Positions 1 to 64,000 of a DNA stretch of 64,000 nucleotides are shown here, piece by piece (within the stretch, counting starts at the first letter, position 1; every line of letters starts with the position of its first letter). The position numbers and the translations under genes were made by a program. This DNA is from Monodelphis domestica (taxonomy: Eukaryota > Chordata > Mammalia > Didelphimorphia > Didelphidae). The stretch is taken from positions 262,202,976 through 262,266,975 of the forward strand of contig NC_077230.1 in NCBI RefSeq assembly GCF_027887165.1, written 5' to 3'. The notes beneath the pieces are model-generated. The model did no database searches. It worked only from the letters and a program-made list of their open reading frames with translations, and was not told the DNA's origin.

Positions 1-2957
1 AATCTTTCCCTTCCCAAAGGTCTAACAGGTATACTATTCTGTGTTCACCTAATTTACTTATAGTTTCCTTCTTTATGTTCAAGTTATTCACCCATTCTGA
101 ATTTATCTTGGTGTGGGGTGTGAGGTGTTGATCCAAACCTAATACCTCCCACACTGTCTTCCAATTTTCCCAGCAGTTTTTTATCAAATACTGGATTTTT
201 TTTTCCAAAAGCTGGGGTCTTTGGGTTTGTCATAAACTCTCTTGCTGAGATCATTTACGCCAAGTCTATTCCACTGATCCTCCTTTCTGTCTCTTAGCCA
301 GTACCAATTTATTTTGATAACCACTGCTTTATAGTATAGTTTGAGATCTGGGACTGCAAGTCCTCCTTCCTTTGCAATTTTTTTCATGATTTCCCTGGAT
401 ATCCTTGATCTTTTGTTCTTCCAAATGAGCTTAGTTATCGTTTTTTCTAATTCAGTAAGGAAGTTTTTTGATAGTTCAATGGGTATGGCACTAAATAAGT
501 AAATTAATTTGGGTAGGATTGTCATTTTTATTATGTTAGCTCGTCCCATTCATGAGCAATCAATGTTTTTCCAATTGTTTAGATCTAGTTTTAGCTGTGT
601 GGAAAGTGTTTTGTAGTTGTGTTCATATAATTCCTGTGTTTGTCTTGGCAGATAGATTCCTAAGTATTTTATATTGTCTAGGATGATTTTGAATGGAATT
701 TTGCTCTCTAATTCTTGGTGCTGAAATGGGGTAGAGATATATAGAAATGCTGATGACTTATGCTGGTTTATTTTGTATCCTGCAACTTTGCTAAAGTTGT
801 TGATTATTTCGAGTAACTTTTTGGTTGATTCTCTAGGATTCCTTAAGTAAACCATCATATCATCTGCAAAGAGTGATAGCTTGGTCTCCTCACTGCCAAT
901 TTTAATACCTTGAATTTCTTTTTCTTCTCTAATTGCTACTGCTAGTGTTTCTAGTACAATGTTAAATAATAGAGGTGATAATGGGCATCCTTGTTTTACT
1001 CCTGATCTTATTGGAAAGGCTTCTAGTTTATCCCCATTGCAAATGATGTTTGCTGATGGTTTTAGATCTATACTGTTTATTATTTTTAGGAAAGGCCCTT
1101 CTATTCCTATACTTTCTAGTGTTTTCAATAGGAATGGGTGTTGTATTTTATCAAAGGCTTTTTCTGCATCTATTGAGATAATCATGTGATTTTTGTCACT
1201 TTGCTTGTTAATATGATCAATTATGTGGATCTTTTTCCTAATATTGGACCATCCTTGCATTCCTAGTATGAATCCTGCCTGGTCATAGTGGATGACCCTT
1301 GTGATGACTTGCTGGAGTCTTTTTGCTAGTATCCTATTTAGGATTTTTGCGTCTATATTCATTAGGGAGATTGGTCTATAGTTTTCTTTCTCTGTTTTTG
1401 ACCTGCCTGGCTTTGGGATCAGTACCATGTTTGTGTCGTAGAATGAATTTGGTAGAACTCCTTCTTGGTCTATTCTGTCAAATAGTTTGTTTAATATTGG
1501 GATTAGTTGTTCTTTGAATGTTTGATAGAATTCATTTGTGAATCCATCTGGACCTGGGGATTTTTTCTTAGGAAGTTCTTTGATGGCTTGTTCAATTTCT
1601 TTTTCTGAAATGGGGTTATTAAGGTAATTTATTTCTTCCTCTTTTAGTCTAGGCAATTTATATTTTTGTAAGTATTCATCCATATCACCTAGATTGCTAT
1701 ATTTGTTGCCATATAATTGGGCATAGTAGTTTTTAATGATTGCCTTAATTTCCTCTTCATTAGAGGTGAGGTCTCCTTTTTCATCTTGGATACTGTCAAT
1801 TTGGTTTATTTCTTTCCTTTTTTTAATTAGACTGACTAGTACTTTGTCTATTTTATTTGTTTTTTCAAAGTACCAGCTTCTAGTCTTATTTATTAAATCA
1901 ATAGTTCTTTGACTTTCAATTTTATTAATTTCTCCTTTGAGTTTTAGGATCTCTAATTTAGTCTTCATCTGAGAATTTTTAATTTGTTCACTTCTAATTT
2001 CTTATTTGCATGCCCAATTCATTGACCTCTGCCCTTCTTAATTTGGTAACATATGAACTCAAGGATATAAATTTCCCCCTGAGTACTGCTTTGGATGCAT
2101 CCCATAGGTTTTGAAAGGATGTCTCATCCTTGTCATTTTCTTCAATGAAGTTATTAATTGTTTCTATGATTTGTTCTTTAACTAACAGGTTTTGGAGAAT
2201 CGTATTGTTTAATTTCCAATTAATTTTCGATTTACCTCTCCATGTTCCTTTACTAATTATTCTTTTCATTGCATTGTATCTGAGAAAGTTGCGTTTATTA
2301 TTTCAGCTCTTTTGCAATTGTTTGCAATGTTTTTATGCCCTAATACATGGTCAATTTTTGTAAATGTACCATGTGCTTCAGAAAAGAAGGTATATTCCTT
2401 TTTGTCCCTATTTATTTTTCTCCACATGTCTACTAACTCTAATTTTTCTAAGATTTCATTCACTTCTCTTAACTCTTTCTTATTTTTTGGTTTGATTTAT
2501 CTAGTTAGGATAGAGGAAGGTTCAGATCTCCCACTAGTATAGTTTTTCTATCTATTTTGTCCTTGAGTTCCTCTAGTTTCTCCTTTAGAAATTTGGATGC
2601 TATGCCATTTGGTGCATACATGTTGAGTACAGATATTTCCTCACTGTCTATACTGCCTTTTATCAGGATGTAATTACCTTCCCTATCTCTTTTAACTAGA
2701 TTTATTTTTACTTTGGCTTTGTCAGATATCATGATTGCGACTCCTGCCTTCTTTTTGTCAGTTGATGCCCAATAGATTCAGCTCCACCCTCTTACTTTCA
2801 CCCTATGTGTATCTACCTTTCTCATATGTGTTTCTTGTAGACAGCATGTGGTAGGGTTTTGGACTCTAATCCACTCTGCTATTAGCTTGCGTTTTATGGG
2901 TGAGTTCATTCCATTCACATGCAGAGTTATGATTACTAGCTATGTATTTCCCAGCAT
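1..2957 (-). pseudogene. L1 ORF2 (endonuclease/reverse transcriptase), broken, C-terminus off window
   Basis: ORF2p nicks DNA and reverse-transcribes L1 RNA at the nick. The start ATG is taken at 2957-2955 because LHVNGMNSPIKRK, the endonuclease N-terminus, follows in frame. Endonuclease motifs are LQETHM (about 2830) and VGDLN (about 2515). The reverse transcriptase lies in 550-1968, with [56 protein letters not shown] and the catalytic LFADDMM, all intact. The thumb and C-terminal part continue to base 1 ([10 protein letters not shown]-like region near 330). Breaks: in-frame TAG at codon 6 (2940-2942), TGA at 2778-2780, TAA at 2505-2507, at least two frameshifts between 2505 and 1968, TGA 550-552 (a Trp codon in relatives) and a frameshift at an A-run near 190. 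Confidence 0.95.
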
Positions 2958-3718
2958 TTTGATTTCTGCTCCTTTACCTGCCTTTTCTTCTTTCACTATT
3001 TCCTTCTACACCAATGTTTGCTTTTGAACAGTCCCCCTTGTTCCCACCCTTATTTTACTTCCCTTTCTACCCCCCTCCCTATTTATCCCCTGCTTATTTC
3101 CCCTGTAATCTTTCTAAAATTAACCCCCCACTCCCTCCCTCTCTTTTACTGCTTCCCTCCCCACCAGACCGTTTGTTACCCTTCTACTCCCCTATAGGGT
3201 GCATATCTATTCTCTGCCCCCAATGGATTGGATTGTTTTTTCCCTCTTTGAGTCACTTTCAAAGCACGTAAAAGTTGAGTATTTCCTGTCTCTGACCTCT
3301 TTACCCTTCCAGTGTATTGATGTTCTTCCCCCTCCCACCATGAGCTTCTTTATGACATATAAATTTATCCCCATTTGTTTTTTTTCCCATTTCTTTTAAT
3401 ATTAACCTATTTTAAGCTCTAGTTATATATATATATATATGCATACTTATGCATATGTATTTTTGCATGCATATATCTATATACCTATTTATGTCTTGTC
3501 CTTTCATCCTATACAATTTATTGCTGTTCCCTCTAAGTATACTTCTTTTTGCTGCCCAGCTAATAATAACAGTTTTTAAGAGTTACCAATGACCTCTTTT
3601 CTTATAGGGATACATATCATTTTAACTTATTGAGTCTCTTAAAATTTTTTTTGTTTTTCTTTTTTCCCCTCTTTTTTAATTACCATTTGATGATTCTCTT
3701 GAGTTCTGTGCTTGGACA
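2958..3718 (-). other. Long inter-ORF spacer of the L1
   Basis: About 760 bp separate the ORF1 stop (3719-3721) from the first ATG of ORF2 (2957-2955). On the L1 sense strand it is purine-rich (the plus strand shows long C/T runs at 3020-3400) and holds a short (AT)n tract at about 3422-3440. I see no coding signal on the minus strand; the plus-strand open frames at 3014-3399 are low-complexity C/T sequence. Placental L1s usually have a spacer of tens of bases, so this length is notable. No insertion boundary or TSD is visible inside it, so it seems native to the family. Confidence 0.75.
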
Positions 3719-4804
3719 TCAAATTTTCTGTTCAGGTCTGGCCTTTTCTTTATAAATTCTTGAAATTCTTCTATTTTGTTGAATGACCATACTTTCCCCT
3801 GTAAGAATATAGTCAGTTTTACTGGGTAGTTGATTCTTGGTTGTAGACCTAGTTCTTTTGCTTTCCCGGAATATCGTATTCCATGCCTTTCTTTTTTTCA
3901 GTGTGGATGCAGCCAGATCCTGAGTTATCCTCACTGTGGTTCCTTGGTATCTGAATGACTTCTTCTTGGCAGCTTGTAATATCTTTTCTTTGGTCTGGTA
4001 GTTCTTGAATTTGGCTATAACATTCCTGGGTGTTGTCAGTTGGGGATTAAGTACAGGAGGTGATCTGTGGATTCTATCAATCTCCACTTTTCCCTCTTGT
4101 TCAAGGATTTTGGGGCAGTTTTCTTTAATAACTTCCTGTAATATAATGTCCAGGCTTTTTCTTTTGTCATGGTCTTCTGGTAGGCCAATAATTCTTAAAT
4201 TGTCTCTCCTTGAACGATTTTCTAAATTCTCTGTTTTGTGAATGAGATGCTTCACATTTTCCTCATTTTTTTCATTCTTTTAGTTTTGTTTTATAGTGTC
4301 TTGCTGCCTTGTGAGGTCGCTCAATTCAAGTTGTATTCTGGTTCTTAAAGACTGGATTTCATCCTTAGTTTTTTGGTCGTCCTTTTCCTTTTGGTCAGAT
4401 TTTCTTTGGAGGTCATTTTTCATCTTCTTCACCTCATCTTTCATCTGCTTTGCCTCATCTTTCATCTCCTTTGCCTCATTTTCCAGCTGGTTGATTTTGG
4501 CTTTCAAGACACTATTTCCTGTTTCCAGATGACTTATCTTAGTTTTTAAGTTCTTTTCCCAATTGTCTTCAGCCTCTCTTAATTGTGTTTTGAATTGCAT
4601 TTTGAATTCTTCCAAAGCCTGTATCCAATTCACTGGGATTTCTGATTTTTCCTTTGCTGGGTCCTCCCCCTCTGTTTCATTCGCTCTTTGCTCATTACCT
4701 GTGCAAAAGCTGTCTATTGTAATTTCTTTCTTCTTTTTCTGTTGTTTGCTCGAGTTTGCCCCTTCTTTGCTCCCCGTATTTGGCTATGCTCTTGCTCCTC
4801 TCAT
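3719..4804 (-). pseudogene. L1 ORF1 (RNA-binding chaperone protein), two in-frame stops
   Basis: L1 ORF1p is the trimeric coiled-coil RNA-binding protein of the L1 particle. One frame of 362 codons runs from ATG 4804-4802 to TGA at 3719-3721. Codons about 7-60 are polar and lysine-rich. A long heptad-like coiled coil follows (about 60-170, rich in E, K and Q, with repeated KEMKDEAKQMKDEVKKMKN-type units). Then come an RRM-like part with NLRIIGLPED and a C-terminal domain with VRITQDLAAST. Two in-frame stops break it: TAG at codon 7 (4784-4786) and TAA at codon 175 (4280-4282), the latter exactly between coiled coil and RRM. The frame is otherwise kept. Starts at GTG 4633 or at internal ATGs are artefacts of these stops. 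Length suits an L1 ORF1p. Confidence 0.92.
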
Positions 4805-5532
4805 TTTGTTTTGGTTTTGGGGCTGTCAGTCTCCCCTCTTGGAGCTTTGTCAGATCTCTTGGTACAGTCTCTAGGGGAGGAATGTTAGCTTCCCTGTCCT
4901 CTGGAGGCTTTTGATTGGATTGAGTTCAATTGGTTTGGGCTGTATGTGGTATGAAGCACTGAGGCTCTGAAGACTCCTGGAAGGCTGGGCCGCCCAGGCT
5001 CTCTCCAGTTCTCTCCAGCTGCTTCTCCACAGTCAGCAAGTGCCTTTGCCCACCTCCCTAAACTCTGAGGGGTTCTGATGGTATTAGTTCAACTGGATTG
5101 GTCTGGATGTGCCCGAGGCAAGGGTGAGACTGGAGCCCAATGGAGGGGCCCATTTCTCCCTGGCTTCCTCCCCACTGTCCAAGCTGGATGCTCCCAGCCC
5201 GGCTCCCCACTGCTCACAAGGTAGACCCTGCAAACCAGCACCTTTACCCACTCAGAGGTTCCCGCTGCTGCTGGGGGCTCAGCCCTCTGGGTTGTGGGGG
5301 AGGAGTCCTGGGACCTTAGCTCTACCTTCCCCTTAGCCCTGAGTATTCTCGTATTCAGGCTTTTGGGGGGCGTACTTTATGATTTGAGTCCAAAAGGAGG
5401 GTTCCCCGCTTCTGTCTTGTTGTTCAGATTGAATTTCGGTGCCCTAGGAGCATTCAGTCTGTATCGGTAAGGAAGGGTCTTCCACGAGGTCTGAACTTTT
5501 GCTGCTTGCTAAGCTGCCATCTTGACTCTGCC
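4805..5532 (-). promoter_or_regulatory. L1 5'UTR (internal promoter region)
   Basis: About 730 bp from the L1 5' end to the ORF1 ATG at 4804-4802. It is clearly GC-richer than the surrounding DNA, especially 4960-5350, as expected of an L1 internal RNA polymerase II promoter. The first bases on the minus strand contain caagatggc, which resembles the YY1-type site at the start of mammalian L1s; that function is inferred from other L1s. Open frames here on the plus strand look like by-products of the GC-rich sequence. Confidence 0.8.
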
Positions 5533-5544
5533 AATTGAGTTAAA

Positions 5545-6125
5545 TTTTAAATGTACTAGAAGTTTTCTTAGTTGTAACTGGATGATCTTTCACAATTTTA
5601 TTCAGATTTTTATTTACTCTTTTTAAAAAATTTGTTTGTTAACAAAGTTCCCAGATAACTCTCTATCTCATTCCCTCTCACACAGAGAAAACATCATTTG
5701 ACAAAAAGATATATGGATATATAAAACTATATCTTGTTTGTTCCTTTTTATCAGTCCTTTCTCTACAGATGGATATAGAAGTCATTCTTCAAACAATATT
5801 TCTATTGCTGTTCATAATGTTCTCATAGTTCTGCTCTTTTCATTCTTTTCATATAAGGCTTCCCATGATTTTTTTTTATTAACCTGCTCATCATTTCTTA
5901 CAGCATGGTAGTATTTCATCACAATCATGTGCCACAACTTATTTAGCCATTCCCCAATTAAGGAGCATCTCCTCAACTTCTAGTTCTTTGTCATTACAAA
6001 GAGAGCTACTATAAATGATTTAGAAAATATAGGTTCTTTTTTGCCCTGATTACCATTTCTTGTGTATTTTTTCTTAAGGCTATATTTGTCCTAGGAACAT
6101 TATGGGATTATAATCATTTGGCCGC
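5545..6125 (-). mobile_element. Older L1 3' end fragment
   Basis: Matches other L1 tails in the window: the plus strand shows the reversed 3' region around 5890-6010 (catcatttcttacagc, ttagccattccccaatt, cattacaaagagagct), the same landmarks as in the L1 tails near 35600 and 59850. It is diverged, lacks open frames, and abuts the 5' end of the younger L1, which probably inserted into it. Limits are approximate. Confidence 0.75.
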
Positions 6126-6869
6126 ATGATGGGATACTACAAAGACTAAAAATTTGAAGGAAAACCCTCCAACTCCTATCTTAACTCCACTTCTGACTTG
6201 CTGAATTTCTGAACCATGTCACAGTAACCTTCTCACCATGAAAAATGCTTCTGCCCTTCCAGCCTAAACAATCCCTTCACCCCTGCTGTGCCCTTCTTGG
6301 CTTGATGAGTTCATCCTGGCATCTCCATTTCAAGGAAGTGCCTAGGCAAGCCATGCTCACTTCTTTACTCCTATACTAGCTCCAATCCTAACTTGAGACT
6401 TTTCCACCATGCCCCACCATCCCACTGCACCTACATACTTACAATATGATCAATTATAAAGAAAAACATTCAATCATACTCCTAATTTTTTTTTCTGTAC
6501 AATGCTCAGGAACTGATTTGATGCCTTTGCTTTTGAAGTAAATTATTTATTTAAATACATTTTATTTACTTCTTATATTGTTAAAATGTATTCATATTTA
6601 AATATAGTAAATTTAAATATGTTTAAAGATAATATGCATTGAATTGAACAAAGAAAGGCAATATATACTATATTGGGGAAAGAACACTAAATATGGAGTA
6701 AGAAGACAGTTTTAAATACAAGCTCTGATGATTCCAAGGATATGCTTCTAAGTAAAATAACTTCTTTGGACTTCATCTTTAATATTAAGATGATATTTTG
6801 GGGCTTCTTAAAAATCTAAAACATATGATTTTAAATAAACAAGAATTTTGGTTTCAAAGAATCACAGCT
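6126..6869. other. No recognised feature, AT-rich
   Basis: 6126-6480 is C-rich on the plus strand with no repeat I can name. 6490-6850 is AT-rich single-copy-looking sequence. No exon signal. Confidence 0.4.
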
Positions 6870-7060
6870 TAAGTGGAATTCCTTTATTTGTGCCCAACTT
6901 TTTGAGATCCCATTTAGGATTTTCCTGGAAAAGATACTTTGGGGGATTACCATTTCCTTCTCTAGTTTATTTTACAGATGAAGAAACTAAGGCAAACAAA
7001 GTTAAGTGGATTGTCCAGGGTCTCACAGAAAGTGAGTGTCTGAGACCATATTAAACAGAT
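6870..7060 (-). mobile_element. CORE-SINE with RTE-like tail
   Basis: The reversed SINE core (acagatgaagaaactaaggc, then gtggattgtccagggtc) follows a reversed RTE/Bov-B-type tail (gtgcccaactttttgagatc, ggaaaagatactttgggg). This is the marsupial tRNA-derived CORE-SINE presumed to be moved by RTE LINEs. Diverged; the 5' head is missing or worn. Confidence 0.75.
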
Positions 7061-7687
7061 GGTTTGTCACAAAAAATATAAACAGAAATTACATAATTAT
7101 CTTTGATGCTGGTAACTATGAATCTTCCAAGATATTAAGAAAAGGGCTAAACTTAGACAAATATGTCAAATAAATATTTTCAGTCCCTTTGAGTCCATAT
7201 CAATGAAGAATACAATATAGATTTTCCTAGTTTTCCTTGTCAGGACCAGGGCAGAGATAGAAGGGTAGAAATTGAGAAAAGAAAAATTAAAAAATTCTGA
7301 AAATATGCCTGCCCCTCCTTTTCATAAATCTGACATAAAGCTTTTGAATATATATTATTTTCAAATAGTTTGAGGATGTGCATTTAGAGCAATATCAAAA
7401 GTAAGTTAACTTTTATAATGATTCAGTTTTCTGTTGATTTTAGCCTTATTCTAATACTCTTTGACTATTTTCAGTAACAATTCCTCCTGATGTTTTTATT
7501 ATATAAATTATATTATATATTATATAATATATGTCATATATTATATAAATTATATATACATATATATAAAATGTCTAATTTTATTAGACATACGCATTGT
7601 CATACCTGTTACATTTTTGTAAAGATTCTATAACCAGCACGAATGTCAAATTATCTGCCTTCAAAAGGCTGTTTGTAATTAATAGTA
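7061..7687. other. Unique AT-rich stretch with TA-rich tract
   Basis: Mostly single-copy-looking. 7495-7575 is a dense TA-rich tract able to fold, followed at 7571-7591 by a small perfect hairpin (arms atgtctaat / attagacat). No gene signal. Confidence 0.5.
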
Positions 7688-7910
7688 ACAGCAATAATAG
7701 CCAGCATTTATATAATGCTTCAAGGTGAGCAAAACACTTTACAAATATTTAAATTTATATTCACAACAACCCTAGGGTATAAATACCATTATTGCCATTC
7801 TACAGATGATGAAACTGAGGCAAGCAGAAGTTAAAAGACTTGCCAGGGCAGTATTTGAACTCAGGTCATCTTTACTACAGATTTAGCCTACTACCACTTG
7901 TCGCACCTGG
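7688..7910 (-). mobile_element. CORE-SINE with L2-like tail
   Basis: On the plus strand it runs tail first: catttatataatgcttcaag, aacactttacaaatattt, cacaacaaccctagggta, then the reversed core (cagatgatgaaactgaggca, gacttgccagggcag) and head. This is the MIR/THER-like class with an L2-type 3' tail, nearly full length, moderately diverged. Confidence 0.8.
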
Positions 7911-8205
7911 GTGTTAAAATTCTTGATGCAGGACATAGTTGTCTACCCACTACCTTTCCAGAACTTCCATTTACACTAAGGGCATAAGAAGTAGAGATTG
8001 TCATGGGCATAATGATGTAATGCATCTCGGGTTTTATGTTATACTTAAATTTTCCTGACCTAAACCTATTTTTTTCCATAACTACAAGAACAAAAACTTC
8101 TCCCTGCTTTTGTTCTTCTAAAAACTGTACTGAAGAATCTCTCTATATATAGCAGAATGTGTTGCATTAGCCTCTGTTCTTAAAATTTATATATGATGGA
8201 AAATC

Positions 8206-8490
8206 TGTTACCCTAAAAAAGAACTACATATCCCAAGAGCCCACTGACTTCCTGTCATTATGTACCTCCTATAGACAGAGGATAAAGGGTGTGGGCTTTG
8301 GAGACTCTTGCTTTCCCTCTCTTGCAATGATGCAGCAAGTATGGTGGTAAGGTGAGGATGGCTGAAATGGCTAACCAGCCATGAGCACATGGTCTTTTTT
8401 TGTATCTTCTTTATTCCTTGGTTTCTAATGATCATTAATAAATCTCTTAAAATATAATATTATTATTGACATTTAACTTTAACTTTTACA
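8206..8490 (+). mobile_element. Solo-LTR-like fossil
   Basis: About 285 bp starting TGTTACCC and ending TTTTACA, with a possible promoter A/T box (ggataaagg, about 8280) and a poly-A signal (attaataaatctc, about 8436), the order expected of a retroviral LTR in plus orientation. No internal region is attached and no clear TSD is visible. The family is recalled from general marsupial LTR appearance only. Old and inert. Confidence 0.45.
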
Positions 8491-9072
8491 CTTAACCACC
8501 TTATATAAATCACTTGGGTACTGATTAAAATGTTACTGAAAGATTCCTGCCATAGAGCAGCAGATACAAGGTAGAATGAGTACTGAATTTAGAGAAACAA
8601 TGAGAAGCAAGAACTAGAAAATTTTGTACTTGGAGCAGGAAAGCATTAGAAAGTACACACAGTGTAAACCTGAAGTTATAAGTGGAGAAGCCATGAGATC
8701 ATGCAGGGCTTGTCCATGGAGGTTCCACTCAGACCACTATTGCTGAGGAAAGAATGAAGCATCTTCTGGTAGCTTCCTATTTTAATTAATTATTCTTGCT
8801 ACCTAAATACTAAACTTTGTTCTGTCTCCTTATTGAAGGACTGCCTGAACATGCTATCAGAATTCTGAGTGGGAAGTTCTCAGAGCAAAAGCAGATGCCA
8901 TAATCTAATAAAAGTTCTAGTCTCAAGACCTGAGTTCAAAGTCTGCTGAATGTGGACAAGATACTTCATTTTTCTGTTCCTAAATTTCTTTATCAAGCAT
9001 AATCCACTTTACATAATTGCAAAGAAGGCCTCATAAATTTGAGTTAGTGTTATGGTGGTATACCTCCAAGGG
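8491..9072. other. Mostly unique; possible worn SINE at 8890-9045
   Basis: 8491-8880 shows no repeat that I recognise. At 8890-9045 a plus-strand SINE-like order (cctgagttcaaagtctgctg, ggacaagatacttcattttt, then a tail-like segment) suggests a very diverged CORE-SINE. No gene signal. Confidence 0.4.
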
Positions 9073-9806
9073 GTAGCTAGATGGTATAGTGCCATGATGG
9101 CAAACCCAAGGCACATGTGCACAGATGGCACACAGAGCCCTCCCTCTCTGTGGGTACACATGCCTGCCAGAGTTCATTACTAGAAATGCAGAGGGACTTG
9201 GGCAGAGCAGCTCCCTCTCCCTTACCACCACAGCTGATAACATTTTTTCACTTCATCCCCACTCTGCCCAGCAACACAATGGGAGCATTTTCTCCCTCTG
9301 GGGTAAGGTAGGTAGCTCACCTGTGACAGAGCTGACTGGAGGGAAGAGGAGCTCTTGGGCCACTCCCCTTTCCCTCTCTACCTGTGCCTAAAGACATTTC
9401 TCATATTGCCAACATTCCACCCAGCAGCCCAGTGGGAGGGCTTCCCTCCTCCCCTGTCTGGGGTAAGGTGAAGGGCTTGGGGGAGGGGCATGGGTAGCAT
9501 TCAGTCTCCAAGAGGGTGGGGCATGGCACATAGTCTCTAAAAGGTTCATCATCACTATACATTGTAATGAATAAAATGCCAGACCTAGAGTCAGAAAGAC
9601 TCATGATCCTGAATCAAATCTTGCCTCAGTCACTTATTAGCTGTGTGACTTTGTGCAAGTAGCTTAGATCTACTAATCTCAGTTTCCCCCTCTACAAAAT
9701 AAACTAGAGAGGAAAATGGCAAATAACTCTAGTATCTTTGCCAAGAAAACTTCAAATGGGGTAAAAAAATTCCTGAAATAACTGAAAAATGACTGAACAA
9801 CAAAAG
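9073..9806 (+). mobile_element. CORE-SINE with RTE-like tail, split by a MITE
   Basis: The SINE head (ggggtagctagatggtat) is at 9073-9090. Its continuation (ataaaatgccagacctagag, ctgtgtgactttgtgcaagt) resumes near 9560 and runs through an RTE-type tail (tctttgccaagaaaacttca, gactgaacaacaaaag) to 9806. The roughly 470 bp between the parts is a hAT-like MITE, so a near complete SINE was interrupted after it landed. Confidence 0.75.
9089..9558. mobile_element. hAT-like MITE inside the SINE
   Basis: A GC-richer block whose ends are imperfect inverted repeats: left tagtgccatgatggcaaacc, right (reversed) tagtgatgatgaacctttt. The flanks tagatggt / tacattgt may be a worn 8-bp TSD (6 of 8), the hAT size. 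No transposase frame is present; open frames here are short and unlike any family I know. Classified from terminal features only. Confidence 0.6.
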
Positions 9807-9835
9807 AGAAAATGAAAGATGCAAAGTGTAGTAAT

Positions 9836-10025
9836 GGAAAACTGTGGCATAGTGGATAGAGTACTGAGCCTACAGTCAGGCAGACTCATCTTCCTGAGTT
9901 CAAATCTAGCCTCGGATATAACTAGCTATGTGACCCCATGTAAGTCATTTAATTCTGTTTGCCTCAGTTTCCTCATATGTAAAATGAGATCATGAAAAGT
10001 TGGTCACAATGGAAGAATAACAAAG
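9836..10025 (+). mobile_element. CORE-SINE
   Basis: Complete head and core in plus orientation: actgtggcatagtggataga, cttcctgagttcaaatctag, tagctatgtgaccccatgta, cagtttcctcatatgtaaaa, followed by a short worn RTE-like tail (gaaaagttggtcacaatgg). It lies about 30 bp behind the previous SINE. Confidence 0.85.
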
Positions 10026-10119
10026 AGGATAAAAAATGACAGAATGTCACAAATGTGAGCTAGGGTAATGGTGATATGCCTTTTATCATTATTCTTATTT
10101 GTATTCATTAAATGTGATT

Positions 10120-10285
10120 AGGTCATCAAAGATATTGATAATAGCTCAAAGTTATATGACAATTAAAGGTTTTCCAACTGATTTATTCATGTAATTCCCA
10201 TTTTACTGAGGAAGGAATGGAGGACAAGAGAAACTAAATGACTTGCCCAATTTATTCCAACTCCCATGGTCTATATCTACTGTAA
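10120..10285 (-). mobile_element. Diverged CORE-SINE
   Basis: Reversed core visible as cccattttactgaggaagg and actaaatgacttgcccaat near 10200-10250, preceded by a worn L2-like tail. Ends unclear. Confidence 0.6.
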
Positions 10286-10321
10286 TATGGCACCTTAGTA
10301 ATAAAGTGTTGGTCTTGGAGA

Positions 10322-10412
10322 ACTTTTATTTTTAATATCACAGTAATTTCCCATTAGAACTCTTTCCCCATAGAACTTACTCTTAGAACAAAGAAAGACA
10401 AATATGTCCACC
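10322..10412 (+). repeat. Left arm of a 91-bp inverted repeat
   Basis: These 91 bases recur as their reverse complement at 10710-10800 with, by eye, a single mismatch. The spacer is 297 bp. The arm begins acttttatttttaatatcac and ends acaaatatgtccacc. It is probably the source copy, because the right arm sits where L1 tail sequence breaks off. Confidence 0.93.
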
Positions 10413-10574
10413 ACAGAGAACAAATCACCATAGGAGAAGAAGGGTAATATGGATTAAAAACCCATTAAATAGTCTCACATAGTGTTGGAGTAACTGTTAT
10501 TTTCCACAAGACATGGGGCAATGTTAAATATCCCCACTTGTCAGATAAGGTCATGTTATGGTGAGTTTATTTAT

Positions 10575-10716
10575 TTGTCACATTTTAATATGCATTTAAA
10601 TCCCTCCCTCCCCCCTTCCTTCATTATAGAAGGCATAATATGACAAAAAGATATATGTATATTTAAAACTACATTCTACCTATTTCTATTTATCAGTTCA
10701 TTCTCTGCAGGTGGAC
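10575..10716 (-). mobile_element. L1 3'UTR fragment
   Basis: Resembles the L1 3'UTR at 5640-5780: ccctccctccccccttcc, atgacaaaaagatatatgt, taaaactacattctacc, tttatcagttcattctctgc. It stops at the right arm of the inverted repeat. Confidence 0.65.
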
Positions 10717-10800
10717 ATATTTGTCTTTCTTTGTTCTAAGAGAAAGTTCTATGGGGAAAGAGTTCTAATGGGAAATTACTGTGATATTAAAAATAAAAGT
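10710..10800 (-). repeat. Right arm of the 91-bp inverted repeat
   Basis: Reverse complement of 10322-10412, 90 of 91 positions alike by eye. Its first bases (ggtggacata) also continue the preceding L1 3'UTR, so they may be the microhomology at which the copy was joined. Confidence 0.93.
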
Positions 10801-12144
10801 CATCGATAAAACTTTTAAAATGTGATTTATTTTTGATTGAACAGAATGACTGGTCACAGTTTATTTCGAGTTTAAATATTTATAGAGAAGTATTTTATGT
10901 GTTTTTACTCTATGTTTTTATCTGATATATTAAACTAACTACCTTTCCTATCTCAGACTGATGCCAAAGGCTCTAAGAAATTAAATGATCCCTGGATCCA
11001 CATAATTGACAATAGTGTTGCCTTCCCACTTGATATCTACTGCTCCAGGCATCGGGGGAAAGTGCTAAAATAGAAAAGAAAAGGGGAAAGAAAATGAGTG
11101 GGACAAAGAAAGTATAAGACCATATATCTGGAGTTGGAAGAAATCATAGAGATCATCTAGTCCAATTGCCTGAATGAAAAGAAGGAAAGAACAAAATGGT
11201 GAGTGAGAAGAGTAAAAAGGGTCCTCTGGAGCTATATGAACCCATGTGAATGAGGGAGAAAAAAGAGTAAAGCTACCCAAAGACCACTTGGGCAGCTCTC
11301 CTCAGCATCTTCTCATTACAGAACTGCTTACCAAAAACAAAATAAAACAAAACAACAACAAAAACTTGATGTCCTGTGTCTGCAAATGGAAAAAAGGCAA
11401 GTTTATGACAATAAATGACCAAGAAAGCCAATCCTCTAGCTCTCCCTTGTCCCATACCCACCAGATTTCTCTTTGACGGAGGGCAGCTGATGCCTGCAGG
11501 GTGCTTTGCCATTTGGAGCCCCCTCTCCTTGCCTCCCAAGCAGCATGATGCTTTTCCACCATAGTGGAGATTTCCTGCTGTTCTTGGTCAGCTTTAAGCA
11601 ATGTTAGAGTGATTTAAGCTTTGCTTCCTTCTTCCTGTAGGATTGGCATCCACACAAGCATAGGCTAGGCAGCTGGAGCTTTTCTATTTACTATTCATGA
11701 CATACTTACCACCTTGAATATGCCTTTGCCTCCACTGGAATGACCCAACTCTACATTTTCTGCTTGGAAACTGCATTGCTCTCAGTGATGTGAAGAACAG
11801 CATGTGGGTGTTGTATTGCTAACTCTTCCAGAGCAGAGCAGATTAAATTTGAATGATATTATAAACCCTTCACTGCCCCTGTGTGGGAAAGAGGAATTAT
11901 AATAAAAAAAAATGGAGCTGAGAGAGATGCCTTAACTTATTGAGAGATCCTCGAGTCCAAAAAAGCATCAGGAGCTAGAGTACGGGGAATACCAGAATAG
12001 GACTTATATTCATGCCTGGTACAACTATATAAATATTGATTCTCCAACTTTTATAAGGATCTCTCTTATTTCCCAACATTTCCATTGTTATGCAGTTAAG
12101 AAGAAAATAACTATATCTTACTGGTAAGAGACTATGTTAAAAAT
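10801..12144. other. Mostly unique sequence
   Basis: No gene or complete repeat recognised. A short stretch at 11118-11178 (ggagttggaagaaatcatag, agatcatctagtccaattgc) looks like the 3' end of an L3/CR1-like LINE in minus orientation. Open frames on both strands at 11246-11601 overlap and match nothing that I know. Confidence 0.45.
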
Positions 12145-12250
12145 GAATATTGTGCTAGGTTTGGAATCAGAAAGTCGTTGGGTTCAGCCACAACTCTGAC
12201 ACATAGCTATAGGAGTCTGGGCAAATCATTTAACCTTTCTGTGCCACAAG
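12145..12250 (+). mobile_element. CORE-SINE fragment
   Basis: Plus-strand core: gtttggaatcagaaagtcgt, gctataggagtctgggcaaa, catttaacctttctgtgcc. No tail is recognisable. Confidence 0.65.
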
Positions 12251-12364
12251 CAATTCCCTTAGGTTTATGTACTAAGACACAAATGGCTGCAGTCTCCATT
12301 AGTGGAGGGATATTCCCAACAATGTGAATTTCTCAGGTGAAAGAAATCATATTTCCATTACATA

Positions 12365-12590
12365 TTCGTGCATACTACAAAGGATGTCGACTTAGAGGTC
12401 AAAAAAATCCAGATTCAAGTCCCTGCTCTGTTATTAATTGGACAACCTTGGACAAGCCACTGGACCCTGCAAGCTTTATTTTCTTCATCCATAAAATGGA
12501 GATGGTTCTTATGCTATCTACCTCACAGTCTAGAGGTGATGATATGGAGTGATGTGAACATGAGCTATTGTTATTATGATTCTTAAGAAG
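12365..12590 (+). mobile_element. CORE-SINE with L2-like tail
   Basis: Head and core in plus orientation (cagattcaagtccctgctct, accttggacaagccactgga, tcttcatccataaaatggag), then the L2-like tail (atctacctcacagtctagag, gctattgttattatg). Diverged. Confidence 0.7.
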
Positions 12591-12784
12591 AAGAAGAAAT
12601 AGTTGTGAGAATGTATTAGCCAGTATTTATCCATACAGCAATCTATTCTTCTAATCATCAATGAATGGTAACAAAATGACATATCCAGATGCCTACCACC
12701 TCAGTAACCAATATGTTATAAGACATTGGTAAAAGCAGGAAAAGAAAAATCATGAAGCATGATAACTAGACCAAATAAAAGAAA

Positions 12785-13130
12785 TATACACTATTGAGGG
12801 AACTGTCAACTGAACCAACCATTTTGGAGAGCAATCTGGAGTTATGTCCAAAGAGCTAAAAAATCAGGTATACTCTTTTACAATACCAATATTAGGTTTA
12901 TTTCTAAAAATTATAAGGGAAAAGTAAAAAGAACATATGTCTTTAAACATGCAAAGCATCTCTCTTTATGATGTCAAAGCATTGGAAATTGAAGGGATGA
13001 CCATCAAATCGGAATGGCTAAACAAAGTTGTAGTATATGATTGTGGTAGAATACTACTGTGCCATAAAAAATGATGAACAGATTATATATATAAATGATA
13101 CCTTCAATAGTGCAGGGAAGGAAGAGAGTG
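12785..13130 (+). mobile_element. L1 ORF2 C-terminal fragment
   Basis: Plus-strand translation is a worn L1 ORF2 end: QPFWRAIW-like at about 12820 (accattttggagagcaatct) and the region gccataaaaaatgatgaaca near 13060, which match the L1s at 34365 and 40320. Many stops. A (TA)n tract at 13177-13192 lies just beyond. Confidence 0.75.
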
Positions 13131-14814
13131 AAGGAGATACATGAGGAATTTAATGTAATCAAAAAATTCCAACTAAATATATATATATATATACAGAAAA
13201 GCAATGGCAAGTTCCTTCTCAGAACCTTCATTTGAGGAAGTCCCCAAGGCAACCAACCACAAGATCGCTTTTCTCATAGTTCAGAGTCTGTACCTGATTC
13301 TCTGGACTCTTTTATCACATTCTCAATGGCTTTTTTTCCTTTCATTTCTCAATGCCTCTGGCCCTTAGGCTGGCTTCCTCCTCCTAATGTAAACATCTTT
13401 TTATTAATGCCAACCAAAAAAGGCAGCAAATAAGACATCAGTAACTCCCCCAAATTGTTTATTTTCTTGCCTCTAAAACATATTTATTCAAGACAACATG
13501 ATGTACAAGAGAAAAAAATGGATGTGGAGGGAGATTATAACTTCATTTGAATCCTGTGGTTGACAAACTTCTAGCTACATAAGTATGAATGGGTCATGTA
13601 AGCTCTCTAGGATTGTTTTTAATTCAAATGAATTAAACAAGCTATTTATAAGAGTGCCTTATCTAGGTTAAATACTGAGTTGTGTGCTGAAAACACAACC
13701 ACAAAAAAAAGATGAGGATAATTATACTACATCATAGGGATACTGTAAGGATCAAGAAGGAAATGTATGTAGGAGTCAACAGGGAGAGTAAGGAGATTTG
13801 GGAAAACTTCATGGAAGAGATGCTATTTGAGAAGATTTTTAAAAATGAGACAAAAAGGTTATATTAAAATGTGTCTCTTATTCTGCTATGCTGCACACTA
13901 TGCCCTTGGTGGCTTGTATCTTACCTATGTTTAATCCTCACTCTGACTCTAATTATAGAACCCTTTTATTAGACTATCTATAAATAAAAGATGTTAACTC
14001 TGTCTCCCAGCACCAGTGATGTAAAGTCTTCAAAATAAACTAATTAAAAGATTTAAAAAAAAGATGTAGATACCAGTAACTAGCATCTGAAAATGTGGTC
14101 AGGATAGACTTTCAGCATTTTATATAACAAATCATAATAGTACTTAGCCATTAGTATTATCTGATTTGCTTTTATTTATAATCTCTGGCTTTGGGGAGTG
14201 AAGGGGAACAGATGTTAGATCCCTGACTCACAAGTCTACTGAAAACAATGTGATATGTTTCTGTATTTCCATGATTGTAAGCAGGAAGTGAGGGGGATAC
14301 TCTTTAGCCAGCTCTCTTGACTCAACTTAACTTCATTACAAAAGTGAATTGGAAAAAGCTTTCCTGTATTTCAATGTGGAGAATTTTTCAATCAAACAGA
14401 AGCAATGAGACAGATGAGGTGTTCCTTTGTGCTCCTGAGTTCCTGAAAGGAATCTAGTTTTTTGTTCTTTTTATATAAGAAATGAAATGTTAAAAGTCTC
14501 ACTTTCTGCATCAGGTCTCACCTAGTCACCAGCCACTCAGAACCAAAACAATTTTAGTCAGAGCCATGAGGAAGAATTCTTGTGCCTGGGGCAAATGCAG
14601 TTGTGGAAGTCAGAAGAGGGGAAGGGTGTGTCAGAAGGCAGCCTGAAGACAAGCATCTTAGAGATTCTTCTTTAATCTTAAATGTCATGGTTTGGGGATT
14701 CTCCATTATTCTTGTCTCTCTTGAATGCCTTAATATCCCAAGACAAGAAACAATATAATAAATATGGTCTGACTAGAACAAAGTGAAGCTATCATGTGAA
14801 TTTAATATCAATTG
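13131..14814. other. Largely unique; probable worn L2 at 13650-13870
   Basis: 13650-13870 carries gggaaaacttcatggaagag and neighbouring bases typical of minus-strand L2. The rest, including 13880-14814, is single-copy-looking and AT-rich with no exon that I can support. Confidence 0.4.
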
Positions 14815-15265
14815 TACCCCCTTATTCTGTTGAAAATCTATTTTTAGTCGGTATCAGCCCCACCCTTTGACTAGGCACTCTATGTCCTGCTGGTGCCCTG
14901 GCATCCAGAAGGGGATGGCTGAAGACCCCACACAACAGGTGGCATGTCATAAACTCAGGACTCAGACCCTGACTGAGGCTGTCTGTCCAACCAGAGAGTC
15001 CCAGGAGGAGTGACAAAAACAAGTAATATAAAAATGGGGACTCAGGAAGGACATTCTCTCTTGCTGGATACTTGTCACTCATTCCTTTCTCTGAGGGTTT
15101 AACTCTTGGCATGTAGGAGCTGGGGACACTGGCTTGCCACTTGGGACAGACTATCCCACACAGTGTTTGAAAATGGCTTTTAATTTGGTGTGTCCAGGTG
15201 ATCATGTGATCTTTCTCTCTTTCTAACTTTTACTAATAATTATAAATTAATATACAGTCTCCAGA
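14815..15265 (+). mobile_element. Possible LTR fossil
   Basis: A GC-richer island with a TATA-like box (agtaatataaaaatgggg, about 15025) followed by R/U5-looking sequence. No clear ends, TSD or internal region, so this is tentative. A 127-residue minus-strand frame crosses it but resembles no protein known to me and is probably chance in GC-richer DNA. Confidence 0.3.
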
Positions 15266-15394
15266 GAATTTTAATCGTGAGAATCATCTTCCTCATTCTA
15301 TACACTCTGCTTCTTTTAATGAAGCCTAAGATGATGTTTATATTCAGTGTTTCTTTAAGAGATGATTACCAGAAATTTAGATAGTGAGAATATA

Positions 15395-15702
15395 GAATCA
15401 TAGAATGTTCAAGTTTGAAGGAAGCGTAGAAAGATCAGTTTAGTCTAATATCCTCCTCTTCTAGGTGAGAGAACCAGAAAGATTGGTCATGTTCTCAAGG
15501 TCACAAACCTAGTTAATAGAAGACTAAAGGCTAGAATTCAGGTATTTTTAACCTAAAGTTAAGAAGTGGAAACTAAGATTCTGGGAAGTAACGTGAATTG
15601 TTCAATGCCACTCAGCTAACGAGTGTCACAGCCATTATTCATACCCAGGTCCCCTAAGTCCAAGTCTTGAGTTCATTCCATTGAGTTAATGCTGCCACTC
15701 AA
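15395..15702 (-). mobile_element. Two worn MIR/CORE-SINE-like copies
   Basis: 15395-15545 begins agaatcatagaatgttcaag and carries the reversed core (aggtgagagaaccagaaag, ctcaaggtcacaaacctag). 15556-15702 repeats the layout (gtggaaactaagattctggg, caatgccactcagctaacga, cattccattgagttaatg). Both are minus-strand and strongly diverged. The ends are estimated. Confidence 0.6.
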
Positions 15703-15747
15703 TAAAATATGCCACGGACTTGAAAAATCACAGACACACATGTACAC

Positions 15748-15764
15748 ACACACACACACACTCC
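15748..15764. repeat. (CA)n microsatellite
   Basis: A short pure CA run, 8-9 units. Confidence 0.9.
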
Positions 15765-15774
15765 TTATATGACT

Positions 15775-16022
15775 CACTAGTTGACAAAGTGGATTGAGTA
15801 CTGAATCTGGAGTCAGAAAGACTTACATTCTAATCCAGCTGTGTAATCCTGGACAAGTCACTTAATCTATTTCCTTCAGTTTCCCCATGTGTATAATAGG
15901 TAATCATAGTACCTACTTCCCAGGGTTGTTAGAAGGATAAAATTAGATAATAATTCTAAGCCATTTAGCACAATAACTTGTGCAGCATAGTTGCTATATA
16001 AGCATTAGCTATTATTATTATT
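15775..16022 (+). mobile_element. CORE-SINE with L2-like tail, near full length
   Basis: Plus-strand order: gacaaagtggattgagtact, ctggagtcagaaagacttac, cctggacaagtcacttaatc, tcagtttccccatgtgtata, then the L2-type tail (acctacttcccagggttgtt, agcattagctattattatta). Confidence 0.85.
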
Positions 16023-16189
16023 ACTTAAATTTATTGATGCTTTTAAACAATGTTTCCATGTCTAATACAATTTTCATTATTAGAACATTCTGAGAATAAT
16101 CTCAAATGTCTCCTGTGATGGCAATAAGTTTTAATTACATTTATCCAGAAATTTGAAAAGACATTAGCTCCTTAAAAATAAGAGTCTTA

Positions 16190-16280
16190 CTTGGGTGTGA
16201 TGGTGCATGCTTGTAATCCCTTCTTTGAGGAAGGATGAGAATCATAAATCTCTTGAGCACAGGAGATCTAACCTGAAATG
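16190..16280 (+). pseudogene. 7SL RNA-like fragment
   Basis: gggtgtgatggtgcatgctt then gtaatccc, and after a small gap ctcttgagcacaggagatct, line up with the 5' Alu domain of the signal-recognition-particle RNA (gcgcggtggcgcgtgcctg, tagtccc, cgcttgagtccaggag). It lacks the rest of 7SL and is diverged, so it is a pseudogene or a SINE-like 7SL derivative, not a working gene. Confidence 0.6.
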
Positions 16281-16494
16281 TATTAAGTCTATCTAGTCTC
16301 CACACTACTTTTGATATATTTAGAGAGATATTTTGGTGATTTTCATATAGATGGCAAGTCCCTTTGAATGAAAGGTTGTCAGGTTGTCTAAAGGATGGTG
16401 AATGAACATAGGGCAGACAAAGGGTAGATCAAAGCTTCTATGCCAATCAGAGCAGGATAGAGCCCTGTATGAAGTCCCTTTACTTCCAGCCCAG

Positions 16495-16620
16495 GTGAAA
16501 TAGGGAGGGAAAAACATGAAGAAAAGGGAAATCAAGGGAAGAGAAAAACAAGATGTAATAGAAGGGTAAGAAAAGAAAGAAGGGAAAGAATAGGGAAGGA
16601 AGGAAGGGAAAATGAGGATA
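16495..16620. repeat. Purine-rich low-complexity tract
   Basis: About 125 bp of nearly pure A/G on the plus strand (gaaaagggaaatcaaggga, aaggaaggaagggaaaa). Confidence 0.8.
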
Positions 16621-17484
16621 ACTTCCTCTATCTTAGCTAAACTTTTCCAAAATGTAATGGAAAAAGACAATATTTTAGATAGCCATATCTTTTTTAGTTT
16701 AGAGTGCCAACAAAAACATCTGGAATTGACAACTAAGGTGAGACTCCATCATTCACTAAAGAAAGTACTAAAATGAAGCAGCCTGAACATATCTTATTTC
16801 CAATTGAATTTGTTATCATTTAGTTCAAAGATGTAAAATCATAATGGCTCTTTCTAAATGTTGGACTAAATAATTAATAATATCCCAAATCAGTTTACCA
16901 GATCCCTGGTTGATTTATAGTCTTATTACTTGTGAACAACTCCTAAAATGAAATTTTGCATTTCTTAATATCAAGATTTACTAATGACATGAATGCCTCT
17001 AATTTTCTCCTTTGGTGAATGTTGAATTCATTTATTTCCTTATTTAAATACATGTCCTGTTTTTATTTGCATAGAGAAAAACATAAAACTCTTGTCCTTA
17101 ATTTCAAGGTCTCCTACATTATTCTCCTTGGACAATGCAATTATCTTCTTTATTTCCTGTTTGTTCTTCTATGTGGTTCAAATCCTTCAAACTTCTCTTT
17201 TGGTTTGCTTCCATAGGGTTTACTTCTACATTCTTCTCTATTCCCATTTTATTTGTAAATGATCCTTTCTTCTTGAAAATTAGAAAGAAAAAAAAAACTA
17301 TTGGTGAAAAAATAGCATATAAATCCAAATCATGAGATCTTAAAGCCAGAAAGGACTCCAAGGTCTTCTAGTTGAGTTTTCTGCCCAAAGATGAATTCCC
17401 TTTTCAGCTGATGGGTGGATGGAATTACTCAGTTGATCTTTGAGAGATCAAGGAAAGGACTGGAGAAGGGAAAATATAAAAATT
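16621..17484. other. No recognised feature
   Basis: AT-rich, single-copy-looking. 17325-17395 faintly resembles an L3/CR1-like 3' end. Open frames at 17019-17361 overlap on both strands and match nothing that I know. Confidence 0.4.
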
Positions 17485-17595
17485 TTAATCAATCAACATT
17501 TATTAAAGATCAATTTTGTGCTATGCAATCTGATAGGTATCAGGGGAACAAATACATTGAATGAAATAAGGACAACTAGAAATTGTAATCAATGA
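17485..17595 (-). mobile_element. L2 LINE 3' end
   Basis: Begins with the reversed L2 terminus (aatcaacatttattaaag, ttgtgctatgcaatctg, aggtatcaggggaacaaat). Diverged. Confidence 0.6.
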
Positions 17596-18759
17596 GATTA
17601 TATATATGTGGCCATGAACATCTGAAAAGGAAGTAGTAATCACACAGAGACAGCACATCAAATCACTGAACATACCAGTATAACTTCATTTCCTTCTTTT
17701 ACAGAATTCTCAGATTGCTAGTCTAGGATCTCAAGGAGTAGAAATACTTCCTTACTCTCCTCTAATCTAACTACAGGATACATAATTTTATATAAGTCAC
17801 TGGTTGTAAATATACAAAAAAGGGTAGTTGGAAACATATGCTTCCATTTCATTTTAAAACTCATTCCATTTTTGAGAAGTAAAGCCAAATATGTTAACAC
17901 AGCCCAGACGGTCCAAAATTACAGACCAATTCTGAGTAACCTGAAATAATTGGGGCTAGGTCTGTTTTGTAGGAAATCTGACTAAAGAAGATGACACCTT
18001 TTGCAACTTCATCAATATAATATTAGCTGACCCTATCCACTTTCCAATATATCAATCACAAGTATAACAAATGACGATAAAACAGGATTTGGCAGAATTC
18101 CTTCGTATTAAGGGGGCTAAAAACATTGCTTCGTTATTCACTCTAATTGCTTCTGTCTACCTGGCCCACCTCTTCTCTCTTAAAGAAGGAGTCTAGCCAG
18201 ACCAGCCTACATTGGTAGTTGTGGTAGTTTATCAAACTTCTCTGATTTGGGGCACCTGTGTTTGCTTTCTTGAAGCTGTTTCTGCCATAAATATGATACA
18301 CTAACCTGACCATTTGAAGAAAATGTGAGAAACATCCATCCTCTGGTATGACTACAGAATATTGCCTCATCAATTTAGTGTCCTTTGGAAGTGAGGGTTA
18401 CCAACAGGGGAAAAGTACTTATTACTAAAAAAAAAAAAAAATCAACCCTCCTCCCACATTTTTACATACATTACAATCTTCCAGAATTAAAAAAAAATTT
18501 TTTTTGAGCTTAGTTGAGTTGAGTCTCAATAAAAATGAAAGAACTTGAGATCGATAAAGACTTAGTTCCCTCTTGCAACCTGGAACAGTCCACCCAATTC
18601 ATACCATCTGTAGATTCTGGCAAAGCCTGGGTTTGCTTCTCCACATTATTCCTTGTTCTTTGCCCAAGAAGTCCTTGTAGACTTTGTCATTGCTGATCCA
18701 CTGCTGCCCTCTCCAGGCAAGAAATGCCAACCACTCGAACTATGAATTTTTAAAAAGTA
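17596..18759. other. Unique sequence with A- and T-runs
   Basis: No repeat or gene recognised. An A-run at 18428-18442 and a palindromic A/T run at 18488-18505 are the only simple-sequence features. Confidence 0.4.
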
Positions 18760-19000
18760 ATTCTTGCCCTCAAAGAGTTTGCTATCTACCATGGGAGATG
18801 ATATTTACATGTATAAGTACAAACAAAATATATGTAATATATTACATAAGAGAATTTTAAAGTAAAAGACTAACAGCTAAGGGATCAGGAAAGGTCTCAA
18901 GCAGAAGGGCAGTCAGTATAAAAGCATGTAGATGGAGGATGGAATATTGTATATGAGCAAAATATTGTACATGAGCAAAGGTAACAAGGCCAGTTCAGCT
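18760..19000 (-). mobile_element. L2 LINE fragment
   Basis: Reversed L2 3' region (gccctcaaagagtttgctat, tgggagatgatatttacatg, aggaaaggtctcaagcagaa). Within it 18944-18979 is a roughly 18-bp tandem duplication (atattgtatatgagcaaa / atattgtacatgagcaaa). Confidence 0.6.
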
Positions 19001-19054
19001 ATACTACAGAGGGCATGAAAGAGTGATTATATCAAATGAGATATTTGTAAAATC

Positions 19055-19225
19055 ATTATCACAGTGCCTGGCACAAAGCAGCAGCTCTATAAATGTTGTT
19101 ATTGTCCATTCTATTTTGAACATCCTGATGGGAGAGATTATGCCTCTTTTTGTATCCCAACTGCTTGGCACAGTGCCTAACATGTGGTAGGTGCTTGATA
19201 AATGTTTGTTGACTGACTGATCTTG
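19055..19225 (+). mobile_element. L2 LINE 3' terminus
   Basis: Plus-strand L2 end: ggcacagtgcctaacatgtg, taggtgcttgataaatgttt, gttgactgactga. A partial earlier repeat of the same motif (cacagtgcctggcacaaagc) lies at 19060. Confidence 0.75.
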
Positions 19226-20641
19226 GAACTAAAAGGGAAACACTAGACTTTACTGAGTTGGGCCTCATATGGATAGATCTGTCCTTTAGTATCACACAGC
19301 AGCTTTGTGCAGGACAGATGGAAGAGGGGAGAGATTTGAGGGAACAGGGCCAATTTTGTGTATTCCTACCCCTAAATCCAACAAATCCATAAACCCACAA
19401 AAGAGTTCATAAATAGCTGACTCTCCCCACAGTTTCCCTAGCATCTGGGTCAAGAATAGAAGGAGAAATAAGAAGGGGAGAAGGGAAGGAAAGAGGATGA
19501 CTCTATAGTTCTATATACTTCTCAGTTTAAAAAATAAAACATTTTGATCTAAACTAGACCTTCAGTTCAGACTACCTTTTCCTCCTCACTTTGGTGCTGT
19601 TTAATAATAGAAAGTAAAACTTTCTCGAGAAGCCAGATTTACCCAGAACAGGTCCAATTTTGAGCTGTGATGAACTAATGTGGACTTTGGCTGACCTGCT
19701 CCCAAACTTTCAGAGAATTCACACTTAGATCCCTCAAAGTTAAAAATGTTTTAAAGAACATGGTCAAAGTTTCTTTTTACAAGTCAGTGGTTTTTTTTTT
19801 CCTTTGCCTGAGATCAAGATTAAATTGAAAGCCAGTAAATATATTTATAAAATCTTCACACACATACACAAAAAGCTGATATGTGCAGAGTTCAACTCCC
19901 TCCGCTAGTACATTATGCACAAAAGACAGGACTCTTGAATTATGCTCCCTTTTTCAGCCATAAACTCTTAGTTTTCAATTTGGGGCACAATTAGGAATGT
20001 TATAAAAGATTTTTATGATCTTTTCCCCAGTCTGAGAGCCAATTATGATGCTATTTGTATATGCAGCAAATTATTCAAGTATTAGTCATTTCCCTTGTTA
20101 TTTGCTTCTTGCTTAAATGGTCTTACAATAAATTATGGCAACATTTGCCATTGCAGTATTTACTTTCATTTTCTGTAATGCAGCTACAAGTCATAAACAA
20201 TGAGTTGCAACAATGGGTAGAGATATGAGTGTTGGGGCATTAATCATATCAAAGCTAGCTCAGGGATGAGTGAGTGATCTATGGGCCTGGAGTGAAACTC
20301 ATTTAAGGGAGAATTGACAATGTTGACAAATCAGACAAAGGTTGACTGAAAGTAGATCTTTAAATGCACAACTATGCAGTCTGTACTTTATCCTATAGAG
20401 ACTGGGGAACCATTGTCATGTTCACTAATATTCTGTACTGTTCAGGTCCAAGAAAAGAGAAATTTAGAACAGAGAGAACAAAAGGACCCCATTTCAATAA
20501 CTATGGTCCAACAACCCTGCTCTAGAGAAAGGGGTATGAGAATGAAAAGGAGGCACATTTAAAGGAAAAATAGGATGCGGTAATTAATCATCAGGTCATG
20601 GGATTTGGAACTGGAATGGATTTGATCAGTCATCTTGTTAG
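19226..20641. other. Repeat-poor sequence; part may be conserved
   Basis: No transposon recognised over about 1.4 kb. 19960-20240 is AT-rich with octamer-, homeodomain- and SOX-like words (atttgtatatgcag, aattat, aacaatggg) and could be a conserved non-coding element. That is inference only. No exon signal. Confidence 0.4.
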
Positions 20642-20850
20642 CAGTCCGGTATAGTGGGTAGAGTACTGAACTTAAGTTCAAAAAATGTAGGTTCAAATTG
20701 TATCTCGGATACTTGCTGGCTGGGAGATGAATGGGAAGTGACTTCACTTTTCTGTGATTCAGTATTCTCCTCTGTAAATATAAGAAGGTTAGGCTATATC
20801 ATTCTAAGTTCTCTTCCATTCTTGAATATATGATCTCATGATTCTAAATG
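20642..20850 (+). mobile_element. CORE-SINE, diverged
   Basis: Plus-strand head and core (ggtatagtgggtagagtact, gtaggttcaaattgtatct), then a tail of the type ctaagttctcttccattctt at 20805. Ends estimated. Confidence 0.7.
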
Positions 20851-21095
20851 CTATTCTCATTTCTCAAACGAGGCAATGAAATTGTCAAGTCAAAAATGTG
20901 ATAATTTTGATATCACCTTCAATGCTTATAGGTTGTCAGAGATATTCTACTATTCCATTCCTTTATACATTAATTTGTTATTTCCCTTCTGTTTTAATCT
21001 ATAAATATTCTGGGGTCTTTCTGGGTTAGCAAGACCATGCACTTCCCCCCCCCCAGAAATTCATTTTCCTGTTTTGTAAGTCAATAATGCTTATT

Positions 21096-22010
21096 GATAG
21101 CCAAAATGGCAGAGTAGCAGAAGACAGATTAACCCAGCTCTTTTAATACACCTCCTCCACAATGATCTGGAATAATGTGCTAGATCATGTCCTCATTGGG
21201 AAATCCAAGAAAAATATCAAGAGGCATTTTTTCCTGCACAGTTTGGCATACAGATACAGACAGAGCTACTTACAGGCACAGGGATCTAGATCTGGCCAAG
21301 GGGGCACTATACAAATCGCTCCAGGACATAGGAACTCAATGAGGGCCAAGGTTGTGCACAAGAGTGACAAGACATCCAGGGGAGACCCTGACTTTGTTCC
21401 AGATGTGAGAACAGGTGCTAACTGGTAACTCTGTCCTTCACTACCCAGTCCTGTGTCACAGATCTAGAATTGTCTTAAAAAATGGGCCTGTACCTAGGAT
21501 GGCTTTACAGGGTTTACTAAGTCTTTAGGCTGGCTACAGAGCAAGAAACACAACAATACTTATATGGTTGTGATCATAGGAGCAGAACAGTCTCAATTCC
21601 AGACCTTAGCACAGTTTGAAGTCTTCAGGGGAATAACCAGAGCAAGAATCTCAGACAAAAGGGGAGCCTTCAATTTTCTTGTTCTGAACCCACATCACTT
21701 TTCAGCTCAGTGATAATGACCGAGTCATCCAGCAGTCTATTGGAACTTCCAAACAAAGAGAAGTGAATAGGACTATTAGCCAGACCCTAACCTAGGTCAG
21801 AACCTTGCAGAGCTCACACCAGGAAGGCAGTGATCAGACTTTGCCCCAGATCCCACCACTGTGAGAGCCCTGAATAAGGCCCCAGACTGAGAGGTCCCTG
21901 AAATCACACAACACTTGACACCTCAAGAAAGCAGCAGAAGGACTTAAGAGAACAAAAAAGCTCAGCACAGACATTCTCTCAAATGTGCAGAGCCCAGACC
22001 TAGCATAATG
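21096..22010 (+). mobile_element. Orphan L1 5'UTR
   Basis: Opens with agccaaaatggcagagtagc and continues as a GC-richer, L1 5'UTR-type sequence for about 0.9 kb (acccagctcttttaatacac, caatgatctggaataatg). No ORF1 follows: after about 22010 the sequence changes to unrelated AT-rich DNA. A 3'-truncated L1 is unusual, since L1s normally lose the 5' end, so the body was probably deleted or rearranged. The short frame at 21162-21428 has no recognised product. Confidence 0.65.
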
Positions 22011-22452
22011 CTCATTATCTTTGGTCTTGTTTTACAAACAGGCTTCTTTGAAACTCAGTGGGCTCTTGGATGACATACCTCCTTTCTTGGCAATAAGATC
22101 AAGTGTTAGCCCGCTGAAGCAGTTTTTGAGTTAGCTAGGATTCCTCATTTTGATGATTTTTGCATTGGCTAAAAAATGGTGATATGCTCGTTTTGTCCAC
22201 TTTCCATTTTTGAACTTAGTCAGGACATAGTTATTAAAATTCTGTGAACATAATAGATAGTTCTAAAATTTTATTTTCTTCTAATTTCATATTGAATTTT
22301 ACCTTTCTTCCAACTATTTGATGATCTGATCGTATACAGAGAGCTCATTCTTAAATGCTGCTATATGTGTGGCTATTTATTTCCTATATTTTTTATTTTT
22401 TTCCTGATATTCAGTGCTTCGGACTGCAGTGCATTTTGACTCTCTTCCTTAT
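22011..22452. other. No recognised feature
   Basis: AT-rich sequence between the orphan L1 5'UTR and an L1 3' end. It could be worn L1 body but I cannot show it. Confidence 0.35.
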
Positions 22453-22751
22453 GAAGTTATTCTGGGAAAGAACTGTGGGACTGAGAACACAGAAGAAAAA
22501 CATTTCCTTGATCACATGGTTTGATGGGGATATTATTGGGGATGTAGACCTTAAGTGATCGCTCTATTCCAAATATTAATAATATGGAAATAGGTCTTGA
22601 TCAATGATACATGTAAAACCGAGTTGAATTGCTCTTTGGCTATGGGAGGGGTGTGGGAGGAGGGGAGGGAAAGAACATAAACCATGTAATCATGGGAAAA
22701 ATATTCTAAATTAATTAACTTAATTAATTTTCAAAAAGAAGTTATTCTGGG
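22453..22751 (+). mobile_element. 5'-truncated L1 3'UTR with TSDs
   Basis: L1 3'UTR in plus orientation (ggaaagaactgtgggactga, gatcacatggtttgatggg, ggaagggaaagaac-like region near 22665). It is bracketed by an exact direct repeat gaagttattctggg at 22453-22466 and 22738-22751. The L1 part is therefore about 22467-22737, a very short truncated insertion. Confidence 0.85.
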
Positions 22752-22947
22752 GGGAAGCTAGTTGGCTCAGTAGATTGAGAGCCAGACCCAGAGTTGAGAG
22801 GTCCTGGGTTTAAATCAAGCCTCAGTACTTCCTAGGTGTGCAACCCTGGGCAAGTCACTTACCCCTATTGCCCAGCCCTTACTGCTCTTTTGCCTTAAAA
22901 CCAATACATAGTATTGATTCTGGGACAGAAGGTAAGGGTTTTAAAAA
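22751..22947 (+). mobile_element. tRNA-derived SINE with poly-A-type tail
   Basis: Complete: aagctagttggctcagtaga, ttgagagccagacccagag, gtcctgggtttaaatcaagc, aaccctgggcaagtcactta, attgcccagcccttactgct, gacagaaggtaagggtttt. The left flank aagttattctgg is the right TSD of the preceding L1, and a third copy (aagctattctgg, 22948-22959) follows the SINE, so it used the same target sequence. Confidence 0.9.
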
Positions 22948-22959
22948 AAGCTATTCTGG

Positions 22960-23214
22960 CTACATGTTATTGTATATTCTATCAGATACAAATTAATGAC
23001 TTGGTTTGTGTTCTCCTTAACTGATTTTTATTTATTAGAGGAGAAATTATTGGTCAGGGACAAAAATGTAAAATACAAAAAAAGCATCAATGAAACTTGA
23101 AAGAAAATATTAATTCTGTAGAGCTGGAGAGTTTCTATATATTTTAGAAATCTGTTTCTTTTTTTTTCATACTATATCTTCCAATGTATCTTTTTGTCAT
23201 CCTGTCTAATTTCA
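22960..23214. other. No recognised feature
   Basis: AT-rich unique sequence. Confidence 0.35.
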
Positions 23215-23325
23215 ACCTTCACATTGAATGTAATCTCCTTGGAAGTAATAATCACTTTTTTAAAAATTTATGACCCCACTACATTGACTAGTGACTGGCA
23301 CACAGTAAGTGCTTAATTAATTATT
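23215..23325 (+). mobile_element. L2 LINE 3' terminus
   Basis: aatgtaatctccttggaagt then gactggcacacagtaagtgc and ttaattaattattga, the L2 3' end pattern, diverged. Confidence 0.6.
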
Positions 23326-25039
23326 GAGACATAGTTTGCCTTAATTTGGATGATCTTATTAAGTTTTGCATAGGATTTCTCTTCTTGATCTTCTGTAGGA
23401 AATGTGGACCTATAAACTATGCTTCCATGTAAAAAGTGTATCTGTCTGTTGCTATGTAGTTTATGTATGGCGACGTGGATCTGTCTAGATGTCTCTCACA
23501 GGCAGGTGTGACTATATATCACTAGAGTCTCTTCCAATTACCCTTCTGCAAGGAAGATTTTCATTCCTGCCAGAAGGTTATAGGAAGCCAGTAGCAGAAA
23601 GCTAGCCAGTTTGCTTTCTTCAGAGGGGATACAGAACTAGAATTATATGTATCTGTGCCCCTAAAAATTGTTAGTCTGGGGAGAAATAAGCATTTCTGCT
23701 TGCTCTCATTTAATGGGAAAGGAGTGCTCCAAAAACAATAGAAAGACTTGACTCCTTTTTCACCAAATATCAGTTGCACAAAGATATAGAATGAATAGCC
23801 AAAACCCACAACTAAGCTTATAACACAGAAACATTAGATTATGAAAGGTTTATAGATGAGAAGGTATCAGAAAATTCACCAAGTTCTACAAGTAGGAGCA
23901 AGGTATCTCAACCCAAGAGAGATAGTCCTATATCTCAACCAAAGGGACACATCCCCAATTTTCTATGATGTTAAGTGAGAAATAGAACCATGATTGAGTC
24001 ACTGGGTCCTCTACAGGCCAACTTATTCCCAGAGCATCTCTCTCCCTTAAGAGATGTCTCCCTGAAGAGAATCAGTAATTGAATGTTTCTTTTTTAAAGG
24101 TTGAAGCCAGAAACTCAAGGATTTGTCCTCTAGCAACATCTCAACAGCTTGGTCTCTCTCACTGACAGAGCATTAATTAATTATTCTCTACCAGTAAAGA
24201 GATTCTTATACAACCTAATGTCCTTGCCATGGTATTACACAAAGCATTTACTGAAAGACGAACAAATATCATGTGAAACTATGTTATTTGTTTTCTTTAG
24301 GCACTTTTTACAAGTTCCTCTGAAGAGAATCTTTTCAGTTATAATTAATTTATGCCCGATTTTAATAATGTTGAGACTATCAACATGGAGAAGGCTGAAA
24401 TTACTAGTTATTGAACAAAATGAACAACCATTATATAAAATATACATAATATAGATGATATATATAGATATATATAGACAGTCTGAGAACTATGTGGTCC
24501 TCTTTTCTACCACCATCCCTGAAGAAGCTTGTAGAATAACTCATAAAGTCTAATGGCACAAAACTGAGATTGTTAATACTTCACATGATATGATTGGATC
24601 TAAAAATATCTATACAAATAGAATGAAACTACCTAAATAAAATTTAATTGGGATCGAAAATATAAATTTAGAGCTGGGAGAGACCTCAGAGGATGAATTA
24701 TGAAGTCTTGTGATTGGGTCCAAATATACTTTGGAATACCTGCTAGAATGTAAGTTTTATGAGGCTGTGGTTTTTCTAAACTTTATAGCTTCCAAAAAAC
24801 AAAGGCATTCTTTCTAAAATAAGGAAGGTGATAACTCAATTACTGAAATTCTCCCTTGATAAGCATAAGCTGCTTCTGGAAACACATTTCATGAAAGACG
24901 TTGAAACTTTCCATCCCTCAGTCTCCTGAAATCCCATGACCTACTACATTTCACCTCAGCAACACATACAGAATCTCTACCATTATGAATTTCCTTAAAA
25001 ATAAATTCTTATATTCTCCATATGACCATTATATCATAT
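23326..25039. other. Mostly unique sequence
   Basis: No gene recognised. 24435-24480 is a TA/GATA-rich tract. 24660-24700 has a short L3/CR1-like 3' end motif (gagctgggagagacctcag). The open frame at 24149-24454 overlaps one on the other strand and matches nothing that I know. Confidence 0.4.
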
Positions 25040-25990
25040 CACTTCTTCCATTTCTATGCTTCATATATGAGAAACCTGTTCTTGACTCTCAATCTGACCT
25101 CCATACTCTCCATTCTGCAATAATTTCTCAGGTCATTACTCCTGACCTCACTTTCCCTCTTTCTCAAGATTTACTCTATAATTAACCAATTCAGCTCTAT
25201 ATAGTTTTCTACTATGAAATCCCTCATTCCCTGGCTTTATTGCTGCTAATCCCTTTCTAAACTTCAGTCCAGAATTACTCTCATATTCTTTTCCCTCTGA
25301 TATTCCTACTCAAATTCTGGTGAATAGAGCTAAAGGAAGACATTCTCTCATTGACTGCCACACTATTGATTCATGTTACCCAACTTCAATTGAACTCTTT
25401 TATTCCTTCCTTTGTCATTCCTTATGTCACCCATCATTGCCTATGTAACAATATTATTCTCCACTCCTTATCTTCCACATATCCAATAAGTTGTCAAATT
25501 TTCCATTTCCACTTCCACAACAACATTTCTTGCCTCAGAATGTTTCTTCCACTCACACAGCTACTATCCTCAGCTCTCAAAAAGATTACTGATTCCTATT
25601 AACTGATTCCACTTCAGTCCATTTTACACATAACTGCCAATGTTATATTCCTTATCTGACTATGACCTTCCTCTTTTGAATCAACTCCACTGGCTTCTTA
25701 TTGCCTTTAGGATAAAATGTTTCTCTTCTTTTTAAGTTTTTTTTTTTTAAATCCTTCACAAACTGGCTCGAATCTAGCTTTCTACCTCATTAGATATTAC
25801 TATTCTATCCATATTGACATCCCATCCAATTTATCTACCCCACTTTTCATCTACCTGCCTTTCCACTGGGTATCCCCATGCCTGGCACAAGGTTTCTCTT
25901 CATCTCCATCACAAAATACCTCTCTTCCTTTAATATACAGCATAAACATCATCTTCTATAGGAGGACTTTCCTGATCTCCATTCTACCAA
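25040..25990 (+). mobile_element. L2 LINE fragment
   Basis: Long pyrimidine-rich plus-strand L2 3' part: ccactggcttcttattgcc and tttaggataaaatgtttctc at 25690, cttcacaaactggctcg at 25755, atgcctggcacaagg at 25880, ctataggaggactttcctga at 25957. Worn. The frames at 25351-25602 and 25717-26058 are by-products of this low-stop pyrimidine-rich sequence. Confidence 0.7.
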
Positions 25991-26029
25991 CTGATAGTTT
26001 AATTACTTTATTTGTTTTTATTATCAAAT

Positions 26030-26200
26030 CCAGTTCCAGACACTTTGTAGGTAAGTGACCCTGGACAAGTCACAACTACTTTGTGCCTCAATTTCCCCAT
26101 CTAAAATTGGAATAAAAATTGCACCTACATTAAAGGATTGTCATGGGGATAAAATGACCTAAGAAGCAAATATTTGTAGATATTTAAAAATTTTAAAGAG
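26030..26200 (+). mobile_element. CORE-SINE with L2-like tail
   Basis: gtaagtgaccctggacaagt, gcctcaatttccccatctaa, ttgcacctacattaaaggat, then an L2-type tail (gcaaatatttgtagat). The head is missing. Confidence 0.75.
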
Positions 26201-27094
26201 GCATATAAATGTCAAATATTTCAAAGTAAAGAAATTTTTACTAAAAATGTGAGCTGTCCTCTGAAGTCCCTCTAGCTTTACAATTCCATGACTACATTCA
26301 ACAATTTCTGTTGTAATAGTAAAATAATGCCAAATACTTTAGGACAACAGCTATAGAGAGATATATGGTAAGATTACCATTTTTACTATTGTTAAATATT
26401 GTATCATTATCATTATAATTTTAAAAAAATATAAAAATGAACACATAAGAAGAGAGGTTATCTATGTTTCTCTTCCCTCTACTATCTCCTGATTAAGCTT
26501 TGAAATTCCCTAAATGTATCTGATTCTTTGGCAAGGTATAAATTCCTTCAGCCTCCCCACTGATGAGGTTCTGACGGTAGTATTAATGATGTCTCTCTGA
26601 GCTTTACCTTGCTTGAATACTCATTGCCCTGCAAATACCACAGTGATGATGATGAATGATTGAAAATTCATGATTCATGTTTAGTTCACATATCTAAGCT
26701 ATACCCTTGAGTTTGGCCTTTGTAAAGGATTAATATGGTGATTGGATTCCAAAGTCTGGAAAGCTGAAGAGAAAGAGATTGGGCAAAGAAGATCACAGAC
26801 TTGGAGAATGAAGAAACCCTAGCAGTCATCTCAGCCACTTCCTCAATTTTATAGGAGAAAGGGACTTCATACAGAAACATAATCAATTAGTCTTGAAAAG
26901 GAATTTCCTAACTCTGTGACCCTCACAGAAAAACCCAAAGGCTCACCTCGAGCTAAGGAAGGGCAGGATAAGAAGACAGAGATTCTTGATCAACTGAAGG
27001 ATTTTGTTGACCAAACCTCAGTACAGCAAATGTATAATCATAATGATGTTCAAGTTAACTGAGAGAGAGGAAGTAATTACATCTATTCAAGTCA
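26201..27094. other. No recognised feature
   Basis: Single-copy-looking AT-rich sequence. 26795-26860 has a faint SINE/L3-like word (cttggagaatgaagaaacc). Confidence 0.35.
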
Positions 27095-27680
27095 AATGAA
27101 TGGGCATTTATTAAGCACTAACATTTTGCCAGTTAAGTCCTGTGCCAAGTGTTTTGAATTAAGAGGCAAAAAAAGAAAACTTGATCTCAAGGAGCTCACA
27201 AGTCCAATGAAGGAGACAACATGTAAACAATATATATGAGTGTATACACATGTGTGTGGTTATATATATATATGTATATATATGAAAAAAGTAAGACCAT
27301 CTCATAAAAAAGGAAGGTAGGACTTGAAGTAAGTAAAGAAGCCAGGGAAGCCTGGAGATTAAAATAAGATCAAAGAATTCTAGATATGAGGGACAGTCTT
27401 TGAAATACTTGGAGATTGAATCTCTTATAAGAGAAACAGCAAGAAGACCATAGGATACATTTAGCAAAGCAAACTGTAGGAAAATTAGGAAGGTAAAAAG
27501 GAGAAAAGTTATGAAGAACTCTAAAAGTCAGAGGATTTTATTTTTAATCATGGAGGCAAAAGGGGACTATTGGGGTTTACTGAAATGGGAACAAAAGGGG
27601 AGATGGGGTTTTGGGGGAGGAAAGAATGGTCAGACATGAGCTTTAGGATAGTCAATTTGACAGCTGCATGGAAGATTGCT
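27095..27680 (-). mobile_element. L2 LINE 3' part
   Basis: Reversed L2: gggcatttattaagcactaa, gtcctgtgccaagtgttttg, tctcaaggagctcacaagtc, aatgaaggagacaacatgt, then gaagccagggaagcctggag and ggtcagacatgagctttagg. A (TA)n tract at 27257-27283 interrupts it. Confidence 0.8.
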
Positions 27681-29071
27681 TAATTTTTAAAAAATTACTC
27701 ATGATACTTATACAACAAAACTTACAACTTTTTACTTCTTTAAAAATTAATATCCATTAAATCCCCTTTGTACTTTTACTTGTTTATTACAATATGACAT
27801 TCAGTGGAAATATTTTGACCTATATTATTTCATTTTTTTGTCATGAAGTCACATTTTTTATCATACTGAATATGAAGTATACCTTTGGTGAATAGTTCAT
27901 ATGTGAAAGAATAGCTTTGATTATAGCACCACACAGTTTTGTTGGGATTTTAATCAAACAAGTTCCTAGTATGTTTATCTCAGACAGTGTTATCTTTTCC
28001 AAGGCTCCAGTAATCCAGGCTTTGAACTGTCTTGTTCATAATCAGTATTGTTTTTTCATAGCTACTGTTAGCAAATTTTAAAAAACTCTTCTTCCTCCAG
28101 TTTCAAGAAACTGATGCTATACTGTGTTGGAATCACTAAATCCCTCCAACTTCCAGGTCCTTCTGAAGGTCTTTACTTGTTTTCAATGGATTAATTAGAC
28201 TTTCATAGTAATAGTTTCCTGTTTGGGGGATTTTTTTGGTTAACTGCCCTTTATATTAAACTTTGGTGCAACTGATTCTGTTTCATCAAATGGTCCTTGA
28301 AATGCTAAAACTCTCAGACCCACTATCCAGCAGGATATCTCTAACAGTTATTAAAGTGTACTTTTTAAAATTAAAACCTTTGTACATTCCCTTGGCACAA
28401 TTTCCATTCTTTAAAACAATTGAACCAAAAACACACGCACAAAAAAAGCAAGAAAAAACATGTGTGTTACAAAATTCAGAACTTAAAGGACAGAGAACCA
28501 ACTGAATGTGGGGGAAATGGCTCAGTTCCCTTTCTTTGGTCAAGATTTCATATTGTGAACCAACCTTGTGTCAGTAGTAAAAGCATATAATGGTATCATG
28601 AAGGACACATAATGAAGCAGTACCAAAATTATTGCTTATCCCAACTAATTTATTCAATATTCTCCTGGATTAGTCCAATGAGAAATGAAGCATGGACATA
28701 ATAGGAAGAAGCAACATTTCCCTTCATTGCTAATGTTAATCACATGGAATGTGTAAGTCAAGTTTATAGCAAGTAGAAAATACACAAGCCCCTCCTCAGT
28801 ACCTTGGTCGAAACTTTCCACCAATGTTTCTGGGGATCATACTTTTTGTAGAGAAGTCCAACATAGGACCATATAGTACATATAGTACTATAACTGAAGA
28901 GGATTATATAGGTTCCAGTAGGAAGAATTGTTTGACTCTTTTTAATTTACTTGGTAGAGTGTCTGAAACATAGGAAGCACTTTAAAAATGCCTGTTGGCT
29001 GTTAACTGACTGAACTTATACAATAAACTCTGTGGGAAAACCTGCCCATGGCAATGCCATTGTAGGTCTAA
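27681..29071. other. Mostly unique sequence
   Basis: No gene recognised. 28955-29015 (gagtgtctgaaacataggaa, cactttaaaaatgcctgttg) is an L2-type 3' terminus in plus orientation. Overlapping frames at 28263-28543 on both strands lack any family resemblance. Confidence 0.4.
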
Positions 29072-29195
29072 AGCAGAGGTCATCAAACCAATGGCCAAGA
29101 TACAAATCTGACCTGCTGTCTGCTTTTGTATGGCCAGTAAACTAAGAATAGCTTATGCTAAGAATAGCAGGAAGGTTGGATTTGACCACTGCAAA
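29072..29195 (+). mobile_element. hAT-like MITE fragment
   Basis: gcagaggtcatcaaaccaat, ggccaagatacaaatctgac, gtctgcttttgtatggcca resemble the ends of mammalian Charlie-type MITEs (cagaggtc-gcaaac, gtttttgtacggcc). Only one end is recognisable. It contains a short internal duplication (ctaagaatagc twice). Confidence 0.5.
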
Positions 29196-29479
29196 CCTAA
29201 ATCTAGAAGAACTACAAAGTGGGGAAACATGAAAAGATGAAAGAGATGAAAACAGAGAAGGGAGGAGGAGGGGAGCTAGAGAAGAAAAACTGAATGTTCA
29301 AGACAACTGACATTTTCCTGATGGAACACAAAAAGTTAAAAGATTTGGTGGTGTAAGTAGATAGAAAAAAAGATGAGGATTACATGATATAATAATGGAT
29401 CAAGAAAGATCATCTTCTTTAAAGAAAAAGTTAAAATATTTTACTCAAGCCCAGAAAAAAGGCAGCTCAGAATATATGA

Positions 29480-29545
29480 TAGTAACCTATCACTTAGTGA
29501 TAGATACATCGATAGATCGATAGAGAGATGATAGATGATAGTAAG
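29480..29545. repeat. GATA-rich microsatellite
   Basis: Imperfect tandem GATA/TAGA units (gtgatagatacatcgataga, tagagagatgatagatgata). Confidence 0.8.
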
Positions 29546-29619
29546 ATATCAGCTATTAGACTAATATTTGGAGGACATAAGGCTAAATAAATGTCAAGTA
29601 ACATGACAGAAAAAATTCC

Positions 29620-30020
29620 TATCAATCAACAAGCCTTTCTTAAATATCGACCAAATATCAGGTACTGTATGAGTTGTTAATGATAAAAAAAAACAATAAA
29701 TAAAATAATTCCTACTGACAAACAGTTTACATACTAATGGAAAAGTCAACAGGAATCCATATATAAGGTGAAATCAGTGTCCCAGCTGCAACATGAAGAG
29801 GGAAAAAAAAGATCCTAGGAGGTGGATGTGAGGAGAAAGACACTGAAACCACTGGAAACAGCAAATGAAAAAGGCACAAAGACTATATATATATATGGAG
29901 TGCCATAAGAGGGCAATGGTAAGTCAAGGCGAGGTTGTAAAAGGTTTTAAAAACTAAACAAAGGAATTCATCTTTATCAGATGTCAACTTGACGGTATAG
30001 TTGTAGATTTTTTAAAAACT
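29620..30020 (-). mobile_element. L2 LINE 3' part
   Basis: Reversed L2 in order: caatcaacaagcctttctta, tatcaggtactgtatgagt, ctactgacaaacagtttaca, actggaaacagcaaatga, gttgtaaaaggttttaaaaa. Strongly diverged. Confidence 0.65.
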
Positions 30021-30137
30021 GCAATTGGCAATAATACATATTTTGTGTCTTTGAGATCATTATATTTTCTCTCCTAATAGGTAAGAGAGAATAAGTTTTA
30101 TTTTCTTCACACCCTTACTTTCTCAGTTTTTTCTAGG

Positions 30138-30243
30138 AAAAAGGGGTTAAGTGACTTGCCTGGGACTACACAGATAGGAAGTGTTTGAGGCCAGGTGCTT
30201 GATTCCAGACCTGGCACTCTCTCCACTGTGTCACCTAGATGCC
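30138..30243 (-). mobile_element. tRNA-derived SINE fragment
   Basis: Reversed SINE: ttaagtgacttgcctgggac, tacacagataggaagtgttt, tgattccagacctggcactc, ccactgtgtcacctagatgc. Head and core only; the 3' tail is missing. Confidence 0.8.
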
Positions 30244-30844
30244 TCAGTTTTATTCTTTAGTAAGATCAGAATCATTCTTATTCAAAAGACTATAACTTCC
30301 ATTGACCACTCTGATATTTCTCTCCCTAAAGCTCACGAACTCTGCCTTGACCTGCCAGGCATGGTAGGCAAGACTGTGTTAAATATTTTGTGGGGGGGCT
30401 TTTACCTAAAATTTGGCATCACGATCTTGGGCTTAAAGTCTAAAATTCTGAGAGGATTCATGCTACAGGATGCCCAGGTTAAGGTTAATGGACCTCTGCA
30501 GCTTTGTGTCTAAGAAAGGGTGATCCAGCCTTTTAGTTTCTGGATAAGACTGATAAGATGCCATGTTTAGAAAACAAAATGGATTCCATCTGGGAACAAT
30601 CAATGAAGTGTTTGTTTTAATGATAGAGGAGATAGAAGATTCAAGCTTATCTCCAGAATTAATCAACAAAAATGTAACTGACCTTCTGCTTTACAAGATA
30701 AAGCAAAAACATTTAACAAGCAAGCAGTCCTACTTTCCAGGAGGATGAGAAAACACAGATCTTAATCTTACTTGTTCAAAAGTGGAGAAGGGAAAGAGGA
30801 ACTAGGATCAATTTTATGTCAGGTGAAAGGAGTCATTTGGTAAC
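30244..30844. other. No recognised feature
   Basis: Single-copy-looking. Open frames at 30181-30513 and 30563-30748 have no family resemblance; the first starts within the SINE. Confidence 0.35.
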
Positions 30845-31085
30845 AATAGGCTATAACTTGTATAGCACTTTTTGGTTTGCAAAGTACTTTACATGTGTTC
30901 TCATTTGATTCGTATAACAACTCTATGAGGGATGTGCTGTTGCTATTCCCATTTTACAGATTACAGATGAGGGAATTGGACTTTGAGGGTGTCACTTGCC
31001 CAAAAAGTGTTTGAAGGAAGATTGAAACTGAGTTCTTCTTGACTCTAAATCAAGTTCTCTATCCATTAGTCACTTGGGTGCTACA
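30845..31085 (-). mobile_element. CORE-SINE with L2-like tail, near full length
   Basis: Plus-strand order from tail to head: cttgtatagcactttttggt, tgcaaagtactttacatgtg, acaactctatgagggatgtg, cccattttacagattacaga, ctctatccattagtcacttg. Confidence 0.85.
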
Positions 31086-31329
31086 ATTAAAAGATGGTTT
31101 TGTTATTCTTGTTGCTTTATTTTTTTTGGTTACTTTTTTTTTTTGGGCAGAGGGTGAGATAAGAAAAGACACAAGGGAAAGTTAAAATTAAAAAGCACTC
31201 TCATTCCATTAATTCTGGCTTTGGGAAAGGGATAAGGAAAAAGGATAGGGCAAAAATAGGGGAATTTTAATTTTTTGCTTTTTGAAATCTTATTTATCAT
31301 TTCTTTGCTATCAAATTAAAATGCATCTG
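31086..31329. other. No recognised feature
   Basis: A T-rich run at 31120-31144, then A/G-rich sequence. Confidence 0.3.
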
Positions 31330-31700
31330 CTACTTTTTGTAGCATCAAAGGACTGGAAACCAAAATAAAAGTCCATCAATTAAAAATGGCTAAACAAATT
31401 ATTGTACATGGATGCAAACTAATATTATTCTCCCTTTAAAAGGACGAATATGATTCAGAGAAGAGTGGGAATACCTATATGGACAAAGTCAGGCAAACAG
31501 AATAATGAAAAAATACACAAAACAATTACTCCAACAACTTAAATGGAAGGACCATAAAAAACAAAATTGAAACTCATAACTGTAATTACACTTAATAAGC
31601 TTGGATTAAAGAAATGTTATTCTTTCCTTTCTTTAGAAAAGTGGGGGATATAGGCATGAAAAATTTCTTACATTGTCTTTTTTAATTCTTTGTCATAAGG
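31330..31700 (+). mobile_element. Old L1 3' region
   Basis: A worn plus-strand match to L1 ORF2 C-terminus and 3'UTR: tagcatcaaaggactggaaa, gtccatcaattaaaaatggc, taaacaaattattgtacatg, gtcaggcaaacagaataatg. No frame remains. Confidence 0.6.
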
Positions 31701-32502
31701 TACAACACTGGGAAGCATAAATAAGCTCAACTGAGAAATGAAAGTGATATAAAAATGAAATATATATATATGTATTCATATATAAAGAAAAAGAAATTGT
31801 AAAACAACGTAATTCAATCTACTATGATTTTCACTAATTGTGAAAATTCTCTCCACTTGATCTCATCTATTATGAAGTTGTCAGTTATTTTCAAATTTAT
31901 ATTAAAAATTCTAGATATCCCAATAATTATTTCAGACTCCATAGTCTCTGCTGAGAGAATTCCCTCACACACACACTGTCAAAGGATGAAATTGAGTAGA
32001 GCAGTAATCATTGGAAGACTATGATGCAAGCTTAGGGAACATTTAAGCAAAGGCTTTTTTTTTCCATTAAATTTTCAAAAGAAAGAATCTCAGCTCCCTT
32101 CATCTCTAACCTAAGCACTCACAGATTGTGGACTGGGCCAGGTATAAAAGTGGCATATCCAGAAACACAGCTAATGTTTTGCCCATTTAAGATTTCCCAA
32201 TAAGCCACTATCATGAGTAGTGGCAATGATATGCACAATTAAAAAAGATTTTATTTTCCACCTGATTTATATGTGCACATGCAATTAGCAATAACAAAAA
32301 AATAATAGAATTTTTCTGTGTTCTCCTTACCAATGGTTGAATTTCTTTTACCAATTATAAATTCTTTCTGTTACTGTTTTATCAGAATTGTGCATGGTAT
32401 ATAATATATGTCCTTGCATTGGGGAGGAGGCTACCAGAGCAGGCAATTCAAAATTCATGGAAAAACACTGCCAGATGGAGAAAAGAGGTTTTTTGAAACT
32501 CC
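31701..32502. other. Unique sequence left of the inversion
   Basis: AT-rich, no repeat recognised. It ends at the left inversion breakpoint. Confidence 0.4.
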
Positions 32503-32524
32503 AGGGTTTTCTAGAATTTTCTAT

Positions 32525-35096
32525 CCAATCTCTCTAATGAACATCGATGCAAAAATCTTAAACAGGATACTAGCAAAAAGACTCCAGCAAGTGATCAGAA
32601 GAGTCATTCACCATGATCAAGTAGGATTCATACCAGGAATGCAGGGCTGGTTCAATATTAGGAAAACCATCCACATAATTGACCATATCAACAAGCAAAC
32701 CAACAAAAACCACATGATTATTTCAATAGATGCAGAAAAAGCCTTCGATAAAATATAACACCCATTCCTATTAAATACACTAGAAAGTATAGGAATAGAA
32801 GGGTCTTTCCTAAAAATAATAAATAGTATATAGCTAAAACCATCAGCTAACAACATCTGCAATGGGGATAAACTAGATGCATTCCCAATAAGATCAGGAG
32901 TGAAGCAAGGGTGCCCATTATCACCTTTAATTATTTAACATTGTACTAGAAACACTAGCAGTAGCAATCAGAGAAGAAAAAGAAACTGAAGGCATTAAAA
33001 TAGGCAAGGAGGAGACCAAGTTATCACTTTTTGCAGATGATATGATGGTCTACTTAAAGAATCCTAGAGAATCAACAAAAAAGCTAAATGAAATAATCAA
33101 CAACTTTAGCAAAGTTGCAGGATACAAAATAAACGGCACATAAGTCATCAGCATTCCTATACATTTCCAACACATCTCAGCAGCAAGAATTAGAAAGAGA
33201 AATCCCATTCAAAATCACCTTAGACAAAATAAAATACTTGGGAATCTATCTCCCTAAACAAACACAGGAACTATATGAACACAACTACAAAACACTCTCC
33301 ACACAATTAAAACTAGACTTGAGCAATTGGAAAAACATTAACTGCTCATGGGTAGGATGAGCCAATATAATAAAAATGAACAACCTACCCAAACTTATCT
33401 ATCTATTTAGTGCCATACCCATTGAACTTCCAATTTTTTTTCTGAATTAGAAAAAAATCATAACAAAGTTCATTTGGAAGGACAAAGGATCAAGGATATA
33501 CAGGGAAATAATGAAAAATAATACAAAGGAAGGTGGCCTTGCAGTCCCAGATCTCAAACTATACTATAAAATAGTGGTCATCAAAACAATTTGGTACTGG
33601 CTAAGAGACAGAAAGGAGGATCAGTGGAATAGACTTGGGTTAAGTGACTTCAGCAAGACCGTCTATGACAAAACCAAAGACCCCAGTTTTGGGGGCAAAA
33701 ATCCACTATTTGGCAAAAACTTCTGGGAAAACTGGAAGACAGGGTAGGAGAGATTAGGTCTGGATCAACACCTCACACCCTACACCAAGATAAACTCAGA
33801 ATTGATGAATGACCTGAACATAAAGAAGGAAACTATAAGTAAATTAGGTGAACACAGAATAGTATACATGTCAGACCTTTGGGAAGAGAAAGACTTTAAA
33901 ACCAAGCAAGACATAGAAAGCGTCACAAAATGTAAAATAAATAATTTTCATTACATCAAATTAAAAAAGTTTTGTACAAACATGTACAATGTAATCAAAA
34001 TTAGAAGGGAAGCAACAAATTGGGAAACAATCTTCATAACAAAAACCTCTGACAAAGGTCTAATTACTCATATTTATAAAGAGCTAAAGCAATTGTACAA
34101 AAAAATCAAGCCATTCTCCAATTGATAAATGGGCAAGGGACATGAATAGGCAGTTTTCAGCCAAAGAAATTAAAACTATTAATAAGCACATGAAAAAGTG
34201 CTCTAAATCTCTTATAATCAGAGAAATGCAAATCAAAACAACTCTGAGGTATCACCTCACACCTAGCAGATTGGCTAACATGACAGTGAAGGAAAGTAAT
34301 GAATATTGGTGGGGATGTGGCAAAGTTGGGACATTAATGCATTGCTGGTGGAGTTGTGAATTGATCCAACCATTCTGGAGGGCAATTTGGAACTATGCCC
34401 AAAGGGCTATAAAGAAATGTCAGCCATTTGATCCAGCCATAGCACTGCTGGGTTTGTACCCCAAAGAGACAATAAGTAAAAAGACTTGTACAAGAATATT
34501 CACAGCTGTGCTCTTTGTAGTGGCAAAACACTGGAAAATGAGGGGATGCCCTTGAATTGGGGAATGGCTGAACATATTATGGCATATTTTGGTGATGGAA
34601 TACTATTGTGCTAAAAGGAATAATAAATTGGAGGAATTCCATGGAGACTGGAACAACCTCCAGGAAGTGATGCAGAGTGAGAGGAGCAGAACCAGGAAAA
34701 CATTGTACACAGAGACTGATACACTGTGGCACAATCAAAGGTAATAGACTTCTCCATTAGTCTCAATGCAATGTCCCTGAACAACCTGCAGGGATCAAGG
34801 AGAAAAAAAAACCACTAACCACAAGCAGAGGACAAAAGGTGGGAGTAAAAACACCAAGGAAGGACAACAGCTTGACTACAGGGGTAGAGGGGATATGATT
34901 GAGGAGAGACTCTGAATGAACACCCTACTATGGAAACTGATAGCATGGAAACGGGCTCAGGTTGAGGATGCATATGATACCCAGAGGAATTGTGCATCGC
35001 CAATGGGAGAGGTGGGGGAGGAAAAAAAGGTGATCTTTGTTCCTAATGAATAACGTTTGAAAATGACCAAATAAAATATTGTTTAAAATTTTTTTT
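32525..35096 (+). mobile_element. L1 3' part (inverted half of a split L1)
   Basis: Begins in the reverse transcriptase ([13 protein letters not shown]) and runs to the L1 3' end with a poly-A signal (ccaaataaaatattg, about 35070) and a short A-rich tail. The ORF2 frame has several stops and frameshifts (for example TAA at 32756-32758 right after EKAFDKI). ORF2 ends near 34743; the 3'UTR is about 350 bp. RT motifs KQGCPL and FADDMM are present. It is followed by the TSD aaaagctaatttttca. Its 5' continuation is the minus-strand piece at 37923-38409. Confidence 0.95.
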
Positions 35097-35112
35097 AAAA
35101 GCTAATTTTTCA

Positions 35113-35725
35113 ATACTTGGCAAAATTTTTTTGATAACTGTTATCTGACATTTCAAGATTCAGATTCTCTCCCTGTGTTCCTTTCCTCCAACATTCCCAA
35201 GATGGTAGATAGTCTGATAAAAGTCATGACAGTGGTGCCATATAGTATATATTTCCATATTCTTCATGCCATGAAAGAAGACATATATCACCCATACATT
35301 GTAAAATTCATGAGGAAAATGAAGTGGGAAATGGCATGCTTTAATCTATAATCAGGCTCCAACAGTTTCTTCTTTGGATGTGGAAAGCATTTTTTTAGGA
35401 ACCCCTTGGGATTATCTTGGAATCTTGCATTACTTAAAATAATTTAGTTTTTCCCAGTTGATCATCTTACAATATTTCCATTACTGAATATAGTGTTCTG
35501 GTTCTGCTCCCTTCACTTTGCATCAGTTTACATAAATCTTTCCAGGCCTCTTTCTGAATTCACCCCTTTTGTCATTTCTTATGATACAATAGTATTCCAT
35601 TACAATATACCACAACTTTTTCAGACATTCCCCAATTGATTAACATTCCCTCAGTTTCTAGTTCTTTGCCCCTAAAAATGAGGTGATAAAATACCTTTTA
35701 CAAGTACTTTCCCCCTATTATTTCT
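35113..35725 (-). mobile_element. Older L1 3'UTR and ORF2 end fragment
   Basis: Reversed L1 tail landmarks: ttctggttctgctcccttca, tttgcatcagtttacataaa, gatacaatagtattccatta, acattccccaattgattaac, cagacccaaaagtggtactg. The left limit is uncertain. It lies inside the inverted segment, so it was originally on the other strand here. Confidence 0.75.
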
Positions 35726-35964
35726 GTTCTCTTTCAGATACAGACCCAAAAGTGGTACTGGCAGCATTAATTCTTTATGTTTCTATTAAAGTGTGGTTCT
35801 AGTTTTCTTTCTATTATTAGACATTGTTCTCATAACCTACTGGCTCACTGAAATTTCAAAAAACCTTTCTTTCCTTGACAGACTCCATGCTGGTACATCT
35901 TTCTGGAGGGAGAAAAGGAATAAAAAAATTTTAAAGCATTATACATATGCATATATATACAAAC
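35726..35964. other. No recognised feature
   Basis: Short unique AT-rich stretch. Confidence 0.3.
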
Positions 35965-36212
35965 ACAAATAAAAACATTTATATGTATCACATACTGTGC
36001 TAAGCAGTTTTTGCAAACACCTCATTTGATGCTAACAACAACAATGTGATGTATATTCTATTATTATCTCATTTTTTCACTTAAGGAAACTGAAACAAAC
36101 AGAAATTAAGTGACCTGGAGTCATTTAGCTAAAATATTTCTGAGGTCAGATTTGAAGTCACTTATTTCTGACTTCAGGCCCAATGCTGTATTTATTGAAT
36201 CACTACCTGTCT
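35965..36212 (-). mobile_element. CORE-SINE with L2-like tail, diverged
   Basis: Tail to head on the plus strand: tactgtgctaagcagttttt, gcaaacacctcatttgatgc, cttaaggaaactgaaacaaa, agtgacctggagtcatttag, ttctgacttcaggcccaatg. Confidence 0.7.
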
Positions 36213-36624
36213 TTGGCAGTGAAGATCAAGAGGCATAATAAGTATAGGATTGTGTTAAATTCCTACTCAGGACTTTCTAGTTTGTAAAAGTCATAGCGTA
36301 TTCTCTAAATCTCATTGTTAAAGGTAGATCCCATCTCTTCACAGTGCATGGAACATAGTAGGTATTCAACACATATCGACTCACGGGATTCCGTGGCTGA
36401 GAGAGTATATTTGGAACTGTGTTAACTTGAAATGGCATCAGCATTTAGATTTGACCAAAAACTCTAAAGTGAGACTAAGGAGAAGGCAGGAATGTGGACT
36501 TTTATGACCCTTGACATTTTTTCTTATATTTTATAATGATTTATTGGTATCTTTTTTTAATACCACCTTTATTCCTAAAATATTCCTCCTTCTCTCTCAT
36601 GTACCCAGTGAGCCATCCATTGTA

Positions 36625-36629
<5 letters not shown>
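36213..36629. other. Unique, with a possible L2 3' end at 36315-36385
   Basis: cacagtgcatggaacatagt then aggtattcaacacatatcga is a worn plus-strand L2 terminus. The rest shows nothing that I recognise. Confidence 0.4.

Positions 36630-36669
<40 letters not shown>
36630..36669. repeat. (TA)n microsatellite
   Basis: About 20 uninterrupted TA units, probably length-polymorphic. Confidence 0.95.
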
Positions 36670-36671
<2 letters not shown>

Positions 36672-36814
36672 AAAGAATGAATAAAAGTAGTTCAGTAAAA
36701 CCAATACATCAACAAAGTCTGATAGTGTATGGACATAGCATTCCACGCTCATGGTCACCCATTTGTAAAAGGAAGTGAAACTGGTTTCATGTTCTTTTGC
36801 ATAAAAATAACTGG

Positions 36815-37641
36815 TGTGTAAGGGTTAAAATAGGGGTTTTGACAAAATAAGAGAACAACTTTTAATAAATTAAATTTTAATGAGACTATATTAAAATTGT
36901 AAATTAATATTATCCCTTCAAGCCAGAGAAAAGAAAACTTCTAGCAATTCCTAAATTCTAAAATTAACAATTTAGTTTAATTAATATAGAGATATTAAAA
37001 TAATTTAGCAAAATGAATATAGTAAAGGAGAAAAATATAGGGCAGAGGTAGAGAAATAAATTTCCCAATACCTAACTAGCTAGCTTATAACTATCTATAA
37101 CTGTTTATAATTACTATCTAAAACTGCCTATATTTACCTATAACTAACAACCACCCCACAAAGTTCTAACCCAATCCAGCCCAACCCAATCAAAACCAAA
37201 CCAATTAGTGAGTGTTTAATCCAACCACAATTAGGTCTGTCAACAAAGACCAGCTGGCCACCTTCCAAAAAGTTCAAGGAAGAGAAAAAACCCTAATAGC
37301 CCAAACCAAAAGCCCAAAACCCCAAAGGCAAAAAGACGTCTAATGGCTAAAGCCAAAAGCCCTTTCAGTAAGCTCAGGCCCACCTTTATATTTTAGCAAC
37401 TAGAGGCCAACCACCAACTAATCACCAACTAATCACCAACACACTCCTAGAAACCAATTTCCTGCAATTGCCAACCCTGTCAGCAACTGACAGATCAACC
37501 AACTAACCCTCAGTCCCTTTTATAAGATCCTCCTACCTCACTTCCTATCTATTTGGTTCCTCCTTCCTGTCTCTATTGTTTCTCCTTCTTGTCTCTATGA
37601 TTTCTCTTTCCTGTCTGTGAGGTCTGGTTAATCCCTACACA
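36815..37641 (+). mobile_element. LTR-like fossil
   Basis: About 827 bp with imperfect inverted ends (TGTGTAAGGGTTAA / TTAATCCCTACACA, 12 of 14) and a TATA-like box (ccttttataagatcc, about 37520), as in a solo retroviral LTR. No clear 4-6 bp TSD. An imperfect direct repeat of about 40 bp (gttcttttgcataaaaataa at 36791; gatcttttgcataaacatag at 37721) brackets it. A poly-A-like aataaagaattcc near 37688 suggests that the right limit may instead be about 37750. Old, no internal region. Confidence 0.5.
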
Positions 37642-37922
37642 TCTCTATGGTAAGAGGACCTCCATGTGTCTCATTAAATTAAAAAAGGAATAAAGAATTC
37701 CTTTCTAAATCTGGTTGCATGATCTTTTGCATAAACATAGCTAGTTTGAGAATTTTTTCATAGGAAAAATAAAACTTTTCCAGTTTTCTAGAATTTTCTA
37801 TAATATGTAGGCTTCTTTTTTTCCCTTCTTTCCTATTTCACCATAAAAGTGTCTAGAATATACAGACTTCAGCCAAACTATGCAACAATTTAAGGTAAAT
37901 CTCTTATGATGGAAGAACCCTG

Positions 37923-38409
37923 GAGATTGGTCTGTAATTTTCTTTCTCCATTTTTGATCTACCTGGCTTTGGAATCAGTAAAATATTTGTGTCATAAAAG
38001 GAGTTTGGTAGCATTCCCTCTTTGCTTATTATGTCAAATAGTTTGTATAGTATTGGGGTTAGCTGTTCTTTGAATGTTTGACAGAATTCACTAGTGAATC
38101 CATCAGGCCCTGGGGATTTTTTCTTAGGGAGTTCTTTGATGCCCTGTTGGATTTCTTTTTCTGATATGGGATTATTTAAGAATTCTATTTCTTTTTCTGT
38201 TAGTCTAGGCAATTTATATTTTTGTAAATATTCATCCATAGCGCCTTAGATTGGCATATTTATTGCCATAGAATTGGGCAAAGAAGTTTTTAATGATTGC
38301 CTTAATTTCTTCTTCATTGGAGGTAAGGTCCCCCTTTTCATCTATGATACTGTTAATTTGCTTTTATTCTCTCCTTTTTTAATTAGGTTGACTAGTATCT
38401 TCTCTATCT
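37923..38409 (-). pseudogene. L1 ORF2 part (non-inverted half of the split L1)
   Basis: Minus-strand reading gives [20 protein letters not shown], then [20 protein letters not shown] and ENYRPIS, the start of the L1 reverse transcriptase, ending exactly where the 32525 piece begins. The 5' end is truncated near 38409 and followed by the TSD copy (tgaaaaagtagctttt, 38409-38424). One frameshift near 38245. Confidence 0.93.
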
Positions 38410-38424
38410 GAAAAAGTAGCTTTT

Positions 38425-38789
38425 AAAAAACAGAATTAGTGCTAGCTCTGTAACCTTATAAAAATCACTTACAGATTCTCATTATTCTACAAGTGACGTA
38501 TGATAAGCATTACTCTTTCTGTTTTTATCTCAAAAAGGCATTTAATCACCTAATAATCAATTAAGTGTCATCTATTTAATAGGATATTATGTCAAGGTTG
38601 AGATACAATTTCAAAATTAAGAATACACTATCCTCTAATAGAGTATAAACTTCTTGGGGGCACATTTTGTCTTAATTTTGAATTTGAGAATGTTCACAAA
38701 TAAGCAAATATGAGATTTCTATAAAACTAATATACAGTGATTTAAAGAGGGAAAGGCAATAAAAAGTGAAAAAGTTGAAATAGTCTTAT
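38425..38789. other. No recognised feature
   Basis: AT-rich unique sequence to the right of the split L1. Confidence 0.35.
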
Positions 38790-39370
38790 TGAGGAAGATC
38801 CCCTCAGGCTAAGTCTTAAAGGAAGTCAAAAGTTTCAAGAAGCAGGGGTGAGGAGGGGGGGAGCATGCTAGGCTTGTAAGACACACTATACAAAGTCTTG
38901 GAAGTAGGAGATGGAATGTTTTAAATGTAGAACAAGTAAGACAATTTGGTTGGAATACATGAGAAATGTAACATATACTCAACCTAGGCAAAGAGACTAG
39001 AGTCTGATTACGGTGGGTTTTAAATGCCAAACAGAAAAGTTTACATTTTTCCCCAAATTTAATTGGAAAACATTGAATCTGTTTGAACAGAAGAATGCTT
39101 TGGTCAGAGCAATACTTTAGGAATATCAGTTTCTAAATGATATGATGGATCTATTAGGAAGAAAGAAAAAAGCTGGATACAGGACCATCAATTAAAAAGC
39201 TATTATTGAGTAGTATGAGTGAGAAATACTAAGGATATGAGATAAGATAGTTGTAGTGTAAATAGAAATAATGGATGCAAAAGGTGTTAAAGCAGCAGAA
39301 TCAAAAGAAGTAAAAAGTGTTTGGCTATGACAGGTAAAAAAGACTGAAGACTTAATGATGAATTTAAGGA
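38790..39370 (-). mobile_element. L2 LINE 3' part
   Basis: Reversed L2 in order: ggctaagtcttaaaggaagt, agtcttggaagtaggagatg, gtgggttttaaatgccaaac, gaatgctttggtcagagcaa, actttaggaatatcagttt. One of the longer L2 pieces here. Confidence 0.75.
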
Positions 39371-39538
39371 AAATTAATACTGAATGGTTTTCATTTTAGT
39401 ATTCAGAAATAGCCTACTTCCAGGTTGTAAATACTCTCAGTCTCCCCCTCTCCCCCTCCAGGCTAATAAAACTCAGTTGGGACCATTTGTCTTTTGTTAA
39501 TATCTTAAAAAGATTAAAAAATTAAAGCCCTGGGGAAC
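39371..39538. other. No recognised feature
   Basis: Short unique stretch between an L2 and a SINE target site. Confidence 0.3.
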
Positions 39539-39775
39539 AACTTTGACCTATTTTTTTAAAACCCTTACCTTCCATCTTAGAATCAATACTGGGAATTGGT
39601 TCCAAGGCAGAAGAGTGGTAAGGGCTAGGCAATGGGGGCTAAGTGACTTGCCCAGGGTCATACAATTTGGAAGTGTCTGAGGTTAGATTTGAACGCAGGA
39701 CCTCCCATCTCTAGGCCTGGCTCTCAGTCCACTGAGCTACCCAGATGTCCCCAACTTTGACCTATTTTTTAAAAG
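39539..39775 (-). mobile_element. tRNA-derived SINE with long TSDs
   Basis: The full SINE in reverse (acccttaccttccatcttag, caaggcagaagagtggtaag, agtgacttgcccagggtcat, ggacctcccatctctaggc, actgagctacccagatgtcc), about 39562-39752. The flanks are direct repeats of about 22 bp starting aactttgacctattttttta (39539) and aactttgacctattttttaa (39753). They are well preserved, so the insertion is comparatively young. Confidence 0.92.
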
Positions 39776-39780
39776 TATCA

Positions 39781-40149
39781 TGTCAGGGAAGAAAATGTGT
39801 TCTGGTCTCTTCTTTATATGGACAAAGACTTGCCCCCCCCACCTTGTGATGAAGTGATAAGGGAAGAGTCAAGATCTCCAAGTCTACCTTCTCTTTTGAA
39901 ATATCCAGCAACAGGGAGTGTCAGGGGAAATCCAAAAGTCAAGCTGTCAAGCCAATCAGAAAGAGGACACAATGAAACTTTATAAGCAAAAGGCAGAATG
40001 TACTCAGTCTCTTTTTTTAGGAAGGAGGCTAGTGAGAAGGATCCATTCTTTATTAACTAGAATTGCTGGAATTGCACACCTCCATTAATAAACTATTATT
40101 TTTGGAGAAATGATCTCATCTTCCTGATTGGTTAAAATCTAAACCCTAC
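39781..40149 (+). mobile_element. Solo LTR fossil
   Basis: 369 bp with TGTCAGGG / CCCTACA ends, a TATA-like box (aaactttataagcaaaa, about 39978) and a poly-A signal (attaataaactatt, about 40086), in LTR order. Flanking atca / aaca may be a worn 4-bp TSD. No internal retroviral sequence is attached. Similar terminal bases to the element at 36815 suggest related families. Confidence 0.6.
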
Positions 40150-40254
40150 AAACAAGAAGAAAGCAGAAGAGTAGGAGGCCCAGAACATAGCCCTAGAATA
40201 CACCCACACATAGGGACAGGGCATAGATACCTACAAAAAAGACAAATAGAAAAG

Positions 40255-41078
40255 AGATGGAGATGATGTGGTAAAATTGAGACATTAATGCATTGCTCGT
40301 GGAGTTGTGAACTGGTCCAAACATTCTGGAGGGCAATTTGGAACTATGCCCAAAGAACTATAAGACAACACATACTCTTTGATACAATAAAAGCACTATT
40401 AGGGCTACATCCCAAATATTTTTTAAAGGGATAAAGGACCTACTTATACAAAAATATTTATAGCTGCTTTTTTTTGGTAGCAAAGAATAGGAAATTGAAG
40501 GGATATCCAACAACTGAAGAATGGCTGAACAAATTGTGGTATATAATGGTGATAGAATACTATTGTGCTATAACAAATGATTAATAGGATGATTTCAGAA
40601 AAAGCTGGAAAAACCTAGATGAACTGATGCACATTGAAATAAGCAGAACCAGGAGAACATTGTACACAACAACAACAATATTGTGGAATGATCAGCTGTG
40701 ACAGACTTGGCTCCTATCAGCAATACAATGATCAGGACAATTCTGAGGACTTATGACAAAGAATGCTATCCACTGCCAGAGAGAGAACTGTTGGAATCAG
40801 AATGTAGATCAAAGCATATGATTTTTCACTTTAATTTATTTGTGTTTTTATTTTGGAGGTTTTTTTATTTGATTATATTCAATTACAAAAATGAACAATA
40901 TGAAGATATGTTTTGAATGAAGATATGTTTTGAATGATAATACATGTATGACCCAGTTTGAATTGCTTGCCAGTTCTGGGAGGAAGGGAGACAAATTGAA
41001 TCATAGAACTTTGTAAAACTTTTTTTGGAAATGTGTTTTTACATGTAAGTGGAGCTTTGTAATTAAAAAAAAAACACT
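40255..41078 (+). mobile_element. 5'-truncated L1 3' end
   Basis: ORF2 C-terminus (gcattgctcgtggagttgtg, aacattctggagggcaattt, gaatggctgaacaaattgtg, cagaaccaggagaacattgt) then 3'UTR and a terminal A-run (41067-41076). Stops throughout. A 17-bp tandem duplication (gaagatatgttttgaat twice) lies at about 40901-40937. Confidence 0.9.
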
Positions 41079-41804
41079 TGGGGGGGGTGGGAACTGGGAA
41101 GGAGACCACAACAGAAAACTTATAATACTAACAACAACAACAAAAAAAAGAATGAAAAGCAGTGAGGAAAGAATATGCAAAAGAATGTGGTGATTAATAT
41201 TTGTCCTATGCTGCAGAAAAATAAAAAAGTGTGAGAACCAAGAAATGTCTTAGATTTTTCAATTAAATCATTGATAATCTTGGCAAAAAGTTTGGTCAGA
41301 TGGTAGAAACAAAACACACTTTTTAAAAGGTTGGAAAGTGAATGGGTTCTTAAATGGATTCTTAAAGTTAAAGCAATCTGATGAGTTCTGGGTAAATTTG
41401 TAAGAGACTAAGCCAACAAATGGATGATGACAATTTTTTCATTGAGATCCTCTGCTAAAAGGAAAAATAAACATGAAAAATAAGAAGAGAAAGTTTGGAA
41501 TAGGTGTTGAATGGAATAGGATAGTCAATCAAGAAAGAAAAACAAAATATATTTGGCATGTAACAATAGAACCCAGATGACATTAGAAGTCATAAATTTG
41601 TAGTGTACAAGTACACTATTGCTCAGTACAATTAGTGACTTACCCAAGTACTTGTGAGCGGTACTTAAACAGAAATAGAGAAGAGAGAAGGAATGGAGTA
41701 ATTCTGGGAAGGGGACAGAAGCAGTAATGTATATAAAGTAATGACAATGGGCAACCTCTCTCTCAAATAGGGATAATATATGTTTACTACCTTCCTCCAT
41801 TAGA
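41079..41804. other. No recognised feature
   Basis: A/G-rich single-copy-looking sequence. Long stop-poor minus frames (41120-41317, 41525-41800) reflect composition. Confidence 0.35.
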
Positions 41805-41900
41805 GTGCTTATTCTCCTTGCAAGTAGGAATTGTTCCTATAAACTAGTGCCTATTATAAAGGCCTGCATATAGTCAGCACTTAATAAATGTTTATGATTG
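41805..41900 (+). mobile_element. L2 LINE 3' terminus
   Basis: ttctccttgcaagtaggaat, gcctgcatatagtcagcac, ttaataaatgtttatgattg: an L2 end in plus orientation. Confidence 0.7.
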
Positions 41901-44159
41901 AATAACAGGAAGAAAATGTTTGTTAAATCTTAAGATGCTATAGAAATATTATGATTACTACTATTAAGGTTTTTATCTCTCTGAGAGGCTGAGGATAGAT
42001 AGCCACCTTGATAGCCTAAAATGGCCTAAAATTGTATACTGAAAAGACTTCTTAGCAATAAATAATGTTACAAACTTTATCACAAACAAGCAATTTGTTC
42101 TGGCCCTTTTCCTAAATAGAGGCTGAGTACAAAGTGAGCAACATGACCTGAAGGACTCTTGATAAAAGATCAGTCAATCTTTAATCTCTCAAAGCAGCTG
42201 GGAGTTTGGGGCCAGTGGGGTCTCCAATCCCGTGGCTCAATTCCAGGGAGTCTTAATTTTGAAAAATAGTTGAGTTGCTAAGGGGAAACCATCAAATTTC
42301 AAGATAAAGCAGCCTTCAAAGGGGACTTTTTTTGCTTCTGAGAATCGAAAGATTAACTAATGCATGGCACAATTGCAAGAAAGAATCCATTAGAAATGTA
42401 AAAAATTACTTCTGTGTTTTTATTTGGGAAAGGTAGATACATGTATGTGTGTGTGAGATTTAAACTTTTCCCTTAAAAAAGGACAAAAAAGTAAGACTAC
42501 TTTTTCATGCTTAGGGCAGAAAGACCTGTCCTGATCCAAGACAAAAACCTCTGAGTAAACGGCTTTACTGATTTAATTGATTTAATTCCCAGCTGTTTTG
42601 GTGTGATATACCCTTTGCAAAGGTTAGAAATTCCATCTGCCTATCCTTTCATCTGAGACTCTGGGAAGTCTCAGCTGCAGATGTGGCAGTCCCAGTGCAA
42701 AATGAATGCGAGCAAAAGCTGTTCCGTCTCCAGTCAAATCTCGAGATGGCTCAGTCTTTAAAAAAAAAAAATCTCCCAGACCATTATTTTTTCTTTTACA
42801 AAATGCGCACTGTTTCCATAAATAAAGAACATGATACTACCTATACAGGGCATTCCTGCAGATAACCTTGGAAGAACCTCTCCAGGCGGCTTATCTTCTG
42901 ATCTCTGCCTCTCTTGTGTGTAATTGAAACCTGCCTCATGTCCTCCTTCCACTTAACTTTCAGCATAGTTTCAGCATAAATGGCAATGAACAGCCCGGGA
43001 GTTCTAATTGGGAGCTATTTGTTGCCTGCTTTTTCCTCAAATTTTAGCACTCGATCGGGTGTATCCTGAGCTTGAGAGATTCCAGAAAGCAAACCCTTTT
43101 TTTAGCCTCCACAGGTCTAGGCAGATGTCCTGGCTGTGAACTAAGAGATGCCTAAAACAGGCTCATGTTTTGTGGAAGCTCAGGGAGAGCATAGAATAAG
43201 GTCCTGGAAGGCAAGAATCATTTGAGTTTTGACTTTGTACTTTCAGTATCTGGCACAGGGAATGCGAAGAACATCAGGCCAAATTCTGATTTAGAAAACT
43301 ACTCTTTGGGGACTGTGCAGAGGTTTTTCGTGGCTGGGTGGATGGGTGGGGTAGGGCGATTCATGTAGCTTTCTTTCCATCATCTGGGATTAACACAGAG
43401 TGCTCTCTGGAGTGCTTTCTCTGCTTTCTTTTATCAGAGCCTATTCAAATAGAAAGCTGTTCACTCAGGAGCTGTTATTGGTTAGGTGCTAGTCCTTCCA
43501 TTGGTCAGCATCCTCATCAATCAGAGTGTGGCCTTATGGAAGTGACATTGCCTTCCTCAAATCAAGACAATGGCATTTGGTTTTGTGCCTCCAGTGGTGT
43601 TTCTTCACAGGGACATACAGGGAAGTTTACTTCTGGAGAAGCATGATGACATGGAATGGAAGTGCCTTGGAAAGACTGGATCAGTCATGAGATTCTGAAG
43701 CTGACTGAAGTAGCATAACTGGCTTTGAAGGTATTCAACAGCCCAGGCCCTTTTGGCCATTCTCTTCACTTCAGCACTCCAGAAGATCCCAATGAATCCC
43801 CTACTCATAGCTTTAATGAGAGATCATATCGTGAGGGAAAAGGCTTTAAAGATCTTTTTTCCCTCTGACACCATTTAGTCTCAACAAATGCCTCTGTCCT
43901 TGGTCTCTATAATAGCTCAAGTCTGATCTAGTTGAGTGAAATGGCACCTATGATCTTAAGAGTTTTGAAGGCAGGGATGGTTCCTCAGCACTATTAGTCC
44001 AGGTTAGTAGCCACACATCACTGATGTCCTGAGGAACAAAGAATAGATTTCAGGAGTGATCTTCCAGACCCCAGCCTGAACCAATGATCCATTCCTGGTC
44101 ATACTGAATCAAGATGAGAACTTGGTAGGACCAATGATTTGTAAGAACTGAGCTAAGTT
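41901..44159. other. Repeat-poor block, candidate regulatory DNA
   Basis: Over 2.2 kb with almost no transposon; 43195-43275 may be an L2 3' end. 42490-43075 looks most constrained: balanced composition, several retained CpGs (gtaaacggctttactg, caggcggcttatc, cactcgatcgggtg), TAAT-type homeodomain words and a tctcagctgcagatgtggc E-box-like cluster. No splice-bounded exon can be supported; the frame 43338-43646 overlaps one on the other strand. Confidence 0.45.
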
Positions 44160-44374
44160 AAGATTACTCTCTTGGGGTAGCTCAGGAGATAGGGCACCAA
44201 GACAAGAGATGGGAGGAAATGGGTTCAAATCCAGTCTCAAATACTTCCTACCTGTGTAAATCACTTATCACCAACTGCTTAGCCCTTACTGCTCTTCTGC
44301 CTTGGAACCAATTAATAGTTTTGATTCTAAGACAGAAGATAAGGGTTTTAATTTTTTTTTAAAAGACTACTCTC
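44160..44374 (+). mobile_element. tRNA-derived SINE with TSDs
   Basis: ggggtagctcaggagatagg, gatgggaggaaatgggttca, tgcttagcccttactgctct, tctaagacagaagataaggg, then an A/T-rich tail. The flanks aagattactctc (44160-44171) and aagactactctc (44363-44374) form the TSD. Confidence 0.85.
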
Positions 44375-44415
44375 CCCATAAGCTGAGGAAAGTTTAAGTG
44401 AACGAATTAATGAAA

Positions 44416-44419
<4 letters not shown>

Positions 44420-44453
<34 letters not shown>
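44420..44453. repeat. (AT)n microsatellite
   Basis: About 17 uninterrupted AT units. Confidence 0.95.
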
Positions 44454-44454
<1 letters not shown>

Positions 44455-44539
44455 CACTTGTAAGACTTCAAAGTACATATCAATGTTAAATCATTCTTTT
44501 GTAATATGAGATAGACATAACCTTCTTTATATACCTAAA

Positions 44540-45960
44540 AGGAAACAAATGAAATGGGGGAGATTGAATATGTGAGGGAAAGGGAATAAATGTTGGAATA
44601 AGGTCCAGGAAAATCCAGAGGAATGAAATGAAAAGCAAAGTTTGAGGACCTGGCCTTATAAAGAAATGGACTAATTATTAGCAAATGGACCACTTTAGCC
44701 AGAAATATATGATGGAAATAATGTTCATTTTTCTGAAAATATGGATTGGAGCCAGAATACAAAAGGCTTTAATTCCTAATAGCAGAGTATCTGCCTAGAA
44801 CCCATAGTGAGCCCCTGAAGTTTCCTAAGCAGTGGAGCAAAATGATCAAACTAGTGTTTCTCATTGTTATTTACTCTGAAGAGTAGCTGATGTGTCCCGA
44901 TTTTAAAGAAGCACAACTACCTAAGAAGAGATTAGTTCTGAGAATGTGAACTTTTATCTTCCTTTGACAAAAAATCTTTTCAGGTCAGTGAAGGAGGGAT
45001 GAACTGTCCTCAGAGACAATGGGAGGATTGAAGAGGTCATAATAGGTACCACCTCTTCCAAGTTTTTAGGGTTATTATCTGGGCCATATAGGTTAGATTA
45101 GGAATCACTAGGAATAATACTCAGAGTTATATTAGGAATAGTTGGCAATCTTTAAGAAAAGTTTAAGTAGAGAGGACAATGTTGAAAGGATGGAAAGCCA
45201 GATTGGAAAAGTGAGGGTTGAGGGTAGATAGGAAACAAAGGGAACAAATAAAGCTTTCTCTTCAAAATATCTACAAGTAAAGAGAAATAGAGAGGACAGT
45301 AGCTTGAAGGCAAGAGCATTGTCCAAGACATGTGCCTGTCATTATATAAGGAAGATCTGACCATATTAATAGACAAAAGAAGAGCCAGTAAATTGGAGGA
45401 TAGTGAATATGCAAGAAAGAAGGTGTTAATTGATAGAGTAAGGTTCAGAAAAAGCCAGAAGGGAATGGAAAAGTAAAGACTGAGGAATTGCCTTTATAAT
45501 TGAGTTATGAAATTGCTTCCTCAGAAGCAAAAAAAAAATGGGATATAGAAGAAATTTTTAATTCATGTTAGATAATGTAAATATTCTTAGAAGGTCATTT
45601 TCTGAGAACAAAGAAGGTGAAATTAAATTGGGGAGAGGAGAAAAACACTTTTGCAAACACAATGAAGAATGTATTAAGTTATCAACAAAAATAGGAATAA
45701 AAGTTTTCCAAATAATCTCCAAGGGTCCTGGTAATGATAACCTGAATTTCTAAGGGACTCAATGAGCAGTTTTATGACAGTCTATAGCAATAATCAATAA
45801 CACAACATTGAAGAGGAGAAAGCAAATGGTGAAATTTTAACCAGCATTGGGAGCTGAGGAGGCAAGCATGGTAGAAAGTCAAAGGATTCTCAGATGTTAG
45901 AGCATCTTTGAAATGGTTGCTTATGGCAACCAGCTTAAAAAGTGAATCAACTCAGGAAGG
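44540..45960 (-). mobile_element. Worn L2-like region with a repeated segment
   Basis: A/G-rich sequence with L2-type words (gagcccctgaagtttcctaa, gcagtggagcaaaatgatc). Two segments are diverged copies of each other: 44547-44670 (aataaggtccaggaaaatcc, aagtttgaggacctggcct) and 45385-45510 (gtaaggttcagaaaaagcca, aagactgaggaattgcct). They could be overlapping L2 copies or an old duplication. Family assignment is moderate. Confidence 0.45.
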
Positions 45961-46334
45961 GGAAAGGATGAAAATGATGTTGAGGCAATTAATCATAAGT
46001 CATAAAGAATATGAGAGTGTATTTAGTAGGATTAGGGAAGTGGGTGAAGTTTCCTGATTTGTAAAATGAGGGAATTGGTACAGATGGCCTTTAAGATCCC
46101 TTCTATCTCTCAATCTTTGATCTTATAGACTATAAAGAAGGTGTTTCAAGATTTCCATGTTGAGGAAGACGATGGCAGGAGACAAAATTAATAGATGACT
46201 AATCTATGTGATGAAGATATTGAGAAAAGTTCAATACTCTGGAGGTCAATAGAAGACAGCAAGTAAGATAGAGAAAAAGTCAAGTAGGTAGATGACATGG
46301 ACTTCAAAAATGATTGTAAAGCTCTTTAGACTTT
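45961..46334. other. SINE tail at 46045-46135, rest unrecognised
   Basis: 46045-46135 (gtttcctgatttgtaaaatg, tacagatggcctttaagatc, ccttctatctctcaatctt) is the 3' half of a CORE-SINE in plus orientation. The flanks are unassigned. Confidence 0.55.
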
Positions 46335-46510
46335 GATCAATCAATAAGCATTTATTAAATACTGGTATCTTCCAGATACTATGCTAAGTGTTAGAGTTAC
46401 AAAGAAAAATAAAAAACCATGCTTGACTTCAATAAAGTTTACATCCTTATAAAGAAGCATATATTCTGATAACATATTTGATGAATTATCAATGAATAAA
46501 AATTATTTTC
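46335..46510 (-). mobile_element. L2 LINE 3' terminus
   Basis: caatcaataagcatttatta, ccagatactatgctaagtgt, gcttgacttcaataaagttt: a reversed L2 end. Confidence 0.75.
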
Positions 46511-47552
46511 CCTTGAAAATAACTTGGCTCAAAAAGTATTTTTATCTCTATATACTGAGTGAAATGGGCTATGACAATTCCTCATCTTCATTCCTCATCC
46601 CTGGAGAGGAGTCTGTAATACTCCTAAATCCTATAAGCTCAGAAATGATCTAGGAAGAGAAAACAGGGTGAGACTATAGGCAATAATTGGAGCATGCTTA
46701 TACCCAGGCATAATGCCATTGCACTTAACATTCTAAGATATATAAAAATCCATTCTGTATTTTAAATTTTCCTTGGAAAGTGATCTTACATTTACCCTTG
46801 ATAATGAGCTTGCTCTCTCTAGGTCCTATTGTATGTATCATAATGAAAGGAAACTGCTAGGGATGCCAAAAACCTGAAACCAACTGTCCACTGCTGAGAT
46901 GCTAAATAGGCAGGATTTCTAATTGCCAGCTTCTTTTGTCTTTATAGAGGTCATCATAAAGGGACCATCTAAGAAAGAGGTGATACCAGTGTGGAGTGAT
47001 TATTCAGCGTCATAATCAGCCTGAAGAAACTCAAACAGCACGTTAGCAGGAGCCAAAAAATGCTGATTATAGACCATTATAACAGCAAAATGGGGGTGGG
47101 GAGGGGTTAAAGCTGAAGAGGGGGGGAGAATGGGAGGGAGAGGGAGAGAGGGAGGAGGAGAGAGAGAGAAGATTAATGAACTCAAAGAAAATGTGGTAAA
47201 GAGACTGGCTTCATTTTGATCAAAGGATCTTTTTTATATTTCATGGAATGAAACTATTATTTCTGCCTTACTATTTCTAATAATAATATTTAATCCCTTT
47301 ATGGAGCTCCATCCTTTTTTTTTGGTACTATTTCACACTTTTTATTAATGACTTGAAGACATAGATGGCATGCTTCTCAAATTTGGGGTTACATCAAAAG
47401 AGAAGAGAGAGCTAATTCACTGAAATAATGAAGACAACAAAGCATCTATACAGAGTAGAAAATGGGAAATTTCTAGAAGTATCTTCAGAAAATAACAAGA
47501 TAAAGTGCAATATGCATAATTGTAAAGATCTTCATCAAAAATCAATAGCAAT
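46511..47552. other. Unique, with a purine-rich tract
   Basis: Single-copy-looking. 47085-47172 is G/A-rich low-complexity sequence (gggtggggaggggttaaag, gagggagagggagagaggg). A T-run at 47312-47320. No exon. Confidence 0.4.
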
Positions 47553-47745
47553 TATCTAACCAAGATGGTAGAGTAGGAGAAAGCAGTATAGACCAGCCTA
47601 TACTCATTTCTACAATCCAACAAAGACCTACAAAATATACCAAACTGAGTCTTGATTTGGAAATCTAAAGCAAAGGTCCCCAAACTTTTTACTCAGGGGG
47701 CCAGTTCACTATCCCTCAGACCAATGAAGGGCCTGACTATAAAAA

Positions 47746-47770
47746 CCTAACCCTAACCCTAACCCTAACC
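47746..47770. repeat. Interstitial telomeric repeat
   Basis: A 25-bp perfect run of the vertebrate telomere unit (cctaaccctaaccctaac, continuing for one more unit), four units, inside the hAT MITE. It may be a chance expansion, part of the family, or telomere sequence added at a break. Confidence 0.95.
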
Positions 47771-47847
47771 AGGCAGCAGTATACACAGTGTGGAATCCCC
47801 TCCCCCAGATCGTCATTTACCATGCTGACATCTTCCATTGTGCAGAC

Positions 47848-47899
47848 ACATAATCCTTTGCACAATTCTCCTTCTAAGGCACCATGCAAAGGATTATGT
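47848..47899. repeat. Internal hairpin of the MITE
   Basis: Perfect 15-bp inverted arms acataatcctttgca (47848-47862) and tgcaaaggattatgt (47885-47899) with a 22-bp loop. Confidence 0.93.
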
Positions 47900-49470
47900 C
47901 ACAGGAAGTAGTACTATACATGAGCACCACCATGCTTTGTGGCGCTGCCACAGACAGTGCTCCTCTCACTGACCACCAATGAAAGAGGTGCCCCTTCTGG
48001 AAGTGTGGTGGATGCTGGATACATGGCCTCGGGGGGCCACATGTGGCCTGTGGGCTGTAGTTTGGGGACCCCTGATCTAAGGGAAGAAATCCAGTGAATC
48101 ATTTTGTCAGCCCCGGTTGGCATAGGGAGACAAACAGAAGACTGTACAGTGGGAATGGCATGTAGTCAGGAAGACACCATACAGAATTCTCTTGTACAGA
48201 GACTGAACTGGGGATTATGGTATGTACCTGAGAAAAAAGAGGTCCCAGATAGAATTTATAGAGGGTTTATGCTGTGTAGATAGCAAAAGGAGGAACAACT
48301 AGCAGCATAGTCACTTGTACTCCAAAGCTTGATTATAGATCCATTGTGACCTAAGGAAGAAACCTGCACCTAGAGGTGATCAGCCAGGATAAGGAGAAAT
48401 CATAGTGTTTGTGCCTGAGTGCTAAGCAAGGAACTGGAACAGAAACAAGCAGCTTTTATGTAACATTAATCTGGGCCAACAGCCTCTAACCCAGCTTCCA
48501 GACCAATATGAAACTTTCACTGAATAAGCACTATGTGAGTGCTGAACCTAGGGGGATTCTGCAGTTCTATCTCTCTGAAACTAGAGAGCCTTCTCAGTAG
48601 CTTACTCTAATTTGAGCAATATTCCAGGCTTCTTAGTCTCTAGTTAGAAACAAGCTCAATATTGTGTTGCCCAGACAAAAATATGAGTCAGGAAATTGTA
48701 AAATTCAGGCCAGGATCTGATCAGCAATCAGATTTCACTCTGGATCAGACATTTTGGGGTCCCCTGGAAGGCTACAGATCCCCAACATGATCTGCCCTTG
48801 AGATCCTCCAAAAGTTTGCCCAAACGAGCTGTCTAGCCCTATCATAAAATACTAATTAGGGAAGTAAAACTGGAAGAAAGAGTAAGCAAAATTATAACAA
48901 TGCCTCCACAAAAAGTTATTTTAGTAACAGATGCCAAAGACAAAAAAACCCATAAGAGAATAACTTCGAAATATCTCCTAAGCATACTCCAAAAAAGCAT
49001 AGGTTGAGTGCAAATTGAACTAGTATTCCTGGAATGAAAGAATCAAGAGGTTTTTTTTTTTTTTTTATGAAAGTTAAGAAATAATTTTAAAAACAAAAGT
49101 ATAAAGGAAATAATTACAAAATTCTTTGCAAACTACAAAAATTAAGTGAGATGCATGACAGAAAGACTTGTAAAAAATTAATAGTTTATTCCAAGAAGTA
49201 CTTTCCTCAAGCAATAGCATATTTGAAAATTCAAATTATCAATGAAACATTATTAGTTCTTTGAGAAAAGAAATATTAAAACAAAGTAAAAAGGTTAAAA
49301 AGTATCCCAGAATAAAATAATTACCCCCCCTAAAAAGGGCAAGAAAAAGCCAAATTTAAGACTACCTGAATATCATAACCAAACAAAAAGTTTAGACATA
49401 ACATTTCAAGAAATCACAAAATCAAATTGACTAGATCACCTAGAACAAACGGCAAAATGAAAAAAAAAAA

Positions 49471-50022
49471 TAATCTATTCATAAACTATAGTGTATAGTT
49501 GAAATGGAAGACTATTCTGCCTTGAGGAATGATGAACAGGACGAGTTAAAAAAAAAACTTGAAAAGACTTATATGAACTGATTCAAAGTAAAATGAGCAG
49601 AACCAGAACAATGTATACAGTAATAGAAATATTATGTGATGACCAACTATGAAGGACCAAACTATTATCAACAAAAGAAGGTTCCAAGAAAACCCCAAGG
49701 GACTTGTAATTTAAAAAAAAAATGTTATCTATAACCAAATAAGGAACTGTTGGAATCTGATTGCAAATCAAAGCAAGTCATGCTTCACTTTATTTCCTTT
49801 ATAAGTTTTTTATTATGTGATGTATGTCTTCAATCATGACATAGAGGATAGGAAATATATATTGCATGAAAAAAACTGATATAATTAATGTGTTTCAGAC
49901 AATTTACTGCCTAAGGGAGGGAGGGTGGGAAGGATAGAATATGAATCACAAAATGTAATAAAACAATTGTCAGAAATTGTTTCTACATGTAATTGAAAAA
50001 ATTTTAATAAAAAATCTATTGA
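49471..50022 (+). mobile_element. L1 3' tail inserted in the ancient L1
   Basis: ORF2 end and 3'UTR (gaaatggaagactattctgc, gaactgattcaaagtaaaat, gagcagaaccagaacaatgt, aaggaactgttggaatctga) ending in ttttaataaaaaatc. Flanks aatctattcat (about 49471) and aatctattgat (about 50011) are a likely TSD. It interrupts the ancient ORF1. Confidence 0.8.
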
Positions 50023-50374
50023 TCACAAAAGATTTAGCAGCCACAATCATCAAGATGTAGAGAATTTAGACTATATCCCCCTCAAAAAATTAAATATAAA
50101 GGATTACAAACAAAAATAATTTACCCAGCAAGATTAAATAAAAATCCACAGGGAGGGAATAGACCTTTAATGAAATGACTTCCAGGCATTCCTGATGAAA
50201 AGATTAGAGATGAATCAAATTCTAACGACAATATCACTTACAAAGAGAGATTTAAGGAAAGAAAAGAGCCTGTGATTAGCTTTGGGTGAGGGAAAGAGAA
50301 GAGGAGTAGAGCATAATATTTCATTAGGTGTACATACTAGTACTGCCCGCACTCACCATTATCTTTTTATAAGG

Positions 50375-50740
50375 ATCCAAGACAACTCTAGGACAATAAA
50401 AAAATATATCCATTGCCAAAGAAGTAACAGACAGAATTTGAGTGTGAATTGAAATATATTCTTCTTTACTTTATTTGCTTCATGAATTTTTCTCTAGTAA
50501 GCAATATGTTTCTTGCTTCACATCATAAAAAAGAGGGAAATAATGTATTATATAATAATTAAAATATAATATACATAATACAGATAATACCTGTCTTCTT
50601 GGGGAGGAGAAGAAAGAATAAGATATAGATTTCTGATTATAGGTAATGTGAGAGTTTATTTCTCTTGGATGAGCATATTTATTATTATTCATTATATTTT
50701 TAAAACAATTCACATGTATTATGGTATTGTATATTACATA
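50375..50740 (+). mobile_element. L1 3' tail, worn, nested
   Basis: gatccaagacaactctagga, ccattgccaaagaagtaaca, gagtgtgaattgaaatatat match the L1 tails at 40735 and 49730. It lies between ORF1 and ORF2 remnants of the ancient L1. Limits are approximate. Confidence 0.55.
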
Positions 50741-51190
50741 TTATATACTGTGTTATATGTCAAAAACTAAAATTAAATGGTAACAAAAAAGGAGTAGGTG
50801 GGAGGCAAAGACAGGAAAGTAACAGAGACAAGGAGTGAGAGAAGTAAACTTCTGATGATCATAAATGTGAACGTTAATGGGATGGACTCACCCATAAAAT
50901 GGGAAACGATAGGAAAGTAGTTTCGAAAACACAATCCAGTAACTATTTTTTTTAGAAAGACAAATAAAATGATTCATAACGAGACAAAATAGAAATAGAG
51001 TAAAATTGATAGTACTTTGGGCAATGTAAATGATGACAAGAGTAGAAATCATTATTCTCATACAAAACATTAGTAAAAAATGGACTTGATTAAAAACAAT
51101 CAACAGGGAAATTACATTTTTTCTGAAAAATACCTAAGACAATGAATTCATATCAATAATAAACATAAATGCAACAAATGGCATAATATA

Positions 51191-51489
51191 TATGTACATA
51201 TATATATATATTTAGAGAGATTGTTAAATAAGAGAGATGGTAAAACAATAATAGTTGGAGGGTGTAAATTTACCCCTTTTAGAATTAACCCTCAAAATTC
51301 AATTAACTAATAAGCAATAGACTGTGTTCACCTTTTCAACTTCAAGCTTGTCAGATGGTTGTGAGGAGTTTCTTCCTCCACTCCATCTCTTTTCAGATAA
51401 GCACAGATTCATAAGACTCTAGAAAATGGTTTTATTATCTTTAGGTTTTTTTTCTTTGCCAGTCTTATTAGGAACAATGCATTTTAAAT
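51191..51489. other. TA tract then unique sequence
   Basis: A (TA)n tract at 51193-51214 is followed by unassigned AT-rich DNA. Confidence 0.4.
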
Positions 51490-52585
51490 TTTTTTACTTA
51501 ATTTATTAATTTAGAGTTTTATTCCAGGATTACAAAAATCACTTTCTTTTTCTCCCCTCACTCTGACCCCTCTCATAGCCAACACACAATTCCACTGGGT
51601 TTTATATATGTCATTGGTCAAGACCTATTTCCATATTATTTATATTTGCACTAGGGTGATTGTTTTGAATCTCTATCCCCATCAACCCATGTGAACAAGC
51701 AGTTGTTTTTCTTTTATGTTTCTACCCCCACAGATCTTCCTCTGAATGTGGATAGTGTTCTTTCTTATAAGTCCTTCAGAATTGTCCTGGATCGTTGCAT
51801 TGCTACTCGTAGAGAAGTCCATTACATTCGATTGTACCACAGTGTATCAGTCTCTGTGTACAATGTTCTCCTGGTTTACAATAGTATTCCACCACCAACA
51901 GATAGATACCACAATTTGTTCAGCCATTCCCCAATTGAAGGGCATCCCCTCATTTTCCAATTCTTTGCCACCACAAAGAGCGCAGTTATGCATATTCTTG
52001 TACAAGTCTTTTTCCTTATTATCTCTTTGGTGTATAAACCCTATGGCTGGATCAAAGGGCAGATAGACTTTTAGTGCCCTTTGGGCATAGTTCCAAATTG
52101 CCTTCCAGAATGGTTGGATGAATTCACAACTCCACCAGCAATGAATTAATGTCCCCATTTTGCCACATCCCCTCCAACATTTATTCCTTTGCTGTCGTGT
52201 TAGCCAATCTGCTAGATGTGAGGTGGTACCTCAGAGTTGTTTTGATTTGCATTTCTCTGATTATAAGAGATTTAGAACATTTTTTCATGTGTTTATTAAT
52301 AGTTTTGATTTCTTTATCTGAAAATTACCTATTCATGTTCCTTGCCCATTTATCAATTGGAGAATGTCTTGATTTTTTGTACAATTGATTTAGCTCTTTG
52401 TAAATTTGAGTAATTGGACCTTTGTCATAGTTTTTTGTTAGGAAGATTTTCCCCCAATTTGTTGCTTCCCTTCTAATTTTAGCTGCATTGGTTTTGTTTG
52501 TAAAAAACCTTTTTAATTTAATTTAATCAAAATTATTTATTTTACATTTTGTAATTTTTTCTAACTCTTCCTTGGTATTAAAATC
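51490..52585 (-). mobile_element. 5'-truncated L1 3' end
   Basis: Minus-strand ORF2 C-terminus reads MGTLIHCWWSCEFIQPFWKA (start near 52158), with upstream HLTSSRLA-type sequence to about 52585, then 3'UTR to about 51490, where a T-rich run marks the poly-A. Indels break the frame: the protein ends about 100 residues after the CWWSC motif. Confidence 0.92.
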
Positions 52586-53234
52586 GATTGAGAAACCATC
52601 ATTCCTTTATTTTAAGGTATAGATTATAAGTCCAAGCTCTACTATCCAATTACATAGTTAATTTATAAAAGAATTCCTATCAAAACATAGAATTTTTGAC
52701 TAGTATTTTTTTCCTGTATACCATGGTCTCATCTATTAAGAAAATACAGACTTTACTAAAGAAAAAAAAATCTGGATATCCATGTCCTAATTAATTTTAC
52801 AATGGATACTGTTGTCAGTGAAAGTTAGAGTCCTTCAAATTAATCAGAAAGTTGGTAGGATGTAAGGTAGCATAATGGTTAGAGTTCTGGAATTGGGGTC
52901 AAGAAATGGGTTTAAATTCAAATTCTGAAAGGCCTCTGGTTGTGTGAAACCAGCACTTAATCTGGCTGAGTCTAAGGGAGTTTGTCTTTCCATCTATATC
53001 TATTCAAGCAGTTATTTACATATTTATCTGTTTATTTATTCACTTATTTATTTGTTGGTTTGTTGATTGTCTGGAGACTATATTTCCCTATCTTACCCTG
53101 ACTATAAGTATGGCAACCAATCAATGGCTGATTCCAATACTGATCATGAGGGAAGCTTTAACATCCTTTGTTTGTAGGGCCTTCATAAGGAACATTCCTA
53201 GATGCTCACCATATTGATTCATATCTTGCTTTTC
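52586..53234. other. Unique with a SINE fragment at 52858-52985
   Basis: 52858-52985 (gtaaggtagcataatggtta, tggaattggggtcaagaaat, agcacttaatctggctgag) is a worn plus-strand CORE-SINE. 53000-53060 is TTTA-rich. Confidence 0.55.
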
Positions 53235-53400
53235 ATTCATTATTAAGTCCTATCTGACTTTTCATGAATGCATTTGGGCTTTTCTTGATAAAGATACTAG
53301 AGTGATTTGCCATTTTCTTCTCCAGCTCATTTTTCAAAGAAGGAACTAAGGCAAAAAGGACTAAGTGACTTGCCCAGGGTCTTGGTGCCAGATTTTATAT
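53235..53400 (-). mobile_element. CORE-SINE with RTE-like tail
   Basis: Reversed tail and core: gcatttgggcttttcttgat, aaagatactagagtgatttg, ccattttcttctccagctc, gtgacttgcccagggtctt. Confidence 0.8.
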
Positions 53401-53804
53401 CAGCTTTAGTGATATCATATTTAAGAATTTCTGAACTTCAGCAATCTACCTGCCCATAGCATGGACTACCTAAGCAAATCACCACATTTAGCCCAACTTT
53501 CTAAGACTATAAATTAAGGATTAGTTGTGATCTCTAACTATTGAAAGTATGCTCAAGTGAAGGACCTGCACATGAATGAAATCACAAGTCCTTAATATAT
53601 TTGATATTTTGAAGACCACCAAGGATTGTCCAACATAGCCACATATTCTACACTCCTACTCCCATTTTCTTTAATGGGAGGATATTAAAGAAGAATGGGC
53701 AAGAGTAGTTAAATTGGAAGCTATCTTATCTTCTTCGGACAAATATTCAAAATCAAGTAGGCTTTTTTAAATATAAAAATACTTTCAAAAATAAATGGAA
53801 GAGT
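53401..53804. other. No recognised feature
   Basis: Unique AT-rich sequence. Confidence 0.35.
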
Positions 53805-53980
53805 GGTTAGGTACAGTGGGTAGAGCACCAAACCTAGAATCTGGAGGTCTTGGGTTCAAATCTGTCTTCAGATACTTCCTAGATATGTGACTCTGGGCAA
53901 ATTACTCAGTCCCAGTTGCCTAGCTCTTGCCATTCCTCTGTCTTAGAGTTGATACTGATTCAAGTTAAGGATTTCATAAA
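53805..53980 (+). mobile_element. tRNA-derived SINE
   Basis: gagtggttaggtacagtggg, tctggaggtcttgggttcaa, gactctgggcaaattactca, gcctagctcttgccattcct, ttgatactgattcaagttaa. Diverged, no TSD found. Confidence 0.8.
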
Positions 53981-54339
53981 ATATAGAGATATTTGTAGCC
54001 CCAAGGATTGGTAATTCTTTGCCTGAATACTGAATACTGAATGGAAGTTTCTGAATACTTCCATTCAAACTAGAGAGAGGAAAATATAAACATTCATAAG
54101 CCATCCACCCCATCTTGCTGTAATACTTAGGCAATAATTTAATGTTCATAAAATTGATGTATGTTCCTTTGAAGAGGAATACATTTGGTATCATTTCTAA
54201 TGACTCCACAATTATATGCAAGAACTTTTACTTGATAAAAATTAATAATTTCAGAAGGCTTTTAAATCTTGAGGCTTTAATTCCAAATGGGGAATTGTGT
54301 CAAATTCCTGTAAATTTCAGAATAACTAACTGCAGCTAG
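53981..54339. other. Unique; small hairpin
   Basis: A perfect 11-bp inverted repeat tgaatggaagt / acttccattca (54038-54048, 54057-54067) with an 8-bp loop. Otherwise unassigned. Confidence 0.5.
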
Positions 54340-55240
54340 TACTGAAATATAAATGTTAGTTGGTACCATTTCCTTTGATTTTGACACAGCCTATTTTGCA
54401 AAGCATATAAAGTAGAATGGCAAAGTGTCATTTGATTGCATCTAATATATAAATCTCGATAAAAGGCCGCGTACTAGTTAATACATCAGCTTTACCTAGA
54501 ATGCATTCGGCTGCTGACAAATAGAATAAATAGCTGGGATCGATCATCGCAAAAGCTGCTGAGATGTTAAGATCCTAAGGCCTTTGTAATATCCATCATC
54601 AATTTTCCACCTCTTTAGTAGCCAAGTTGGTACCTTTTACTCACCAGATTTTTTAAAATGTAATTTACAGGATAATGGAATGTCAAATTAGAATCCAGCC
54701 AAACACTTGGTTATTTAAAGTTTCCTGGTTCATTAGAAAGTTACTCTTGAAAAGAGATATATAAAATACTATTAGTGACTCCACTAATCTTCTGTCAACA
54801 TTCTAATGGCAATATATTTGTTTTACAAGAATTTATCTTTCCCTAATAAATCACACTTCAAGAGCTCTAACATCTAATTACTGATTTACGCTTATCGGAT
54901 ACATTATCTTATAATGAACATGAAGCCTATTAGAACAAGTAGTTCACGGCAAGTTCAAACACTGGGGAACAGTAATTTGGTAATTCCTGCAAGCGGCAAT
55001 AGTCTGATTCTGCTGGCGGTCACCAGTGGAACATAGAAGTGATGAGCCTAGAATCTGCCATTCACCTGCCACATGCCAAATAATGGTTTCAGGCACTCTT
55101 TGCCTGCTGACAGGCATTTAGTTATCCACCACTTAGCAAAAGCAAATGATTACAGAAAATAAAGGATGATAGATAATTAATTAGTGTGCATAAACATTAA
55201 GTGCCAGCCATAACATGTAAGAATAAATGAGAAACCAGTC
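54340..55240. promoter_or_regulatory. Candidate conserved non-coding element
   Basis: About 900 bp free of any repeat I know, in a window otherwise saturated with them. It keeps several CpGs in AT-rich DNA (aaaggccgcgtactag, gggatcgatcatcgc, tttacgcttatcgg, ctgctggcggtcacc) and has dense homeodomain-type TAAT words (gataattaattagtgtgc, ttactgatttacg). These are traits of developmental enhancers. Conservation itself cannot be seen from one sequence. Confidence 0.45.
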
Positions 55241-55609
55241 AGTCTCTTTGTTCAGACTCTTATTTCAAGACTTCAAATACTTCAAATGATTTGTGAGTTC
55301 ATCCATGTGGATATCCAATTTAACAAAAATTTTTTAATCACTGGCTATGTTCAAGAAGTATAAAAAGCCAAAAATAAAATATACTGCCTGTCTTCCATTC
55401 TGCTGTGGGGAGTAGGGGGAGGCAAACACAATTATTAAACATAATTAATATAGCATAATTTGAGGAGAGTGCCCTTAAGATCATAGGTGCTCGACCTAAA
55501 GGAAGTTCAGAAACCATTTGGTCTAATCCCTTTTTCTTACAAATGAGGAAACTGAGGTTACATAGTCTTCACAATCATATTGAATTACATCTTTTAGAAA
55601 GTTAAGAAT
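55241..55609. other. Worn L2 and MIR-like fragments
   Basis: 55320-55470 has reversed L2 3' words (aatcactggctatgttcaag, tactgcctgtcttccattct). 55478-55575 is a reversed MIR-like core (ttggtctaatccctttttct, acaaatgaggaaactgaggt). Both minus-strand. Confidence 0.55.
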
Positions 55610-55958
55610 TTCAAGAGTCATATTGGTGTTCTGGCAGGCTTTCGGGGTCTGGATGTTGCCTTGGGCTTGGGTTCCAAACCTGGAACAGTAAATGTGGGGT
55701 AGTGCTATGTGGCTTGCTCTTCACTCCTTGTTATAACCTCCTGGTGACTGTGCTTCCCCTCACCCCAGTGCCCCAGATGTTCTCTGCTTACTTTGGGGGT
55801 TGTTTTTTTTTTCTTGAAAGTTGTTTCACTCTGTCTCCTTGTTGGTTCTTTCTCTCCTGTATTTGTTTTGTGGTGTTTTTTTAAAATATTGGTTGGAGAG
55901 GATTCTTGTGGCAACTCTGATCTTCTCTGCTTTACTCCACCATCTTGGCTTTGCCCCT
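55610..55958 (-). mobile_element. Orphan L1 5'UTR
   Basis: The plus strand ends ctccaccatcttggctttgc at about 55935-55955, the reverse of an L1 5' end. The C/T-rich sequence to its left is 5'UTR. No ORF1 follows on the minus strand below 55610. The overlapping open frames at 55702-56046 are not recognised proteins. Confidence 0.6.
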
Positions 55959-56529
55959 GGAACCCTGTCCTATACTGGTGTTCTAAGCACTCCCTTATTG
56001 CCATGAATCCATAGCTTTCTGTTTTTCTATCTTCAAAAATGTTCATAACCTAGTGGCCAGTCTTCTGGAGAAAAACCAGTTCTACTTTACCTCAATTGCT
56101 TATTAGATGTCAAATACAGAGCCTATTTATCACTCACTGGATCCCATACCTGCATTGTTTCTGTCTTTGTAGGACCTGCCAGAGCTTGTATTCTCTTAAC
56201 AATGCCTTAGAGAAGCAAGGGTTCATTTCCGTGCTATGAAGCATGAGTAGAACATCAGTGGAGTATTACTGACTGATTTCTTTTTTAAAAATTAAAAAAA
56301 AAGGAGAGAACCTTCATCATCACGACTAATTGATTGAGGCACTCACGTCTATCACTAATGATGGAATCACACTATCCTTTGGGAATTAATGGCCCATAAA
56401 TCTCAATATTCCCCACTGAAAAGTAAACCTCAGAGACATTTTATTTTCAAAAATTCTCTCATTTCCCAAACATTTGGGGATTTTTTAGTGTAACTTGGGA
56501 CCCACAGAGGACAAGTGTTTAGATGAGGA
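55959..56529. other. No recognised feature
   Basis: Unique AT-rich sequence. Confidence 0.35.
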
Positions 56530-56575
56530 TACCTTCAGTTCCCAAATTCTATAGATTCTACCTATTATCCTCCTA
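56530..56575 (+). repeat. Exact 46-bp direct repeat, copy 1
   Basis: Begins taccttcagttcccaaattc and ends cctattatcctccta. Identical to 57956-58001. The flanks of the two copies are unrelated. Confidence 0.95.
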
Positions 56576-56664
56576 GATGTTACCCAGACTTAGGAAAGAG
56601 TAGAAGAGGAAAGGAGAGAATAAGAAACTGAAAAAAAACACCTTAAAATTTGCTTATCATTCAT
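56576..56664. other. No recognised feature
   Basis: Short purine-rich unique stretch. Confidence 0.3.
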
Positions 56665-57130
56665 TCAACAAATATTTTAAAGTATCCTCTTTCTTAAAAT
56701 CACCGTTGGGAGGTCCTAGATTCAAATATATCTTCAGACACTTCCCAGTTGTATGACCCTGGGCAAGTCCCTTACTCCCCATTGCCTAGATCTTACCACA
56801 CCTTCTGCCTTGGAATCAATACACAATATTGATTCTAACATGTAAAGTAAGGGTTAAAAATAATCATGGTGTTAGTATAGTAAACACAAGTTATACATCA
56901 GACAAAGCATAGTACTTGCTTTTATGAGATTTAAAATCTCATAGGAGTGATAAAACCTACACATAAGTATAATACATATTAAGACATGATTAGAGCTGAA
57001 TAAGATGAATATAATCAGATGAAACTAATTGAACATTGTAGTTATTTGAGAGGGAGATGAAGAGGAAGGTATGTGAATAAGGAAGTATATTAATATTTTG
57101 AAGATAAACATTGACTACTGGATATAAGGA
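56665..57130 (-). mobile_element. L2 LINE with a nested SINE
   Basis: The reversed L2 terminus (cattcaacaaatattttaaa) begins near 56665, and L2 words resume after the SINE (gcatagtacttgcttttatg, gagatttaaaatctcatagg). The SINE occupies about 56704-56866. Confidence 0.6.
56704..56866 (+). mobile_element. tRNA-derived SINE, 5' truncated
   Basis: gttgggaggtcctagattca, tgaccctgggcaagtccctt, ccccattgcctagatcttac, ttctgccttggaatcaatac, aaagtaagggttaaaaat. Confidence 0.88.
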
Positions 57131-57189
57131 GAAAGGACTCTAGGAAGATTATAAATATGTTCAAATGTTAATTATTATTATTATTATAG

Positions 57190-57425
57190 AATCTCAATAA
57201 TGAAGATGATAGTTATCATTTAGAAAGTACTTTAAGGTTTCCAAAGCACCTTACACACATTGTCTCATGTCATCATCAAAACAAATCTGGAAGTTAAGTA
57301 CTATTATTATCCGAATTTTAAAGATGAGGTAAGCAAGGCAGGCAGAGGTTAAATGGCTTGGGTCGGGTCACTCAGCTAGTTTGAACTTAGGTCTTGAACT
57401 TGGGAACCTACTGCTAGGTAAATTA
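57190..57425 (-). mobile_element. CORE-SINE with L2-like tail, near full length
   Basis: Tail to head: agaaagtactttaaggtttc, caaagcaccttacacacatt, aacaaatctggaagttaagt, gatgaggtaagcaaggcagg, cactcagctagtttgaact. An ATT-rich run precedes it. Confidence 0.85.
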
Positions 57426-57955
57426 TTGATCACTCAGTAACTAAAAAGTCCCAAGGTTGGGAGGAGAAAAGGTTATCAACATTGTTTCCTGCTAACTTTG
57501 AATAGCACCTAGTGTGCCAGTATCTCTCATTAATAGTCATGTATGCCCAGAATCATTATCTTAGTGTTGAAAATGGATTGCTCTATTATTCTTCAGCTTC
57601 CTCCTAATGGATCGGATCACTCATTTCACCTGTTTCAAAAAGGGCGATATTGTTCATAGCCCTTTTACTAAGTCATTCATACCACTTATGATCATAATGG
57701 TTCAAATGACCATATCTGCTCCAATCAAAGAGGAGAATAAAACACATCATAAGTTTGGTTTCTTTTAAGCATAAAATTATAATTCAGGAAAGCCATAACA
57801 TTCAAGATTTAAAAGGGAGATGGTAAGGACATTCAAGTCCTCATCCAAGAATCCTGGATGAGATACAAGTTCAAAAGGATACTGCTGTCAAATTAACTCT
57901 GCTTATGAAAGACTTGGGGACTCAATTTCAGAAAACTATTTTATTGTTTTATTTT
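57426..57955. other. No recognised feature
   Basis: Unique AT-rich sequence. Confidence 0.35.
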
Positions 57956-58001
57956 TACCTTCAGTTCCCAAATTCTATAGATTCTACCTATTATCCTCCT
58001 A
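57956..58001 (+). repeat. Exact 46-bp direct repeat, copy 2
   Basis: Identical to 56530-56575, 1426 bp downstream, at the left edge of an L2 fragment. Confidence 0.95.
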
Positions 58002-58002
58002 A

Positions 58003-58360
58003 TTTTCCTCAGTCTCATTTCTCCATATCTATCTTCTGTAAACTTTAAAGTAATCATCACAGTGAATGTATTTAACTCTGTCACTCCTCTGCTCAAAAGT
58101 AGTTGGTGACTCTATAATGCCTGGAGGCAGACATATCAGCAGGATATAGCCTCATGGTAGGCAACTGCAACCTACTTTTTTCTAGTCTTCTTTCCTATTA
58201 TTCCTCAAGCTAGTTTCTAGTCAATCTGTACTATACCTGTATTAAATCAAAACTAAATCAATCTATACTCGAAAATAAACTATCAACTTTGGTCCCTATG
58301 CATTTGGAAAACCCCTGCATTATTTCTGGAACGTGCCTCTCCCTTAATCTCTGCCTTTGA
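58003..58360 (+). mobile_element. L2 LINE fragment
   Basis: Plus-strand L2 3' words: ctctgtcactcctctgctca, tctataatgcctggaggcag, ctggaacgtgcctctccct. Worn. Confidence 0.6.
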
Positions 58361-58392
58361 CAAAATGATTTTAATAATCCTTAACTTCTCTC

Positions 58393-58552
58393 TTACAATC
58401 AATACCAAGAATCAGTTCTAAGGCAGAAGTTTGGTTAAGTCACTTGCCCAGCATAATACAACTAAGAAGTATCTGAGGCCAGATTTTAACCAAAGACCTC
58501 CTACTTTCAGGTCTGGCTCTCTATCCACTGAGCAACCTAGCTATGCCCAATC
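58393..58552 (-). mobile_element. tRNA-derived SINE
   Basis: Reversed: aatcaataccaagaatcagt, tctaaggcagaagtttggtt, aagtcacttgcccagcataa, aagacctcctactttcaggt, ctatccactgagcaacctag. An internal deletion removed the middle linker. Confidence 0.85.
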
Positions 58553-58938
58553 AATTTATTATTTCATTTTTTTCAGTTCCAAATTCTCTCTTTCCTTCAA
58601 CCCCTCAGCTACATATTACATTATAAGCAAGAAATGTAAAATTTGTTACAACTATGAAGTCATGCAAAATAAACTTCTGTTTCAAAAAATGGCAAGAAAA
58701 AGAAAAAAAATATGCTTTAATATATATCCCATCCATCGTCTCTGTCTGGAAGTGGATAACATTTTTTCATCCTGAGTCCTTTGGAATTGTGGTAGATTAT
58801 TGTGTTAATTAGAGTTTCTAAGAGTGTTACAGATTATCATTACAGAGTTTCTGATACTGTAAGATTGTTCTGGTTCTTCTCATTTCACTTTATATCTGCT
58901 CACATAGGTTATCTTAGGTTTTTCTGAAATCATCTGTA

Positions 58939-59821
58939 ATAAGGAAATTATAGAGATGTAGGTTGATAAGAATAATATAGATATTTGGCTTTAAGAAACT
59001 GACATGGGCACATGCCAAGAACTCTAGAAAGAGGATTCTAGTAGCCCGGGGGCAGAGAAAGAAGGGTTTTGAAGGATAACTGTCACTTGGTCCTGGTCCT
59101 GTCTAAGCTATGGGAGGAAGAACTGCTTCTGAGAGCTTTTTCTTACCTCAAGCCTTTGGTGGACAAAAGGAAATCCTTCAACCATTCCCTGAGTTTCCTG
59201 GTCAAGTGGAGAGTAATTTTGAAGAAGATATGGTTAATCCTACTGTCTGTGAGTGTGTGCCAACTTGCCTGGAAAATGTATCTTAAGGCAGTTTGGACCT
59301 TTGGGTCTAACCCAGGGTCAAAAATGGTGCTGAGTGAACTCATTCATCCTGAGCTACACTTATCAAAACCCTTGAAGACAACTTTGGGAAAATAACTGAG
59401 GATTATAGCCAGGCACTTTTAGCACAGATTTTGGGTAATATTAGTCAGCATAGGGAGCAGAAAAGGGATTCAGAAGATACAAAGTGTTCATCTTTGTGAT
59501 GAACTTAGAGGGTTTTTGTGGACGTTTAGAGAATTAGAGTTAGGGAAAAGCCTTTCCTAATCCTCACTTCCTAACTTTAACTTATAATAAAATAGATTTT
59601 TCATTTATAATATATACATATGTATATGTATATATAAAATCATATCTTCAGGGCTCTTATGCACTACTGGCTCAGTGAGGGAAAGAGGAACACTGCTTTC
59701 CTTTCACTAGCAGGGAGCCAAAATACCCAGAGACCACAGCTGAGTATTTAGGCAATTCCAGAAGTGGAAAACAACATCTGTTCACCTTAGTCCCTCTATT
59801 ACTAACCTGTTTTTTTTTTAC
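58939..59821. mobile_element. Unassigned insertion in the L1 3'UTR
   Basis: Roughly 880 bp separate two adjoining L1 3'UTR parts (tttttctgaaatcatctg to its left, ccccttcatcatttgttgt to its right). It contains a poly-A-like signal (ttataataaaatagat, about 59582) and a TA palindrome near 59610. It might be an LTR fossil, but I see neither clear ends nor a TSD. The frame at 59069-59395 has an opposite-strand partner and no known family. Confidence 0.4.
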
Positions 59822-61104
59822 ATCCCCTTCATCATTTGTTGTAGCAAAATAGGATTTCATCACATACATATACTATAACTTGTTCAGTCATTCCCTGATT
59901 GATGGGCATCTGCTCAGTTTCCAATTCTTTCCCACCACAAAAAAAGCTAATATCAATATTTTTATACATCCTGGTCCTCTTTATTTGACCTCTTTAGGGT
60001 ATAGACTTAGTAGCAGTATTCTTGCATCAAAAGGTATGCACAATTTAATACCTTCTTGAGTATCGTTTCAATGCTTTCCAGAATGTTTGGACTATTTCAC
60101 AGCTCTACCAAAAGTACACTAATGTGTACTAATTTTGTCACATCTCCTATAGCATTTGTCCTTTTCTTTTTCTATAATATTAGCCAATCTAATGAGTTAG
60201 AGATGGCATCTCAGAGTCGTATCAATTTGCATTTCTTTAAATATTTGGATTTAGAAGATTTTTTATGTGACTATGGATAGCTTTTATTCTTTCTTCTGTA
60301 CACTACTTATTCACATGCTTTGACCATTTATCAATTAGTGAATGATTCTAATTCTTATAAATTTGGCTCATCTCTTAAAATATTTAGAAATGAGACCTAT
60401 ATCAGAGAAACTTGCTGCAAAAATGTTTGTCTAGTTTCCTGCTTTTGTTTTAATTTTACCTTCATTGATTATGTTCTTGCAAAAACATTTTTCTCTAATT
60501 TTATGTAATCAAAATTATCGATTTTACCCCCTCAGGGTCCTCTTGTTTGGTCACGAACTCTTCATCTATTCATAAATCTGACATAATTTCTTCCATGCAC
60601 CACTAATTTCCTTGTATCACCCTTTACATATAAATCATGTTTGAATTCTGAGCTTATCTTGGTATATGGCATGAAATGTTTGCCTGTGCCTAGTTTCTGC
60701 CAGACTGCTTTCTAGTTTTCACAGGAGTATTTGTCAGATAGGGAGTTCTTCTTCTGATAGCTGAGATCTTTGGATTTATCCAGCAACAGAAAATATTTGG
60801 GAGTCTACTTACAAAGTCACATACAGAAACTACGTGAATAAAATACAAGACACTGCATAAAGACAGATCTAAATAACTATAGAAATATTAACTGTACATG
60901 AGCAGACTGAGTGAATATAATAATGGCAATACTACTTAAATTAATTTACTTATTTCGTGATATAACAATAAAACTATAAATGAAGACATAGAACTAGAAA
61001 AAATTAATAGTAAAATTCCTCTTGAAAAATAAAAGGTTAAAAATGTCAAGGGAATCAATTAAAAAATGGGAAGGCAGGGGACCCACCAATATCACATCTG
61101 AATG

Positions 61105-61345
61105 TCATTCTGTCAATCTGCAGTCAAGTCCAACTCTTACTGATCTCATTTGGCGTTATCTTGCCAAAGATACTTGAGTGGCTTGCCCTTCCCTTTTCCA
61201 TATCATTTTAAAGATGAGAAAACTGAGGCGAACAGGGCTAAGTGACTTGCCCAGGGTCAAACAACTAGTAAGTGCTTGAGGCCACATTGGAATTCAATAA
61301 GATATGTCTTCCTGAGGCAAGGCCTGGCCCCCTATCATGTAGCCA
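61105..61345 (-). mobile_element. CORE-SINE with RTE-like tail, inside L1
   Basis: Reversed tail and core: cagtcaagtccaactcttac, ttgccaaagatacttgagtg, gatgagaaaactgaggcgaa, agtgacttgcccagggtcaa, acaactagtaagtgcttgag. Short gaatg-attct flanks may be a worn TSD. It splits the inverted L1 segment. Confidence 0.88.
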
Positions 61346-61477
61346 TACTATAAGAATGATTCTACAAAGCTGTAATCATAAGAACAATTTGGTAGTGGAT
61401 GTGATATAGAGTGGAAAATCAATAGAACAGATTAGAAGCACAATATACAGAAGAAAATGAGCACAGTAACCTCGTCT

Positions 61478-61640
61478 TCTTTTGGAGCTTAGGTCAAGTG
61501 CAACCTCTTCCATGTAATCTTCCCTAACTATATAGCATAAATGAAACTGTTTTCTCTCTCTCTCTCCTCAAATTTTCCTAAATATCTTTTAATTTTTGGA
61601 TTTTCCCTTTGGTCTCTTAAGTCTTTGACCCTAATGAAAA
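61478..61640 (+). mobile_element. L2 LINE fragment
   Basis: gagcttaggtcaagtgcaac, ctcttccatgtaatcttccc, then a CT run and cctttggtctcttaagtct: plus-strand L2 3' region. Confidence 0.6.
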
Positions 61641-62027
61641 TGATGAAACTCATGGCAGAGACTCACTTATGACACAAAAAGGCTGAATATACTTTGGAAA
61701 TTGTTTTACTTCTAACTTGTTATGCTCACCCAAATAATTTAAGAATTTCATTATCTGATAGACAACTCCCCATATAAGCAAATAAGTTCCAAGCTCCATA
61801 TGAAGAAATATATTTTCAGATGAATGAAAACAAGGAGTCTTTATGTCAGAGACTATAGAAAACAGCAATAACCATTAATAAGCAATGATCCCCAAGACTT
61901 CTAGAGTCTCATTCCTTAAAACATGTACTAGAAAGGAGAGGAAGAAGGAATCATACATATTTTTAGCATTACCAGTTGATATGAAGAGAAAGATCATACT
62001 CTCTGATACTTTTAATTATGTCATATC
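61641..62027. other. No recognised feature
   Basis: Unique AT-rich sequence. Confidence 0.35.
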
Positions 62028-62140
62028 TTGGACAAGTCACAGAACTCCAGGCCTCAGTTTCCTCATCTGTAAAAGTATGAGGTTGGACTAAGATGATTTC
62101 CAAAGACTCTTCTAGCTCCTGACCTATGATTCTACAATCC
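62028..62140 (+). mobile_element. CORE-SINE 3' half
   Basis: cttggacaagtcacagaact, cctcagtttcctcatctgta, gaggttggactaagatgatt, tctagctcctgacctatgat. Confidence 0.85.
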
Positions 62141-62144
62141 TGTA

Positions 62145-62245
62145 GACGGCAATTTTCTTGAGAGCAGGAACTATAATTTTAAATAAATTTCTGTATAACT
62201 AGTATTTTAGCACATAGAATTCACTTAATAAATACTTTGGGGCTG
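62145..62245 (+). mobile_element. L2 LINE 3' terminus
   Basis: cttgagagcaggaactataa, tagtattttagcacatagaa, ttcacttaataaatactttg. It directly follows the SINE. Confidence 0.7.
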
Positions 62246-63424
62246 GATCAACTATGCAGAATACACTTATTAGGAGAATTTGGTTATGTTACTTCTGTTC
62301 CAGCTACAAGAGAAGGCACAAGCAATAACCATAAAACCATCTGCTTAATATTTTTTATCTACCACAGGAATAGGTTGAATATTGAAACTCAGATCTAGGA
62401 ATAGAATAAATGTTGCAACACCAACGTATAATGACAATTCCAAATTTAAAAAAAATAAGTGAGAAATGAGAAAAAGTCTGCAACCAGGATGTCAGAGACA
62501 CCGTCACTTCAGAAGAGATCACAAAGGACAATTAGTGTACAGAAAGTCATCAAAAAGGAAAAGAGACCTTGAAGTAAAAAACATTCAGATTTCTGAAGAG
62601 ATAACAGCAAGTGCTATAAAATCTGCCTCTGGCTGTAGCAATGATAGCAATGACATTATTGACATCCTATTAGGGAAGGGAAAGTAATTGGTCTCATCAA
62701 GCTGAGAGGAAAAAAGTAACATCTTGGAGACAGTGTGAGGGGTCATGGCAGATACTCAGGGACACAAAAAAAAAAAGATGAAGTGACTATAGGCTGTGCT
62801 AATGATATGCTATCATATTCCCTAGAGTTGAAAATATCAGGCACACACCATAGCAGAAAAATTAGGGTTTTTGATGGAAACTAGTTTTAATAAAGTTTCT
62901 TGTTCTAAACTTGTGCCTACACAGAACTAACCATTAAGCTGTTTTCATTCAATAAAATATACTTAATAAATGCTTACATGATTGAACCACTTTGATCAAA
63001 AATAACTATTGAACCAATTTATATGTGCATGGGTATATGTACATATACATCATTAGCAAAAATATTTTCAAGTATAAATGAAGGTTTTAGTGGTTAAAAT
63101 TTTCTATACACTGGAAATATTTGATTCAGTAGTTCCACTTTAAAAAATAACTGAATGTTCTAAATTGACTAAATAAATTAATTCAAATGGAAAAAAATTT
63201 TAAAAAAAATTTTTAATAACTGAGTTTCATGAAAACCATGGAATCTAAAGCTAATTAAGGATCAAATCAGGTTAGATTTACATACACATCTATTTCTTTT
63301 TACAAAAAGCTTTTCCAAATCCGATGGCACTTAAGGAATGTCAGGATGTGTATTACTATGCAGACTGATCAGTTCCTATCAATCAGAAATTAAGATCAAA
63401 CCAATCAAACAGGGAAATAAAACT
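62246..63424. other. No recognised feature
   Basis: Unique AT-rich sequence. The 73-residue frame at 62466-62687 is polar and lysine/arginine-rich, has no recognised domain, and lies in non-repeat DNA; it may be chance. 62940-62985 has a short L2-end-like word (ttaataaatgcttacatga). Confidence 0.4.
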
Positions 63425-64000
63425 GATCATAGCATCACGGAATCTAAGTACTGGAAAGAACTCTAAAAGTCAGCTAGTTCAAGCCATACTTGAACAAAAA
63501 TTCCTTTTCTAAGATCAACTGTCAACCAACCTATGCTTGAAGATCTCCAATGAGGTAGAATCTATTCCCTCCTGAAGTGACACATTCCTCTTAGAGACAA
63601 TATCAGAAATAGTGATTTCATTTAGTAAGTTTGTCCTTACCTCAAGGATAAATTGTGATAAAATACCCACTTTGTAACTTCCTATCACTATTCATTCAGT
63701 ATTTCTACTCTCTGAGTTCAGTCTAATCTCTTTTCCACATATTAGCTGTTAAAACTCTTAAAGATTTCTAATGCCTTACCCTGATTTTTCCCATTTTCAG
63801 GTTAAAAATCCCCAATTCCTTAAACAATCTCTTCACCACACCACATATCATTTCTACCTAATATCTCCTAGAAAAGAATACCAGAATTAGAAGTGACCTC
63901 TGACCCTCTTGTCCAACCAATATCTGAATAAGAATTCTCTCAATGATATATCTGCTGTGGTCAACCGGCTCTTGCAAGTGATTGGAAATCAATGACCTTC
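63425..64000 (-). mobile_element. L3/CR1-like LINE, two successive 3' ends
   Basis: The plus strand starts catagcatcacggaatctaa, ctggaaagaactctaaaag, gcttgaagatctccaatgag, then cattttcaggttaaaaatcc and cccaattccttaaacaatct, the reversed 3' part of a CR1/L3-type LINE. At about 63875 the terminus restarts (accagaattagaagtgacct, gtccaaccaatatctgaata) and runs off the window. Confidence 0.6.

Follow-up and report, generated by a model that had tools for sequence, protein, structure and literature searches.

One L1 retrotransposon copy very probably split by a later inversion of about 5.4 kb and marked by its displaced target-site duplications

Two pieces of L1 sequence lie in opposite orientations within the window (the whole stretch of 64 kb of DNA that was analysed), and their arrangement raises the question whether they represent separate insertions or one element that was taken apart. 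Very probably an L1 was inserted first and an inversion of about 5.4 kb later cut this element in two, as an earlier note on this DNA had proposed. The sequence and positions stated in that note matched the window. The proposal was supported by the contiguity of the pieces in L1 coordinates, the reading frame, the inverted partner of the target-site duplication (TSD) and the lack of a significant difference in divergence between the parts. The features on which this reading is based are listed in Table 1.

Table 1. Positions in the window of the L1 pieces, the target-site duplications and the junction features
Feature	Position	Strand	Remarks
L1 piece A	37923..38409	-	part of ORF2, truncated at the 5' side and reaching the beginning of the RT domain
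L1 piece B	32525..35096	+	remaining ORF2 and 3' UTR; inside the inverted segment
Reference L1	3..1968	-	continuous over the break position; matched over 3-1851
5' TSD	38409..38424	-	AAAAGCTACTTTTTCA on the minus strand; extendable to 38430 (22 nt); 1 mismatch to 35097-35112
3' TSD	35097..35112	+	AAAAGCTAATTTTTCA; the 22-nt reading begins at 35091
CCAATCTC, copy of the duplication at the break within L1	37923..37930	-	
CCAATCTC, second copy of the duplication at the break within L1	32525..32532	+	
CTCCAGGGTT, copy of the probable outer-break duplication	37916..37925	-	CTC at 37923-37925 coincides with the end of L1 piece A
CTCCAGGGTT, second copy, outer (non-L1) break	32499..32508	+	
Filler, left junction	32506..32524	+	identical over all 19 nt to 37783-37801; 16 of these (32509-32524) without other explanation
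Filler donor	37783..37801	+	about 120-140 nt inside the right end of the inverted segment
Segment once 3' of the L1, now within the inversion	35113..37922	.	bounded by the 3' TSD and the right junction; former place inferred

The relation between the two pieces can be followed on the reference L1, where a single ORF of 472 aa (550-1968) spans a 10-residue stretch that is evidence for continuity at the break. Piece A aligns to 1851-1367 of this reference in BLAST, with the match extending by one more C to 1366, and piece B aligns over 32525-33893 to 1374-3. The two pieces abut on the reference with the 8 nt CCAATCTC common to both, confirming that both parts stop at the same ORF2 position with a short shared sequence, as the earlier note had claimed. 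At the protein level, matches to LINE-1 ORF2p structure chains placed the stop-free part of piece A at residues 429-533 of L1 ORF2p (best E 1e-36) and the start of piece B at residues 532-608 (best E 1.3e-36), with an overlap of 2 residues. Pfam identified RVT_1 in the start of piece B and no family in the submitted part of piece A, and the reading frame agrees over the restored join. As judged from these alignments, pieces A and B are adjoining parts of one ORF2, and the ORF2 relatedness together with the flanking TSDs identifies the locus as a copy of an L1 (LINE-1) retrotransposon.

The previously claimed TSD pair (15 of 16 nt alike) was reproduced and can also be read as 22 nt (35091-35112 and 38409-38430, 21 of 22 alike), base 38409 being common to piece A and the TSD. 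The partner sits in the place and orientation that an inversion predicts. Equally good matches occurred in 5 of 4,000,000 random pairs of plus- and minus-strand 16-mers and, for the 22-nt version, in 3 of 4,000,000 random pairs. No third copy of the 16-nt TSD was found on either strand of the 64-kb window at up to 2 mismatches, and none of the 22-nt TSD at up to 4 mismatches. Joining the flanks yields an empty site in which the match of the later flank to 35091-35700 is 99.8% and extends through the 22-nt TSD.

Since a flip of approximately 32.5-37.9 kb produces a 5'-truncated L1 of the usual form, bounded by its TSDs, an inversion after insertion is well supported; the earlier order of the segment we infer from the sequence of one genome. 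The flip of 32503-37925 suggested before does restore a 5'-truncated element, but its edge at 32503 falls inside a composite junction.

Two independent L1 insertions that by chance came to lie opposed and 2.8 kb apart are extremely unlikely. Such a coincidence might draw on the many L1-like fragments in the window and on the slightly higher divergence of piece A (13.7% mismatches vs 11.3% in piece B; BLAST identity 85.0% vs 87.6%), the value of 13.7% being just over that of the highest sampled window of the same length in piece B (13.4%). The clear difference in divergence that the earlier note had regarded as pointing to separate insertions was, however, not found: mismatches to one reference amount to 66/482 in piece A and 154/1363 in piece B, which is not significant (Fisher p = 0.165). 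Moreover, separate insertions would need a common cut point in ORF2, an agreeing frame and a 15/16 TSD around two different elements, and on the cut point and the TSD the previous argument against unrelated insertions is upheld. As matched, piece A also lacks a 3' end, stopping within ORF2, and the TSD is missing from the start of piece B.

Twin priming places the inverted piece directly upstream of the 3' piece and within the TSDs, one of which meets its priming end. In the present locus the inverted piece lies beyond the 3' TSD of piece B, with 2.8 kb between them, and its 5'-truncated end, not the priming end, abuts the TSD; the order of the parts is wrong for twin priming, as had been argued. 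That twin priming during insertion made the opposed pieces is hardly credible, although this process is known to yield inverted and truncated-looking L1s between TSDs (PMC2837659). The twin-primed L1 sequences outlined in that source share with our locus inverted L1 sequence with TSDs, whereas the parts are non-adjacent here.

According to the preferred reading, a 5'-truncated L1 would have been inserted on the present minus strand, presumably by target-primed reverse transcription, leaving a TSD of 16 to 22 nt. Later, one break would have occurred inside ORF2 at CCAATCTC and another in non-L1 DNA about 5.4 kb away at CTCCAGGGTT, and order and orientation suggest that the freed segment was rejoined in reverse. 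A complex insertion, in which the inversion arose during L1 integration itself, is very unlikely; in that case the break of a half-integrated L1 would have been resolved by inverting the 5.4 kb flank via polymerase template switching in the same retrotransposition event. The same element takes part in both events and the interval between them is not measurable from the window, yet the restored element is 5'-truncated, uninterrupted at the cut and flanked by both copies of the TSD, and in this it resembles a completed insertion. If the inversion did belong to retrotransposition, L1 integration would be a direct source of small flank inversions.

The two junctions of the presumed inversion bear additional scars. 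An exact CTCCAGGGTT occurs just twice in the window, once at either junction; among 200,000 random end pairs, 274 had a common 10-mer, and one with at least 5 G+C was common to 42 of 200,000 pairs drawn separately. The 10 nt of the outer duplication overstate its strength, because CTC is also the L1 end and only 7 L1-free nt are left; at least 7 nt were common to 12,050 of 200,000 random end pairs and at least 8 nt to 3,369 of 200,000. The repetition of CCAATCTC and CTCCAGGGTT at both junctions is known here from the inverted state alone. The left junction is composite, with CTCCAGGGTT followed by the copied filler, whose 16-nt core recurs once in the window, at 37786. Of 57,485 16-mers from the window outside approximately 32-38.5 kb, none recurred at a distance of up to 200 nt from the two non-L1 break ends, and 18 of 57,485 had a nearby copy when both L1 break ends were included. 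Across the window, exact 19-nt repeats are no rarity (34 of 3,000 random 19-mers have another copy), and it is the position of the filler, not mere repetition, that is telling.

The short inverted duplications at both cuts and the copied filler are new here, beyond the features described earlier, and suggest staggered breaks or repair synthesis with templated end joining rather than recombination between L1s. In the simplest version, the ends would have been staggered and filled in, giving the short inverted duplications; the right junction may have been closed on the 3-nt overlap CTC, and the left one after 16 to 19 nt had been copied from a site some 120 nt within the adjacent end. NHEJ or alternative end joining of the Pol-theta type with a template switch might account for these steps. 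An assembly error, with the segment wrongly oriented at a repeat, is highly unlikely: one junction does lie within a repeat and the reading rests on assembly sequence, but the window contains no N, and short repeats at the junctions with filler copied from 120 nt off are not expected of mis-joining.

Replication-based template switching (FoSTeS/MMBIR type) is a possible but less likely route to the same inversion, and its odds overlap with those of the best explanation. The repeats at both cuts, the copied insert and the microhomology would also fit, and the same ambiguity between template switching and staggered breaks was raised for another inversion (PMC7584159); nevertheless, end joining with a single short templated insert would probably get by with fewer switches. 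Staggered-break models have been put forward (Kehrer-Sawatzki, 2005; Matzkin, 2005; Ranz, 2007; as described in PMC7584159), and the staggered-break inversions dealt with there resemble the present locus in the short inverted repeats at both breakpoints, which here are putative duplications. The O7 inversion of the same paper carries filler that was likely templated by microhomology and is comparable to ours, whereas the repeats of the present locus reach at most 8 and 10 nt and the overhangs at one O7 breakpoint are stated to be 58 and 534 nt long (PMC7584159).

The region 30500-32524, compared with the window only and with no repeat library, gave no other match at E <= 1e-3. Matches of the outer flank in the window were weak and short (e.g., E 0.002 to 17261-17309), none of them extending over the restored outer junction. 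One breakpoint lies inside the L1, and the other, as far as the window shows, not in an L1. No older repeat was seen across either restored junction among window matches at E <= 1 to the joined empty site and the joined outer junction, where only self matches touched the joins, which makes this test for a spanning repeat uninformative.

An L1 was present at one breakpoint in 41 of 252 human-chimpanzee inversions, one of these 41 having two L1s in the same direction, and TSD matching served to infer the ancestral state at recombination-mediated loci (Lee et al., 2008; PMC2603318). Those inversions were found by human-chimpanzee comparison, whereas ours was recognized from the displaced TSDs of one element in one genome, and the copied filler further distinguishes our junction from the L1-associated inversions as outlined in that report (PMC2603318). 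L1-RMI, in the terms of the same report, resembles the present locus in having an L1 at the breakpoint and an inversion as outcome; it needs two opposed L1s turned chimeric, whereas here a single element appears to have been cut (PMC2603318). Recombination between L1s was rejected, as the two pieces form one element and the outer flank has no L1 match in the window.

Most likely the locus clearly exemplifies an event of a known kind. A small inversion can be detected and polarised from one genome without an outgroup when the cut falls in an element with recognisable TSDs. A genome-wide scan for opposed L1 pairs that abut in consensus coordinates and have a displaced TSD would list such inversions, and the resulting set of junctions would inform on the repair of germline inversions.

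Rfam gave no matches in the window at the gathering threshold, an exact 24-mer of the left flank had no matches in viral_contigs, and none of the titles listed in literature searches was recognized as reporting the present locus. The L1 copy is dead and old. Its 3' end reads TTTAAAATTTTTTTT, then AAAAGC, with no clear poly(A) tail; this end has four A before the T run, and two other L1 3' regions were too unlike for comparison. The window is rich in L1-like fragments.

The two L1 pieces A (minus strand) and B (plus strand) very probably derive from one L1 insertion that was later cut by an inversion, perhaps with staggered ends that were filled in before being rejoined in reverse. Both are present as the earlier note had placed them, and their common end point was confirmed against a second L1 that runs unbroken across the break position (the reference copy). 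On this copy, A covers 1851-1367 and B, over its initial 1369 nt, 1374-3, which makes the pieces neighbours in L1; CCAATCTC is found in both, and the match of A extends one C beyond it. Among LINE-1 ORF2p chains in the PDB, the stop-free parts of A and B correspond to residues 429-533 (best E 1e-36) and 532-608 (best E 1.3e-36), respectively, of 8uw3, which we take to be the human protein, and the codon frame of A continues into the first frame of B provided that the 8-nt overlap is counted only once. Clearly different divergence of the parts, which the earlier note held to argue against a single element, was not seen: with 6 (A) and 15 (B) gap columns excluded, mismatches to the reference copy amount to 66/482 in A and 154/1363 in B (Fisher p = 0.165), and B windows of A's length (step 10 columns) give 8.7-13.4%, A lying just above this range at 13.7%. 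This weak test on a single reference gives no indication that the pieces come from elements clearly differing in age.

Features of the locus and of other L1 copies in the window
Feature	Position	Strand	Remark
Reference L1	1-4633	-	left end of window; match reaches window edge
Open ORF2 stretch of reference L1	550-1968		472 aa
ORF	3719-4255		further up from ORF2 stretch; presumably resembles L1 ORF1
ORF	4280-4633		as preceding
Outer repeat CTCCAGGGTT, left	32499-32508	+
Filler, left junction	32506-32524		between CTCCAGGGTT repeat and L1; 19-nt identity to 37783-37801
L1 piece B	32525-35096	+
TSD copy AAAAGCTAATTTTTCA	35097-35112		directly after piece B
L1-like 3' fragment	35246-35770	-	match to piece B
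(AT)n run	about 36628-36668		40 nt
Direct repeat, first copy	36778-36818		41 nt
Possible solitary LTR	36815-37641		~830 bp
Direct repeat, second copy	37708-37748		41 nt
Outer repeat CTCCAGGGTT, right	37916-37925	-
L1 piece A	37923-38409	-
TSD partner	38409-38424	-	adjoins 5'-truncated end of piece A
L1-like 3' fragment	40265-40668	+	match to piece B

The displaced target-site duplication (TSD) of the earlier note was likewise borne out. Its copies differ at one position, a match (at most 1 mismatch) reached by 5 of 4,000,000 random plus/minus 16-mer pairs, and no third copy occurs on either strand of the whole window at up to 2 mismatches to either copy. Because each copy has a T run in front of it, the TSD can also be read as 22 nt, 21 of them alike (3/4,000,000 random pairs are this good; no third copy in the window at up to 4 mismatches). 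The L1 endonuclease prefers TTTT/AA on the nicked strand, which the 16-nt reading fits. The joined flanks represent the empty site, the later flank matching 35091-35700 at 99.8%. The L1 3' end (35089-35096) reads AAAA followed by T8, with no clear poly(A) tail; two other L1 3' regions in the window are too unlike for comparison of this end. The two L1-like 3' fragments seem to be separate copies rather than a second split pair, since they match overlapping parts of B.

In twin priming, the inverted 5' part is preceded by the 5' TSD and followed by the 3' part. At this locus, A is found on the far side of B's 3' TSD, separated from it by 2.8 kb, and the end of A that adjoins the TSD is the 5'-truncated one, which upholds the earlier preference for an inversion; flipping ~32.5-37.9 kb recovers the order TSD, A, B, TSD. 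Any inserted element must at one time have been unbroken, so the inverted order would be the derived one, polarised without an outgroup. Recombination between two L1s is unlikely to have inverted the segment, as both pieces belong to a single element and no other part of the window matches the outer flank (30500-32524) at E <= 1e-3. Lee et al. (PMC2603318) described 252 human-chimpanzee inversions, of which 41 were L1-associated, the L1 lying at just one breakpoint (one of these had two same-direction L1s), and relied on TSD matching to establish the ancestral state at recombination-mediated loci. The present locus works like the one-breakpoint class and most likely belongs there.

Beyond the earlier account, the outer cut in non-L1 DNA was probably duplicated as well, as CTCCAGGGTT, which has no other copy in the window. 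When 30- and 33-nt stretches were paired at random, a 10-mer was shared by 274/200,000 pairs, and one with at least 5 G or C by 42/200,000 of a second draw. In the right copy, the bases CTC double as the terminus of the L1 piece, leaving 7 nt free of L1; these are less striking, since 12,050/200,000 random pairs share at least 7 nt (at least 8 nt, 3,369/200,000). An identity like that of the filler is not rare in the window as a whole (34 of 3,000 random 19-mers have a second copy). Copies close to the breaks are rare, however: none of 57,485 control 16-mers drawn from the window outside ~32-38.5 kb recurs at 200 nt or less from the two non-L1 break ends, and counting both L1 break ends as well raises this to 18. 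The filler donor lies ~120-140 nt inside the end of the inverted segment, on this reading the neighbour of the outer cut before inversion.

These scars suggest two staggered breaks whose ends would have been filled in, the freed segment being rejoined in reverse orientation, with one junction closed on a 3-nt overlap and the other after a short template switch. PMC7584159 describes staggered-break inversion models and another inversion with likely microhomology-templated filler, and gives as an alternative that duplications of this type arise from repair. At yeast breaks, templated inverted duplications, mostly of 5-34 bp, are made by foldback, according to PMC11724301; the 19-nt filler falls within this size range, but the strand copied here is not the one that simply folding back the left end would give.

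The inverted segment also holds a possible solitary LTR, its two ends marked by TGTGTAAGGGTTAA and TTAATCCCTACACA, around which no target duplication was apparent by eye. It is flanked by a direct repeat (83% alike) that overlaps its first few bases, and an (AT)n run lies within the same segment.
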